Shown: positions 1 to 41,027 of the stretch, piece after piece
Numbering within the stretch: the first letter of the stretch is position 1
Layout of the letters: each line of letters starts with the position of its first letter
Origin: a virus
Reading direction: 5' to 3' (one strand)
Length of the DNA: 41,027 nucleotides
Virus record (IMG/VR): IMGVR_UViG_3300005782_000009
Location: 1 to 41,027 of that record
Notes under the pieces: generated by a model
Databases searched by the model: none
What the model saw: the letters and a program-made list of their open reading frames with translations, nothing else
What the model was told of the DNA's origin: nothing
Made by a program: the position numbers and the translations under genes

Positions 1-99
1 CCCTCTATCAATGGCCCAAGGTTATTAACTCACGATACTTAACTGATTTAGTTTTCACCCGAATTGTATTATTACAAGCATAGCACGTAGTTTCTATGG
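1..99. repeat. Terminal direct repeat, left copy
   Basis: Bases 1-99 are identical to 40929-41027, the last 99 bases of the window. Such an overlap closes the molecule into a circle of about 40,928 bp. The length of exactly 99 suggests an assembler k-mer overlap rather than a biological terminal repeat, but a short phage direct terminal repeat cannot be excluded from sequence alone. The repeat lies inside the coding region of the small zinc-ribbon gene at 8-196. Confidence 0.95.
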
Positions 100-196
100 T
101 GAAAATGCGTTCTTGCATTGCTATATCATCGGTAGCATCTTCACGCTCTTCTGTCTTCTTAAATGCCTGACAATGAGGACACCATTCAATCATCAT
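8..196 (-). CDS. Small zinc-ribbon protein
   Basis: A 61-62 residue protein with two Cys pairs, CPHC near the N-terminus and CYAC about 30 residues later, which is a zinc-ribbon arrangement. Its function is unknown. ATG codons lie at 196 and 193; the second is better placed behind GGAGG and overlaps the upstream stop as TGATG, so translation is probably coupled to the DUF5681-like gene. The 3' part lies in the terminal repeat, so on the circle this gene is followed within about 10 bp by the 30-codon gene at 40833-40925. It is an early member of the late operon. Confidence 0.75.
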   Translation of the reverse strand: MMIEWCPHCQAFKKTEEREDATDDIAMQERIFTIETTCYACNNTIRVKTKSVKYRELITLGH

Positions 197-543
197 TCCT
201 CCTTTGCTGGTATGAACTCTAGCTTTATCGGTAAACCTTCACTATCACCACCTATAGGCTGTGTTACCTTGCCTTCTAATCTCTCCTTCAAATGTTCAAG
301 TGCCATCTCTTTCTGTGTGGCTAGTATCAACCCCTTCTCAGCTAACCACATACGCCAAGTAGTCTTCGGGTCTTTGGCATAGGGACACGGCTGGTCTAAC
401 ATCTCTATCTGTGACTTTGTAATACCAGGGTCTTTGAGCTTACCACCTGGATTACCCGATTGACCGGGCTGAAACTCCATATCATTGCCCTTTATGAAGC
501 GGCCGCTACTATCCCGCTGCTTTGACCGGTTATCTTCTGTCAT
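193..543 (-). CDS. DUF5681-like protein, candidate small terminase subunit
   Basis: A 116-residue protein. The N-terminus is polar, followed by QPGQSGNPGG, the signature of the DUF5681 phage family (normally written PGQSGNPxGRP). A C-terminal helix carries KERLEGKVTQPIGGD, also typical of the family. In the phages I recall, such proteins sit next to the large terminase and are suspected small terminase or packaging factors. Here it is the first gene of the late operon, and on the circle terL follows after four small genes. A weak site, AGGTG, lies 9 nt before the ATG. The family call is good; the packaging role is inferred. Confidence 0.65.
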   Translation of the reverse strand: MTEDNRSKQRDSSGRFIKGNDMEFQPGQSGNPGGKLKDPGITKSQIEMLDQPCPYAKDPKTTWRMWLAEKGLILATQKEMALEHLKERLEGKVTQPIGGDSEGLPIKLEFIPAKEE

Positions 544-561
544 TGTTTATCACCTATCACT

Positions 562-742
562 CTGTGGGGGAACGAGTTCAGTTAATGCTCCTGCCGTCCG
601 GTAGTCCAACTAACCGATAACTAGTATCACCTCGTTCACCCCACAGTCTTTGACCTGAGCCTATCGGGGTTCCCGCCACCTTTTAAGGCTTCACCCTGTG
701 GTGTCTTCCACCCACTTATTCAGCCACCCTATTAGCTCAGGT
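562..742 (-). ncRNA. Structured leader RNA of the late operon, two domains
   Basis: On the minus strand this segment folds into two domains just before the first late gene. Domain A: 742-735 pairs with 660-653 (ACCTGAGC/GCTCAGGT, 8 bp); inside it 729-726 pairs with 670-667, 725-722 with 690-687, and a hairpin 715-709/703-698 has loop GAAGA. Domain B: 646-639 pairs with 569-562 and 637-631 with 576-570, making a 15-bp stem with one bulged U at 638. Inside domain B lie a hairpin 628-625/619-616 and a 7-bp stem 615-609/586-580 with two G.U pairs. A good promoter lies upstream at 805-833. The wobble pairs mostly favour the minus strand. The role is unknown: a cis-regulatory leader, a packaging RNA or a free ncRNA are all possible. 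Confidence 0.6.
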
Positions 743-804
743 TGAAGAGAAACCTTATAAAGACAGAACCTTATACCGTTCCTCTTCGTCATAACCACTA
801 ATCT

Positions 805-833
805 ATTATACCATATTGTTGCTTTATCCGCAA
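805..833 (-). promoter_or_regulatory. Sigma70-type promoter for the late operon
   Basis: Reading leftward, -35 TTGCGG (833-828), a 17-bp spacer and a perfect -10 TATAAT (810-805) preceded by TGG (an extended -10). Transcription would begin near 798 and yield a leader of about 255 nt that contains the folded RNA at 562-742. A second TATAAT with the same TGG prefix occurs at 30302-30297. Confidence 0.7.
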
Positions 834-878
834 GATTATTATTTAATTATAGATAACGAAGCTCTCAATCATCTATTC

Positions 879-914
879 GTCTATCCCTTTGAGTCCTTTG
901 TAATGGTGATAGAC
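879..914. promoter_or_regulatory. Inverted repeat, possible operator in the divergent region
   Basis: GTCTATC (879-885) and GATAGAC (908-914) are perfect 7-bp inverted copies 22 bp apart. A further ATAGAC lies near 940. They sit between the leftward promoter and the rightward operon, where a regulator could act on both. I see no convincing promoter for the rightward unit in 834-1092 and nothing else in this part of the gap. Confidence 0.3.
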
Positions 915-1062
915 ATGCTAAAACAGAGACCTCTTAGCTATAGACAATGGCGATATGATACGATTTAACGAGCATTCAACAGCTCCTTGCTTGTATCGTT
1001 TGTTGCTTTCACCCCACAATAACTAACAGCGGACTAGCCAATGGGCACTAGTTGTGCTATTC

Positions 1063-1077
1063 TTAGGGTAACAAAGG
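1063..1077 (+). repeat. Repeated 15-bp leader box, copy 1
   Basis: TTAGGGTAACAAAGG occurs here and again at 1380-1394, each time shortly upstream of an ATG (1093 and 1404) and merging into the ribosome binding site. It is either a shared translation or regulatory element or the trace of a duplicated leader. Confidence 0.6.
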
Positions 1078-1092
1078 TGAGAGGAAGACAAA

Positions 1093-1368
1093 ATGAAACT
1101 AGGAATAAAATTACACACTGAACCTGTCAGCAACCCAGCCAACACTGATTATCTAAAGAGGCGTGGCGTTGAAACAGTGAATAGCCATTATGAATTAGAG
1201 ATTAAGCGACTGCAAGGTGGTGGAGTGGAAATATGTGGTGGCACTGTAACGAGCTATACCTTTCCCGATGGCAACTTAGAAGTTCTGCCAAGTTCTAGGG
1301 CTTGTGTAGACATACCGCCAGAGATGAAAAAGGAAGTCATTAAGGCAATTAAGATAGAAGAGAGCTAG
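1093..1368 (+). CDS. Hypothetical protein, first gene of the early operon
   Basis: A 91-residue soluble protein of unknown function. It is rich in charged residues, with a glycine-rich stretch in the middle (LQGGGVEICGGT) and a basic C-terminal helix. I recognise no domain. The ATG follows GAGAGGA at normal spacing, and the upstream leader carries the TTAGGGTAACAAAGG box shared with the next gene. First genes of phage early operons often act on the host, but nothing in this sequence shows that. Confidence 0.7.
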   Translation: MKLGIKLHTEPVSNPANTDYLKRRGVETVNSHYELEIKRLQGGGVEICGGTVTSYTFPDGNLEVLPSSRACVDIPPEMKKEVIKAIKIEES

Positions 1369-1379
1369 TGGTGGTAAAG

Positions 1380-1394
1380 TTAGGGTAACAAAGG
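1380..1394 (+). repeat. Repeated 15-bp leader box, copy 2
   Basis: An exact copy of the TTAGGGTAACAAAGG element at 1063-1077. It runs into AGGAGGGG, a strong ribosome binding site for the ATG at 1404. Confidence 0.6.
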
Positions 1395-1403
1395 AGGGGT
1401 AAA

Positions 1404-1595
1404 ATGACAACTAAAACAGAGATTACCAAAGAGGAATTTCGGGCTTATGAGGATGTGCGAGCAAGCGGTGTTACAAATATGTTTATGGTGTCAGTGGTTG
1501 AAGATTTAAGCGGGCTGGGGAGGGATATAATCCTCGCAATAATGAAGCAATACACCGAACTCAACAAGAAGTATCCCGATGTTAGAAAGGACTAG
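1404..1595 (+). CDS. Small conserved phage protein, unknown function
   Basis: A 63-residue protein, predicted mostly helical. A central segment (FMVSVVEDLSGL then RDIILAIMKQY) resembles small phage proteins I have seen described only as hypothetical, perhaps with a helix-turn-helix-like fold. It has a strong AGGAGGGG site before the ATG and shares a 15-bp leader box with the gene before it. It is followed by about 250 bp without a gene that holds two RNA folds. Confidence 0.7.
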   Translation: MTTKTEITKEEFRAYEDVRASGVTNMFMVSVVEDLSGLGRDIILAIMKQYTELNKKYPDVRKD

Positions 1596-1624
1596 TATAT
1601 TATAGGGTAGAACTTTAACAATTG

Positions 1625-1722
1625 AATACTGGGTAGGAAAAGATACTGACGAGTATGGTGCGTAAGCAGGAGCGGTGAGTTAAATGGTAGGCTCGTTAAA
1701 ACCCAGCCTCCTATCCAGTATT
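1625..1722 (+). ncRNA. Folded RNA element 1 of the early operon
   Basis: There is no open frame from 1596 to 1852. Here 1625-1638 (AATACTGGGTAGGA) pairs with 1709-1722 (TCCTATCCAGTATT) over 14 positions, with one G.U pair at 1633/1714 that is a pair only in plus-strand RNA. An inner stem 1647-1654/1691-1698 (ACGAG/CTCGT core, two more G.U pairs) encloses a small hairpin TGC-GTAA-GCA with a GNRA-type loop. The left arm can instead pair CTGGGT (1629-1634) with ACCCAG (1701-1706), so two exclusive states are possible. No U-tract follows, so it is not a plain terminator. I know of no matching class. Confidence 0.55.
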
Positions 1723-1742
1723 GAGTTACTAAAGTATAAAAG

Positions 1743-1838
1743 GTGAAAGGAGCTAATTTACTTCAGCCCTTCTTACAAAAGAAGCTCATACTTAATAAAA
1801 ATAGGCTTTCACATAAGGAGGGCTGAGGTAAGTAAGCT
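1743..1838 (+). ncRNA. Folded RNA element 2, long hairpin with pseudoknot
   Basis: Bases 1751-1775 pair with 1814-1838 over 25 positions: 21 Watson-Crick pairs, three G.U pairs (1757/1832, 1762/1827, 1771/1818) and one A-A mismatch (1755/1834). All three wobbles are valid only in plus-strand RNA. The 38-nt loop contains CTTTCAC (1806-1812), complementary to GTGAAAG (1743-1749) just 5' of the hairpin, giving an H-type pseudoknot. The 3' arm holds AAGGAGGG, a Shine-Dalgarno sequence that the fold would bury. The downstream zinc-ribbon gene (ATG 1853) uses a separate AAGGGGG site right after the stem. A translational switch, processing site or stand-alone RNA are all possible. Confidence 0.6.
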
Positions 1839-1852
1839 AAGGGGGATTAGAG

Positions 1853-2026
1853 ATGAAAAGGGAATGTCCAACTTGTGGAACGAAAGGCAAGCCGATTAAA
1901 GGAGAACATGGGTGGTATTCCTGTCCTAACCCAGGGTGTAATAGAGTAGTTTTTGAATGCCACCAAACTCGCACACAGCATATCAATGAGGTCAATGCTC
2001 TACGCAGTCAAAATAAGTTGAAGTAA
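1853..2026 (+). CDS. Small zinc-ribbon protein
   Basis: A 57-residue protein beginning MKREC, with CPTCG near the N-terminus and CPNPGC about 16 residues later, followed by a helical basic tail. This is a classic zinc ribbon, close in layout to the protein at 3405-3584 and to Com-like phage proteins. The ATG lies about 8 nt after AAGGGGG and directly follows the long hairpin at 1751-1838, so its translation may be affected by that fold. A nucleic-acid-binding role is plausible but not shown. Confidence 0.7.
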   Translation: MKRECPTCGTKGKPIKGEHGWYSCPNPGCNRVVFECHQTRTQHINEVNALRSQNKLK

Positions 2027-2070
2027 ATAATAGCACTGGATGAGGTTAAAGTAAATAAGGGAGGCTAAGG

Positions 2071-2310
2071 ATGGAAAGTATCGCTATTAGAGCCAGAAAC
2101 AATTTGGATATACCAATTCGCTTGACACTAACTAGAACAGGTTACAATGACGAAAATGATGAAATCCTCATAACAATTGGGGAAGAGGGAACAACCCTAA
2201 AAGATTATTATCGGGTTTGTATAGACACCGACATATTACCCAGCAAGGAATGGGGAGAAGTGGGTTTGCTTCATATTGATACCAAAAGCAAGGTATCCTT
2301 TTCGGGTTAA
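2071..2310 (+). CDS. Hypothetical protein
   Basis: A 79-residue acidic protein, probably beta-rich, with no motif I recognise. It has a good GGGAGG site before the ATG. Its leader contains GGTTAAAGTAAATA (2044-2057), a 14-bp sequence repeated at 2305-2318 just before the next gene. Confidence 0.65.
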   Translation: MESIAIRARNNLDIPIRLTLTRTGYNDENDEILITIGEEGTTLKDYYRVCIDTDILPSKEWGEVGLLHIDTKSKVSFSG

Positions 2311-2333
2311 AGTAAATATAAAGGAGAAGGGGA

Positions 2334-2567
2334 ATGAAGGTAATTCACGATAATGAAACTGGCGGTATAGCTATGATTCCCTTGATTTGTGATTGGAATA
2401 TAAATACGGTGTGCCAAATTAAGGACTGTAAAGAGCCGACCAATACAATCGTGTGCTTCACAGCAGATGAGTCTCCAACGGGTAAAGCACTACACATAGG
2501 TATATGCGACAAGCATCACAAAGAGGCACGACAAAGGGACAGCTTTAATTATACTGTGGATTTATAG
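2334..2567 (+). CDS. Cys-rich hypothetical protein, possible zinc binding
   Basis: A 77-residue protein. Cys residues in CQIKDC, a later TIVCF and a C-terminal CDKHH suggest a single zinc site of C-C-C-H type, as in small treble-clef proteins. It is preceded by AAGGAGAAGGGG. An internal ATG at residue 14 lacks a ribosome site, so the first ATG is preferred. Function unknown. Confidence 0.65.
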   Translation: MKVIHDNETGGIAMIPLICDWNINTVCQIKDCKEPTNTIVCFTADESPTGKALHIGICDKHHKEARQRDSFNYTVDL

Positions 2568-2599
2568 CTAACCCCTTCATAACAATAAAGGAGGCTAAA

Positions 2600-2878
2600 A
2601 TGGAATATACTAAAGGGGAATGGAGAATGGCAGGGGACAAAGCACTGGACTGTGGAAGTATAAGCATTGCATCTATCAATGAACATAGGGTTATTCCCGT
2701 AGCCCAGATAGACAAAAGGTGGGAGAACGCAAAAGCCAATGCCCACCTTATAGCCTCAGCACCAGATTTATATGAGGCAGTGAGATGGGTGCTTGAAGAC
2801 CACAAGGACAAAAGGATTAAACTAAATGTATCTACGCATACCAAGCTCCTTAATGCACTAACTAAGGCGGAGAAATGA
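2600..2878 (+). CDS. Conserved hypothetical phage protein (NAHLIASAPDLYEA type)
   Basis: A 92-residue protein. The N-terminus YTKGEWRMAG and the central NAHLIASAPDLYEAVRW are hallmarks of a very widespread, uncharacterised family in phage early regions (usually TPGPW then NARLIAAAPELLEAL). It has a strong AAAGGAGG site. Its stop overlaps the start of a 34-codon gene (ATGA). No biochemical role is established for the family as far as I know. Confidence 0.8.
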   Translation: MEYTKGEWRMAGDKALDCGSISIASINEHRVIPVAQIDKRWENAKANAHLIASAPDLYEAVRWVLEDHKDKRIKLNVSTHTKLLNALTKAEK

Positions 2879-2979
2879 GATACCCACGCCGATATATGTT
2901 TAGTAGCTATCACCAATACACTGTAGCTCGTAGAATTTGGAGAGTATGGAATAGGAGGCGAATAAATGGATATCAATGA
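2875..2979 (+). CDS. 34-residue basic peptide
   Basis: An open frame of 34 codons starting at the ATGA overlap with the previous stop, behind GGCGGAG, and running 14 nt into the next gene. The peptide is rich in Arg and Tyr (MRYPRRYMFSSY at the start, RRIWRVWNRRR near the end). The coupling and site favour a real gene, but short size and unusual composition leave doubt. Confidence 0.4.
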   Translation: MRYPRRYMFSSYHQYTVARRIWRVWNRRRINGYQ

Positions 2980-3403
2980 ACTCAAGGCTCAAATCAATAC
3001 CGTAGTAGAGGCGAGAGGGAACGCTAAAGCCTATGGTGAGGAAAAGTCAAAGATATATGAGGAGGTGGAGAAAAAACATGCCAGTCTCTTTGCTGATGCA
3101 TTTAACGCAAACGAGATAGTGAAGGAGGAGGAAGCCACACTAAGGAAACTCACGCTACAAGCCTATGCCACAACAGGCAACAAAGCCCCTGCTGAAGGTG
3201 TTGGCATCAGAGAGATGACAGTCCTGACTTATGATAACAAGGTTGCCTTTGACTGGGCTAAGGCACACAAGATGGCTTTGAAGCTGGATACCTCAGCCTT
3301 TGAGAAGATAGCGAAGGCAGACCCACCTGATTTTGTCAAGATTACCACCGAGCCACAAGCCACGATTGCCACTAATCTTCAGGAACTAAAGGAAGGGGAA
3401 TAA
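2966..3403 (+). CDS. Conserved hypothetical phage protein, coiled-coil N-terminus
   Basis: A 145-residue protein. Residues 1-65 are predicted helical and coiled-coil. The C-terminal half contains FDWAKAHKMALKLDTSAFEK and PPDFVKITTEPQATIAT, a pattern I associate with an uncharacterised phage early protein family. GGAGG lies 7 nt before the ATG. It could be a chaperone-like or nucleic-acid-associated protein; nothing decides this. Confidence 0.7.
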   Translation: MDINELKAQINTVVEARGNAKAYGEEKSKIYEEVEKKHASLFADAFNANEIVKEEEATLRKLTLQAYATTGNKAPAEGVGIREMTVLTYDNKVAFDWAKAHKMALKLDTSAFEKIAKADPPDFVKITTEPQATIATNLQELKEGE

Positions 3404-3404
3404 A

Positions 3405-3584
3405 ATGGTAATACGGTATCGTGAAATTCTTAGGTCGCGAAGGGAAGCGACTGAGAGGGGTGAGGTTTTTACTAACTGCACCTTTTGCGGAGCAGTAATT
3501 CATTACGAGAAAGGTAGGAAGTTCTTTGACTGTCCGAACCCTAAGTGTGGGAAGACTAATTATAGGGAGGTTAGTAATGGGTAA
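3405..3584 (+). CDS. Small zinc-ribbon protein
   Basis: A 59-residue protein with a basic N-terminus (YREILRSRREATERGE), then CTFCG and CPNPKCG about 17 residues apart. The Cys spacing and the CPNPxC motif match the gene at 1853-2026, so the two may be paralogues. It is preceded by GGAAGGGG and overlaps the following gene start by 8 nt. Confidence 0.65.
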   Translation: MVIRYREILRSRREATERGEVFTNCTFCGAVIHYEKGRKFFDCPNPKCGKTNYREVSNG

Positions 3585-3777
3585 GGAAAAGCTAAATGAT
3601 TGCAAATGGCTTGAGTCTTGTGATTGCATCAGCATCAAAAATAAATACTGTAAGAAGTGTGTCTTCTATTGGTGGTTAGATAGCGGATATGGATACTGTA
3701 AGGCTCTGCCAGAACATATAGTTGTTGCTTGGTGCAGAGATATATGTAGCCTATTCAAGCCTAGAGAGGGTAAATAA
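3577..3777 (+). CDS. Cys-rich small protein
   Basis: A 66-residue protein with nine Cys residues (CKW, CDC, CKKC, then single Cys near the C-terminus). They are arranged like a metal-binding or disulphide-rich domain rather than a simple ribbon. The frame is open further upstream, but the ATG at 3577 directly follows AGGGAGG at good spacing, so I prefer it. Function unknown. Confidence 0.65.
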   Translation: MGKEKLNDCKWLESCDCISIKNKYCKKCVFYWWLDSGYGYCKALPEHIVVAWCRDICSLFKPREGK

Positions 3778-3778
3778 G

Positions 3779-3916
3779 ATGGAGAAATTAACCTTCTGGA
3801 AGTTGTTGAGGGAAGCACGGTTTCTTAAATATCTGGGGTTAACTCAAGCAGAGAGATATATATCTCTTGGGGGTCTAATTCGGGGTGCTAAGTATTACTA
3901 TCTGGAGCAAGGATAA
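3779..3916 (+). CDS. 45-residue hypothetical protein
   Basis: A small basic helical protein beginning MEKLTFWKLL. The in-frame upstream extension lacks a ribosome site, while GAGAGGG precedes this ATG. Its stop overlaps the next start as TAATG. No recognised domain. Confidence 0.55.
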   Translation: MEKLTFWKLLREARFLKYLGLTQAERYISLGGLIRGAKYYYLEQG

Positions 3917-4059
3917 TGGAGCAGTCTATATTTGATACTTATAAACGACTGAAAAGCCAGGGTCTATCCGGTAAAGAGGCAATAGAATACCTTGAAAGTA
4001 AGCTGGGTCAGTTACCAGAGCATATAAAGGAGATGTTGAGAAATGGAAGAGCACAATAG
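3916..4059 (+). CDS. 47-residue helical hypothetical protein
   Basis: A small protein (MEQSIFDTYKRLKSQGLSGK at the start) predicted to be two or three helices. It is coupled to the previous gene by a TAATG overlap and itself overlaps the next gene by 17 nt. GGAGCAAGG lies before the start. Function unknown. Confidence 0.6.
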   Translation: MEQSIFDTYKRLKSQGLSGKEAIEYLESKLGQLPEHIKEMLRNGRAQ

Positions 4060-4375
4060 AAAGCTACTGGAATGGACGGGCGTTAAAAACATCATTACCA
4101 TAGATAATGGGGATATGATTTGGAGGGATAAAGATGGCAATGGCTGGTGCTTAGAATACTTCACCAACTCCCTAGATGCTTGCTTTGAACGGCTTGTGCC
4201 AAAGCTAAATAAAGATGGTTGGGATGTTTCACTGGAGCAAGAGTTTGAATGGTGGCTTTGCACCCTGATAACTCAAAAGGAACCTTATATTGAGCAATAC
4301 GGGAAAGCAAAAGCCCCAGCCCTAGCGTTATGTAGGGCGGTTGAGAAACTAATAGATGGAGAGAAGAAATGTTAG
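4043..4375 (+). CDS. Conserved phage protein, possible ABA-sandwich domain
   Basis: A 110-residue protein with many aromatic residues (WRDKDGNGWCLEYF) and a C-terminal helix KAKAPALALCRAVEKLI. The last motif (A-x-A-L-C-R-A) recalls the Phage_ABA_S family and related small phage proteins, in which the same helix ends the domain. The role of that family is unknown. AAGGAGA precedes the ATG, and the gene overlaps both neighbours. Confidence 0.6.
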   Translation: MEEHNRKLLEWTGVKNIITIDNGDMIWRDKDGNGWCLEYFTNSLDACFERLVPKLNKDGWDVSLEQEFEWWLCTLITQKEPYIEQYGKAKAPALALCRAVEKLIDGEKKC

Positions 4376-4575
4376 AGTTTAAATTTGAGCAGAAAGAAAA
4401 CGGGTGGCAGGTAACAGATGGGGGTAAAATCTATGTCTATACCTCACTCCAGAAAGCCATCAAGAATACTTGGATGGGTAGGGTATTCTATAAAAAGCCT
4501 CACAAGGCAATGGGTATAAAACGCTTCAAGCTCATCTTTGATTTGGGGGAAGATAACAATAGAGGGAGTAAATAA
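4369..4575 (+). CDS. Hypothetical protein
   Basis: A 68-residue basic protein. The first half looks like a small beta sheet (FKFEQKENGWQVTDGGKIYV), the second half is Lys-rich. It overlaps the previous gene by 7 nt and the next by one base (TAATG), so expression is coupled. No family recognised. Confidence 0.6.
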   Translation: MLEFKFEQKENGWQVTDGGKIYVYTSLQKAIKNTWMGRVFYKKPHKAMGIKRFKLIFDLGEDNNRGSK

Positions 4576-4838
4576 TGAGATTGCTAAATGATGAAGAGAT
4601 ACAAGGAATACTAAGGGCTTCTTTTCCTGATTCCTTTGCTAGTAGGTTGGGGGCAGAGAATATAGCTAAAGCCCAACAGGAACTAACCAATAAAGAGTGG
4701 GTGGAGTGGATAGAGGGAAGGCAGTTAAAAGGTGAGGGCAGTTTTTCCAAAACGGTATTATTCCAAGGCGATGTGGAGATAAAAAGCAAAGATTTGCAAG
4801 CCCGCTTAAAGGAGATAGGCAATGAACCGCAAGTTTAG
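4575..4838 (+). CDS. Hypothetical protein
   Basis: An 87-residue protein beginning MRLLNDEEIQGI. It resembles the many small phage early proteins that start with a helical LLxDEEI motif and contain a KAQxxLTxKEW segment, known only as hypothetical. It has TAATG overlap with the gene before and a 17-nt overlap with the gene after. Confidence 0.65.
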   Translation: MRLLNDEEIQGILRASFPDSFASRLGAENIAKAQQELTNKEWVEWIEGRQLKGEGSFSKTVLFQGDVEIKSKDLQARLKEIGNEPQV

Positions 4839-5034
4839 CTTAACTGAGAATAACAAGGGGTTACAATGTCCCTATAGGTATATCTTATGTCAGGAAGGCT
4901 GGTGTTCTGATTGCAACATTTATCAAACCTTCTTGACAATCCAAGAGGGATATGGTATGCTTAATAAAAAGGGGGAGGCAAGTGCCACAATTAGGGGAAA
5001 TAAAAAGGGAACTCAAAACAAGCAAAGCTGGTAA
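4822..5034 (+). CDS. Cys-rich small protein
   Basis: A 70-residue protein with CPYRYILC and CSDC clusters, probably binding one metal ion or forming disulphides. GGAG lies 8 nt before the ATG. Its last 17 codons overlap the HNH gene that starts at 4982 in another frame. That Lys/Asn-rich tail may have been added when the HNH gene was inserted. Confidence 0.55.
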   Translation: MNRKFSLTENNKGLQCPYRYILCQEGWCSDCNIYQTFLTIQEGYGMLNKKGEASATIRGNKKGTQNKQSW

Positions 5035-5545
5035 AGAGAAAAGGCGTTACCATATTTGGGTGAAATGCCCCGAATGTAATAAGGAACATTGGGCAGATTA
5101 TTACCATATAAAGAGTGGCAATCCCAAGAGACCTGGGCTATGTTTCCCTTGCTCTTCTTATTGCCAGCAAGGCGAAAAAAGTCATCAATGGAAGGGAGGC
5201 AGACAAAAAACAACAAGGGGCTACATCACAGTCAGGATTGCCCGCAATGATTTCTTTTATCCAATGGTGGCTAAGGGGGGACGTGTTTTTGAACATCGTC
5301 TTATGGTGGCAAAATCTCTCAATCGCTGTCTGTTGCCTTGGGAAATTGTCCATCATAAAAACGGTATTAAGGATGATAACAAAATAGAGAACTTACAGCT
5401 ATTACCAGATAAACGATGGCATTTAGTAGATACCCAAACCAAGGCAATGATTAAACAATTGCAAGAAGAAAATGCATACTTGCGGGAAGAAATAGCAAAG
5501 CTCAGAGACATAGCTGAAGAAAATCTAAGGGAGGTAATTAATTAA
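4982..5545 (+). CDS. HNH endonuclease, homing type (GTG start)
   Basis: A 187-residue protein from a GTG start. A longer frame opens at ATG 4952, but GGGGGAGG sits just before the GTG, and the resulting N-terminus MPQLGEIKRE matches the usual start of this phage HNH family. Residues 25-60 form a zinc finger (C29, C32, C54, C57). The nuclease core has FEHR (103-106), HHKNG (124-128) and N137, an HNH_3 arrangement. Residues 155-185 are a coiled coil, possibly for DNA contact or dimerisation. Such genes are mobile, cut DNA site-specifically and spread between phages. The overlap with the Cys-rich gene before it fits insertion. Confidence 0.85.
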   Translation: MPQLGEIKRELKTSKAGKEKRRYHIWVKCPECNKEHWADYYHIKSGNPKRPGLCFPCSSYCQQGEKSHQWKGGRQKTTRGYITVRIARNDFFYPMVAKGGRVFEHRLMVAKSLNRCLLPWEIVHHKNGIKDDNKIENLQLLPDKRWHLVDTQTKAMIKQLQEENAYLREEIAKLRDIAEENLREVIN

Positions 5546-5668
5546 ATAGCTGGGGTGGCACGGATGGACTTTGGAATGCAGAGATTGCTTAAAGCGTCAA
5601 AACATAACCTAAGCGGGCGGTGCCTTAAAAGAGCTGAGGGTAGCCCCAGACAGAGAAGGAGGAATAAA

Positions 5669-6103
5669 ATGACGGAACAGGAAAGCCCAATGTATCTTGA
5701 CAATAAGGGGCAATGGCAAATAAGGGATAGACCTGAGTTGAGGGAGAAGATAGCCTCCATTGTTTTAGCGTATGACCAGAAGGTGAAGCAGTTTCTTGCC
5801 AGTCTTTATTGCGGAGATGGGGATGAAAAGCACCCAAGTATTTCTGAGGCTATCAATGAACTCCTAGCCCTCATTCCTGATATAGAAGAATACCAAGCAG
5901 CAATATCAGCATTAGAAAGTAATTGCATAGCAATAACTAAAGCAGCTAAGGCAAATATGGATATAGAGATAGAAGAAGCCAAGCGTGAGGGGAAGGAGAA
6001 ATTCATAAAGTTTGTGGAGTGGCTGAGGGAAGAGGAGGCAGTATCCCCTGAGGATTGGGACTCGTATTGTGAAGAGAAATGGCAAGCTCTGAAGGGAGAA
6101 TGA
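5669..6103 (+). CDS. Hypothetical protein, helical
   Basis: A 144-residue acidic protein starting MTEQESPMYL. The frame is open from 5555, but AAGGAGG directly precedes this ATG, while the upstream part is Arg-rich and lacks a site. A WQIRDRPELREKIA segment opens the domain and long helices follow (about residues 75-125). The C-terminus is Trp/Glu-rich. Its stop overlaps the start of a 30-residue membrane peptide. The 120 bp between the HNH gene and this start show nothing else. Confidence 0.65.
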   Translation: MTEQESPMYLDNKGQWQIRDRPELREKIASIVLAYDQKVKQFLASLYCGDGDEKHPSISEAINELLALIPDIEEYQAAISALESNCIAITKAAKANMDIEIEEAKREGKEKFIKFVEWLREEEAVSPEDWDSYCEEKWQALKGE

Positions 6104-6192
6104 TGGAAGATAAGATTCTCGTTGGTATCTGGTTCTTAATTTGTATTCTTTTTGGGCTTACTTTGGGGATAATCTATATTACAGGAGGTTAG
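6100..6192 (+). CDS. 30-residue single-helix membrane peptide
   Basis: A short frame beginning with two ATG codons (6100 and 6103) at an ATGA overlap with the previous stop, behind AGGGAG. The peptide is one hydrophobic segment (LVGIWFLICILFGLTLGIIY) with a charged N-terminus and a GG end. It would sit in the inner membrane. Possible roles are an antiholin, a superinfection-exclusion peptide or a modulator of a host membrane protein; none is shown. The next gene's AGGAGG lies at its stop. Confidence 0.55.
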   Translation: MMEDKILVGIWFLICILFGLTLGIIYITGG

Positions 6193-6194
6193 AT

Positions 6195-6344
6195 ATGGTA
6201 GATAAACAGCCAACACAGGAGCAGATTAAACCAGTATCGGAATGTAAATCCCTTGCTGAAGTAATGGCAACTCTTAATCATCTGTGCAAAGAACTTAATG
6301 GGATTAAAGGCGTAAAGGCATCTTTCTCAATTAAAGAGCAGTAA
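6195..6344 (+). CDS. 49-residue hypothetical protein
   Basis: A small protein starting MVDKQPTQEQ, with AGGAGG ideally placed before the ATG. An in-frame extension upstream to 6141 overlaps the membrane peptide and has no ribosome site. One amphipathic helix is likely (LAEVMATLNHLCKEL). Function unknown. Confidence 0.6.
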   Translation: MVDKQPTQEQIKPVSECKSLAEVMATLNHLCKELNGIKGVKASFSIKEQ

Positions 6345-6357
6345 AGGAGGCAAGTAA

Positions 6358-7116
6358 ATGACAGACAAGATAACAGTTCAATCGGTATCAGACATCATAA
6401 CAAGTAAGGCAGATAGGAAATACTTTACCTTTGGGGATATAGGGCAAAAGAGATATGTCTGCTTTATTCCACAGCTAAGGGAATATTGCAAGGTCGGTAG
6501 TGAAATAGAGGTAGACCTTACCCTAGGCAAAACACCAGATGACAGCCCGAGGCTTGATATGATTTATGTCAACGGCAAGCCAGTCATTAGTGTTGAAAAG
6601 AAAACGGCTGGACGAAGTTACGGTAAATCCGACAAGGAACTCCTACAAATAAGGCAACTAGCTGAAGCACAAAACCGCTCTATCCAAGCCCAGACCGCAC
6701 TCAATAGGGCGGTGGATTTATTTGTTAGTGCTGGAGTTAACCCAATTCTTGCAGATGATAACTACCCATCTATATCCAAATTAACCGATAACATAGGGCA
6801 ATACGCCAGAGAATTCTATCAGTTACTTCAATCCCTAACCCAAATATCTGAAGCACAAGTTATACATAAGGAGGTTAAAGATGTTCCTAATAAGGTATCT
6901 ACTGAAGAAACTGGACAAGGAAGTGGAGAATTTGATAAAGAATGGTGGAGGGAGGCACTAGACAGGTTAGATAACAACGCTTGGGTGGCAGAGCAAATAA
7001 AGCTACCTAAAGGACAACATCTCGGTGAAGCTATTAAGAAAATGGACAGTGGTAAAAGAGCCCTACTAAAGAACAGTGTTGAATTAGCACTAGCATATAA
7101 GGAGAAATCAGAATGA
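6358..7116 (+). CDS. Probable single-stranded DNA-binding protein
   Basis: A 252-residue protein. Residues 1-80 look like an OB-fold built of alternating strands (TVQSVSDIITSKADRKYFTF then KVGSEIEVDL and PRLDMIYVNGKPV). Residues 100-165 are helical, with SIQAQTALNRAVDLFVSAG, a segment I associate with phage SSB-like proteins. A linker around 175-195 is followed by an acidic, Trp-containing C-terminal region. A strong AAAGGAGG precedes the ATG. It lies upstream of the helicase and RusA genes, which suits a replication or recombination role. The fold assignment is inferred from pattern, not from a search. Confidence 0.5.
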   Translation: MTDKITVQSVSDIITSKADRKYFTFGDIGQKRYVCFIPQLREYCKVGSEIEVDLTLGKTPDDSPRLDMIYVNGKPVISVEKKTAGRSYGKSDKELLQIRQLAEAQNRSIQAQTALNRAVDLFVSAGVNPILADDNYPSISKLTDNIGQYAREFYQLLQSLTQISEAQVIHKEVKDVPNKVSTEETGQGSGEFDKEWWREALDRLDNNAWVAEQIKLPKGQHLGEAIKKMDSGKRALLKNSVELALAYKEKSE

Positions 7117-7301
7117 GCATAACCATTGATGAAGCCATTGAAGTCAATACTGAGGTTGCGGAGATGAGGGGTAAAAGGTCAACGGCTGAAAAGCGTGAAG
7201 CACTCTGGCTAGGCATTGAAGCCCTGAAACGTTATCAGGATTTCCGTTCTCATCCTGAAATGATACGCTGGGAACCACTACCCGGTGAGACCAAAGACTA
7301 A
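7113..7301 (+). CDS. Small conserved phage protein
   Basis: A 62-residue helical protein. MSITIDEAIE at the start and WLGIEALKRYQDFR in the second half are typical of a very common small phage protein of unknown function. Start overlaps the previous stop (ATGA). Confidence 0.65.
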   Translation: MSITIDEAIEVNTEVAEMRGKRSTAEKREALWLGIEALKRYQDFRSHPEMIRWEPLPGETKD

Positions 7302-7354
7302 TAAGGAGATTGCCCCCAAATATATTAAGCCCCGATGGCAAAAGGAGAACGAAG

Positions 7355-7600
7355 GTGAGTATTAAACAAGAGCTAATTGACCTGATACACCCACATAGAA
7401 TGAACCATATGGTAGCCACCGATGAGCTTGTAAATATTATCTTAAAATACCTCAAGAGCCAGAATGTTGTGAGGCTTAGGGATAACCAGCAAGCACCCTT
7501 CCGCTTTTTACATCCCAATGATAAGCCTAATACAAGTTACGCAAAAGCCAAAGAAGATATGATTAAGGCAAAGTTTAGGGCGGTTGAGGAATTGGAATGA
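7355..7600 (+). CDS. Hypothetical protein (GTG start)
   Basis: An 81-residue protein from GTG 7355, which follows AGGAGA by 6 nt. The frame opens at TTG 7310, but that codon sits directly on its AAGGAGA, so the GTG is preferred. IKQELIDLIHPHRMNHMVAT and a following helix suggest a small winged-helix or helical domain; a C-terminal Lys-rich helix follows. It overlaps the next gene by ATGA. Confidence 0.6.
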   Translation: MSIKQELIDLIHPHRMNHMVATDELVNIILKYLKSQNVVRLRDNQQAPFRFLHPNDKPNTSYAKAKEDMIKAKFRAVEELE

Positions 7601-7863
7601 GTGAAGACTATACACAGCTGTTCTATGTGGGTAGAAATAACCCAAAGTTTAGGGGAGTAAGTTCGGATGGTTATTTGCCAGCACTAGAACCCAAAGAAGA
7701 GCCAGCCGAGCCAATGGAGCATCATATCATATATAACCACATTCATTCTAACCTTAGCGGGAAACAGGCTCACAGCATAGAGAATAACACTAACCAAATA
7801 CTAGCTCTAAAGAAAATTATTAATATGCTTATCGGCAGTAGAAGACCTAAGAGTAAATACTAA
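7597..7863 (+). CDS. Hypothetical protein upstream of the helicase
   Basis: An 88-residue protein with a His-rich middle (EHHIIYNHIHSN) and a basic C-terminus (RRPKSKY). No domain recognised. Coupled by ATGA to the gene before. It is followed by an 89-bp gap that holds iteron-like repeats. Confidence 0.6.
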   Translation: MSEDYTQLFYVGRNNPKFRGVSSDGYLPALEPKEEPAEPMEHHIIYNHIHSNLSGKQAHSIENNTNQILALKKIINMLIGSRRPKSKY

Positions 7864-7896
7864 TACACTAACTAGTTATATAGAAGGGGTGCGAGA

Positions 7897-7928
7897 ATCT
7901 AACAAAAAATCTGTTAGATGCGTTAGAT
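7897..7928. repeat. Iteron-like repeat cluster before the helicase gene
   Basis: ATCTAAC (7897-7903) is inverted relative to GTTAGAT at 7913-7919, and a second direct GTTAGAT follows at 7922-7928, 9 bp on. The first pair forms a 7-bp hairpin with an A-rich loop. The cluster sits in the only sizeable gap of this part of the operon, 25 bp before the helicase ATG. It could be a replication-origin iteron set or an operator. Confidence 0.45.
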
Positions 7929-7952
7929 AGTGTAAGGTCTGTAAGGAGTGTT

Positions 7953-8801
7953 ATGCCAGAGAAAATAACAAGGGAAGTTATAGAGAACTGGGTAAGGCAA
8001 ACAACGGGCGTTTTTAGCTACCAAGATATGTTTAGGGAGGTGCCGATTAACGACCCTACTAACAGGCAAAATGCCTATGTTTATATGAGCAGAATTTGTA
8101 AGGACAGGATTACCAAAGCCATTGATGGAAGACACGGCACATTTAGATTAATTGATAGGGATGCTCCTATTCTAAACTGGAAAGGAGTTAGCGACTTTGA
8201 GGGGCTTGAAATACACTGGCCGTTTAAGCTGGAGGAGTATGTGAAGATATACCCCAAGAATGTTGTTGTGGTTGGTGGCGACCCCAATGAGGGTAAGACT
8301 ACCTTCCTACATAATGTCATTGACCTTAACTGGAGAAGGTATCCCATAGTCCTCTTTGATAGCGAGAATAGTGAGAAGGAGTTAGCCTTGAAGTTTGCCA
8401 ATTATCCCGACCATAAGCTCTGGCCTGATGATTTGGTAAGAGAGAGAAGCCAGAACTTTGCTGATGTGATAGAGCCTGACCACATAAACATCGTTGACTA
8501 CCTAGAGATAACGGATAATTTTTACAGCGTAGCTAAACTTTTAAGGGAAATAAGAGACGCACTTGGTAGGGGGATAGCGATTGTGGCAATCCAGAAAGCT
8601 AAGGGGGCAGAACTTCCAATCGGTAGGGACTTTAGCCGTCAGATAGCAAGGCTCGTGCTAACAATAGACCCAGGCATTTTAACAATAAGAAAAGCTAAAT
8701 CCTTTGCTCAAAGAAATGTCAATCCCAACAATATGAAATTCAAATTCAACTTAACCGATGGTGCTCACTTCACTGGTATAGAAAGAACATATGGAGATTG
8801 A
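7953..8801 (+). CDS. RecA-like replicative helicase/ATPase
   Basis: A 282-residue protein. Residues 1-65 look like a winged-helix domain (ITREVIENWVRQTTGVFSYQ). The RecA-type core starts near residue 100: Walker A GGDPNEGKT (107-115), a Walker B-like strand IVLFDSEN (132-139), and later strand IAIVAIQKAKG followed by GRDFSRQIARL near residue 225. This matches the short DnaB/RepA/AAA_25-type ATPases of phages that lack their own polymerase. Likely role: unwinding or loading at the phage origin. AAGGAG precedes the ATG, and iteron-like repeats lie just upstream. Confidence 0.75.
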   Translation: MPEKITREVIENWVRQTTGVFSYQDMFREVPINDPTNRQNAYVYMSRICKDRITKAIDGRHGTFRLIDRDAPILNWKGVSDFEGLEIHWPFKLEEYVKIYPKNVVVVGGDPNEGKTTFLHNVIDLNWRRYPIVLFDSENSEKELALKFANYPDHKLWPDDLVRERSQNFADVIEPDHINIVDYLEITDNFYSVAKLLREIRDALGRGIAIVAIQKAKGAELPIGRDFSRQIARLVLTIDPGILTIRKAKSFAQRNVNPNNMKFKFNLTDGAHFTGIERTYGD

Positions 8802-8804
8802 ATT

Positions 8805-9161
8805 ATGAGAATATTAGGCTTTAGTAAAAAATGGGATAAGTTAAACGATATGGAATTTACCACTTTCCGTTATCCTAGAGTGGATAGGGATTGGTATATT
8901 GGTGAGAAAGTTCAGGTATTCTATAAGAACCGGAGCCCACAAAGGGAGAGACTGGGGATTGCTCAAATTGTTGATAGGCAACCCAGGGAATTATCGCCCT
9001 ACTTTATGGATGAGTGCCAGCTTGTGAGTTATGAGGAATGTGTTGCTGATGGCTTCCCTAATGGACTAGATGAAATGGTGGCTTTTATGGAGAAGCAATA
9101 TGGGCTAGATTACATATCCAAGTTTAACAAACTAACCTTAAGGTGGATAGAGAAGCAATGA
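8805..9161 (+). CDS. PUA/ASCH-like domain protein
   Basis: A 118-residue protein. MEFTTFRYPRVDRDWYIGE followed by VQVFYKNRSP and LGIAQIVDRQ is the strand pattern of the ASCH/PUA-like fold seen in many small phage proteins, where a basic groove binds RNA or modified nucleotides. The C-terminal half (SYEECVADGFPNGLDEMVAFM) agrees with the usual D-GF motif after the barrel. The exact substrate is unknown. Its stop overlaps the rusA-like start (ATGA). Confidence 0.6.
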   Translation: MRILGFSKKWDKLNDMEFTTFRYPRVDRDWYIGEKVQVFYKNRSPQRERLGIAQIVDRQPRELSPYFMDECQLVSYEECVADGFPNGLDEMVAFMEKQYGLDYISKFNKLTLRWIEKQ

Positions 9162-9493
9162 AAGTAACAGTAGAAATGCCATACATCGGGAAGGAATTGA
9201 GCGTCAATCACTACAAGTACAAGTGGTTCACCAAGAGGGAAACCCGTGACTGGATGGAGGAATTGGGCTGGAAAATCAAGATGTCTCATATTGAGGACTG
9301 GAAGCTACCGCTAAAGGTTCGGTTAGACGGTCAGTTCAAAGATAAAAGAAATCAGCCCGACCTATCCAATCTCTCAAAGGTAATCTTAGATGCCATAGAA
9401 GGGACTACTGGCGTTAATGATAGAGATATGAGGTGGGAAGACGGTGATGTAACCTATGGTAAGCCTAAACTATGGATAACTATTTCAGGGTAA
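9158..9493 (+). CDS. rusA: RusA-family Holliday junction resolvase
   Basis: A 111-residue protein, close to the family's usual 115-130. The key block PDLSNLSKVILDAIEG then VNDRD supplies the acidic residues (D68, D78, D88, D90) and Lys (K74) that form the RusA active site. The N-terminus alternates strands and basic residues as in the family. The enzyme cuts four-way junctions and branched DNA before packaging. The start at 9158 is chosen because it overlaps the upstream stop as ATGA; an in-frame codon at 9143 would add five residues without a site. Confidence 0.85.
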   Translation: MKVTVEMPYIGKELSVNHYKYKWFTKRETRDWMEELGWKIKMSHIEDWKLPLKVRLDGQFKDKRNQPDLSNLSKVILDAIEGTTGVNDRDMRWEDGDVTYGKPKLWITISG

Positions 9494-9533
9494 GAACAAG
9501 ATTGTAATGGAGAGAATATATTAGGAGGTATAG

Positions 9534-9824
9534 ATGATGGATAAAGTAGAGAAGATGGGGGACGATATTTACCAGTCTCTCGTGGAGATACAGGCAGAAG
9601 AAGAAGTTAGGTTAAGCGACAAGGGTTTTGTGACTGACTTTTTATCTCAGAAGCTTGATAAACTTGGCTATCGCAAACTACCCAAAGATAAACCGCCATT
9701 GTTGAGTGATGAGGGGGCTAATTCCGCAGTAACGGATGCTGAGATGTCTCAATATTATGGATGGGATGAAGTTCAGAGGGCTAGGCAAAGGGAAGTAGAT
9801 ATTAAGCATTATGAGGGGAAATGA
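9534..9824 (+). CDS. Hypothetical protein
   Basis: A 96-residue acidic helical protein starting with two Met codons behind AGGAGG. The C-terminal part holds YYGWDEVQRARQREVDIKH. No domain is recognised. Overlaps the HNH gene start by ATGA. Confidence 0.6.
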   Translation: MMDKVEKMGDDIYQSLVEIQAEEEVRLSDKGFVTDFLSQKLDKLGYRKLPKDKPPLLSDEGANSAVTDAEMSQYYGWDEVQRARQREVDIKHYEGK

Positions 9825-10111
9825 TGAAGAAGTCAGGGATAAGCCCAATTAGTGATAAACAGAAGATAGAGTTAGCACTTAGGGCAAGGATTAAGAAAGA
9901 GTTAATTGCTGAGTTTGGGAATAGGTGTATGGTGTGTAGTGGCACTGGGGACTGGAGGGGTATTCAGCTATGCCATAAGATATCCCTAAGCAGAGGGGGC
10001 AAGACGACAAAAGAGAATTGCTATCTAGGATGCGGGAAGTGTCACTTTACCAAAGACCACCATATCAAAGAAGTAAAATCTGAACCGCAATGGAGTAAAG
10101 GAGGTAAGTAA
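9821..10111 (+). CDS. HNH-type zinc nuclease domain protein
   Basis: A 96-residue protein (second ATG at 9824). A basic helical N-terminus is followed by a compact zinc-binding ββα-Me-like core: CMVC, then IQLCHKISLSRGGKTTKENC, then CGKCH and a final DHH. CH in place of the usual DH fits the H of the HNH motif, and N in KENCYLG the central N. Short HNH proteins in phages act as packaging-associated nickases or free nucleases. Its location far from the terminase makes recombination or mobility more likely here. TAATG overlap with the next gene. Confidence 0.7.
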   Translation: MMKKSGISPISDKQKIELALRARIKKELIAEFGNRCMVCSGTGDWRGIQLCHKISLSRGGKTTKENCYLGCGKCHFTKDHHIKEVKSEPQWSKGGK

Positions 10112-10641
10112 TGTCTAACTGGGAAGATACAGTGATGAGTGAAAAGCAAATAGTACAAGTTGTTAAGGATGCCCAATTGCCCTTTGGAATAATAGTTCCC
10201 ATTGGCTCTTATCCTGCACTAGAAGATATTGCTCAAGCCCAAGCCAAAATATCCTTCAAAATGGGCTACAATCAAGCACTCAAAGATATAAAGGAGGTAG
10301 AAAGGTTGATTAAGCAAGCGAGGAACGAGGGATATAAGGCAGGGTATGAACAGAGGAAAAGTGAAGAGGCTACTGTGTCGCTGGCTGAAATGTGCTTAGA
10401 ACACCGCAAGGCAGGGCAGGAAGAGGAAAAAAAGAAGTGGATTAAGGAAGCAAAGAGGATTGGTATTCTAATAGCCAAGCCTAAAGAGCAAGCTGGAATT
10501 GCCAAGGAATACAGGCTACAAGGGATAAGGGAAGTGGTGGAGTGGGGCAAAGGCTGGTGTGCTCATAAAAATTCGTGTAGTCGTAAGCGGGAGTGCCCTA
10601 TATGTTGGCAAGCCAAGTTAGAGGAATGGGGGATAAAATGA
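10111..10641 (+). CDS. Hypothetical coiled-coil protein with C-terminal zinc motif
   Basis: A 176-residue protein. Residues about 45-135 are highly charged helix, likely coiled coil. The C-terminal 35 residues hold WCAHKNSC and CPICW, four Cys suited to one zinc ion, preceded by REVVEWGKGW, a motif seen in other small phage early proteins. Strong GGAGG before the ATG. Function unknown. Confidence 0.65.
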   Translation: MSNWEDTVMSEKQIVQVVKDAQLPFGIIVPIGSYPALEDIAQAQAKISFKMGYNQALKDIKEVERLIKQARNEGYKAGYEQRKSEEATVSLAEMCLEHRKAGQEEEKKKWIKEAKRIGILIAKPKEQAGIAKEYRLQGIREVVEWGKGWCAHKNSCSRKRECPICWQAKLEEWGIK

Positions 10642-10742
10642 ATATAACCACGCAGTATATGGAGTTTTTCACCAACGACCACAAGATAGTGGTATGGCTG
10701 GAGGTAAGGGATGGGGAGTATGTATTAAAGGAGGTAGAATAA
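10638..10742 (+). CDS. 34-residue hypothetical protein
   Basis: A short frame coupled at both ends: ATGA with the previous gene and TAATG with the phosphoesterase start. The peptide MNITTQYMEFFTNDHKIVVW and an acidic tail looks like a small beta structure. The coding sequence near its end also supplies the AAAGGAGG used by the next gene. Confidence 0.55.
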   Translation: MNITTQYMEFFTNDHKIVVWLEVRDGEYVLKEVE

Positions 10743-11833
10743 TGCCTTTACCAAAACTAAATACAGAAGAATGGGCTGAAGAAGTTAAGTTCTATGTGAA
10801 TTCCGACCAGCCCGCCCGGGTAAAAAGAGCCAAGAAATATAATATACTAATGTCCTCTTACGAAAGGCGTATGAGAGAACGGGGTATTAAGGTAAGTGAA
10901 AAGGAACACCACGTTGTTATTGAGAATGAGCCAGAACGCCTACCCTATCCTGACCTTAAAATAAAGCCATTCAAGCCCGCTAAGTCAGGCAGGGACGAGG
11001 AGGACTTGAGCTTGGTTATTGCTGACCCCCACATTGATAAGATAACTGAAAGCTATAACCTTGATATAGCAAAAGCTCGGTTTGACTATTTGCTTGACAG
11101 CACAATGACGATTATAAATCTACATAGACCAATCAGAAAGGTCCACATCTTTATGCTTGGCGATATAGTTCAGGGCGAGAATGCCTATCAGGGCTCAAAG
11201 ATAGGGGAGACAGCAAAGGGTGTTCTTGAGCAGATATATGATGATGCTGTTCCCATTCTCTCTCGGTTCTGTGTATCACTAGCCCAAGGTGTTAGCTCTG
11301 TTGAAGTTTATGGTATCAGGGGTAATCACGGAAGATATGCAAGAGAGGCACCGGACAAGACAAATTGGGATAGCTTCTTTTACAGGGAGCTAGACAGTGC
11401 TATGATTAACCAGAAGACTATTAGTGTCTACCCCCCAAAGGAATTTTACCAGTTAATAAATATACGGGGCTTCAGGTTCTTTCTGGTTCACGGCGACCAA
11501 GTGTATGCTACCGCTGGTATTCCTTTATTTGCTATGAGGCGTAAGATGCAGGAATGGTTTGCCTATGTTGGGGGGTTTAATTATGGCTATGCGGGACATT
11601 TCCACACAGAAGCTAAAGACCAAGTAAACTCTGTCGCCGACTATACAATCTGTCCACCACTAGTAACTGGGGACTCGTGGGCTTTAGAGAAAGTCGGTAG
11701 GGCATCAGAGCCAAAACAGATATGCTTTGGTATCCACGATAAATACGGTCGCACCTTTAACTACCAGTTACACACAGACGATAAATTCTTGCCTAAGCGT
11801 TATGGCGAACCAGAAGGAATAGTTAAGTTATAA
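10742..11833 (+). CDS. Calcineurin-like metallophosphoesterase (SbcD/Mre11-type)
   Basis: A 363-residue protein with all metal-binding motifs in order: ADPHID (D95, H97), GDIVQGE (G140, D141), RGNHGR (N195, H196), VHGDQ (H250, D252) and GHFHTE (H286, H288). The first 85 residues are a helical, basic N-terminal extension found in phage members. This is a two-metal phosphoesterase; in phages such proteins are usually taken as DNA exonucleases or repair enzymes. The ATG at 10742 follows AAAGGAGG and overlaps the 34-codon gene's stop; the frame extends to 10694 but without a site. Confidence 0.85.
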   Translation: MPLPKLNTEEWAEEVKFYVNSDQPARVKRAKKYNILMSSYERRMRERGIKVSEKEHHVVIENEPERLPYPDLKIKPFKPAKSGRDEEDLSLVIADPHIDKITESYNLDIAKARFDYLLDSTMTIINLHRPIRKVHIFMLGDIVQGENAYQGSKIGETAKGVLEQIYDDAVPILSRFCVSLAQGVSSVEVYGIRGNHGRYAREAPDKTNWDSFFYRELDSAMINQKTISVYPPKEFYQLINIRGFRFFLVHGDQVYATAGIPLFAMRRKMQEWFAYVGGFNYGYAGHFHTEAKDQVNSVADYTICPPLVTGDSWALEKVGRASEPKQICFGIHDKYGRTFNYQLHTDDKFLPKRYGEPEGIVKL

Positions 11834-11843
11834 GGAGCAATAG

Positions 11844-12077
11844 ATGGCATACCAGAAAATTTCCCAGACTGATTACGATAAGGCAAAGGGACAATTACGC
11901 TTACAGCTCAATGGCGTGTTCCAAGCCTTTAATCTCTATGGTCTCCATATCTTTATTAACGGAGCTATTGACGAGATAATGGAACTAGCAGAGCAGTTTG
12001 GGCGGAGAGTTAGGGGCGATGATATACCCATCAAATTGAAGAAGAGGAGGCGCAGTAATGATTCAGAGACCCAATAA
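11844..12077 (+). CDS. Hypothetical protein
   Basis: A 77-residue helical protein ending in a strongly basic tail (KLKKRRRS). AAGGAG precedes the ATG. The tail could bind nucleic acid. The last 20 nt overlap the next gene. Confidence 0.6.
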   Translation: MAYQKISQTDYDKAKGQLRLQLNGVFQAFNLYGLHIFINGAIDEIMELAEQFGRRVRGDDIPIKLKKRRRSNDSETQ

Positions 12078-12294
12078 TCCTTACCAAACAGCAGATGGTA
12101 GTGAACCACACCCCGTTTGGAAAAGGGAAAGAGATGCTTTTGAGCGGGGAATGGATGCTATGTCGGAAGCGATAATGGAAGCCCGCCCCAGTAATGATGA
12201 AATTAGGGTTAGGATAATTGAGGCTCTATATGGTGCAACAAGCATACCCCAATTGGAAAAGTGGCTGAAAGAAAGGCTATTACTAAAGCCCTAA
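12058..12294 (+). CDS. Hypothetical phage protein
   Basis: A 78-residue protein starting MIQRPNNPYQ, with WKRERDAFERGMDAM typical of small phage early proteins of unknown function, then two helices. AGGAGG lies inside the end of the previous gene, 9 nt before this ATG. Confidence 0.65.
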   Translation: MIQRPNNPYQTADGSEPHPVWKRERDAFERGMDAMSEAIMEARPSNDEIRVRIIEALYGATSIPQLEKWLKERLLLKP

Positions 12295-12336
12295 TAGAAA
12301 AAGTGAGACCAATATAAAGTAGAGTGATATAGAGTT

Positions 12337-12534
12337 ATGATAACTAAAGCACAGAAAACAGCTAAGAAGATTAAGCCGACAGAATGGAAGTGCATTGTTT
12401 GTGGTGCTGATTGTTCCTTTGGAGTATTTGCTATTATTAAGGGACAACCCTATTGCCTTAAATGCTTCCGTAAATATCGCAGGAAACCTATCCGAGACGC
12501 ACCACAATCAACGAGAAGGGGCACTGCGGGTTAA
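12337..12534 (+). CDS. Small zinc-binding protein
   Basis: A 65-residue basic protein with CIVCG and a CLKC about 24 residues later, a zinc ribbon or LIM-like half. Its ribosome site is weak (only a GAG-like stretch upstream), so expression may be low or the gene coupled by other means. Rich in Lys/Arg, so nucleic-acid binding is likely. Confidence 0.55.
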   Translation: MITKAQKTAKKIKPTEWKCIVCGADCSFGVFAIIKGQPYCLKCFRKYRRKPIRDAPQSTRRGTAG

Positions 12535-12566
12535 AGTAATAGGTTATGCTGTAAGGAGTAAGGTCA

Positions 12567-12800
12567 ATGAAGATTGTGCTTGTGAAATGGGTTGATGCAG
12601 CGGTTCTTCACGGGGCTTGGATGTCTAAAGAAGAGTTGCACGATTTAGATACAACTAACTGTATCAGCATTGGTATCCTTGCCGAAGAAACAGACAGCAC
12701 AATAAAGCTCTACCCGTATTCAAATCCCCTAAATATGTCTTCGCCGACGGCTATTGACAAAAACTCAATAAAGCAAATGTGGCGGTTGAAAGTTGAATGA
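12567..12800 (+). CDS. Conserved hypothetical phage protein
   Basis: A 77-residue protein. MKIVLVKWVDAAVLHGAW, then ISIGILAEETDSTIKLYPY and a C-terminal KSIKQMW-like helix, is the layout of a small phage family I know only as hypothetical, probably a beta barrel. GTAAGGAG precedes the ATG. Confidence 0.65.
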   Translation: MKIVLVKWVDAAVLHGAWMSKEELHDLDTTNCISIGILAEETDSTIKLYPYSNPLNMSSPTAIDKNSIKQMWRLKVE

Positions 12801-12891
12801 GTGGCTTGAGTTAATAATAGAAGCTCAGATTTGTGCCTGTTACTGCTTAATGGTGCACTATTTGTGGGCACGGTGGAAAAGAAGGAAATGA
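12793..12891 (+). CDS. 32-residue peptide, TTG start
   Basis: A frame from TTG 12793 to a stop that overlaps the next ATG as ATGA. The peptide MNEWLELIIEAQICACYCLM then WARWKRRK looks like a membrane-active or amphipathic helix with a basic tail. The start codon is weak and no clear ribosome site is present, but stop-start coupling to the downstream gene supports it. Confidence 0.35.
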   Translation: MNEWLELIIEAQICACYCLMVHYLWARWKRRK

Positions 12892-13280
12892 GGAAGAGGG
12901 TTTGCCCGTTAATAAAGATGGGAATATCGCCAAGTGATACAGGCTTAGGCAGTGATATAGATAGAAAGGTTATTGACGCTTGCTTGAAATGTAAGTTTAA
13001 GTTCTGTCTCTTTAACAATGGGCGGAAACCTGGCCCGATTAAATCAGATAAGGCAACCAAGAAAGTCTATCAGTGTCTATCCTGTAAAGATATTATGACA
13101 CTATACTTTGAAGATGGGAGATTAGAGACAGTTAAAGAGGTCGCCCCCAGACAATATCGTGGTAGTAGGAGACTTCAGACTAGACCTGCGGGTAAGTATG
13201 TTCAGAAAGGAGGTGGGATTCTTCACAAACATATAGACGGATTACATTTGTGCCAAGAGATTAAAAGGAGGGTTAAATGA
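12888..13280 (+). CDS. Cys-rich hypothetical protein
   Basis: A 130-residue basic protein. Cys pairs at CLKCKFKFC and CLSCK suggest one or two zinc sites; the C-terminal third is Arg/Lys-rich. The frame is open from TTG 12831, but AGAAGGA just before ATG 12888 and the ATGA overlap favour the shorter form. ATGA overlap also at its end. Possibly a transcriptional regulator or nucleic-acid-binding protein; not recognised. Confidence 0.55.
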   Translation: MRKRVCPLIKMGISPSDTGLGSDIDRKVIDACLKCKFKFCLFNNGRKPGPIKSDKATKKVYQCLSCKDIMTLYFEDGRLETVKEVAPRQYRGSRRLQTRPAGKYVQKGGGILHKHIDGLHLCQEIKRRVK

Positions 13281-13459
13281 AAATATCTTTAGAGTTGGAA
13301 CAAAGCTGGGAAACTGCTAGTGAGTTACGTGAATATCTTGGTAAACTTGAAAGAACTCTTCAGAGAATTTACGAGATGGAAGCCGAAGCACCTACAAATT
13401 GGTTCTTTGACATTGAAGAGACTGAAGACGAACATACAATTAAATTGACACATCTATAA
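13277..13459 (+). CDS. 60-residue hypothetical protein
   Basis: A small acidic protein starting MKISLELEQS, with a helix (SELREYLGKLERTLQRIYEM) followed by short strands. It has a strong AAAAGGAGGG site and ATGA coupling to the previous gene. Function unknown. Confidence 0.65.
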   Translation: MKISLELEQSWETASELREYLGKLERTLQRIYEMEAEAPTNWFFDIEETEDEHTIKLTHL

Positions 13460-13473
13460 ATTGGAGGTAAACA

Positions 13474-13635
13474 ATGAAAACAGAAGTTAAGCCCCGAGTT
13501 CTATTAGGGATACTAGCTATGGGGGTTGTGGCTTGTCTGGCAATGTTATGGGAGTACAAAGATGTTGCCCTTGTATTAGCCGCAGGTGTAGTGTCTGTTA
13601 CTACAATGTTGGTGGAGATTGAGAGGAAGAGTTAG
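13474..13635 (+). CDS. Two-helix membrane protein, holin-like
   Basis: A 53-residue protein with a basic N-terminus (KTEVKPR), two hydrophobic segments (LLGILAMGVVACLAML and VALVLAAGVVSVTTML) split by WEYKD, and a charged tail. TTGGAGG precedes the ATG. Size and topology fit a small holin, but position at the end of the early operon leaves other membrane roles open. Its stop codon overlaps the stop of the convergent gene. Confidence 0.6.
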   Translation: MKTEVKPRVLLGILAMGVVACLAMLWEYKDVALVLAAGVVSVTTMLVEIERKS

Positions 13636-13928
13636 TTGTCTTGCTGTCCTTTAATCCAAGTCTTTCCCCAATAGAAATGTCCCTGAATTGCACCAATGAA
13701 ATAAACTGAAGCTACTAATATGATTAGATGATACCAGGCCGAGAAAAGCCATTGGAGTATTTGGCAATAAAACAACCCCGAAAGGAAACCTACGCTTACA
13801 AAGAACACGATGTTGATAATTTCATACTCGTGCCACCAGTCTCGGCGAATAAAAGTCCAGGGTCGCTTCCCAATTAAGCTCCACAGCTTCTTGTAGATAC
13901 TATAACCCAGCCATTCCTTCCAGTTCAT
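13632..13928 (-). CDS. Membrane protein at the end of the late operon, possible holin
   Basis: A 98-residue protein. A basic, Trp-rich N-terminal part (WKEWLGYSIY, RRDWWHEYE) precedes two hydrophobic helices (about 38-60 and 64-85). It closes the late operon beside an XhlA-like gene, where lysis genes often lie. Its TAA and the TAG of the opposing gene share bases 13633-13634, with no terminator between them. ATGA overlap with the small gene upstream. Confidence 0.6.
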   Translation of the reverse strand: MNWKEWLGYSIYKKLWSLIGKRPWTFIRRDWWHEYEIINIVFFVSVGFLSGLFYCQILQWLFSAWYHLIILVASVYFIGAIQGHFYWGKTWIKGQQDN

Positions 13929-14080
13929 TTTAGTTCCTTATCAATAAAGCTCATTAGTGCCTTAATCTCTTCACAATCGTTAATGATTTCAGAAATCTTG
14001 GCAATCAAACGCCATAGCTTCCTTAGCTTCTTGACTTCAGCAATTAATTCGGATGTCTCCATTCTTTCCGGGGCTTTCAA
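13925..14080 (-). CDS. 51-residue helical protein
   Basis: A frame from TTG 14080 behind GGGGGTGAG, or from ATG 14062 (45 residues) with a poorer site. It encodes METSELIAEVKKLRKLWRLI and further helix, probably a short coiled coil. Its stop overlaps the start of the membrane protein at 13928 as ATGA, and it fills an otherwise empty gap. It may assist the lysis module. Confidence 0.5.
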   Translation of the reverse strand: MKAPERMETSELIAEVKKLRKLWRLIAKISEIINDCEEIKALMSFIDKELK

Positions 14081-14090
14081 TTCTCACCCC

Positions 14091-14300
14091 CTACATCAGA
14101 AATAGCACAGCATATATACCAGCTACAGCAAAAAATGTTCCAATAATAAGGGGGATTAGCACTTTGAGTTTCCCCGTATTCTGAGCCACTTCTTTTATCA
14201 GATGGGGTAAATCGTTAGTTGTAATCTTCTCGAGTTGCTTTGTGTTATTTTTTACCTCTATCTCTAGTGTATCAAGTCTTTCTACTTCACTTTTGTTCAC
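14091..14300 (-). CDS. XhlA-like haemolysin/holin-associated protein (GTG start)
   Basis: A 69-residue protein with a charged coiled-coil N-terminus (about residues 4-45, heptad-like) and one C-terminal membrane helix (LIPLIIGTFFAVAGIYAVLF). This is the layout of XhlA-type phage proteins that work with holins in host lysis. The start is GTG and lies within the 3' end of the upstream gene. No endolysin could be identified nearby. Confidence 0.65.
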   Translation of the reverse strand: MNKSEVERLDTLEIEVKNNTKQLEKITTNDLPHLIKEVAQNTGKLKVLIPLIIGTFFAVAGIYAVLFLM

Positions 14301-14490
14301 TGCCCTTTTCCTTATTATCTAAACCTTGTAGCCCCTCTAGGAAACCCTGCTTCTTTAAGCCCTCTTTGAGTAAGTCGCTCTTAACTTGGGTGAACTTGTT
14401 AATCTGAGCGTCAACCTGTTGGATTTGGTTCTGTAGATTAACTATCTCCCCTTGAAGTTTCTCCGCCTGTTCCTTAACATCAAGTTCCAT
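14287..14490 (-). CDS. Small coiled-coil protein
   Basis: A 67-residue protein, almost all predicted coiled coil (KLQGEIVNLQNQIQQVDAQI). TAATG coupling to the gene upstream. Small coiled-coil proteins in this place often accompany tail fibre or lysis genes; the role is unknown. Confidence 0.6.
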   Translation of the reverse strand: MELDVKEQAEKLQGEIVNLQNQIQQVDAQINKFTQVKSDLLKEGLKKQGFLEGLQGLDNKEKGSEQK

Positions 14491-14720
14491 TATATCTCCT
14501 CATTTGCTAGTATTTGTGGATAAACCACATTGGCTACCATTTGTATCACTGCATCCTTCTGTTGCTGGGTTAACTCAACTGGCATACCCTTCCTGTGATT
14601 AAACTGTGGGTATTCATCAGCACCAACTCCATAGTGAACGGAAGGGTCTAATTCCCAGTTACCATCCTCTTGGTTAAATACCAGTTTTAGTTCTATTGGG
14701 TTCTTTATTCTCTTTGCCAT
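14490..14720 (-). CDS. Hypothetical protein in the fibre/lysis cluster
   Basis: A 76-residue protein with a beta-rich first half (IELKLVFNQEDGNWELDPSV) and a C-terminal helix MPVELTQQQKDAVIQMVANV. Similar small proteins occur beside tail genes of phages. GGAGG precedes the ATG. Confidence 0.6.
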   Translation of the reverse strand: MAKRIKNPIELKLVFNQEDGNWELDPSVHYGVGADEYPQFNHRKGMPVELTQQQKDAVIQMVANVVYPQILANEEI

Positions 14721-14730
14721 TATGTCCTCC

Positions 14731-15771
14731 TTATGCTACCCCATTAACCTTTGCAATATCAGCTAAGGCTATTCCGTTTATCTTGGCTATGTCGGCTATT
14801 GCCACACCATTTACATCTCCACCTGCCCAGCCTGCTGTCTCCCCTGTGCCCTTATAGCTTGATGTATAGGATTCCGATGTATATTCCTGCTGTCCCGCCC
14901 CAAACTGGTCATTAGCTTTATAATACTGAGTTCCTGTTCCACTAGCCCGCACGGCACCATCTGAAAAGAAAGCACCGATGTAATCGCCAGTAACAACATC
15001 ACAATCTTTACCAGTAAAGGTTTGCTTTGACCCTCCAGTAACATCACCAATCTCTTCAAAATCACGGGGTGTAAAGTCGGGTGCAGTCCCATAAAAAGTG
15101 CCTACTTTGAAACCCACAAGACTGAAACGAGCGTAGACTTCAAAGGTATCTATAACCCCCGTATCATTGGCAGGATTTTCCATCTGCACATAGGTATAGT
15201 CATCAGCTACGGTGGTAATTCTCCAGATAGCCTCAGGCCCAATATCAATATCAGTAGCAGGGAATGTCTTGCCCTTCTCATCTGTCTTTATCTGGGTGAG
15301 AATACTTTTAACACCTTCTACCCTTGTTAGACACTGAGTTTTACGGAGGTCATAGTTTTGTGGGTCTATCTTGTCGTAATGCTTGGGTCGTATTCTGGTT
15401 TTTACATCCCAGCCAGAACGGATAGTCTTACCAGCACACCAAGCAACATAAAAGTTAGGCAGGTGAAATGCCATCTGAGCCTGTATTTCCCCATCAGTTA
15501 CATCAGGCTCACAATGGATAAAGTGATTGTGGAAGGGATTATTCTGCCATACTTTAGGTAGTGAGGCAATCCAGTTATCGTAGTCAGCTTGGTCTACGGG
15601 AGAACCCTCAGCATCAATCTTGCCAATATAGCCACCTTCAGGAATTACAGGCACTTGGATATGGTGTCTCTCATAGCCGTAGTCGGTTGGCTCAAGATAC
15701 ATAGCAAGGCGTATCTGAACTAGCCCGTGTCGTTCACAGCAACCACTAGATTCTATTTTAACAAACGGCAT
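14731..15771 (-). CDS. Virion or fibre protein with C-terminal repeats
   Basis: A 346-residue protein, beta-rich, with His/Trp-rich segments in the first third. The last 27 residues are 2.5 copies of an 11-residue repeat (VNGVAIADIAK, INGIALADIAK, VNGVA). Similar short ADIAKVNGVA repeats occur at the ends of phage structural and fibre proteins. It likely belongs to the particle surface or distal tail. GGAAG precedes the ATG. Confidence 0.55.
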   Translation of the reverse strand: MPFVKIESSGCCERHGLVQIRLAMYLEPTDYGYERHHIQVPVIPEGGYIGKIDAEGSPVDQADYDNWIASLPKVWQNNPFHNHFIHCEPDVTDGEIQAQMAFHLPNFYVAWCAGKTIRSGWDVKTRIRPKHYDKIDPQNYDLRKTQCLTRVEGVKSILTQIKTDEKGKTFPATDIDIGPEAIWRITTVADDYTYVQMENPANDTGVIDTFEVYARFSLVGFKVGTFYGTAPDFTPRDFEEIGDVTGGSKQTFTGKDCDVVTGDYIGAFFSDGAVRASGTGTQYYKANDQFGAGQQEYTSESYTSSYKGTGETAGWAGGDVNGVAIADIAKINGIALADIAKVNGVA

Positions 15772-15807
15772 TTTACTTCCTGCTAGCTAATATCTTTTCT
15801 TTATCTA

Positions 15808-16248
15808 TCATGCTAACTCCACATAGGTATTATCAGGACACCACAAAAGTTCATCTGCTGTCTTAGCGAAACCAATAATCCTGACCACAAAGTTGGTTGT
15901 CCCTGTCGGAGCAGCCACAACTATACGCCCAAAATTAGCAGCGTCTAAATACATTGGAGCACTTATGGTCATTTCAGGGAAGAGACTATCTGCCCTTATT
16001 TTGCCATAGAGAAGGATAGTTCCAGTAGCCGCTGCCTCTCCACCAACTACACAAATACCAATCTTAACGGCACCTGAAGTAGCAGTGCCAATAGCCTTAG
16101 CCAGCCACCATCGGCTATCACCCGCCTTAAAATAAACAGGCTCGCCAAAGGCTACGGTTTCCCCAAGAACTCCTGTCTCTGTAATACCAGCATAGGTGCC
16201 ATCAGCTATCGCTTCATTTGTAAACTTCGCACTAAATCGTGTTACCAT
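15808..16248 (-). CDS. Beta-rich tail-fibre or decoration domain protein
   Basis: A 146-residue protein. GEPVYFKAGDSRWWLAKA, LLYGKIRADSLFP, ISAPMYLDA, VVRIIGFAKTADEL and the final PDNTYVELA match a domain widespread at fibre tips and in small capsid or tail proteins of phages. It probably trimerises. It follows directly on the large fibre gene, so it may be a separately encoded fibre tip. Confidence 0.6.
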   Translation of the reverse strand: MVTRFSAKFTNEAIADGTYAGITETGVLGETVAFGEPVYFKAGDSRWWLAKAIGTATSGAVKIGICVVGGEAAATGTILLYGKIRADSLFPEMTISAPMYLDAANFGRIVVAAPTGTTNFVVRIIGFAKTADELLWCPDNTYVELA

Positions 16249-16249
16249 T

Positions 16250-17839
16250 TCAATTCCACCTCTCAGTAGGATACCTTATTTCCCTCATAACGAACTCCCT
16301 GCCATCAGGGAATTGAGCAACGAACTGAACTGTCTTACGGTCTGGCTTTCTCATTATCGTCTTTAGCTCCGTATTGTCAGGAAACTGGAAGATTGGCGAG
16401 TCAGGGTCAGTGGCTTCTTGAGCAAATATATCCACTGTGCCATCTTGGAATACGGCAGCCAAGTCGGTAAGGGTGTCGCCTCCGACTACGGCATATATTC
16501 TTGCTGTGTTTGCTGCACCAGCACCAGGAGCAGTCATTTCGGTTAGCTGGATAGATTTTGCTAAATCCAATGCCGCTACACCTGTAGTAGTAACCGAACA
16601 GACCCCACTCCCAGCATCAAAGACTTGACCATTGAGGGTTAGGGCACCGGTTAGTCTACCTTTTACCAAATCAAGGGAAGGTTCGGCGGCACCCTCCACT
16701 ATAGCTACTGTAACAAGTTCGTTAGTATCATTATCTACAGCTTGGATAAAAAATCTATCATCATTGCTTACCCCAGTTGCCAAAATTGTATTATCTGCCA
16801 TTTGGAAAGTAACAGCGTTAATAATATAAGGGGCAGCAACCCCACCCTGAAAACGCATCATTACGGTATAGGCTGAGCCTGTTATGAAACCCTCAATATC
16901 AAAGCGGTCGTTAGCAGCCACTCCTGTTCTGATGGTTGAGCCATCAGCAAAGGTTATATCTCCCATATTAGTAATCTCTTGGTCGCCACCAGCTACAGCC
17001 CCACCAAGGGTAAAAGCAGGCATAGTCAATCCAGTAGTAGCTATTGTGCCGTTGATGGTAGGTGAGGTTAATGTAACGCCTGTCTGAGCAGAACTCCAAG
17101 TTAAGTCCCCATCTATGGTAACTCCTGCCATTGTTCCACTGTTTATATCTAAGTTGGTAAGAGCTTGACTCCCAAAATTTATAGCTCCAGTAGCTTGGAA
17201 AGCCCCTATCTTGGAGACAGTAAGAGCATCAGTTACAAAAGTCATATTGGCACTATCAGACAACACACCATTTGCCCCAGCGAAAACTACTCTAGTAGCG
17301 GTTAAAGCGTCAGCCGTTATAGTTTGTCCCCGAACATCAAAAGCACCCACATCTAAGTTTGCCCCAGTTAGTTGCCCCAAAATAGTGGCTACTGTAGCGT
17401 TCTTCCATAGGCTAGTAGCATTATCATAGTAAACCATATCGTGGTCGGCTTCACTGGTGAGTGTAACATCACTGAGATTGCCAAGTGCCATAGATAATAC
17501 TGTCAGGACATTCCCACTAGCATCCAGCACGGTAATTCTCTGACCATCAGTATAGAGGGAATAACCTATGCCTAGAGACATATCTTCTGGGATTATTCTC
17601 CGTGACTCAATAAACAAGTTGACTGTCAAGGCAGCGTTATGGGTATTGACTAGGATAATTGAAGTTATCACTGTTGCATTAGCACCAGAAGTATACATTG
17701 TGGTTGCTGGAGTATCACTAAGTTGCGATTGTGCCAATAGAGTTGCGGTTGTCCCCACATACCCACTTACAATGTAATCAACCACAGCATCAGTAGAGGC
17801 ATCTCCTGCTAATACATCTTCATTATCAATTACTATCAT
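16250..17839 (-). CDS. Tail-fibre-like protein
   Basis: A 529-residue protein of low-complexity beta structure with many Thr, Ala and Gly. Motifs such as VTLTSPTINGTIATTGLTMP are typical of phage fibre shafts. The first 30 residues (LAGDASTDAVVDYIVSGY) match the end of the 107-residue protein at 19615-19938, and residues about 58-110 (IILVNTHNAALTVNLF then IIPEDMSLGIGYSL) match the start of that protein, so the two halves appear in reversed order. The C-terminus (REFVMREIRYPTERW) is a compact basic domain. Confidence 0.65.
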   Translation of the reverse strand: MIVIDNEDVLAGDASTDAVVDYIVSGYVGTTATLLAQSQLSDTPATTMYTSGANATVITSIILVNTHNAALTVNLFIESRRIIPEDMSLGIGYSLYTDGQRITVLDASGNVLTVLSMALGNLSDVTLTSEADHDMVYYDNATSLWKNATVATILGQLTGANLDVGAFDVRGQTITADALTATRVVFAGANGVLSDSANMTFVTDALTVSKIGAFQATGAINFGSQALTNLDINSGTMAGVTIDGDLTWSSAQTGVTLTSPTINGTIATTGLTMPAFTLGGAVAGGDQEITNMGDITFADGSTIRTGVAANDRFDIEGFITGSAYTVMMRFQGGVAAPYIINAVTFQMADNTILATGVSNDDRFFIQAVDNDTNELVTVAIVEGAAEPSLDLVKGRLTGALTLNGQVFDAGSGVCSVTTTGVAALDLAKSIQLTEMTAPGAGAANTARIYAVVGGDTLTDLAAVFQDGTVDIFAQEATDPDSPIFQFPDNTELKTIMRKPDRKTVQFVAQFPDGREFVMREIRYPTERWN

Positions 17840-17848
17840 AATATCCTC

Positions 17849-19615
17849 CTACGAGCATAAGGCAAACATCAAGGATTGAGCATCTGAGGCGATTACATTA
17901 GAACCAACCCCGTGAGTTCCTGTTGTTTTAGCATCGTGGTCAAAAGCCCACTCTGAGGTAGGAGCCTTAGTAGCATCGTCCTCATCAGGTGAGCCATCAA
18001 GATGGTCAGTTATACTAGCTGGTTGTTCTACTACTTTAGTAGAAGCATTAAGTGAAGCAAGCCCAGAGGCAGCAGCCTTACCTAGTGTTGTTAAAGTCTG
18101 TGCTAGTGTTTGCTTGGCAAAAGTATTATCACCAGAAGCAACCAGAAAATCATTAGCAGCATCAGCTAGGGAGTGTAATATATATTGGGTGTGGTCATCA
18201 TCAGTTAATCCACCTAGGCTACCGTGGTCTGTGGCTAGTGTAGAGGTAAATACCTCAGTCCAAGGATGTGTAATAGTCATAGTGTCTTGCCCTTGTTGGC
18301 AGATAATCTTGGCTATTAAGACACTAAAGCCAGTGGCTATGTTCGGTAGCGAAGCGGGGACACTAGCTTCTTCTGCTTGGTTTGCCGTGTAGTTTCCCTG
18401 CCCGTAGACAACGTGTAAATGCCCGTCAAAGTCCATATATACCCAGTGGACACCATATCTAAGAGCGAGTAGGTTGGCTAAACCAGTATCCACATCATTG
18501 TATTGAGTGTTGCTAATAGCGGTAGAGCCTGGGACTTCCACCCAAGCAGGCGTTTCCAAGTCACCATCATAATACCAATAGGAGAATATATCTAAATCAT
18601 AGTTCTCGCCACTTACGAATATGTCATCACGAACAGTTAGTTCCCCGCTATTTACGTAAGCCGTTACCTCTGTGTAAGTATCATCAGTAGTATTGTGAAC
18701 CCTTTTAGCTGCATCGGTAGCAACAAACCCGCCATCAGCATCGTGGAGTTTGTTAGCCTCAGTTTCATCAGCAGTTCCAGCATTAGGCGTAGTGTAAGGT
18801 GGGGTAGTCTTCCTGTTTAATCCAAGATGGAGAACACCAGCAGTTACGGCAAGGTTGCGAGTTCCAGTTGCGGTAGTGACCATCCCGCTTGTTCTTTCTG
18901 CCCCCTCTTCCACCCTCATCATATGAGAACGGTTATCACCCTGTATACCTATTGGGTCAGCCTGTAGAATGTGGGTTTCATTTCCGTTTCGGAATACTAC
19001 GCCTAATAAAATATGGTCTTGTAGAAAACTATAAGTTAATGCACTGGTGGCTACTACAACATCTGGGGTGCCTGCGTTGTAATCAAGGTATAGGATATTG
19101 GCGGTCAAATCAGTCAAGGTTATAGCAGATTCGCCGGTGAAGTTGAAGAACTTACCCACTGCTGTATTTGAGTCTGATTCTTTGCACCAAGCAGTGCCAG
19201 AAGCTACGGAAACCTTCCCATCGGCAGGGTCATCAGGGGTAATCGCACAACCAGTCAGGAATGTCCTATCCCCAAAGAAGTTAATATAATCCTGAACATC
19301 ATCGTAGGTGGCTGTTGAAAGCTCGGAGACTTCTACATCTGTGGCTGGAATTGTCTGCCATTTAATACCCTTAGCTTCACCAGAGTCGGCTACAGGATAT
19401 TGATTATTGCTTCCCACTGATAAAATAGAGGGAGTGTCATCAGCCGTGGCAGTGATTAAATCACCCTTAGCTGCCATAAATGATTTATTGATTGTATCCG
19501 CAGGGTCTCCAGATAATCCTGTTAGGCTTATCTCATCAACACCACCATCTTCGTGTGTGGGGCTGTGCCTAAGTAGCCAGTCAATTATTTTACCCGATGC
19601 GTTCCAAACTTTCAT
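17849..19615 (-). CDS. Tail-fibre protein
   Basis: A 588-residue protein. The N-terminus HSPTHEDGGVDEISLTGLSG, the segment AAKGDLITATADDTPSILSVG, and LGGLTDDDHTQYILH near residue 470 are classic phage fibre motifs (the HTQY motif recurs in receptor-binding fibres). The C-terminus is predicted helix and loop. It starts by TAATG overlap with the 107-residue gene. Likely an adhesin that attaches to the host surface. Confidence 0.7.
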   Translation of the reverse strand: MKVWNASGKIIDWLLRHSPTHEDGGVDEISLTGLSGDPADTINKSFMAAKGDLITATADDTPSILSVGSNNQYPVADSGEAKGIKWQTIPATDVEVSELSTATYDDVQDYINFFGDRTFLTGCAITPDDPADGKVSVASGTAWCKESDSNTAVGKFFNFTGESAITLTDLTANILYLDYNAGTPDVVVATSALTYSFLQDHILLGVVFRNGNETHILQADPIGIQGDNRSHMMRVEEGAERTSGMVTTATGTRNLAVTAGVLHLGLNRKTTPPYTTPNAGTADETEANKLHDADGGFVATDAAKRVHNTTDDTYTEVTAYVNSGELTVRDDIFVSGENYDLDIFSYWYYDGDLETPAWVEVPGSTAISNTQYNDVDTGLANLLALRYGVHWVYMDFDGHLHVVYGQGNYTANQAEEASVPASLPNIATGFSVLIAKIICQQGQDTMTITHPWTEVFTSTLATDHGSLGGLTDDDHTQYILHSLADAANDFLVASGDNTFAKQTLAQTLTTLGKAAASGLASLNASTKVVEQPASITDHLDGSPDEDDATKAPTSEWAFDHDAKTTGTHGVGSNVIASDAQSLMFALCS

Positions 19616-19938
19616 TATGCGTTCTCAACTCCGCTCACGACATAATCTATCTTACTAGCCACCGCCGCATCACCCTCTATCATATCCCCAGCCTCTAGTG
19701 TTACTTCATTATCCATCACAAACAAAGCACCAACAGCCAGCGAGTAGTCCACTGGTATAATATTCCTTGATGTGCCACCACTTTCTTTGAAGTAAAGATT
19801 AACCGCCCTTGCACTAGAGTCAGTATTTACCAGTGTTATCTTCTTAACAATAGCCTGTGTTGAGGCTGCGACAGTATATATTGATGCCTTACTTGATGCT
19901 AGTTGTCCATCACTCAAAGACTTTATGCTGATTGTCAT
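19615..19938 (-). CDS. Small beta-sandwich structural protein
   Basis: A 107-residue protein. IVKKITLVNTDSSARAVNLYF then IIPVDYSLAVGALFVMD and VTLEAGDMIEGDA form alternating strands. Such short proteins are common beside fibre genes and may form a collar or fibre base. Its halves recur in swapped order in the protein at 16250-17839. Confidence 0.6.
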   Translation of the reverse strand: MTISIKSLSDGQLASSKASIYTVAASTQAIVKKITLVNTDSSARAVNLYFKESGGTSRNIIPVDYSLAVGALFVMDNEVTLEAGDMIEGDAAVASKIDYVVSGVENA

Positions 19939-19947
19939 AATAATCTC

Positions 19948-20868
19948 CTAAAACGGCCAGGGTATATCTGGTGAGGCAACGCCAATCCCAGGTGCTATGT
20001 ATTCTACTCCATCTTGACCGAACCAATGGAAGTCCCTTCCCTCTACCCACCAATGCCTTCTACCAATAGCCGTAGCCATTGTATTGCTTACCTGTGAGCC
20101 ATAAGAAGTTCCATAACTATTAGTGGCATATGCCTTAAAATAATAAGTTACTCCTGGCGTTAATGGTGTTATCGCTGAAGTAAAATGCCCAGTTTGGTAA
20201 GCAATCCCCTTTAAGGTTTTCGTATCAGCTATAGTCGGGTTCTGGGATGTTGACCAACAATGTCCGTGTTGAGTAACTGTGGAACCCCCCAAATCGGTAA
20301 CAACTCCATTCCCAGTTAAACTTTCAGGTGCTATATCAGTATTAGCTTGAGTTGTAACTGTAGGAGTAGTCCCCGTAGGTGGGCCACTCCATTCCTCAAA
20401 CATAAGGTCTTTATCATACTGAATAGCCCAAATACCACCAGATGAGGTGCCAACCACGAAAGCACCACGTGTATAAGCTGGGCTAGATATATCAGCACGT
20501 GCTCTAAGACTATTAGAGTCATCGCCATCAGCAGCTCTAATAACAATCGCATACATCACATCACTCGTTACTTCCGCCCCATCACCTAAAGTTATCCCAC
20601 GCCACTCACCCACATCTGTATCTTCGGTCAAGGTATTCCCATTAGTAGTTCCCACACACAGGTCAGAGTCATAATCAGGTTTACCTGCTGTCGTAGGACT
20701 AATACTAACTGTTACTTCCCCAGGCTCCAGAACCCTTGCCAAAAGCAATTTTACATTCGTCAAAGTATGCGTAACACTAGGCGTAAAAGTTTGCCCCATC
20801 CAGTTAGTGCCATAACAAGCCACATTACTATCATCGCCAGTAATATAATATTCAAATCTGGTTGCCAT
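19948..20868 (-). CDS. Virion protein with jelly-roll and fibronectin-III-like domains
   Basis: A 306-residue protein. Residues 1-150 look like a carbohydrate-binding jelly roll (DDSNVACYGTNWMGQTFTPS then the strand LTNVKLLLARV). Residues about 168-265 resemble a fibronectin-type domain of the TLTPGVTYYFKAYATNSYG kind. A Trp-rich C-terminus (RRHWWVEGRDFHWFGQDG) follows. The domains suggest glycan contact on the host surface. ATG start after ATTTTCC region with weak site. Confidence 0.6.
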   Translation of the reverse strand: MATRFEYYITGDDSNVACYGTNWMGQTFTPSVTHTLTNVKLLLARVLEPGEVTVSISPTTAGKPDYDSDLCVGTTNGNTLTEDTDVGEWRGITLGDGAEVTSDVMYAIVIRAADGDDSNSLRARADISSPAYTRGAFVVGTSSGGIWAIQYDKDLMFEEWSGPPTGTTPTVTTQANTDIAPESLTGNGVVTDLGGSTVTQHGHCWSTSQNPTIADTKTLKGIAYQTGHFTSAITPLTPGVTYYFKAYATNSYGTSYGSQVSNTMATAIGRRHWWVEGRDFHWFGQDGVEYIAPGIGVASPDIPWPF

Positions 20869-20878
20869 TCACATTTTC

Positions 20879-22192
20879 CTATGTATACATATTTGGGCCA
20901 CTCGGCCCCTGAAATCTTTGGGTAACTGATAGGTTTAAGAACTCATCTATATACTGATGGCTCACGAGATAGTCTGTGATTTGCTGTAAAATACCATCTA
21001 CACCAACCGCCCAGTCTTGTAGGTTATTGAGGGCATTGGCTAAATCAGCATATCCCGCTGGGGCAACCCCATCTGTAACACCAGTAATGCCATATGCAGG
21101 CATAGGGACAATACCTAATTTCCCAAAGCTAAACGACATCTCAAATACACCAGGAGCACAATGTCGGTTAATATATCCTATATTCCCCGTCCTGCTACTA
21201 CCACCTTCTCGGCTATCGGTGACTTCTACATAATCATAGACCTCAGCCCCAACATTCATTGGCACAATACCAGAACCCTGTGAACTGTTAATCTTTGCCC
21301 TAGCCAGTAAAGCCTTAGCTATGTCCTCTCCCTGGTCATCATCATCTAAGCGTAGATATTTAGTTTTCTTAAATGGCAACAATTCATAGCTGGTAGTATC
21401 AACAGCATAGCCCGAATATGCCGTCCCTTCGTGTTCGGGGTGAGTTGAGACTATGAAGTAATTGGGGAGAACTAATCTCTTTTGATAACTTTTACTATAG
21501 AAGTTATGAGAACCAGATGCTAGGGAGTATTGGTAGGCATAAGTTTCCCCTGTAGTCGTTGGCACGAAGATATAATATTCACCATTAGCCTTCCACATAC
21601 CAACACTCTGGGTGTATTCTAAAAGCTCCCTAATTTTGTCCTGTCTGGTATCATTCAGGTTTATCCTGAAACTATCCTTGGGCTTGAAGACATCAATTAA
21701 AGTATCGTTCCCATCATAGTTCACTGTAAAGGCTGAGTGAGTGCTGTAACAACCCGAAGCCCCCCCCGCAATAAAATCTATTAAATCTTGAACAGTGTTG
21801 GTATCTAATCTATCATAAGTAGTGGCTACAGTTGCCCCTTCTTTATCCCGAATATCTGAAAGCCCCTCTAGCTCCAAGAAACAAAGAAGACCCCTCCCTG
21901 TGCGGGTAGAAGTCAATCTGTGTGATATGACCTTTAACGGAATTGTGGCAGAGTATTCAGCACCATAGCCATAGGAGATAACTGCATCTACGCCCTTATA
22001 ATCCTCGTCAGTTAAAGCGTTATCCCCATTATTCAAAACAACAGTAGCCCCTTGATGGTTGGGCTCTTCGGTGTGGTTGATGTCTATTACCCTACTATCG
22101 GTATAGGTCGTGCCATCAAGAACTATCTTCCATACAGGTTTCAAACCCGCTATCTGGGCTGCTTCTAAATCCGTTCCTGATAAGTCTCTCAT
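20879..22192 (-). CDS. Tail hub or baseplate-like protein
   Basis: A 437-residue protein. The first 100 residues (VWKIVLDGTTYTDSRVIDIN then VVLNNGDNALTDEDYKG) resemble the N-terminal domain of phage tail-tip or hub proteins. A middle domain (about 150-260) is followed by KYLRLDDDDQGEDIAKALLAR and EVTDSREGG, common in hub proteins that form the tail channel. It lies next to the adaptor gene, separated by one base, which supports a role at the portal-proximal tail. Confidence 0.5.
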   Translation of the reverse strand: MRDLSGTDLEAAQIAGLKPVWKIVLDGTTYTDSRVIDINHTEEPNHQGATVVLNNGDNALTDEDYKGVDAVISYGYGAEYSATIPLKVISHRLTSTRTGRGLLCFLELEGLSDIRDKEGATVATTYDRLDTNTVQDLIDFIAGGASGCYSTHSAFTVNYDGNDTLIDVFKPKDSFRINLNDTRQDKIRELLEYTQSVGMWKANGEYYIFVPTTTGETYAYQYSLASGSHNFYSKSYQKRLVLPNYFIVSTHPEHEGTAYSGYAVDTTSYELLPFKKTKYLRLDDDDQGEDIAKALLARAKINSSQGSGIVPMNVGAEVYDYVEVTDSREGGSSRTGNIGYINRHCAPGVFEMSFSFGKLGIVPMPAYGITGVTDGVAPAGYADLANALNNLQDWAVGVDGILQQITDYLVSHQYIDEFLNLSVTQRFQGPSGPNMYT

Positions 22193-23263
22193 TCAATCGG
22201 TTGGATACCTCCGTTTCGTTTTTGGGGGACTCAATCTGCTTAATTTACTCAAGACCTCGCCCAGTTTTCTCTCGCCCCAAGTTTGATACCTACTCCAGAC
22301 TTCAACTCCACCTGTAGGATTTGCATTGATGTAATTTATGTTATCGCTTAACACCGCCCTAGCAGCGACTAGATGGCAGAATAACTCTTCGTGCTGTGGC
22401 TTCAATGTGGACTTGGTAAAGTGTATCCCACTGCCGTGTTCCGCTGCTGGTGCAACAGCCTCAAGTCCAGGGAAAAAACTAATCGGTTTACCTGTGCTTG
22501 TCTGAAGGTCAAGAGTAACCCCAGTGGTAACAGTATAAGTTGTTCTGTGGTTTTCTATATGAAACTCATCACCAATCTCTATTATCTGGTCATCAGTGAA
22601 ATATTTAACCTGCATCGTAGTAGCACCAGCGGCAGCCTCCGTATGCGTCTCTCCCACTAGGTCAGTTAATTGGCAAAGTCTATGAGGCTTGGCAAATCTA
22701 ACAAGGACATCTATATCACTAGGTGGGTCTTTGGTAGAATCGCTGTCCTCTACTCTATCAACATCTATCTCTAATACTTCACCATAAACCTTCCAGTTTC
22801 TCTTTTCCCCAAGGGGATATTCTACGGAGTCAATCTCTAAGTAATCAGTCACATCACCGATATAGATTTGCTTCTCATTCCAGCACCGTTTGTTGTATAT
22901 CCTGTAGCTCTCACCACTATCCATTATGTCAGCACTAAGAGTGTTAGCGGTTGTGTCAGTATTAGCTAAAACTATCGCCCAAGTATTGTCGGTGGTATTA
23001 TGGACTACCTTTTCATAGGTTGCATCGCCACCAACGAACTGGCTTTTTGCCGTATCGCTTACACTACTTGCCAAACCCGTGTCATCAGTTCCCGTTCTAC
23101 TCTCTATCTTAAAAATTATGGGAACAATATGGGGGTCATATTGAGCAAGCTCCTTCAGACCCTCTTCAATCCAGTATCCAGTCTCCGTAGAGTCGTATGT
23201 AGAGGGCGTGGTATCTTGAAGTATCTGTAGAATTAAACTTGTAATCTGTGCATAACTCCTCAT
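22193..23263 (-). CDS. Head-tail adaptor-like protein
   Basis: A 356-residue protein. The N-terminal helix SYAQITSLILQILQD and the C-terminal helices LKPQHEELFCHLVAARAVLS and WGERKLGEVLSKL flank a beta-rich middle (about 60-290), the arrangement of adaptor proteins that sit below the portal in short-tailed phages. The middle domain may be an inserted sandwich. The assignment rests on layout and position, not on a search. Confidence 0.5.
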   Translation of the reverse strand: MRSYAQITSLILQILQDTTPSTYDSTETGYWIEEGLKELAQYDPHIVPIIFKIESRTGTDDTGLASSVSDTAKSQFVGGDATYEKVVHNTTDNTWAIVLANTDTTANTLSADIMDSGESYRIYNKRCWNEKQIYIGDVTDYLEIDSVEYPLGEKRNWKVYGEVLEIDVDRVEDSDSTKDPPSDIDVLVRFAKPHRLCQLTDLVGETHTEAAAGATTMQVKYFTDDQIIEIGDEFHIENHRTTYTVTTGVTLDLQTSTGKPISFFPGLEAVAPAAEHGSGIHFTKSTLKPQHEELFCHLVAARAVLSDNINYINANPTGGVEVWSRYQTWGERKLGEVLSKLSRLSPPKTKRRYPTD

Positions 23264-23419
23264 CTATACACCCTCCTTAAAATTAAAGGTAAAAGAAGAA
23301 GGCACTAACTTTGCCTTTGTATTGCATTTTGGGCATCTAGCCGTATGCCTCTTCTCTACTGATTTATTCATCTCAAACCTCTTATGGCATTGAGGACAAT
23401 AGTAGTCATATAAAGGCAT
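23264..23419 (-). CDS. FmdB-type zinc-ribbon protein (shortest copy)
   Basis: A 51-residue protein beginning MPLYDYYC, with CPQC and CPKC pairs separated by about 23 residues. This is the FmdB-family regulatory zinc-ribbon pattern. It is one of four such genes in the late operon. Its stop abuts the adaptor ATG, and it overlaps the basic gene upstream by TAATG. Confidence 0.75.
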   Translation of the reverse strand: MPLYDYYCPQCHKRFEMNKSVEKRHTARCPKCNTKAKLVPSSFTFNFKEGV

Positions 23420-23586
23420 TACTTCCTCGCTTTTTTGCCCGTTGGCTTCCAGCCTCTCTTTACACCCTCAAGTAGTCGCCTCTGCCTCTCGGCTTTAATC
23501 CTGCTTGTATGCGTACCCTTAACTTCACCAGTCGTTTTATTGATGGTTACAAACTTTGTTCCCCGTTTTCTAACTGCGTATGGCAT
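23419..23586 (-). CDS. 55-residue basic protein
   Basis: A Lys/Arg-rich protein (MPYAVRKRGTKFVTINKTTG then AERQRRLLEGVKRGW). It may bind DNA or be a small capsid-internal protein. AGGAGG precedes the ATG, and TAATG couples it to the next zinc ribbon. No family recognised. Confidence 0.65.
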   Translation of the reverse strand: MPYAVRKRGTKFVTINKTTGEVKGTHTSRIKAERQRRLLEGVKRGWKPTGKKARK

Positions 23587-23595
23587 ATCTCCTCC

Positions 23596-23844
23596 TTATA
23601 ACCCCGAAGCTGTTAATTGCTGTGCCCCTGCCTTATACCTGCCATTAGGGAATCCTCCACCCTTTGCGTTGAGCGAGTCTAATGCCATCTGTCTGCCGTA
23701 TTGTTTCATTACAAAATTAGGGGCAGACATTTGCCGTTGCATAACCTCACCACAAACACAGGTTTGTGCCTTATCTGATTCTGCGAAAGGGAGTTTGACC
23801 TCCCTCTCGCTTCCACATTTACATTTATATTCGTATATTGGCAT
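23596..23844 (-). CDS. FmdB-type zinc-ribbon protein (copy paired with beta-helix 2)
   Basis: An 82-residue protein, MPIYEYKCKCG, then CVCGEVMQRQMSAPNFVMK and QMALDSLNAKGGGFPNG. Cys pairs CKC and CVC bind zinc in the FmdB manner. It shares exact DNA blocks of 20 bp (AGCGAGTCTAATGCCATCTG) and 13 bp with the copy at 25307-25558, showing duplication. Encoded directly after a beta-helix protein, as is its sister. Confidence 0.8.
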   Translation of the reverse strand: MPIYEYKCKCGSEREVKLPFAESDKAQTCVCGEVMQRQMSAPNFVMKQYGRQMALDSLNAKGGGFPNGRYKAGAQQLTASGL

Positions 23845-23846
23845 CT

Positions 23847-24788
23847 TTATTCCGTAGCCGCATTGATGTAGCCCGATTCTGATAGGTTTCCACCTGAGCG
23901 ACCATCTACAAGCCTACTTATCCTATCCGTTATCTGGGTAGTTGAAGCAAAGAAGTTACCATATAGTCCAGCGTAGCCAGCAATATCCAAGTCATAGAAG
24001 CCAATGGCACTAAGGGCTATTGGGGAGAAGATGTTACCAATGAAGTTTGTGCCCACATGATTACCAGCAGCTAGAGCTACAAGGGCAGTAGTACCTTGAC
24101 TGAAGGTGCAGCCAGTAATAAGGTTATCACTAGAAGCTGCTGCTAATTGCATAGCATACAGGACTTTAGTTCCACCTTGGTTGTCAGTAAAATGACATCT
24201 TTCCATAATAGAACCTGACATGTTCGTGGCATAGAACAGAGCTTCTAAGTCAGCACCAGCCTGCATAAAGGTAACATCCTGAAACCTTGACCGCTGGATA
24301 TAGTTAGGTGCTCGGAAGGCATACATATTATTTCCGCCTCCCATGAACTGTATATTATAGATAGTCATGCCTCTTACGTGTCCAGCAGCTATATCACAGC
24401 CATCCGTGTCAGCAGCACCGATACGAACTTGCCCTGAACCACCATCTCTCATCAAGCCAGCACTTAGTCCGATGATATAGCATCGTTCCCCAAGGTCAGT
24501 AATACCCGTATAGGCTGTGCCTGTGCCTTGGATTACGATAGCATTAGGGATATAGTCGTTAGTAGTTACAAGGGGTGTACCCCCCCCTAACTCTCGGAAT
24601 GTTTCTGACGCAGCTATGGCTTGACTCGGTTGGGCAAAGGCACTATTCCAAGATAAACCATCGTTGCCAGAAGCACCAGATATATTGTTCACATAGTAAG
24701 TTCTTCCCATACCCATACCAGCTAAAGCAAGTAGGGTATCTTCAGTTCTAGTGTCCCCAAATATACTTAATCCTTCATTTCCCAACAT
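23847..24788 (-). CDS. Beta-helix (pectate-lyase-like) virion protein, copy 2
   Basis: A 313-residue protein from ATG 24788, which sits 6 nt behind GGAGGG; a GTG directly before it is less well placed. RTYYVNNISGASGNDGLSWN near residue 30 and later short strand repeats (MTIYNIQFMG, SRFQDVTFMQ, MERCHFTDN) form a right-handed parallel beta-helix, as in phage tailspikes and enzymes that cut polysaccharide. It is a paralogue of 25568-26527. No catalytic residues can be assigned. Confidence 0.7.
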   Translation of the reverse strand: MLGNEGLSIFGDTRTEDTLLALAGMGMGRTYYVNNISGASGNDGLSWNSAFAQPSQAIAASETFRELGGGTPLVTTNDYIPNAIVIQGTGTAYTGITDLGERCYIIGLSAGLMRDGGSGQVRIGAADTDGCDIAAGHVRGMTIYNIQFMGGGNNMYAFRAPNYIQRSRFQDVTFMQAGADLEALFYATNMSGSIMERCHFTDNQGGTKVLYAMQLAAASSDNLITGCTFSQGTTALVALAAGNHVGTNFIGNIFSPIALSAIGFYDLDIAGYAGLYGNFFASTTQITDRISRLVDGRSGGNLSESGYINAATE

Positions 24789-24800
24789 CACATACCCTCC

Positions 24801-25109
24801 TTAATACCTCATTCCACGAACCTTGATTGCTCTTTCGGTGGTTTGGTCTGCGGATGCAATAACCTTGATGAACTGATAGCCTCCGAGTTTGAAAACGTCG
24901 TGGTAGTTGTGCGTTGAAGCAGCAGTGGTTACACCATCGCCTAAATCACGGTATGTTCCAGTAAGCGTTTCAGCAGTCTGGATTTTTATTGTGCAAGCTG
25001 CTAAAGTAGGTATTTGAATTTCTAGGAAGTCGTAGTCCCTGCCAAGGTCTACCGCACTTGAATCTGTGGTAGTGATGGCAGCAGACTTCCATTCTCCATA
25101 TACGCCCAT
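24801..25109 (-). CDS. Small beta-rich structural protein
   Basis: A 102-residue protein (MGVYGEWKSAAITTTDSSAV; then YDFLEIQIPTLAACTIKIQT). Strand-rich and acidic, like small decoration or tail proteins. It separates the two copies of the beta-helix plus zinc-ribbon cassette. AAAGGAGG precedes the ATG, and a 9-bp hairpin lies just upstream. Confidence 0.6.
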   Translation of the reverse strand: MGVYGEWKSAAITTTDSSAVDLGRDYDFLEIQIPTLAACTIKIQTAETLTGTYRDLGDGVTTAASTHNYHDVFKLGGYQFIKVIASADQTTERAIKVRGMRY

Positions 25110-25130
25110 TTGTTTATCCTCCTTTTACAC

Positions 25131-25181
25131 ACACACTGGAGGTTTATTTTCTTTTCTTTTTAGTCACTTTAACCAGTGTGT
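25131..25181 (-). other. Intercistronic hairpin before the 24801-25109 gene
   Basis: ACACACTGG and CCAGTGTGT (25131-25139 and 25173-25181) form a 9-bp stem. The 3' arm on the transcript ends just before AAAAGGAGG of the next gene. No U-tract follows, so RNA stability or processing is more likely than termination. Confidence 0.4.
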
Positions 25182-25260
25182 CTCTAATGTCCAGTAAGAC
25201 CTCTATTATCAGGTCTTCTTTCCTTGTTGAGTCTTTTTCTATGTCCTTTCTTTTTCTCAT
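25144..25260 (-). CDS. 38-residue charged peptide
   Basis: A frame from ATG 25260 encoding MRKRKDIEKDSTRKEDLIIE and a Lys-rich end. It is mostly charged helix. The site AGGA upstream is weak, and the gene lies between two hairpins, so expression is uncertain. It fills what would otherwise be a 200-bp gap. Confidence 0.4.
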   Translation of the reverse strand: MRKRKDIEKDSTRKEDLIIEVLLDIRDTLVKVTKKKRK

Positions 25261-25273
25261 ACACACATCCTAA

Positions 25274-25300
25274 TGGGGGATAGTTAAAGCCCATCCCCCA
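25274..25300 (-). other. Intercistronic GC-rich hairpin
   Basis: TGGGGGAT (25274-25281) pairs with ATCCCCCA (25293-25300) with an 11-nt loop, an 8-bp stem just after the stop of the zinc-ribbon gene at 25307. No run of U follows on either strand, so it is not a standard terminator. It may protect or partially stop transcripts. Confidence 0.45.
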
Positions 25301-25306
25301 AAGGCT

Positions 25307-25558
25307 CTATACTCCCTCAAATGCCTTTCGTTGCACCCAGCTTTTGTGTTTGTTCACATCAGGGAATCCACCACTCCTAGAATTAAGCGAGTCTAATGCC
25401 ATCTGACTACCAATGGGTTTCATCTTGAAAGAAGAGAGAGACATCTTGCGTTGCATAACCTTTCCACACTTACATATTTGGGATTGGTCAGCTTCACCAA
25501 AGGAAAGTAGTATATCCTTCTCTTCCTCACACTCACAACGGTATTCGTATAATGGCAT
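25307..25558 (-). CDS. FmdB-type zinc-ribbon protein (copy paired with beta-helix 1)
   Basis: An 83-residue protein, MPLYEYRCEC, then CKCGKVMQRKMSLSSFKMK and QMALDSLNSRSGGFPD. The Cys pairs are CEC and CKC; the Gly after the first pair is lost. It is a paralogue of 23596-23844 and sits in the same place after a beta-helix gene. Possible zinc-dependent chaperone or regulator of the neighbouring virion protein; unproven. Confidence 0.8.
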   Translation of the reverse strand: MPLYEYRCECEEEKDILLSFGEADQSQICKCGKVMQRKMSLSSFKMKPIGSQMALDSLNSRSGGFPDVNKHKSWVQRKAFEGV

Positions 25559-25567
25559 ATTTACTCC

Positions 25568-26527
25568 TTATGCGAATGTGCTTATTACTGCTGTCCCCGC
25601 ATAGTTCATAATAAACCTTGTAGTTGCAGTTGCAGCCGAATCTATTGGGTTCGTAGCATCTATGAAGTTGTTGACATAGGTAATCTGACCACCGGTAGTA
25701 TCCTCACCAGTGGATTGGTCATAAATACCATATACACATTGACCCATTCCATAGTCACCAAAGTAGTTCCACCAGACCATAGTTCCTTGGTCATATATAC
25801 AGGTAGAGGCAATATGAAAAGCCTTAGATGAACCACAGAAATGGCATTGTTCCACCAAGCTATTACGAAAGATAGTCCCACTATGGTGGAAACCATCAAT
25901 ACATCTAGCTACCGCCCCAGCGTTAGTTCCCGTGCGACACCTTCGCAACACTAGACCATTAGCTCCCGTAGTGATTGAGATGGCATCAGTAGCCTGCAAT
26001 GTTGCAGCATTATCCACTTCAAAACTACAATCCTCGATACAGGACTGGTCAATGGTGATGACATTAAAGATTGGCGTATTGCTGAGTTGTCCTGAAAACT
26101 GGATGTTGGCAATGTAAAGTCCATTGGTAGTAGCAGTTGTTACACCATTCCTCGTGGCATTACCTATCTCTGCCCCGCACAGATAACCTCGCCCACCTGT
26201 TGGGGGAGCAAGTCCAATTAGGTTTAATTCTTCACCAAGGTCAGCGAGCCCCGTATAAGCGGTATCTGTGGCTTGAACCACAATGGTATTACGGATTCTC
26301 TCGTTAGTAGAAGCCTGTAACTCCCTATAAGCCTCCGATAGAGTTATGGCTTGGCTTGGCTCGGCTACCGCAGAGTTCCAAGATAGACCATCAGCAGTTG
26401 AGCTACCAGTGATATTATTCACATAGTAAGTCCTTCCGCCTGTGTCAAATGCACCATTCCAAGAGCCAGTTACAATAGCACCTGGCTTTAGGTTTAGACT
26501 CTTGTATACATTTACTTGTTGTCCCAT
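25568..26527 (-). CDS. Beta-helix (pectate-lyase-like) virion protein, copy 1
   Basis: A 319-residue protein. RTYYVNNITGSSTADGLSWN near residue 32, AEPSQAITLSEAYREL and AYTGLADLGEELNLIGL match the copy at 23847-24788 closely. The remainder is beta-helix repeats (LYIANIQFSG, IEDCSFEVDN, VLRRCRTG, VEQCHFCG). Likely a particle-surface or tailspike-like protein binding or cutting glycans. The two copies differ in the repeat region, as expected for binding faces that diverge. Confidence 0.7.
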   Translation of the reverse strand: MGQQVNVYKSLNLKPGAIVTGSWNGAFDTGGRTYYVNNITGSSTADGLSWNSAVAEPSQAITLSEAYRELQASTNERIRNTIVVQATDTAYTGLADLGEELNLIGLAPPTGGRGYLCGAEIGNATRNGVTTATTNGLYIANIQFSGQLSNTPIFNVITIDQSCIEDCSFEVDNAATLQATDAISITTGANGLVLRRCRTGTNAGAVARCIDGFHHSGTIFRNSLVEQCHFCGSSKAFHIASTCIYDQGTMVWWNYFGDYGMGQCVYGIYDQSTGEDTTGGQITYVNNFIDATNPIDSAATATTRFIMNYAGTAVISTFA

Positions 26528-26554
26528 TTAATTTTCTCCTTATTTATTTATTTT

Positions 26555-26586
26555 AAGAGGCTTGGAGCGGAATACACCAACCTCTT
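26555..26586 (-). other. Intercistronic hairpin after the LicD-like gene
   Basis: AAGAGG plus TTGG (26555-26560, 26562-26565) pair with CCAA plus CCTCTT (26577-26586), a 10-bp stem with one bulged base. It separates the sugar-modifying pair from the beta-helix gene. It lacks a 3' U-tract on the transcript, so a stability element is more likely than a terminator. Confidence 0.45.
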
Positions 26587-26588
26587 GC

Positions 26589-27245
26589 CTACTGATTAGG
26601 CTCAGTAAGCGAAGCCTTGAAGTTAGTTATTTCCTTTCTTTTAGCCATCAGTTCGCTTGGACTCATTGAGCAGGGAGGACTCATCATGTGATTCCACTTG
26701 AGGTCTGTCATGTCGGCAGCACCATTCCCTGTCTTAAACTCCTTCCATTCCTTTCCATAGTGCCATTCAAGATATTCCTCAACTGGGGTAGGGCAAGGGT
26801 ATGCCCTACCCTTAAACTTCACAGTTCCCATTTTCCTGAAGAACCGAATAGGGTAAGCATGAACTCTGGGTTCATCAACACAAGCGGGTTGTTCCCAGCA
26901 GTAAACCCACAGTAGATTATCGTCTTTGTAGGCAAACTTCAGGTCAAGTTTCATTAACGAGCCGTTATCAACGCAGATTAACTCAGCCCGCTTGCCCACA
27001 TTGCTAAGAATGCACTTGTATCCAATATCCCACAACCCACTGACAAGTTCAGACATCCTCTCTTCTGGTAACTTGCCTGGCATTATTCGGATGTCTATAT
27101 CATGGTCAAGGTGATTTATAGCACCATCCCTTACAAATCCAAGCAATGTTCCAGAATCAATCCAGTAGCCCTTCCCTCCAACAAACCTCCTTAGTAGGCT
27201 GGTTACAGCTTTTATTTGCCTTTCTGCTTCCTCTACATCTAACAT
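26589..27245 (-). CDS. LicD-family nucleotidyl/phosphotransferase
   Basis: A 218-residue protein. YWIDSGTLLGFVRDGAIN followed by LDHDIDI (D47, D49, D51) is the LicD/fukutin motif (usually GTLLGxxR then DDDxD), which places metal-binding acids for transfer of a phospho group such as phosphocholine to sugars. A later PCPTPVEEYLEWHYGKEW fits the family's C-terminal motif. It overlaps the glycosyltransferase gene by 7 nt, so they act together, perhaps to modify virion proteins or the host envelope. Confidence 0.75.
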   Translation of the reverse strand: MLDVEEAERQIKAVTSLLRRFVGGKGYWIDSGTLLGFVRDGAINHLDHDIDIRIMPGKLPEERMSELVSGLWDIGYKCILSNVGKRAELICVDNGSLMKLDLKFAYKDDNLLWVYCWEQPACVDEPRVHAYPIRFFRKMGTVKFKGRAYPCPTPVEEYLEWHYGKEWKEFKTGNGAADMTDLKWNHMMSPPCSMSPSELMAKRKEITNFKASLTEPNQ

Positions 27246-28012
27246 TCTGCACCCATTGAGCTTGCACCAACCCAGTCACTTATTACCCTGTTCTCTCTAT
27301 TCTTTTGTCTTAATAGTCCAAGCTGATGGTCTTCCACGTCCTGGAATGACATGATTTTTGTTCCCTGGTGTTTTAGTTGTATCCGCATATCAAGATAGGA
27401 TTTAACACCTATCTCTCTAGCTCTCTCACAGAAATACCAGTCCTCTGAAAGCCAGACATCCTGTGCCCCATAATCGTCAGGGGTTTCCACCCATCCCTCC
27501 TTACTTCTAAAGAATGGGTAGCATCTCCCTGCATCATTGGGATGTAAAGCGGGTAGTTTGAGTTCCTCCACCATGCGCTTGAGCAGTTTCTTGGAAATCC
27601 CCATAAACCCTGTAGATATATATTGGGCTTCGTATATACCGAGTTCCCCTGCGGGACATTTATTGTTCCACCAATGGGATGCCAGCTGAGTCCCTGAACG
27701 AGTAGGATAACACCCTGCTATCAAGTCGTAGCCTTCATGCAAGTCATCCGATAATAACTTCAAGTCTTCAGGTCTAAAAACAATATCTGAGTCAAGGAAT
27801 ATCATATAGTCGCTGTCCCCATGTTCCATAAAATCCGTTGCCTCAGTGCTTCTAGCCCTAGAAATCAGAGCATCACCCTTTCCAGACGCACCAATATACC
27901 ATTTGAAAGTTACCCCCCATTGAGGTAATTTGTGGTGCGCTTCCTCCACACAGTAACAGGTTATTCCATCCACTCCCAAGTAAACAGGTGTCACCAGACA
28001 GAAATCAAACAT
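27239..28012 (-). CDS. GT-A type glycosyltransferase
   Basis: A 257-residue protein. DYMIFLDSDIVFRPEDL (D74-x-D76) is the DxD metal- and nucleotide-sugar-binding motif of GT-A enzymes. GASGKGDALISRARSTEATDF precedes it and YISTGFMGISKKLL and WLSEDWYFCERARE follow, as in bacterial and phage GT2-like enzymes (the E of SEDW is a likely base). Lying between capsid decoration and fibre genes, it may decorate the particle with sugar. Confidence 0.8.
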   Translation of the reverse strand: MFDFCLVTPVYLGVDGITCYCVEEAHHKLPQWGVTFKWYIGASGKGDALISRARSTEATDFMEHGDSDYMIFLDSDIVFRPEDLKLLSDDLHEGYDLIAGCYPTRSGTQLASHWWNNKCPAGELGIYEAQYISTGFMGISKKLLKRMVEELKLPALHPNDAGRCYPFFRSKEGWVETPDDYGAQDVWLSEDWYFCERAREIGVKSYLDMRIQLKHQGTKIMSFQDVEDHQLGLLRQKNRENRVISDWVGASSMGAEC

Positions 28013-28024
28013 CTTATTCCTTTC

Positions 28025-28405
28025 TTATGTAGCGACAGTCCAAGCTGACGAACCTACATCAAACATATACCAGTAAGACCCATCACAGACAGCGAACGCT
28101 CCAGCGCCAGCATTGTTAGCAGCCGTAGTCATTGTATTGGCAGTTACACTGTCATCGCCAATCATGGTGCTTGTTGGTGCAGTTATCAACAGGTTCTGGG
28201 TAGTCTGCCCGTTAAAGAACCAGAACATCTTACCAGCACTATCAGCAACCGCAGGCAGGTTATAGTTGGTAGAATTAGCGGTATTCTTGTTTATGAAGAT
28301 AATGCCTGAATCGCTGGGTACTATAGTTATGGTGTTTGTAGCTGCATTGATGCTAATTCCCCTAAAGTTCAGCTCATTTAACGCTACATTTCTTGTTGCA
28401 GCCAT
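28025..28405 (-). CDS. Beta-rich structural protein, possible decoration protein
   Basis: A 126-residue protein rich in Ala, Asn and Thr. The pattern of short strands (TITIVPSDSGIIFINK, NYNLPAVADSAGKMFWFFNG, QNLLITAP) resembles fibre or head-decoration domains. Its place two genes after the capsid protein suggests a head surface protein. AAGGAGG precedes the ATG. Confidence 0.55.
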   Translation of the reverse strand: MAATRNVALNELNFRGISINAATNTITIVPSDSGIIFINKNTANSTNYNLPAVADSAGKMFWFFNGQTTQNLLITAPTSTMIGDDSVTANTMTTAANNAGAGAFAVCDGSYWYMFDVGSSAWTVAT

Positions 28406-28415
28406 GTTTTCCTCC

Positions 28416-28646
28416 TTATATATATACTCTATTGGGTTCGTGCTCTAACTTAGGGTGCTTGCGGTAGGTCGTGTTGCGTATCTGCTTTCGCCTAGAGGGA
28501 TAACCACCTTCCCCTTTGATTTTCACCATTGGGGCAAATAGCTTCCTCTCCATTGGCTTCCCACAGCACTCAACATCAGTCATGCTGTGCTGAAAGACCT
28601 CCCTTTCTTCACCACAAGTAGAACAGTAATACCCGTAAATAGGCAA
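28416..28646 (-). CDS. FmdB-type zinc-ribbon protein following the capsid gene
   Basis: A 76-residue protein, MPIYGYYCSTCGEEREVFQH, then ECCGKPMERKL, with a basic tail. The second pair reads CC rather than C-x-x-C, so zinc binding may be altered. It follows the capsid gene by one base. It is the first of four FmdB-like genes in the late operon. Confidence 0.75.
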   Translation of the reverse strand: MPIYGYYCSTCGEEREVFQHSMTDVECCGKPMERKLFAPMVKIKGEGGYPSRRKQIRNTTYRKHPKLEHEPNRVYI

Positions 28647-28647
28647 C

Positions 28648-29502
28648 CTATGACTTCCTCGTCAGTATTTCACAGCCAAAAGTATCTCGGAGTTCACATG
28701 AACCCCAAAGAGCAGTTGTGTTAATGGTGAGTTGGTGCTTCAAGGGTTGCTCCACCCTATCAACAGTCATGTTTTCCTGAATAGCAATTGCTAAAGCGTC
28801 TCTGTGTAGGTATGCCCCGACATTACCAGTAGTTTTTACCTCCAAGTTGTTGGTGATGAGAACGGGTGCACCATAGACATCCTTGCGAAACTGACCAGTT
28901 AGCACAGTATCACCAGCGAAGTAATCTATCCTCACGAATTTATCTATCGTCAGTAGGTCTGCCTTCACTGATGGGTCAAATACCCAGTATCTGTTCTCTT
29001 CTGGAACATTAGCTTCGTCAAGTTCCTCAACCGCATCAATGAGAACATCGTCAGTAACCGCAGCACCATCTGTGCCGTATCCAGTACCACTGCTGAGGTC
29101 GTCAAAATGCTGGCAAAGTGTGTAGTCTATTATCTTTGCAATGGCGTAAGCTGATTCGTCCACAGCATAAGCCGTGAGGTCAACCTGTGACTGCCGTCTA
29201 GACATATAGTCTATAACCACTGGTGCTTCGTAGTATTTGTCAATAGTCAGTGTCCCAGCATCTGTGGCAAACGGGTCTTTGATTACGCCCTCAGTTCCTA
29301 TCGTGACCTCAGTGGCAGTAACGACATTGGTCTTTGGAATAGAAATGCTGTCGCCCAAAACCAATTCCGCTTCGTATGTATGGTTTACAATAGGCACAAC
29401 TACCAGCTTGTTCTTAACAGCCACAAGAACATTCTTGGAAAATAGGTCTGGGATAAACTTGTGGTCATCAAGGTCAACAGGTATTCTAGCTGAAATAGCC
29501 AT
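28648..29502 (-). CDS. Major capsid protein
   Basis: A 284-residue protein with the layout of HK97-fold capsid proteins of the P22/N4-gp56-like kind: N-terminal strands (VAVKNKLVVVPIVNHTYEAE), YYEAPVVIDYMSRRQSQVDL near residue 95, a long spine-like helix with DYTLCQHFDDL, then WVFDPSVKADLLTI and a final domain ending in RDTFGCEIL. It lies directly after the scaffold gene, and AAGGAGA precedes the ATG. High expression is suggested by the promoter upstream of the scaffold. Confidence 0.8.
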   Translation of the reverse strand: MAISARIPVDLDDHKFIPDLFSKNVLVAVKNKLVVVPIVNHTYEAELVLGDSISIPKTNVVTATEVTIGTEGVIKDPFATDAGTLTIDKYYEAPVVIDYMSRRQSQVDLTAYAVDESAYAIAKIIDYTLCQHFDDLSSGTGYGTDGAAVTDDVLIDAVEELDEANVPEENRYWVFDPSVKADLLTIDKFVRIDYFAGDTVLTGQFRKDVYGAPVLITNNLEVKTTGNVGAYLHRDALAIAIQENMTVDRVEQPLKHQLTINTTALWGSCELRDTFGCEILTRKS

Positions 29503-29522
29503 AATATCTCCTTATTAAATTT

Positions 29523-30188
29523 TTACTTGATTCTGCCAGCTCTCCGAGCAGCATTTATTGCGTCTTGCTTCTTTTCAAACTCCTCGGCAGACATATTTTC
29601 TATTTGCTGGCGGGTAAATGATTCTCCACCCCCAGTTGTCTTACCAGAATCAGGTGTTAAGGTCTTGGCTTCACCCTTTTTAGGTAAAACCTTGGCTAGT
29701 TTCTCCATCGCTTCAACAGAGCCATCCGTGAATTCTATAAGAGTTTTGGCATCAACCTGAAGGCGAGTGGCTACCTCACGGGCATTTCGCTCCTTCGTGT
29801 GTTTTGCCTCTACCTCTTGTGCCTCTGTGGTCTTTGCCTTCTCATCATCCAGTTCCTGCTTTGTCTTAGCAAGTTCGGTTTCAGCCGTCCTTCGTCCTTG
29901 CCTTTCCCGTATTGTGGTTTGCTTTTCAGAGTCATCCCCCGCAGCTGCTAACTCGGCTTCTTCTTGGTTTTTGATGAATTGAGTTAGTCTAGTTTCAGCA
30001 GCATTAGCGGATTTCACTGCTTTCTCAGTAGCTACTCTATAGCGACCCACTTCGGCTAAGGCATCACTACGAACCTTGTGTTCCCTCTCCTCCACCTGTT
30101 CCTTTGTAAAAGTTTCGGGTTCTGTTTTTGAGGTATCCTCTTGTTCAGCAGAAGTGTTTACATCCTGCTTTTCATTTGGTTCGCCCAT
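29523..30188 (-). CDS. Capsid scaffolding protein
   Basis: A 221-residue, highly charged protein. The first 35 residues are acidic and disordered, residues about 35-150 are coiled coil, and the C-terminus (AEEFEKKQDAINAARRAGRIK) is a basic helix that would bind the capsid shell. This is the classic scaffold composition, and it precedes the capsid gene by 20 bp. It directs procapsid assembly and leaves before or at packaging. Confidence 0.8.
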   Translation of the reverse strand: MGEPNEKQDVNTSAEQEDTSKTEPETFTKEQVEEREHKVRSDALAEVGRYRVATEKAVKSANAAETRLTQFIKNQEEAELAAAGDDSEKQTTIRERQGRRTAETELAKTKQELDDEKAKTTEAQEVEAKHTKERNAREVATRLQVDAKTLIEFTDGSVEAMEKLAKVLPKKGEAKTLTPDSGKTTGGGESFTRQQIENMSAEEFEKKQDAINAARRAGRIK

Positions 30189-30216
30189 TGTCTCCTCCTT
30201 TGTTTATTAATACAAA

Positions 30217-30253
30217 AGCCCACTCAGGTTCTCTTGGAACTCCTAAATGGGCT
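30217..30253 (-). terminator. Terminator-like hairpin in the scaffold leader
   Basis: On the transcript AGCCCA (30253-30248) pairs with TGGGCT (30222-30217), with GTTC/GAAC further in, and TTTTG follows. The stem has mismatches and the U-run is only four, so termination would be partial. It lies between the promoter at 30297 and the scaffold ATG, so it may attenuate or stabilise the capsid transcript. Confidence 0.4.
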
Positions 30254-30296
30254 ATCGTGTAGCTCGGATTATTAAGTTGTTAAACTACTATCTTAC

Positions 30297-30305
30297 ATTA
30301 TACCA
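30297..30305 (-). promoter_or_regulatory. Internal late promoter upstream of scaffold and capsid genes
   Basis: A perfect TATAAT (30302-30297) preceded by TGG, an extended -10 like that of the late leader promoter at 805-810; both read ATRTGGTATAAT. No good -35 is seen at 17 bp. The start would be near 30290, giving a 100-nt leader to the scaffold gene. Confidence 0.5.
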
Positions 30306-30316
30306 CATCTTACACT

Positions 30317-30487
30317 TTATTGATAGTTCAATGCTTTATGGCTTATATATTGTTTAGGCTCTGTATCAAAAACATTATATCGCTTACAAGTGGATTTGGG
30401 GCAAACAATAGCTATACCATTGGGCGTTATTTCACCTAGCTTCTTACCGCACCCATCACATTTTAAGTTACCTTTTTTATCTATCAT
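30317..30487 (-). CDS. Com-like small zinc-ribbon protein
   Basis: A 56-residue protein, MIDKKGNLKCDGCGKKLGEI, then VCPKSTC. CxxCxKxL followed by CPxxxC is the pattern of phage Mu Com-type zinc ribbons, which bind RNA in Mu; whether this one does is unknown. Its start overlaps the stop of the 2120-residue gene (ATGA), and it is followed directly by a promoter. Confidence 0.7.
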   Translation of the reverse strand: MIDKKGNLKCDGCGKKLGEITPNGIAIVCPKSTCKRYNVFDTEPKQYISHKALNYQ

Positions 30488-33400
30488 TTAAGCTCTTCCA
30501 ATCTCTCCCTCATCTCAGCAAGTGATTCCTCAAGCTCTGTAAGTTCCCTCTCTTCCACCACAGGTTTCTTTTCTAGCTTTTCTTTAATGGGGACATAGCC
30601 AAACTTCAATACTAGCCAAGCATCTAAGTCAAGGTTCTCCCATCGCAATATATTCCTTTGTGAGCCTACAGGCAAATCTAAATAGTCTCGGTATTTAAGA
30701 AAGACTTTCTCTGTCGGCACTTTACTAAAGTCCTTCTTCCCCCACACACCCATATTAACCATAGTATTATAGAATTCCTTGTTCTTCATTAAATACCAAT
30801 CATCTTCATACCACAGGTCGGTCTTTGATTTCTCTTCCCAATTATCAGGTCTAACGATACTAGGATTGGTATACCAGTAAATATAGGAGTTCATTTGCTC
30901 TTGGGGAAATCCCATATTCAAGGCATCACGCCTACGTCTGCCGATATGATAACCGAGATTTGCCTCTAAATAGGCATCACGAGCTTCATTAGTTTCAAGT
31001 GCGTCATATTCCCCATCTTGCTTGGCAAACTCTTTGTTGAGACGCAGGACACGTTCATTCCAATCCCTGCCATCATCAGTCCATATACCTTGTTCTAATC
31101 CCCAAGCTAAGTATTCGGGATGCTCTAACTTGTAAAGTTTAGCCTCAACACTACTCCCACTGGTCTCAGCCACAATCTTGTTAAGCTCAAAGTAGCTATC
31201 AATCAAACTCGGAGGGGGTAATCCTAAACCCATTTGCTCTAATGGTATGCCTAATTCTTGCCCCCACTTAACTACCAAATCATAGGCTTCCCTTGATTGA
31301 AGTTTGCCACCATAGCCCCAGAGAGCTAGCATAGCATCATTTTCGGGATTAGCAAGCCTGAATTCAGCCCGCCAATCTTTAGCCAGTTCAGGGTAAGCTT
31401 CAATAAAGGCTTCCTTATCTACATCTGGTAGTGCTTGATATTGCTCCCACAAGCTGTAGTGTTCGGTAGGTATATTACCTTCAGCCCCATCATCTTCATC
31501 CATCTCCATTATGGGCTTATAAGGTAATCGCCAATATCCTCTGCCAAGTTTATCTTTGTCATCAGATAACCTAATAAGCACAGGGTTCATATCATCAAGC
31601 AATCTCTTTTGAGCATACATCTGCCTGATTGTCTCGTAATAGTCAATACCCCATTTTTCTATTAGTGCATCAACCGCTACATCCCTTGCGTTCCAATCGT
31701 AGTCGCCCTTCTCATCGGTATAGTCAGTAAACATAATGTCAATATATTCAGCTAGGGCTAAGTCAGCTACAAAACCATACCTTTCACCTCTCTCGCTTTG
31801 CATCTTGTCAAAGTAATCATATATAGCTTCGTGGGCTGGGTCTTTATCAATCATATCCAGAGCAACACCGTAGTTTTGCCCAGCATCCCCCCACTTTTCC
31901 CTGAATTCCCTAGTGTCCAATTCGCCAGATATTACACGCTCAACTAATTGGTCGCCTCTTTCGTAATAGATAGTTCTTTCTTCGTCTTGTCTTTCAGTCC
32001 AAGCCTCCCAGTGGGGGCTTTGTCTTACCTGACTGTCAGCTTGGGCTTGCTCATAGACTTCCAGAACATCGGGATAACGGCTTAATAAGTTCGTCTTCTG
32101 TATATCAGTCAAATGTCTCCACTCCAACTTACCCTCACGCCAAGCCTCCTTTTGTTTCTCATCTAACTCCTCTTCAGGGATACGATTGATATAATCCTTA
32201 ACCTTATCATAAAACTGTATCCACTGCCCTTCGGGGAATGTTCTCAAACCAAGTATCTCGGCTGGTATCACAGCTTGTCTTGCTGCCCCCTCTGGTATCT
32301 CATTCTCCCTTGCCATTCCTGGTATGAATGGATTTATCCCTTGCTCCATCCAGATAGGTTCAAATTTCTTTAGAATATGCTCTATATAATCCTGTGGGGT
32401 CTCCAAAGGATACCCCAAAAACTCCCTACCGCTTGCCAATTCAAAGCCAAGACCAAAGGTAGTCGCTGCTCGGCTATACCACCAATAGATAAATGGGTTA
32501 TCTCTCTTATTGAGACTCCCGTGCTTGATAATGCGGACTAAATCTATTCTCTCCCTTTCTCCAACTTCATCCACACACGCCATTACATTCCCAGCCAATC
32601 TAATCAAGCCATACCAGAAGCCACCAACCCCCATATAGTAATTACCTACTTTAAGAGTCATAAACCTGCCAGATGGTCTCCATTCTACCTCTTTTGTTAT
32701 TGGGTCTTCAAAGATACAGAAACCCTCCTTAACAGTATTCCAAGCCTGCTCATTGTCTTTGCCCTCAATAGTCGCTATTGCATATTGAATACCCGAATAG
32801 TAAATAGCTCCAGCAGATATTAAGCCACCAATAGCCCGCCTTGCCATCTCACCGGTCATCCCACCCCTGAATATATCAGCTAAAACAGTCAGGCAAGCTC
32901 TAGTATAACTAGGGGCAAACCAGATGGCTGATTGCTCTAGTTGTCTAATTGTCAGGGGGACACCCAACGTTGCTGGGTCTGTAATGCCTGTCATTCTATC
33001 AAGAATACGCATCAATTCAATCTCTTGTCCCCTCTTTATAGCTTTAGGTAATAATATTCTAGCGAACTCAGTCCTTATCATCTGCCCAGCACCGAAGAAG
33101 GCTATCTCAGCCCTATGATAAGGTTTTAGTGGAATGTTACGCAGAGCAGCTTCACCTAATCCCCCTATTCCCTTTTTAGCTCCTAATGCCGCAAAGTAAT
33201 CAACAGACCTAGCACTACTACCCAAAGCTACCATCTGTGCCATTAAATCTTTATTCTTTACTACATATTTAGCTAGAATATCGGGATTGAAGAAGGCTCT
33301 ACTTGACTGGAAGAATGTCTTATACCAAGCCCCACATAATTTAGCACCCATCTCTGGATTGCTTATTAAGTAAGTATGTGCCAATCCCCAAGAGGGCAAG

Positions 33401-36400
33401 CCCTGAATTGCCATAGCTGATAAGTCTAAGGCAGCCTTTGTTATTCTAAGAATGCCAGCCACATCAGCCACTACTTGTAATCCAGGTATCCCCTTTTCAT
33501 AACCAAAGAACTTATTGAAGGCATCAATGAATGCTCGGTCATATATCTTTCCACCTGCAAAGGGCTGCATAATGTAGCCCTTCTCAATGCCAGGCTGTCT
33601 TATCTCGGCTAGTTTCTCTGCTTTTTCAGTTCGGGCTTTCCAGTAAGGGGCTTTACGGGCTTCGGTTAATGCTCTGACCTCTTTCCGCAAGGCTTCTAAT
33701 TCTAGTTTCCGCTGTGCTACTGTCTTTATCGCAGGCATCTCATAGGAAACTTTGCCTATTGTGGTCTTAGCTTCTAATCCCTTTACGCCTTCAATTTGAG
33801 GCTTTATGCTAACTTCAGGTGGTGGTAAACCAGCATCTTTTCTAACCTTAACCAATTTCTCGTAATCGTCCATTCCAATTTGCGTCACCACACCCTTACC
33901 TTTAGGAAATACTGGCTTCTGAAAGCCAAACATATCCTGTTGTAAGCCAGCCTCAGGCATACCCGCTTCTGCTTTGGGGACAAACTCAGGTCTACTATCC
34001 ACATCATCAAGAACTTTTATCATACGCTTAATGCCTGTGTAACGGCTATCGGCTAACCTAGTTAAAAGTCGCAGGTCTTTGAGGGTGGCTCGCTGACTGA
34101 ATATAAACTCTATATGGTCAATCAGTTGTTGCTCGGTCATTTTGAAATGGTCAGCTAATTCATCTACGACTACACTTCTTGGCACTCTGCCCTTGACAAT
34201 AGTAACAGGTTCTTTACCCATCATCAGCATCCTCGCTTCTGCAATGCTGAATGTTTCGGGGAATTGCCCCTTAACAAGAACCGCCGTTAAGGGAACTCGC
34301 TTGCCACGAATAACTCCGTGATATAAAGCCACTGCATCAGTCTTCAAGAACTCCTGAATGCCACGAAGTTCCATCCCTTGCTCGCCAAGCATCCGTCCTA
34401 TATCATCTAATTGGGTCTCCATAGTAGAACGGAAGGCAAGCCTATCTTCATACTCCATAAGTCTAAAAGCATCAGTCAGCTTTTGGTCATCGGGTATCCC
34501 TATCCTAACGGCCTCCGCTCTTATAGCTGCAATATCAACAGCTTCAGCTTTTTCTAACCTAGCCGTTAATTGCTTAATAGTCTTCTGGTTTTGGGCTAGT
34601 ATCTCCCTTAACTGCGCCTCCGCCCTAATTGGCTCTCGTATCAAGCCCCTGAATTGCCTACCAAGTTCAGGGAATCGCCTTTCTAAAGCCCTTAATGTCT
34701 GTTCGGGTAGTTTCTCACCTCGTATAGCCCTATTGATAACTGATTGGAAATAAGCAGCATTGCCCAATTCAACTTCAGTTAAAGCAGCCCTTCCAACTAA
34801 TTCAGGAAAGCGTTGAGCCAGTATGTCAGATGGTTTCACCCCAAATGCCTCAACATATTTAGCAACCCTAGCATCGGCTACTTTCTTAAAGGCTTCCTCT
34901 ATGAAGGTTGAAATATACTCTTCGGGATTTTTGCTATATAAAACACCCCATTCTATACCCTCAGCCATTGTGGGGGCTTTTCTATGCATTTCAAAGGAGG
35001 GTTTAGCTCCTATTCTACCAGCCCGCACCCCAGGTCTACCCCTAACTCTAATCAATTCCGCATTGGCATCAAACTTGCCAACAACTACCCTATGTATCCA
35101 CCAATCCTGTCCTACATTCTCAAGGGCAACCCCCTCTTTCTTTAGGAAGTTTACTATCTCAGTGTTTATTTCGTGGACTCTAGTTACATATTTAAGCTGT
35201 TTATCACTTAAAGCATAGCGTTCAGGATGAGTAAATATATTCTCAAGCGTGCCGTCAGCTTCTTTAACTAGCTTCCGTATTCTAGGAGCAAATGCTTTAT
35301 CATTAAAGCCAAAGAGCCTTATGGGATTGCCACTTATCTCACGCAACTCCCATACTTTAATTGCCTTAGCATTTGGCCCCCTACGCATTATTTCAGAATG
35401 AATAACACCAGCACGGGCAACTATATCTTCTACCGCTTGTGATTGTCTCTTGGCGAGTATCCTCCAACCTAAACTCTTCTCAATACCCTTTCTAATAGGG
35501 GGAACTTTAGCAGCAATGGTTAAACTACGCCTTATCCAGTTATCTATTAGAACACCATCAAGGAGCATCTCCGATTCAGGTAAATCCATTAATGCCTCAA
35601 GATGCTTCGTGCCCTTAATAAGACGATTGGCTGCTGCCTCACCAATTCTCTCCCCGAATCGCTCAATACCCTTAGTGCCATAAGTTGCCAATTTAAGTGT
35701 TGTGTGTGCCCTAACATACTGCACGCCACCAGCAGTTGTCCGAACTACTCTACCGATAAGAGGTATTTTGCTAGTAAAATTGGCTGATAATCCAAACACT
35801 CCACCAATGGGAATAAAATAAGCTGGGTTAAGCCATTCGCTAACTTTGAGCATAGCATTGGCTGGCCCATAAGTTTTCTCTATATAGTTGTGCCAAATAT
35901 CAGGCACATCCTCAGAGATTAAAGCACCCCAAAATCCATACTTCTCACGAGCCTCAGCCAACCTATCCAATGCTTCCTGATTTAATTCCTCGCCTTGACC
36001 TAAAATAGTTTTTGAGTGTAGGTTGCACCTAGCCTCAAGGATTGCAGTTTCCCAAGGTCTCCCCACATAGGTTTCTATATAAGAACCAGCAACGCCCAGA
36101 GCAGCCAAGGCAATGCGTCCCCCACCGCCCCAGCTAAATGCATCAGCAGCCATATACTCTCGCCACGCTTGCCCTAATCCCTCTTTGGCTACTTCTATGA
36201 AAGTCGGTGCAGGACCAGGGATGATTTCCCCAGTTTCAAGGTTATATGTGCCAATGTTCTCTCCCTCAAGCCAAACAGTAAAATCAGGTTTTATGGTAAA
36301 GAGCTTTCTAATCCCCTCAACTTCCTCAACGAATTGATAGCCTTCAGGTGGAATTTCAAATGGCACAGGCGGAGCGAGAATCGCATCAATGTCTTCTTCA

Positions 36401-36846
36401 CTAGCCCCAAGTTGTCGTAGTATTAATCTTGCCTGCTCAGGCTTCTCTCTCCCCCACAAGTCCTCTATAAAGGTCTCTGGCTCTTCCACCGCCCAAGTTC
36501 TCAGGTTCTCTAAAATCACATCAGGTAGGTCTTCAACACTAATACCAAAACTAACATCAGGCTCAAACATTTCAGGGTAAAGGTATTCTAGTGTAGTGGG
36601 TAAATCCATTTCAGGAGGCGTTGGAACTGTGGGTATAGTAACAGGCGGTGCTATTCCCGGAGGTTGATATGGAGTTATGGGAGGCTCAACCATCGCAGGG
36701 GCTTCAATGGGAGGTATCTCAGCTTCAGGCTTACAGTAATAACCTCTTTCTACTGAATATGCTAAGACAGAGCCTGGGAGACAGGTAGGTAGTTTCTCAG
36801 GACGCTCGGCTTCTTTGGGTAGTTTATAAAATCTTTCTTCTACCAT
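30484..36846 (-). CDS. Giant virion protein, candidate ejected internal protein (2120 residues)
   Basis: A single 6.4-kb frame, 15 percent of the genome. Residues 38-83 are Pro-rich; a hydrophobic stretch lies near 240-262; residues about 700-1100 are charged helix with coiled-coil segments. ALDLSAMAIQGLPSWGLAHTYL near 1145 and a hydrophobic block near 1330-1365 recall LPD38-type domains of phage polyvalent proteins. The last 700 residues are acidic and rich in Trp, Tyr and Asp. It lies between portal and scaffold genes, where short-tailed phages encode internal virion proteins. It could form the ejection channel or carry injected enzymes. I cannot assign a catalytic site. Confidence 0.6.
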   Translation of the reverse strand: MVEERFYKLPKEAERPEKLPTCLPGSVLAYSVERGYYCKPEAEIPPIEAPAMVEPPITPYQPPGIAPPVTIPTVPTPPEMDLPTTLEYLYPEMFEPDVSFGISVEDLPDVILENLRTWAVEEPETFIEDLWGREKPEQARLILRQLGASEEDIDAILAPPVPFEIPPEGYQFVEEVEGIRKLFTIKPDFTVWLEGENIGTYNLETGEIIPGPAPTFIEVAKEGLGQAWREYMAADAFSWGGGGRIALAALGVAGSYIETYVGRPWETAILEARCNLHSKTILGQGEELNQEALDRLAEAREKYGFWGALISEDVPDIWHNYIEKTYGPANAMLKVSEWLNPAYFIPIGGVFGLSANFTSKIPLIGRVVRTTAGGVQYVRAHTTLKLATYGTKGIERFGERIGEAAANRLIKGTKHLEALMDLPESEMLLDGVLIDNWIRRSLTIAAKVPPIRKGIEKSLGWRILAKRQSQAVEDIVARAGVIHSEIMRRGPNAKAIKVWELREISGNPIRLFGFNDKAFAPRIRKLVKEADGTLENIFTHPERYALSDKQLKYVTRVHEINTEIVNFLKKEGVALENVGQDWWIHRVVVGKFDANAELIRVRGRPGVRAGRIGAKPSFEMHRKAPTMAEGIEWGVLYSKNPEEYISTFIEEAFKKVADARVAKYVEAFGVKPSDILAQRFPELVGRAALTEVELGNAAYFQSVINRAIRGEKLPEQTLRALERRFPELGRQFRGLIREPIRAEAQLREILAQNQKTIKQLTARLEKAEAVDIAAIRAEAVRIGIPDDQKLTDAFRLMEYEDRLAFRSTMETQLDDIGRMLGEQGMELRGIQEFLKTDAVALYHGVIRGKRVPLTAVLVKGQFPETFSIAEARMLMMGKEPVTIVKGRVPRSVVVDELADHFKMTEQQLIDHIEFIFSQRATLKDLRLLTRLADSRYTGIKRMIKVLDDVDSRPEFVPKAEAGMPEAGLQQDMFGFQKPVFPKGKGVVTQIGMDDYEKLVKVRKDAGLPPPEVSIKPQIEGVKGLEAKTTIGKVSYEMPAIKTVAQRKLELEALRKEVRALTEARKAPYWKARTEKAEKLAEIRQPGIEKGYIMQPFAGGKIYDRAFIDAFNKFFGYEKGIPGLQVVADVAGILRITKAALDLSAMAIQGLPSWGLAHTYLISNPEMGAKLCGAWYKTFFQSSRAFFNPDILAKYVVKNKDLMAQMVALGSSARSVDYFAALGAKKGIGGLGEAALRNIPLKPYHRAEIAFFGAGQMIRTEFARILLPKAIKRGQEIELMRILDRMTGITDPATLGVPLTIRQLEQSAIWFAPSYTRACLTVLADIFRGGMTGEMARRAIGGLISAGAIYYSGIQYAIATIEGKDNEQAWNTVKEGFCIFEDPITKEVEWRPSGRFMTLKVGNYYMGVGGFWYGLIRLAGNVMACVDEVGERERIDLVRIIKHGSLNKRDNPFIYWWYSRAATTFGLGFELASGREFLGYPLETPQDYIEHILKKFEPIWMEQGINPFIPGMARENEIPEGAARQAVIPAEILGLRTFPEGQWIQFYDKVKDYINRIPEEELDEKQKEAWREGKLEWRHLTDIQKTNLLSRYPDVLEVYEQAQADSQVRQSPHWEAWTERQDEERTIYYERGDQLVERVISGELDTREFREKWGDAGQNYGVALDMIDKDPAHEAIYDYFDKMQSERGERYGFVADLALAEYIDIMFTDYTDEKGDYDWNARDVAVDALIEKWGIDYYETIRQMYAQKRLLDDMNPVLIRLSDDKDKLGRGYWRLPYKPIMEMDEDDGAEGNIPTEHYSLWEQYQALPDVDKEAFIEAYPELAKDWRAEFRLANPENDAMLALWGYGGKLQSREAYDLVVKWGQELGIPLEQMGLGLPPPSLIDSYFELNKIVAETSGSSVEAKLYKLEHPEYLAWGLEQGIWTDDGRDWNERVLRLNKEFAKQDGEYDALETNEARDAYLEANLGYHIGRRRRDALNMGFPQEQMNSYIYWYTNPSIVRPDNWEEKSKTDLWYEDDWYLMKNKEFYNTMVNMGVWGKKDFSKVPTEKVFLKYRDYLDLPVGSQRNILRWENLDLDAWLVLKFGYVPIKEKLEKKPVVEERELTELEESLAEMRERLEELK

Positions 36847-37100
36847 TACTTATCTCGTAAATATCTAATACGCTTAACCATTTTACGGGGGATGGTCTGT
36901 ATCTTCCTTTTGTCTGTCGTCCCATCCGAGATAAAAAATTTCTCAGAGGCAACAAGAACCTTTTGGCGGTCTTTCTTAATTAGGTGTCCTACTGTTTGCG
37001 ATGGCATTGGATTAAATCTCTTTTTATCTTCCTCGTCATAATAACCATCGGTAGAACACGCATCATCCCATTCAACACATACGAACCGTTCTTTTTCCAT
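36846..37100 (-). CDS. Small hypothetical protein before the giant gene
   Basis: An 84-residue basic protein (FVCVEWDDACSTDGYYDEED then SQTVGHLIKKDRQKVLVASE). Strand-rich with a basic tail. It resembles small proteins that lie near portal genes. TAATG coupling to the giant gene suggests joint production. Confidence 0.6.
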   Translation of the reverse strand: MEKERFVCVEWDDACSTDGYYDEEDKKRFNPMPSQTVGHLIKKDRQKVLVASEKFFISDGTTDKRKIQTIPRKMVKRIRYLRDK

Positions 37101-37101
37101 A

Positions 37102-37245
37102 TCACCCCCTAAGCGCAGGTAATCTTTTCCTGCGGGCTATCCCTTTAATCTTTTCAAAGACAGTAGTTAATGGAGTTCTAGTTGTTGGGGGGCTTAACAA
37201 CACCCTCATTCTTTTTTGATGTTCTTCGTAACTAAACTTTGGCAT
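37102..37245 (-). CDS. 47-residue basic protein
   Basis: A short Arg/Lys-rich protein (MPKFSYEEHQKRMRVLLSPP; KIKGIARRKR). It overlaps the end of the portal gene as TAATG and ends 2 nt before the next ATG. It fills the 144-bp gap completely. Function unknown. Confidence 0.6.
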   Translation of the reverse strand: MPKFSYEEHQKRMRVLLSPPTTRTPLTTVFEKIKGIARRKRLPALRG

Positions 37246-38930
37246 TATGCTCCCTCCCTTGGCGTAGCCTCTAATTCCGCTGCTTTCTTAGCCGATGTCT
37301 TTTCATCACCGATACCCAGTGGGACAGCAGCTTGAACTTGTGTCGGTTCTCTAGTGGGTTTTACTTCTGGTATCTCGCCCCTCAATACTGCTTGTAATTC
37401 CATTCCCATTTGCGCTGATGCTAGTTCCGCCTCATAGTCTCTACCTTCTTCTACTAAACTCTTAATAACCCTATCGGCTTTAATAGAGGGGAATAATCTT
37501 TCTGCATCTTCCACATCTAGTTGTCTCTGCTCACCATCGGGGTCTTCTAGCTGTAGGATTGTTTCCCTCTTTGTCTTATTAGAAATCAAATCTCCCGCAG
37601 ATGCTGCTATTGAGTATCTAGCAATATCTTCTTTGGGTGATTTGATAAAGTATTTATACTCAGTGCTGTATTCCCCATCCAGTTTACCTGTTTGCCAAGT
37701 TCTCTTATGCCCAGGCACCCCCAATTCAACACTAGATACTGGCAGGTTTATAACTTGCTTAGTAAACATCTCAGCCAAAGACTCATTCATTAGAGACTTA
37801 TTCGCTAATCTAGGAAGAAGCACCTGACCCCTAGTTTCCCCTAGTTCAATAAGAGCAACTGCTGAGAATGGGTGGCGTGGGTCGCCTATATCTATGTTTG
37901 TTAAACTACCCTCCTGTATTGCCCTTTCTAAGATACTGTAAGCCCTATCAAATGATGCCGTAATATCGCCATAGTCTATCGGCTGTATATCTTCATCGGG
38001 TTCTATCGCAGTCATAGCCCCAGAAGCCATCACTTCCTCATAGTCAGGAGGAGGCTTATTACCTTTTAGCTTTGCCGTTGCAGGTCTCTTGACAGATTTG
38101 AAGTTTAGCGTCTGCGATATACTTATAACCCTATTTAACTCAGGAACTAAGTCCCTGATTAGAAAGAAGATTGATTCCCCCTCATATCGGGCACTGTTCT
38201 CATCTAAAAGTATCGCCCCATACCCTAGTGGGACTATCTGTAAAGCTACAGGGCAGAAGCCATAGTCGTGTTCCTGCTCATAAACTATCTTCTTATCTAC
38301 ATAGACAAAGTTCCCCTCTGTATCCCAAACATCTATTACCTTAGCCTTCTTGCCTGAAATTGTAAAACCCTTTTCAATAGCCCATCTCTCACTCTCTATG
38401 GCATCCTTGCTACGCTCAGTCTCGTAACTTCCCCAATCAAGCCCGTCAATCCCCATTCCATATCTAACATACCTCGCATCCCAGGGAGTTATATCGGGAA
38501 TGAGTGCCTGTTCTGTCTTGCCATTCTGTATAACCTCGCCTATCCTGAATAAACACCTGGCAGCAGACCTGCCCCTAAAACAGTTCTGAACATCAAAGAA
38601 GGGATTGAGTTGTGGTTTACCTTGCCTTCTTAATCTATCATTGGCAGCACCAAAGGCTACTTCCTGAAACTCCTCAACGTATGTGGTATCAAAGTTCTTC
38701 TCATCGCTCTCAACCACTATTTGCTGAACCGCCTTAGATAATTCAGATGTGGCAAAGGCAGCAAACATAGATACTTTATTTAAGGTAACATTGACTATAT
38801 CGGGGATTTTATGCCCCTTGTCATCTGCCATTGTATATTTAGCACGAAGCAAGCTAACATCAGCATCCTGCCGTGAAGTTAAACTGCTTAACCTTTCATC
38901 TTCCTGCTTTATCTTCTCTAAATAATCCAT
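37245..38930 (-). CDS. Portal protein
   Basis: About 561 residues. ATG codons at 38933 and 38930 follow AGGAGG; the second has better spacing. The order of elements (helical N-terminus; FDVQNCFRGRSAARCLFRIG and DITPWDARYVRYG near 115-160; CPVALQIVPLG; EGESIFFLIRDLVPELNRVIS at about 250; then long helices and a disordered Pro/Glu tail) is that of P22-like portals. It forms the dodecameric ring through which DNA enters and leaves. It follows terL by 6 bp. Confidence 0.75.
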   Translation of the reverse strand: MDYLEKIKQEDERLSSLTSRQDADVSLLRAKYTMADDKGHKIPDIVNVTLNKVSMFAAFATSELSKAVQQIVVESDEKNFDTTYVEEFQEVAFGAANDRLRRQGKPQLNPFFDVQNCFRGRSAARCLFRIGEVIQNGKTEQALIPDITPWDARYVRYGMGIDGLDWGSYETERSKDAIESERWAIEKGFTISGKKAKVIDVWDTEGNFVYVDKKIVYEQEHDYGFCPVALQIVPLGYGAILLDENSARYEGESIFFLIRDLVPELNRVISISQTLNFKSVKRPATAKLKGNKPPPDYEEVMASGAMTAIEPDEDIQPIDYGDITASFDRAYSILERAIQEGSLTNIDIGDPRHPFSAVALIELGETRGQVLLPRLANKSLMNESLAEMFTKQVINLPVSSVELGVPGHKRTWQTGKLDGEYSTEYKYFIKSPKEDIARYSIAASAGDLISNKTKRETILQLEDPDGEQRQLDVEDAERLFPSIKADRVIKSLVEEGRDYEAELASAQMGMELQAVLRGEIPEVKPTREPTQVQAAVPLGIGDEKTSAKKAAELEATPREGA

Positions 38931-38939
38931 CATATCCTC

Positions 38940-40214
38940 CTACCCAAAGCTAAAGCTGGGTTTTAATGTTCTTGGCTTGGTACTCACGGCAGACTCCATA
39001 AGCTCAGTTAAAGCCCATACAAGAGCATCTAATCTATTGGGTGATTTCCTATCCCCTGGCACCCACGAACACATCTCCTCCTCTAGCAACGGGAATTCCC
39101 CAACATGATGTACTCTCCCCTGCTCATACATCGCAGCTATCGGCTCTGCCCTGATTGCCTTACCCCGACTCGCCCGCACATTCTGATAGTTGACAGCCTT
39201 GTTCAATGCCTTGGAGGTCTGCTTAATAATGTTTTCCACCATATCCCCACCAAAGTTTACCTCACCCACTAATCTATCAGCCTTATCATTATCATACGCA
39301 TTTATGGCAGTCTCCGACCACATATCAGGGGAAGCCCTTAAACTGTTGTCTCCAGTTACATAATAGTGTGTATCCTTACCCCTACCCGCTGTTACTATAC
39401 CACATTCAGTCGCACCACCAGGCGGGTCAACTCCAACAATCACACCTATCAATGGAGGGTGTTTTGTAACTCTATAGTTATCAATTATACTCGCAGTCCA
39501 TAACGCCCCAGGGACTTCGTCTATATCCTCGGCTAAAATCTCCTGTTGATATGCTAACCTAGTCATATCCTGCGTTATGTCTTCTAATGCTTCCTCACTT
39601 ATATGGGGATTATCCTGACTGGTGAAGTGAAAGGCTTCCCACCTGCCCGCAGTGTCTCCTTGCGCCTTCTTGAACATCTTGGCCGCATGACGTATATCTC
39701 TTGCCTTGGTTACTCCTGCTGAGTGTAAGGATGGCGGTGTGTAAATAAATACCGCATCACCATTGTTATCCAGTAACATAGGCGCACCAACAACTTCCCA
39801 TGTATCTTCATTCATCAATTGGAACTCATCCAAGATAAGCACGTCAGCGTAGTCACCGCGAAGTGTATCAGCGTTCCAAGCTGTCTTAGCCCTTATGCGA
39901 TTCTCACTATGACTCCGCTCTATTATATGTAGTGTCTCATTCTTATACAAATTGCCAACACGTACCAACTGACCCAACGCCTTTGTAACTTCAACCCAAA
40001 AGCGGTCAATCTGGTCTGTTGTCGGTGCTGCGTAAAGAACACGCTTGTCTTTAGTAAACTCTACCACAGCCAATATAGCAGCCCCTACAGTCTTCCCTGA
40101 CCTCCTGCCTGCCCTGATTATCTTCCTTTTAGCAGTACTCTGTATAAAGTCCTGCTGTTTGGTGTGGGGTTCTGGCAGCTTAACCACAAGCCCAGGTATA
40201 GTGTTAACAGGCAT
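38940..40214 (-). CDS. terL: Terminase large subunit
   Basis: A 424-residue protein from ATG 40214 (a TTG codon just before is less likely). The ATPase domain has Walker A GRRSGKT (36-42), APTTDQIDRFW, and Walker B VLILDE (125-130). The RNase H-like nuclease domain has D263 in VGVDPPGG, E318 in GEVNFGG and D396 in PNRLDALVWAL. It packs DNA into the procapsid and cuts it. Which packaging mode is used cannot be told from this alone. Confidence 0.9.
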   Translation of the reverse strand: MPVNTIPGLVVKLPEPHTKQQDFIQSTAKRKIIRAGRRSGKTVGAAILAVVEFTKDKRVLYAAPTTDQIDRFWVEVTKALGQLVRVGNLYKNETLHIIERSHSENRIRAKTAWNADTLRGDYADVLILDEFQLMNEDTWEVVGAPMLLDNNGDAVFIYTPPSLHSAGVTKARDIRHAAKMFKKAQGDTAGRWEAFHFTSQDNPHISEEALEDITQDMTRLAYQQEILAEDIDEVPGALWTASIIDNYRVTKHPPLIGVIVGVDPPGGATECGIVTAGRGKDTHYYVTGDNSLRASPDMWSETAINAYDNDKADRLVGEVNFGGDMVENIIKQTSKALNKAVNYQNVRASRGKAIRAEPIAAMYEQGRVHHVGEFPLLEEEMCSWVPGDRKSPNRLDALVWALTELMESAVSTKPRTLKPSFSFG

Positions 40215-40217
40215 CAA

Positions 40218-40450
40218 TTTTCCCTAATAATGGCGTGTATTCTATCTGCTTAGTCTCTGTTACCATATTCTTATCTAACTATGGCTAGGGATTTGCCTAC
40301 ATAAGACACCTCGTGGCAGTTATCCTATGTTACGGTCACCCTAGACTGGTATGCACACCTTTTGAGCCACGTTTTGGAATGCAGTTTGCGTCTTTCACAT
40401 ACGACCAGCTCTCTATAGAGGGCGTTATCTATTCCGCCACCATATTCTTA
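40218..40450. other. Gene-free stretch upstream of terL
   Basis: No convincing gene lies in these 233 bp on either strand. It contains a 10-bp palindrome CTCTATAGAG (40411-40420) and an inverted pair CGTGGC/GCCACG about 60 bp apart. A 13-bp direct repeat ACCATATTCTTAT at 40262-40274 and 40439-40451 flanks most of it. Position next to the terminase genes makes it a candidate packaging or leader region. Confidence 0.4.
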
Positions 40451-40555
40451 TTACTTATAACTAATACGGAATACCCAATGGTCTGGCTCGGTCTGTGCAC
40501 CAATAACCCTCTTACCCATAAATCTAACGAACTTCCATAAAAGCCAGGTCTTCAT
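40451..40555 (-). CDS. 34-residue basic peptide
   Basis: MKTWLLWKFVRFMGKRVIGA followed by a more polar tail. A strong AGGAGG lies 4 nt before the ATG, inside the end of the upstream gene region. The peptide could be an amphipathic membrane helix. It lies between the candidate packaging gene and terL. Confidence 0.5.
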   Translation of the reverse strand: MKTWLLWKFVRFMGKRVIGAQTEPDHWVFRISYK

Positions 40556-40563
40556 TATTCCTC

Positions 40564-40833
40564 CTAACCAGTAGCATCTAGTAAGTCACCAACCTCTGTC
40601 ATTGTGGGCCCGGTAATGCCATACCTCACTAAATCGGATAGCTTTCCTTTCTTACCATCTAACGCTATGTAACTTTTGTTTAGACTCTTGGCTATCATTA
40701 GGAGCTTGGCTGCCTTCTCAGTTCCTACCTCTATTTGTGAACCTTGCTTTGTAAACCCTACTACTTGTGAACCTTTCTGTGAACCTCGCCTCTCCCTCAT
40801 ATAATCCCTGTGAACCTCTTTACTTTGTGGCAT
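40564..40833 (-). CDS. Hypothetical protein, alternative small terminase candidate
   Basis: An 89-residue basic protein from ATG 40833, spaced 5 nt from AGGAGG; a GTG directly abutting the site is less likely. The first half (HRDYMRERRGSQKGSQVVGF) is charged and may bind DNA, while the second holds a helix-turn-helix-like LMIAKSLNKSYIALDGKKGK. The position just before terL would suit a small terminase subunit; the DUF5681-like gene is the rival. TGATG overlap with the 30-codon gene. Confidence 0.55.
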   Translation of the reverse strand: MPQSKEVHRDYMRERRGSQKGSQVVGFTKQGSQIEVGTEKAAKLLMIAKSLNKSYIALDGKKGKLSDLVRYGITGPTMTEVGDLLDATG

Positions 40834-40925
40834 CACACCCTCCTAAGCCAGATATAGCCTTCCCCAATAAGAACAACTATATACTTGACCCCGCCTAGCT
40901 CTATCTCATCATTAACCCTTATCAT
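40833..40925 (-). CDS. 30-residue small protein
   Basis: MIRVNDEIELGGVKYIVVLI and a short Trp-containing end, likely a small beta structure. Its ATG follows GAGGGGGA, it starts 10 bp after the stop of the zinc-ribbon gene across the circle junction, and its stop overlaps the next ATG as TGATG. This continuity makes it a probable gene. Confidence 0.5.
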   Translation of the reverse strand: MIRVNDEIELGGVKYIVVLIGEGYIWLRRV

Positions 40926-40928
40926 TCC

Positions 40929-41027
40929 CCCTCTATCAATGGCCCAAGGTTATTAACTCACGATACTTAACTGATTTAGTTTTCACCCGAATTGTATTAT
41001 TACAAGCATAGCACGTAGTTTCTATGG
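40929..41027. repeat. Terminal direct repeat, right copy
   Basis: Identical to 1-99. The copy carries only the 3' part of the zinc-ribbon gene (its stop is at 40936-40938). It should be removed when the circle is written as 40,928 bp. Confidence 0.95.

Follow-up and report, generated by a model that had tools for sequence, protein, structure and literature searches.

A boxA motif and a long-range RNA helix of rRNA leader-trailer type in the early operon of a putative Dehalococcoidia phage

A noncoding gap in the early operon

The window, by which we mean the whole stretch of 41,027 nucleotides analyzed here, is a complete circular phage genome, as judged from its 99-bp terminal repeat, and its minus strand encodes the terminase and the major head protein. 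A noncoding gap of 257 nt (1596 to 1852) lies in the plus-strand early operon, flanked by ORFs at 1404 to 1595 and at 1853 to 2026. The gap holds a boxA motif, a long helix (HP1), a second hairpin (HP2), and a ribosome binding site (RBS), and the region from 1596 to 1860 folds with a z score of -5.4. The actual Shine-Dalgarno (SD) sequence of the next gene is AAGGGGG (1839 to 1845), as indicated by its spacing to the ATG at 1853, and lies outside the HP2 stem. The product of this gene (1853 to 2026) is a CPxCG/zinc-ribbon-like protein of 57 aa with no family match above the cutoff. A phage database search with positions 1380 to 2040 gave no match, and the search for direct homologues of the neighboring proteins yielded one fragment for the 57-aa protein and none for a 91-aa protein.

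The HP2 hairpin

HP2 is the hairpin described in the earlier note, and the description of its stem holds. The arms (1751 to 1775 and 1814 to 1838), defined by the fold and the pairing count, form 21 Watson-Crick pairs, three G.U pairs, and one A/A mismatch over 25 positions, and each of the three wobbles reads as G.U in the plus-strand RNA, in agreement with the claim that they are valid only in the sense direction. The loop (1776 to 1813) contains a small inner helix, GAAGCU/AGGCUU, recognized from the fold and from the comparison with a related contig, IMGVR_UViG_3300028837_000585 (L210). The hairpin alone has a minimum free energy of -39 kcal/mol and is the lowest-energy 100-nt fold in the whole 41-kb window (both strands, step of 10), while the fold of positions 1700 to 1860 has a z score of -4.2, with none of 200 shuffles being as stable. 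No plus-strand ORF of at least 40 aa runs over HP2; the earlier note had named an ORF conserved through the region as a finding that would refute its reading.

The pattern scan with the HP2 3′ arm matched only the L210 contig, which has the sole HP2 homologue at about positions 5020 to 5105, exactly between two ORFs. Its stem differs from that of the window by two changes, both of which still pair as G.U, and the pairing is kept in this one clear homologue. The stable fold and the stem retained in L210 support the view of a structured RNA within the early operon.

With 24 of 25 positions paired, HP2 has the near-perfect intercistronic stem of about 20 bp expected for a T7-type RNase III site. 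It does not have the form of an intrinsic terminator, a GC-rich stem with a T run, and is followed by AAGGGGGATTAGAG. Most simply, HP2 may be read by analogy as a second, independent stem right before the next cistron, serving as an RNase III or mRNA-insulating site. Because one clear homologue and the analogy stand behind it, we propose this separate role tentatively. The locus L007 has a long hairpin between its boxA and RBS that ends in GGTAAGTAA, like HP2, and since none of its arms can be aligned with those of HP2, it is treated as an analogy only.

The boxA motif and the predicted host

The key feature of the gap, which the earlier note had missed, lies 130 nt upstream of HP2 and consists of a boxA that comes with a long helix of its own. 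The motif GAACTTTAACAATTGAATA (1610 to 1628, plus strand) matches the rrn motif of Dehalococcoidia and is the only exact copy in the window. Its core, CTTTAACA, is that of boxA, and the part of the window RNA at 1600 to 1645 that carries it includes CUUUAACA. In gamma-proteobacteria, the boxA consensus is GYTCTTTAANA (PMC5725501).

A scan with GMACYTTAACAATTGAATA, using one genome per species, found the motif mainly in Chloroflexota, above all in Dehalococcoidia; one further context, which is repeated and resembles a mobile element, came from Bacillota. The motif lies 41 to 106 nt upstream of the 16S start in Dehalococcoidia and relatives (L113, L115, L138, L143, L149, and L181), and in two genomes (L107 and L170), it lies just upstream (about 47 nt) of the 23S gene. 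Since the same motif precedes 16S and 23S in Dehalococcoidia, we identify the window motif, which has a sequence equal to the host rrn boxA, as the rrn boxA of the host. The gene for NusB is present in all four host-type genomes searched, and RNase III was found in two of these four, the genomes probably being incomplete metagenome-assembled genomes (MAGs).

From the boxA motif, one protein relative, and a copy of the HP1 sequence family in a genome of the Dehalococcoidia class (L330, see below), we infer that the phage host belongs to Dehalococcoidia (Chloroflexota). The search for protein relatives in 393 genomes of this class gave a single hit.

Two boxA-like sequences were noticed in addition. 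The sequence GTAGTTTAACAACTTAATA on the minus strand of the window (30288 to 30270) lies in the gap before an ORF at 30188 to 29523, with possible inverted repeats after it; it has three mismatches to boxA and could be due to chance. The boxA-like sequence GAACCTTAACAATTGAATAgaccaagacaagacattaatcatttttggag is found nearly unchanged in Peptoniphilaceae, streptococci, and others (L098, L103, L104, L105, L126, and L173, among other loci), in an apparent mobile element.

The HP1 helix and its relatives

The 5′ arm of HP1, ACTTTAacAATTgAATACTGGGTAGGA (1612 to 1638), includes the boxA and has homologues in L052/L207 and L330. It is separated by a 70-nt loop (1639 to 1708) from the 3′ arm, TCCTATCCAGTATTgAGTTacTAAAGT (1709 to 1735), the 3′ half of which is an anti-boxA sequence, as is found in the host 16S trailer. 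The loop has no ORF, whereas L210 and many other phages have one at this place.

The leader-trailer helix of the 16S pre-rRNA in two Dehalococcoidia genomes (L138 and L143) is formed by TTTAACAATTGAATAGTGGAAGGAAGG and CCTTCCTTCCACTATTCAGTTGTTAAA, with the whole 16S gene in between in both. In these pre-rRNAs, the boxA itself is base-paired as part of the 5′ arm, and its complement lies in the trailer. At the level of sequence, HP1 repeats this layout, with the boxA inside the 5′ arm of a long-range helix. It does not enclose a 16S or 23S gene, the 70-nt loop being free of both ORFs and rRNA.

HP1 alone is of modest significance (P values of 0.007 to 0.015), and close homologues exist. L052/L207, which share the early operon, have an HP1-type helix with a loop that also lacks an ORF. 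L210, again with the same early operon, has a helix (TTTAGTGGTTCAATAGAGTGGGCGGGT/ACCCGCCCATTCTATTGAGTTACTAAA) that brackets an ORF of 61 aa, and here an inserted ORF splits the boxA from the HP1 arm. The ORF inserted within the L210 boxA (4035 to 4573) looks like an HNH endonuclease by eye, with no Pfam support. L330, from a genome of the same class as the Dehalococcoidia genome G004, is an ORF-less copy of the HP1 sequence family with a z score of 6.7, which supports the host assignment.

boxA-anchored helices in other viruses and in Chloroflexota

We collected 99 distinct noncoding viral boxA loci from two viral scans and the earlier loci and compared, for each, the 32 nt starting at the TGAAT of boxA with the next 800 nt, scoring the arm pairing ungapped and against 300 arm shuffles (threshold P ≤ 0.01). 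A boxA-anchored helix was found in 33 of the 99 loci, where about one would be expected, and in 32 of 90 after near-duplicates were merged. In the same test, 12 of 366 other SD-preceded ORFs in these contigs (3.3%) gave a helix. The remaining two-thirds of the viral boxA matches have no strong helix, and some of them are chance matches.

Thirty-six stems were inspected, comprising those of the 33 loci and 3 with the boxA inside a longer open frame, and 28 of them bracket an SD-preceded ORF. This ORF begins in most cases 12 to 46 nt downstream of the 5′ arm and mostly ends 6 to 23 nt upstream of the 3′ arm, which leaves both the RBS and the coding sequence free within the loop. In the stems, 60 G.U oppositions stand against 14 A.C oppositions (P = 6e-8), with a scoring that is blind to the difference between the two, as expected for sense-strand RNA.

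When the arms of 17 viral loci are aligned together with those of two 16S loci, 87% of the cells are paired, compared to 32 to 46% when the arms are slid against each other. The alignment shows covariation: both sides are changed in 84 cells, compared to 26 in shuffles, and double changes occur in 12 pairs. As the arms were selected for being complementary, these counts lean towards a helix. This selection bias is absent from the tests with shuffled arms and with control ORFs.

The bracketed proteins are mutually unrelated except for one pair (L057 and L292). Searches of the bracketed ORFs against Pfam and PHROGs showed them to be essentially orphans, with no Pfam family, and thus to share no cargo function. 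Taken as sequences, the boxA-anchored helices are strongly supported as a class by the identity of the motif with the host rrn boxA, the helix layout, the covariation, the sense-strand wobble bias, and the bracketing of ORFs, and the window holds an ORF-less member of this class.

Longer brackets of 660 to 990 nt are found in genomes of the Dehalococcoidia class and other Chloroflexota (L140, L169, L174, L326, L331, and L346 to L348). Those of L140, L169, L174, L326, L346, L347, and L348 contain larger genes, which are sigma-factor-like by eye.

A proposed antitermination and processing element

In the rrn operons of Escherichia coli, NusB-S10 on boxA, together with NusA, NusG, and SuhB, modifies RNA polymerase. 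With the boxA RNA tethered to the moving polymerase, the two arms of the helix are proposed to find each other more readily, and RNase III then cuts the helix (PMC4807359, PMC10250234). The phage element carries, as judged by its sequence, the cis parts of this rrn Nus/leader-trailer system. We consider it probable, with considerable room for doubt, that the gap from 1596 to 1852 is an rRNA-type Nus-factor antitermination and processing element placed on a phage mRNA and followed by the intercistronic stem HP2.

From these parts, we infer a course in which the boxA (1610 to 1628), on leaving the RNA polymerase, would bind the host NusB-S10 with the other Nus factors. The Nus-modified polymerase would resist Rho and pausing across the roughly 12-kb early operon, from 1610 on. 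The boxA strand would stay tethered near the polymerase until the 3′ arm (1709 to 1735) emerges, whose anti-boxA half may then pair, closing HP1 cotranscriptionally and releasing boxA from NusB-S10. The closing of HP1 would parallel that of the leader-trailer helix around the 16S rRNA. HP2 would serve as a putative RNase III cleavage or mRNA-insulating site, which separates the leader from the cistron of the 57-aa gene.

Alternative explanations

The same features could be accounted for in other ways. HP1 and HP2 might be ordinary hairpins between cistrons, for RNase III or for mRNA stability, as between the early genes of T7, so that the helices would stand outside antitermination even with a boxA present. 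The position of both stems between ORFs, their length of 14 to 25 positions, and the location of HP2 exactly between two ORFs in L210 and without a boxA of its own agree with this explanation, which we nevertheless regard as unlikely, as anchoring to boxA is far more common than at other ORF starts (33 of 99 against 12 of 366) and the 3′ arms carry an anti-boxA, as the host 16S trailer does. Very unlikely, in our estimate, is that the inverted repeats are DNA features, such as the ends of gene cassettes or morons or recombination sites, with the RNA helix as a by-product. Unrelated ORFs do occupy the same frame (only L057 and L292 being related), L291 and L301 have common arms with different ORFs, and the content differs among the window, L052, and L210. 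The arms vary by locus yet stay complementary, however, the 60:14 ratio of G.U to A.C fits RNA and not DNA palindromes, and the position of the arms is 3′ of boxA when read in the sense direction, with the same helix in the host 16S. The boxA could further be a repressor site as at suhB, where the Nus factors would block ribosomes, favor termination, and control the downstream genes; suhB is repressed by boxA in E. coli, and putative boxA sequences are located upstream of other genes (PMC5725501). The phage boxA precedes the next start by 225 nt and is coupled to a helix, and the RBS is free inside the loop in the bracketed loci, which makes this role highly improbable.

The interpretation of the earlier note, a regulatory switch in which an SD sequence is hidden in HP2 until a ligand or a pseudoknot rearrangement opens the stem, is scarcely credible to us. 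The stem is stable, and an SD-like sequence, AAGGAGGG (1815 to 1822), is indeed present in its 3′ arm, but it serves no gene: no ATG, GTG, or TTG follows within 5 to 10 nt, and the SD of the next gene is exposed outside the stem. Likewise, the two strands of the suggested H-type pseudoknot, GTGAAAG (1743 to 1749) and CTTTCAC (1806 to 1812), are there, whereas their pairing is not conserved in L210, the only homologue compared, in which the loop reads CTTACAC. When the loop is shuffled, 5.3% of the shuffles also have 7 bases complementary to the 30-nt 5′ flank, so that the pseudoknot is weak on its own. The GTGAAAG of L210 is displaced to about 170 nt upstream of HP2, within the SD sequence GGTGAAAGGGGG, and its context GGTGAAAGGGGGTTAGAGATG is the SD region of an extra ORF between GTGAAAG and HP2. 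Since GTGAAAG is part of an SD in L210, the copy in the window is best read as the SD remnant of a lost gene. The Rfam search returned no family at the gathering score or at relaxed E values, with only chance miRNA matches (E values of 0.4 to 0.6), and nothing points to a ligand. We also considered a switch by pairing of the SD of the next gene with a CCTCC in the HP1 3′ arm and dropped it, because CCTCC is absent at the matching place of L210 and HP1 closes more stably in the fold of the whole gap.

Relation to known systems

Structured RNAs near the start of early phage transcripts are known from HK022, where the put RNA is an antiterminator that does not need Nus factors and is not known to carry a boxA; the phage element is likened to put by description. 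The early genes of T7 have intercistronic RNase III hairpins, which HP2 resembles as a long stem exactly between two cistrons, with the differences that it stands behind a boxA leader and that its cleavage is putative. With the lambdoid nut sites (boxA-boxB), the element shares a boxA in a phage early operon, after the first genes. No small hairpin of the boxB type follows the boxA of the window, which instead runs into a long arm (14 to 27 positions among these helices) with a distant partner, 70 nt away, and no N-like protein was identified.

The closest likeness is to the rrn boxA and the 16S leader-trailer helix (PMC10250234; for the Nus-tethering model, PMC4807359), with a common boxA sequence in or next to the 5′ arm; the 16S of the Dehalococcoidia host has the same layout, with an anti-boxA in the trailer. 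In contrast to rrn, the phage helix is without rRNA and sits in a phage early operon, and its loop is ORF-less with 70 nt in the window, whereas most relatives have there one small protein-coding ORF that is preceded by an SD of its own. The suhB-type boxA is similar in being an rrn-type boxA reused on an mRNA, while the distance and layout differ and no bracketing helix is described in the part of that source used here (PMC5725501).

The occurrence of boxA in phages (nut) and on cellular mRNAs (suhB) as well as the rrn leader-trailer helices are thus known separately. In the open-access papers searched, we found neither a boxA with a leader-trailer helix around a protein-coding gene nor a description of rRNA-like processing of phage mRNA of this kind; subscription journals may hold such a case. 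We lean slightly towards the broader view that Chloroflexota phages, as well as related elements of Dehalococcoidia genomes, enclose single protein-coding genes in a host-type boxA and leader-trailer helix. The antitermination complex of the rRNA operons would transcribe these mRNAs, which would then be looped and excised as units resembling rRNA (pseudo-rRNA units), and the window would hold an ORF-less member followed by a second processing stem.

boxA and leader-trailer helices are usually regarded as features of rRNA operons. If the broader view is true, mRNAs can make use of the machinery that transcribes rRNA, and the dozens of helices, which differ in their arms and cargo, would be natural mutants. 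They could serve to test whether Nus factors chaperone the folding of RNA over long distances or do no more than block Rho. On rRNA, this question is difficult to answer, since its own sequence leaves little freedom for variation. The boxA helices may also explain strong transcription by phages of the slow-growing Dehalococcoidia.

Other observations in the phage genome

The 145-aa early protein (2966 to 3403) has a 45% relative in Caudoviricetes sp. vir515 (BK063672). This record gives Methanosarcinales as the host, and either the host label or the spread of the gene merits attention. The motif GTTAGGGTAACAAAGGAGG is repeated before the first early genes, both in the window (1060 to 1080 and 1370 to 1395) and in L052 (190 to 225, 470 to 495, and 925 to 950).

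The minus-strand late operon includes a single ORF of 2120 aa (30484 to 36846). The leader of this operon (830 to 543, minus strand) appears to be a second orphan structured RNA, with a z score of -4.25 and no Rfam match for this region. It has homologues in L207/L058, L210/L211, and L206 and forms the stems CCTGAGC/GCTCAGG and CTGTGGGGtGAACGAG/CTCGTTCcCCCACAG. The leader in L210 seems to contain a small ORF.
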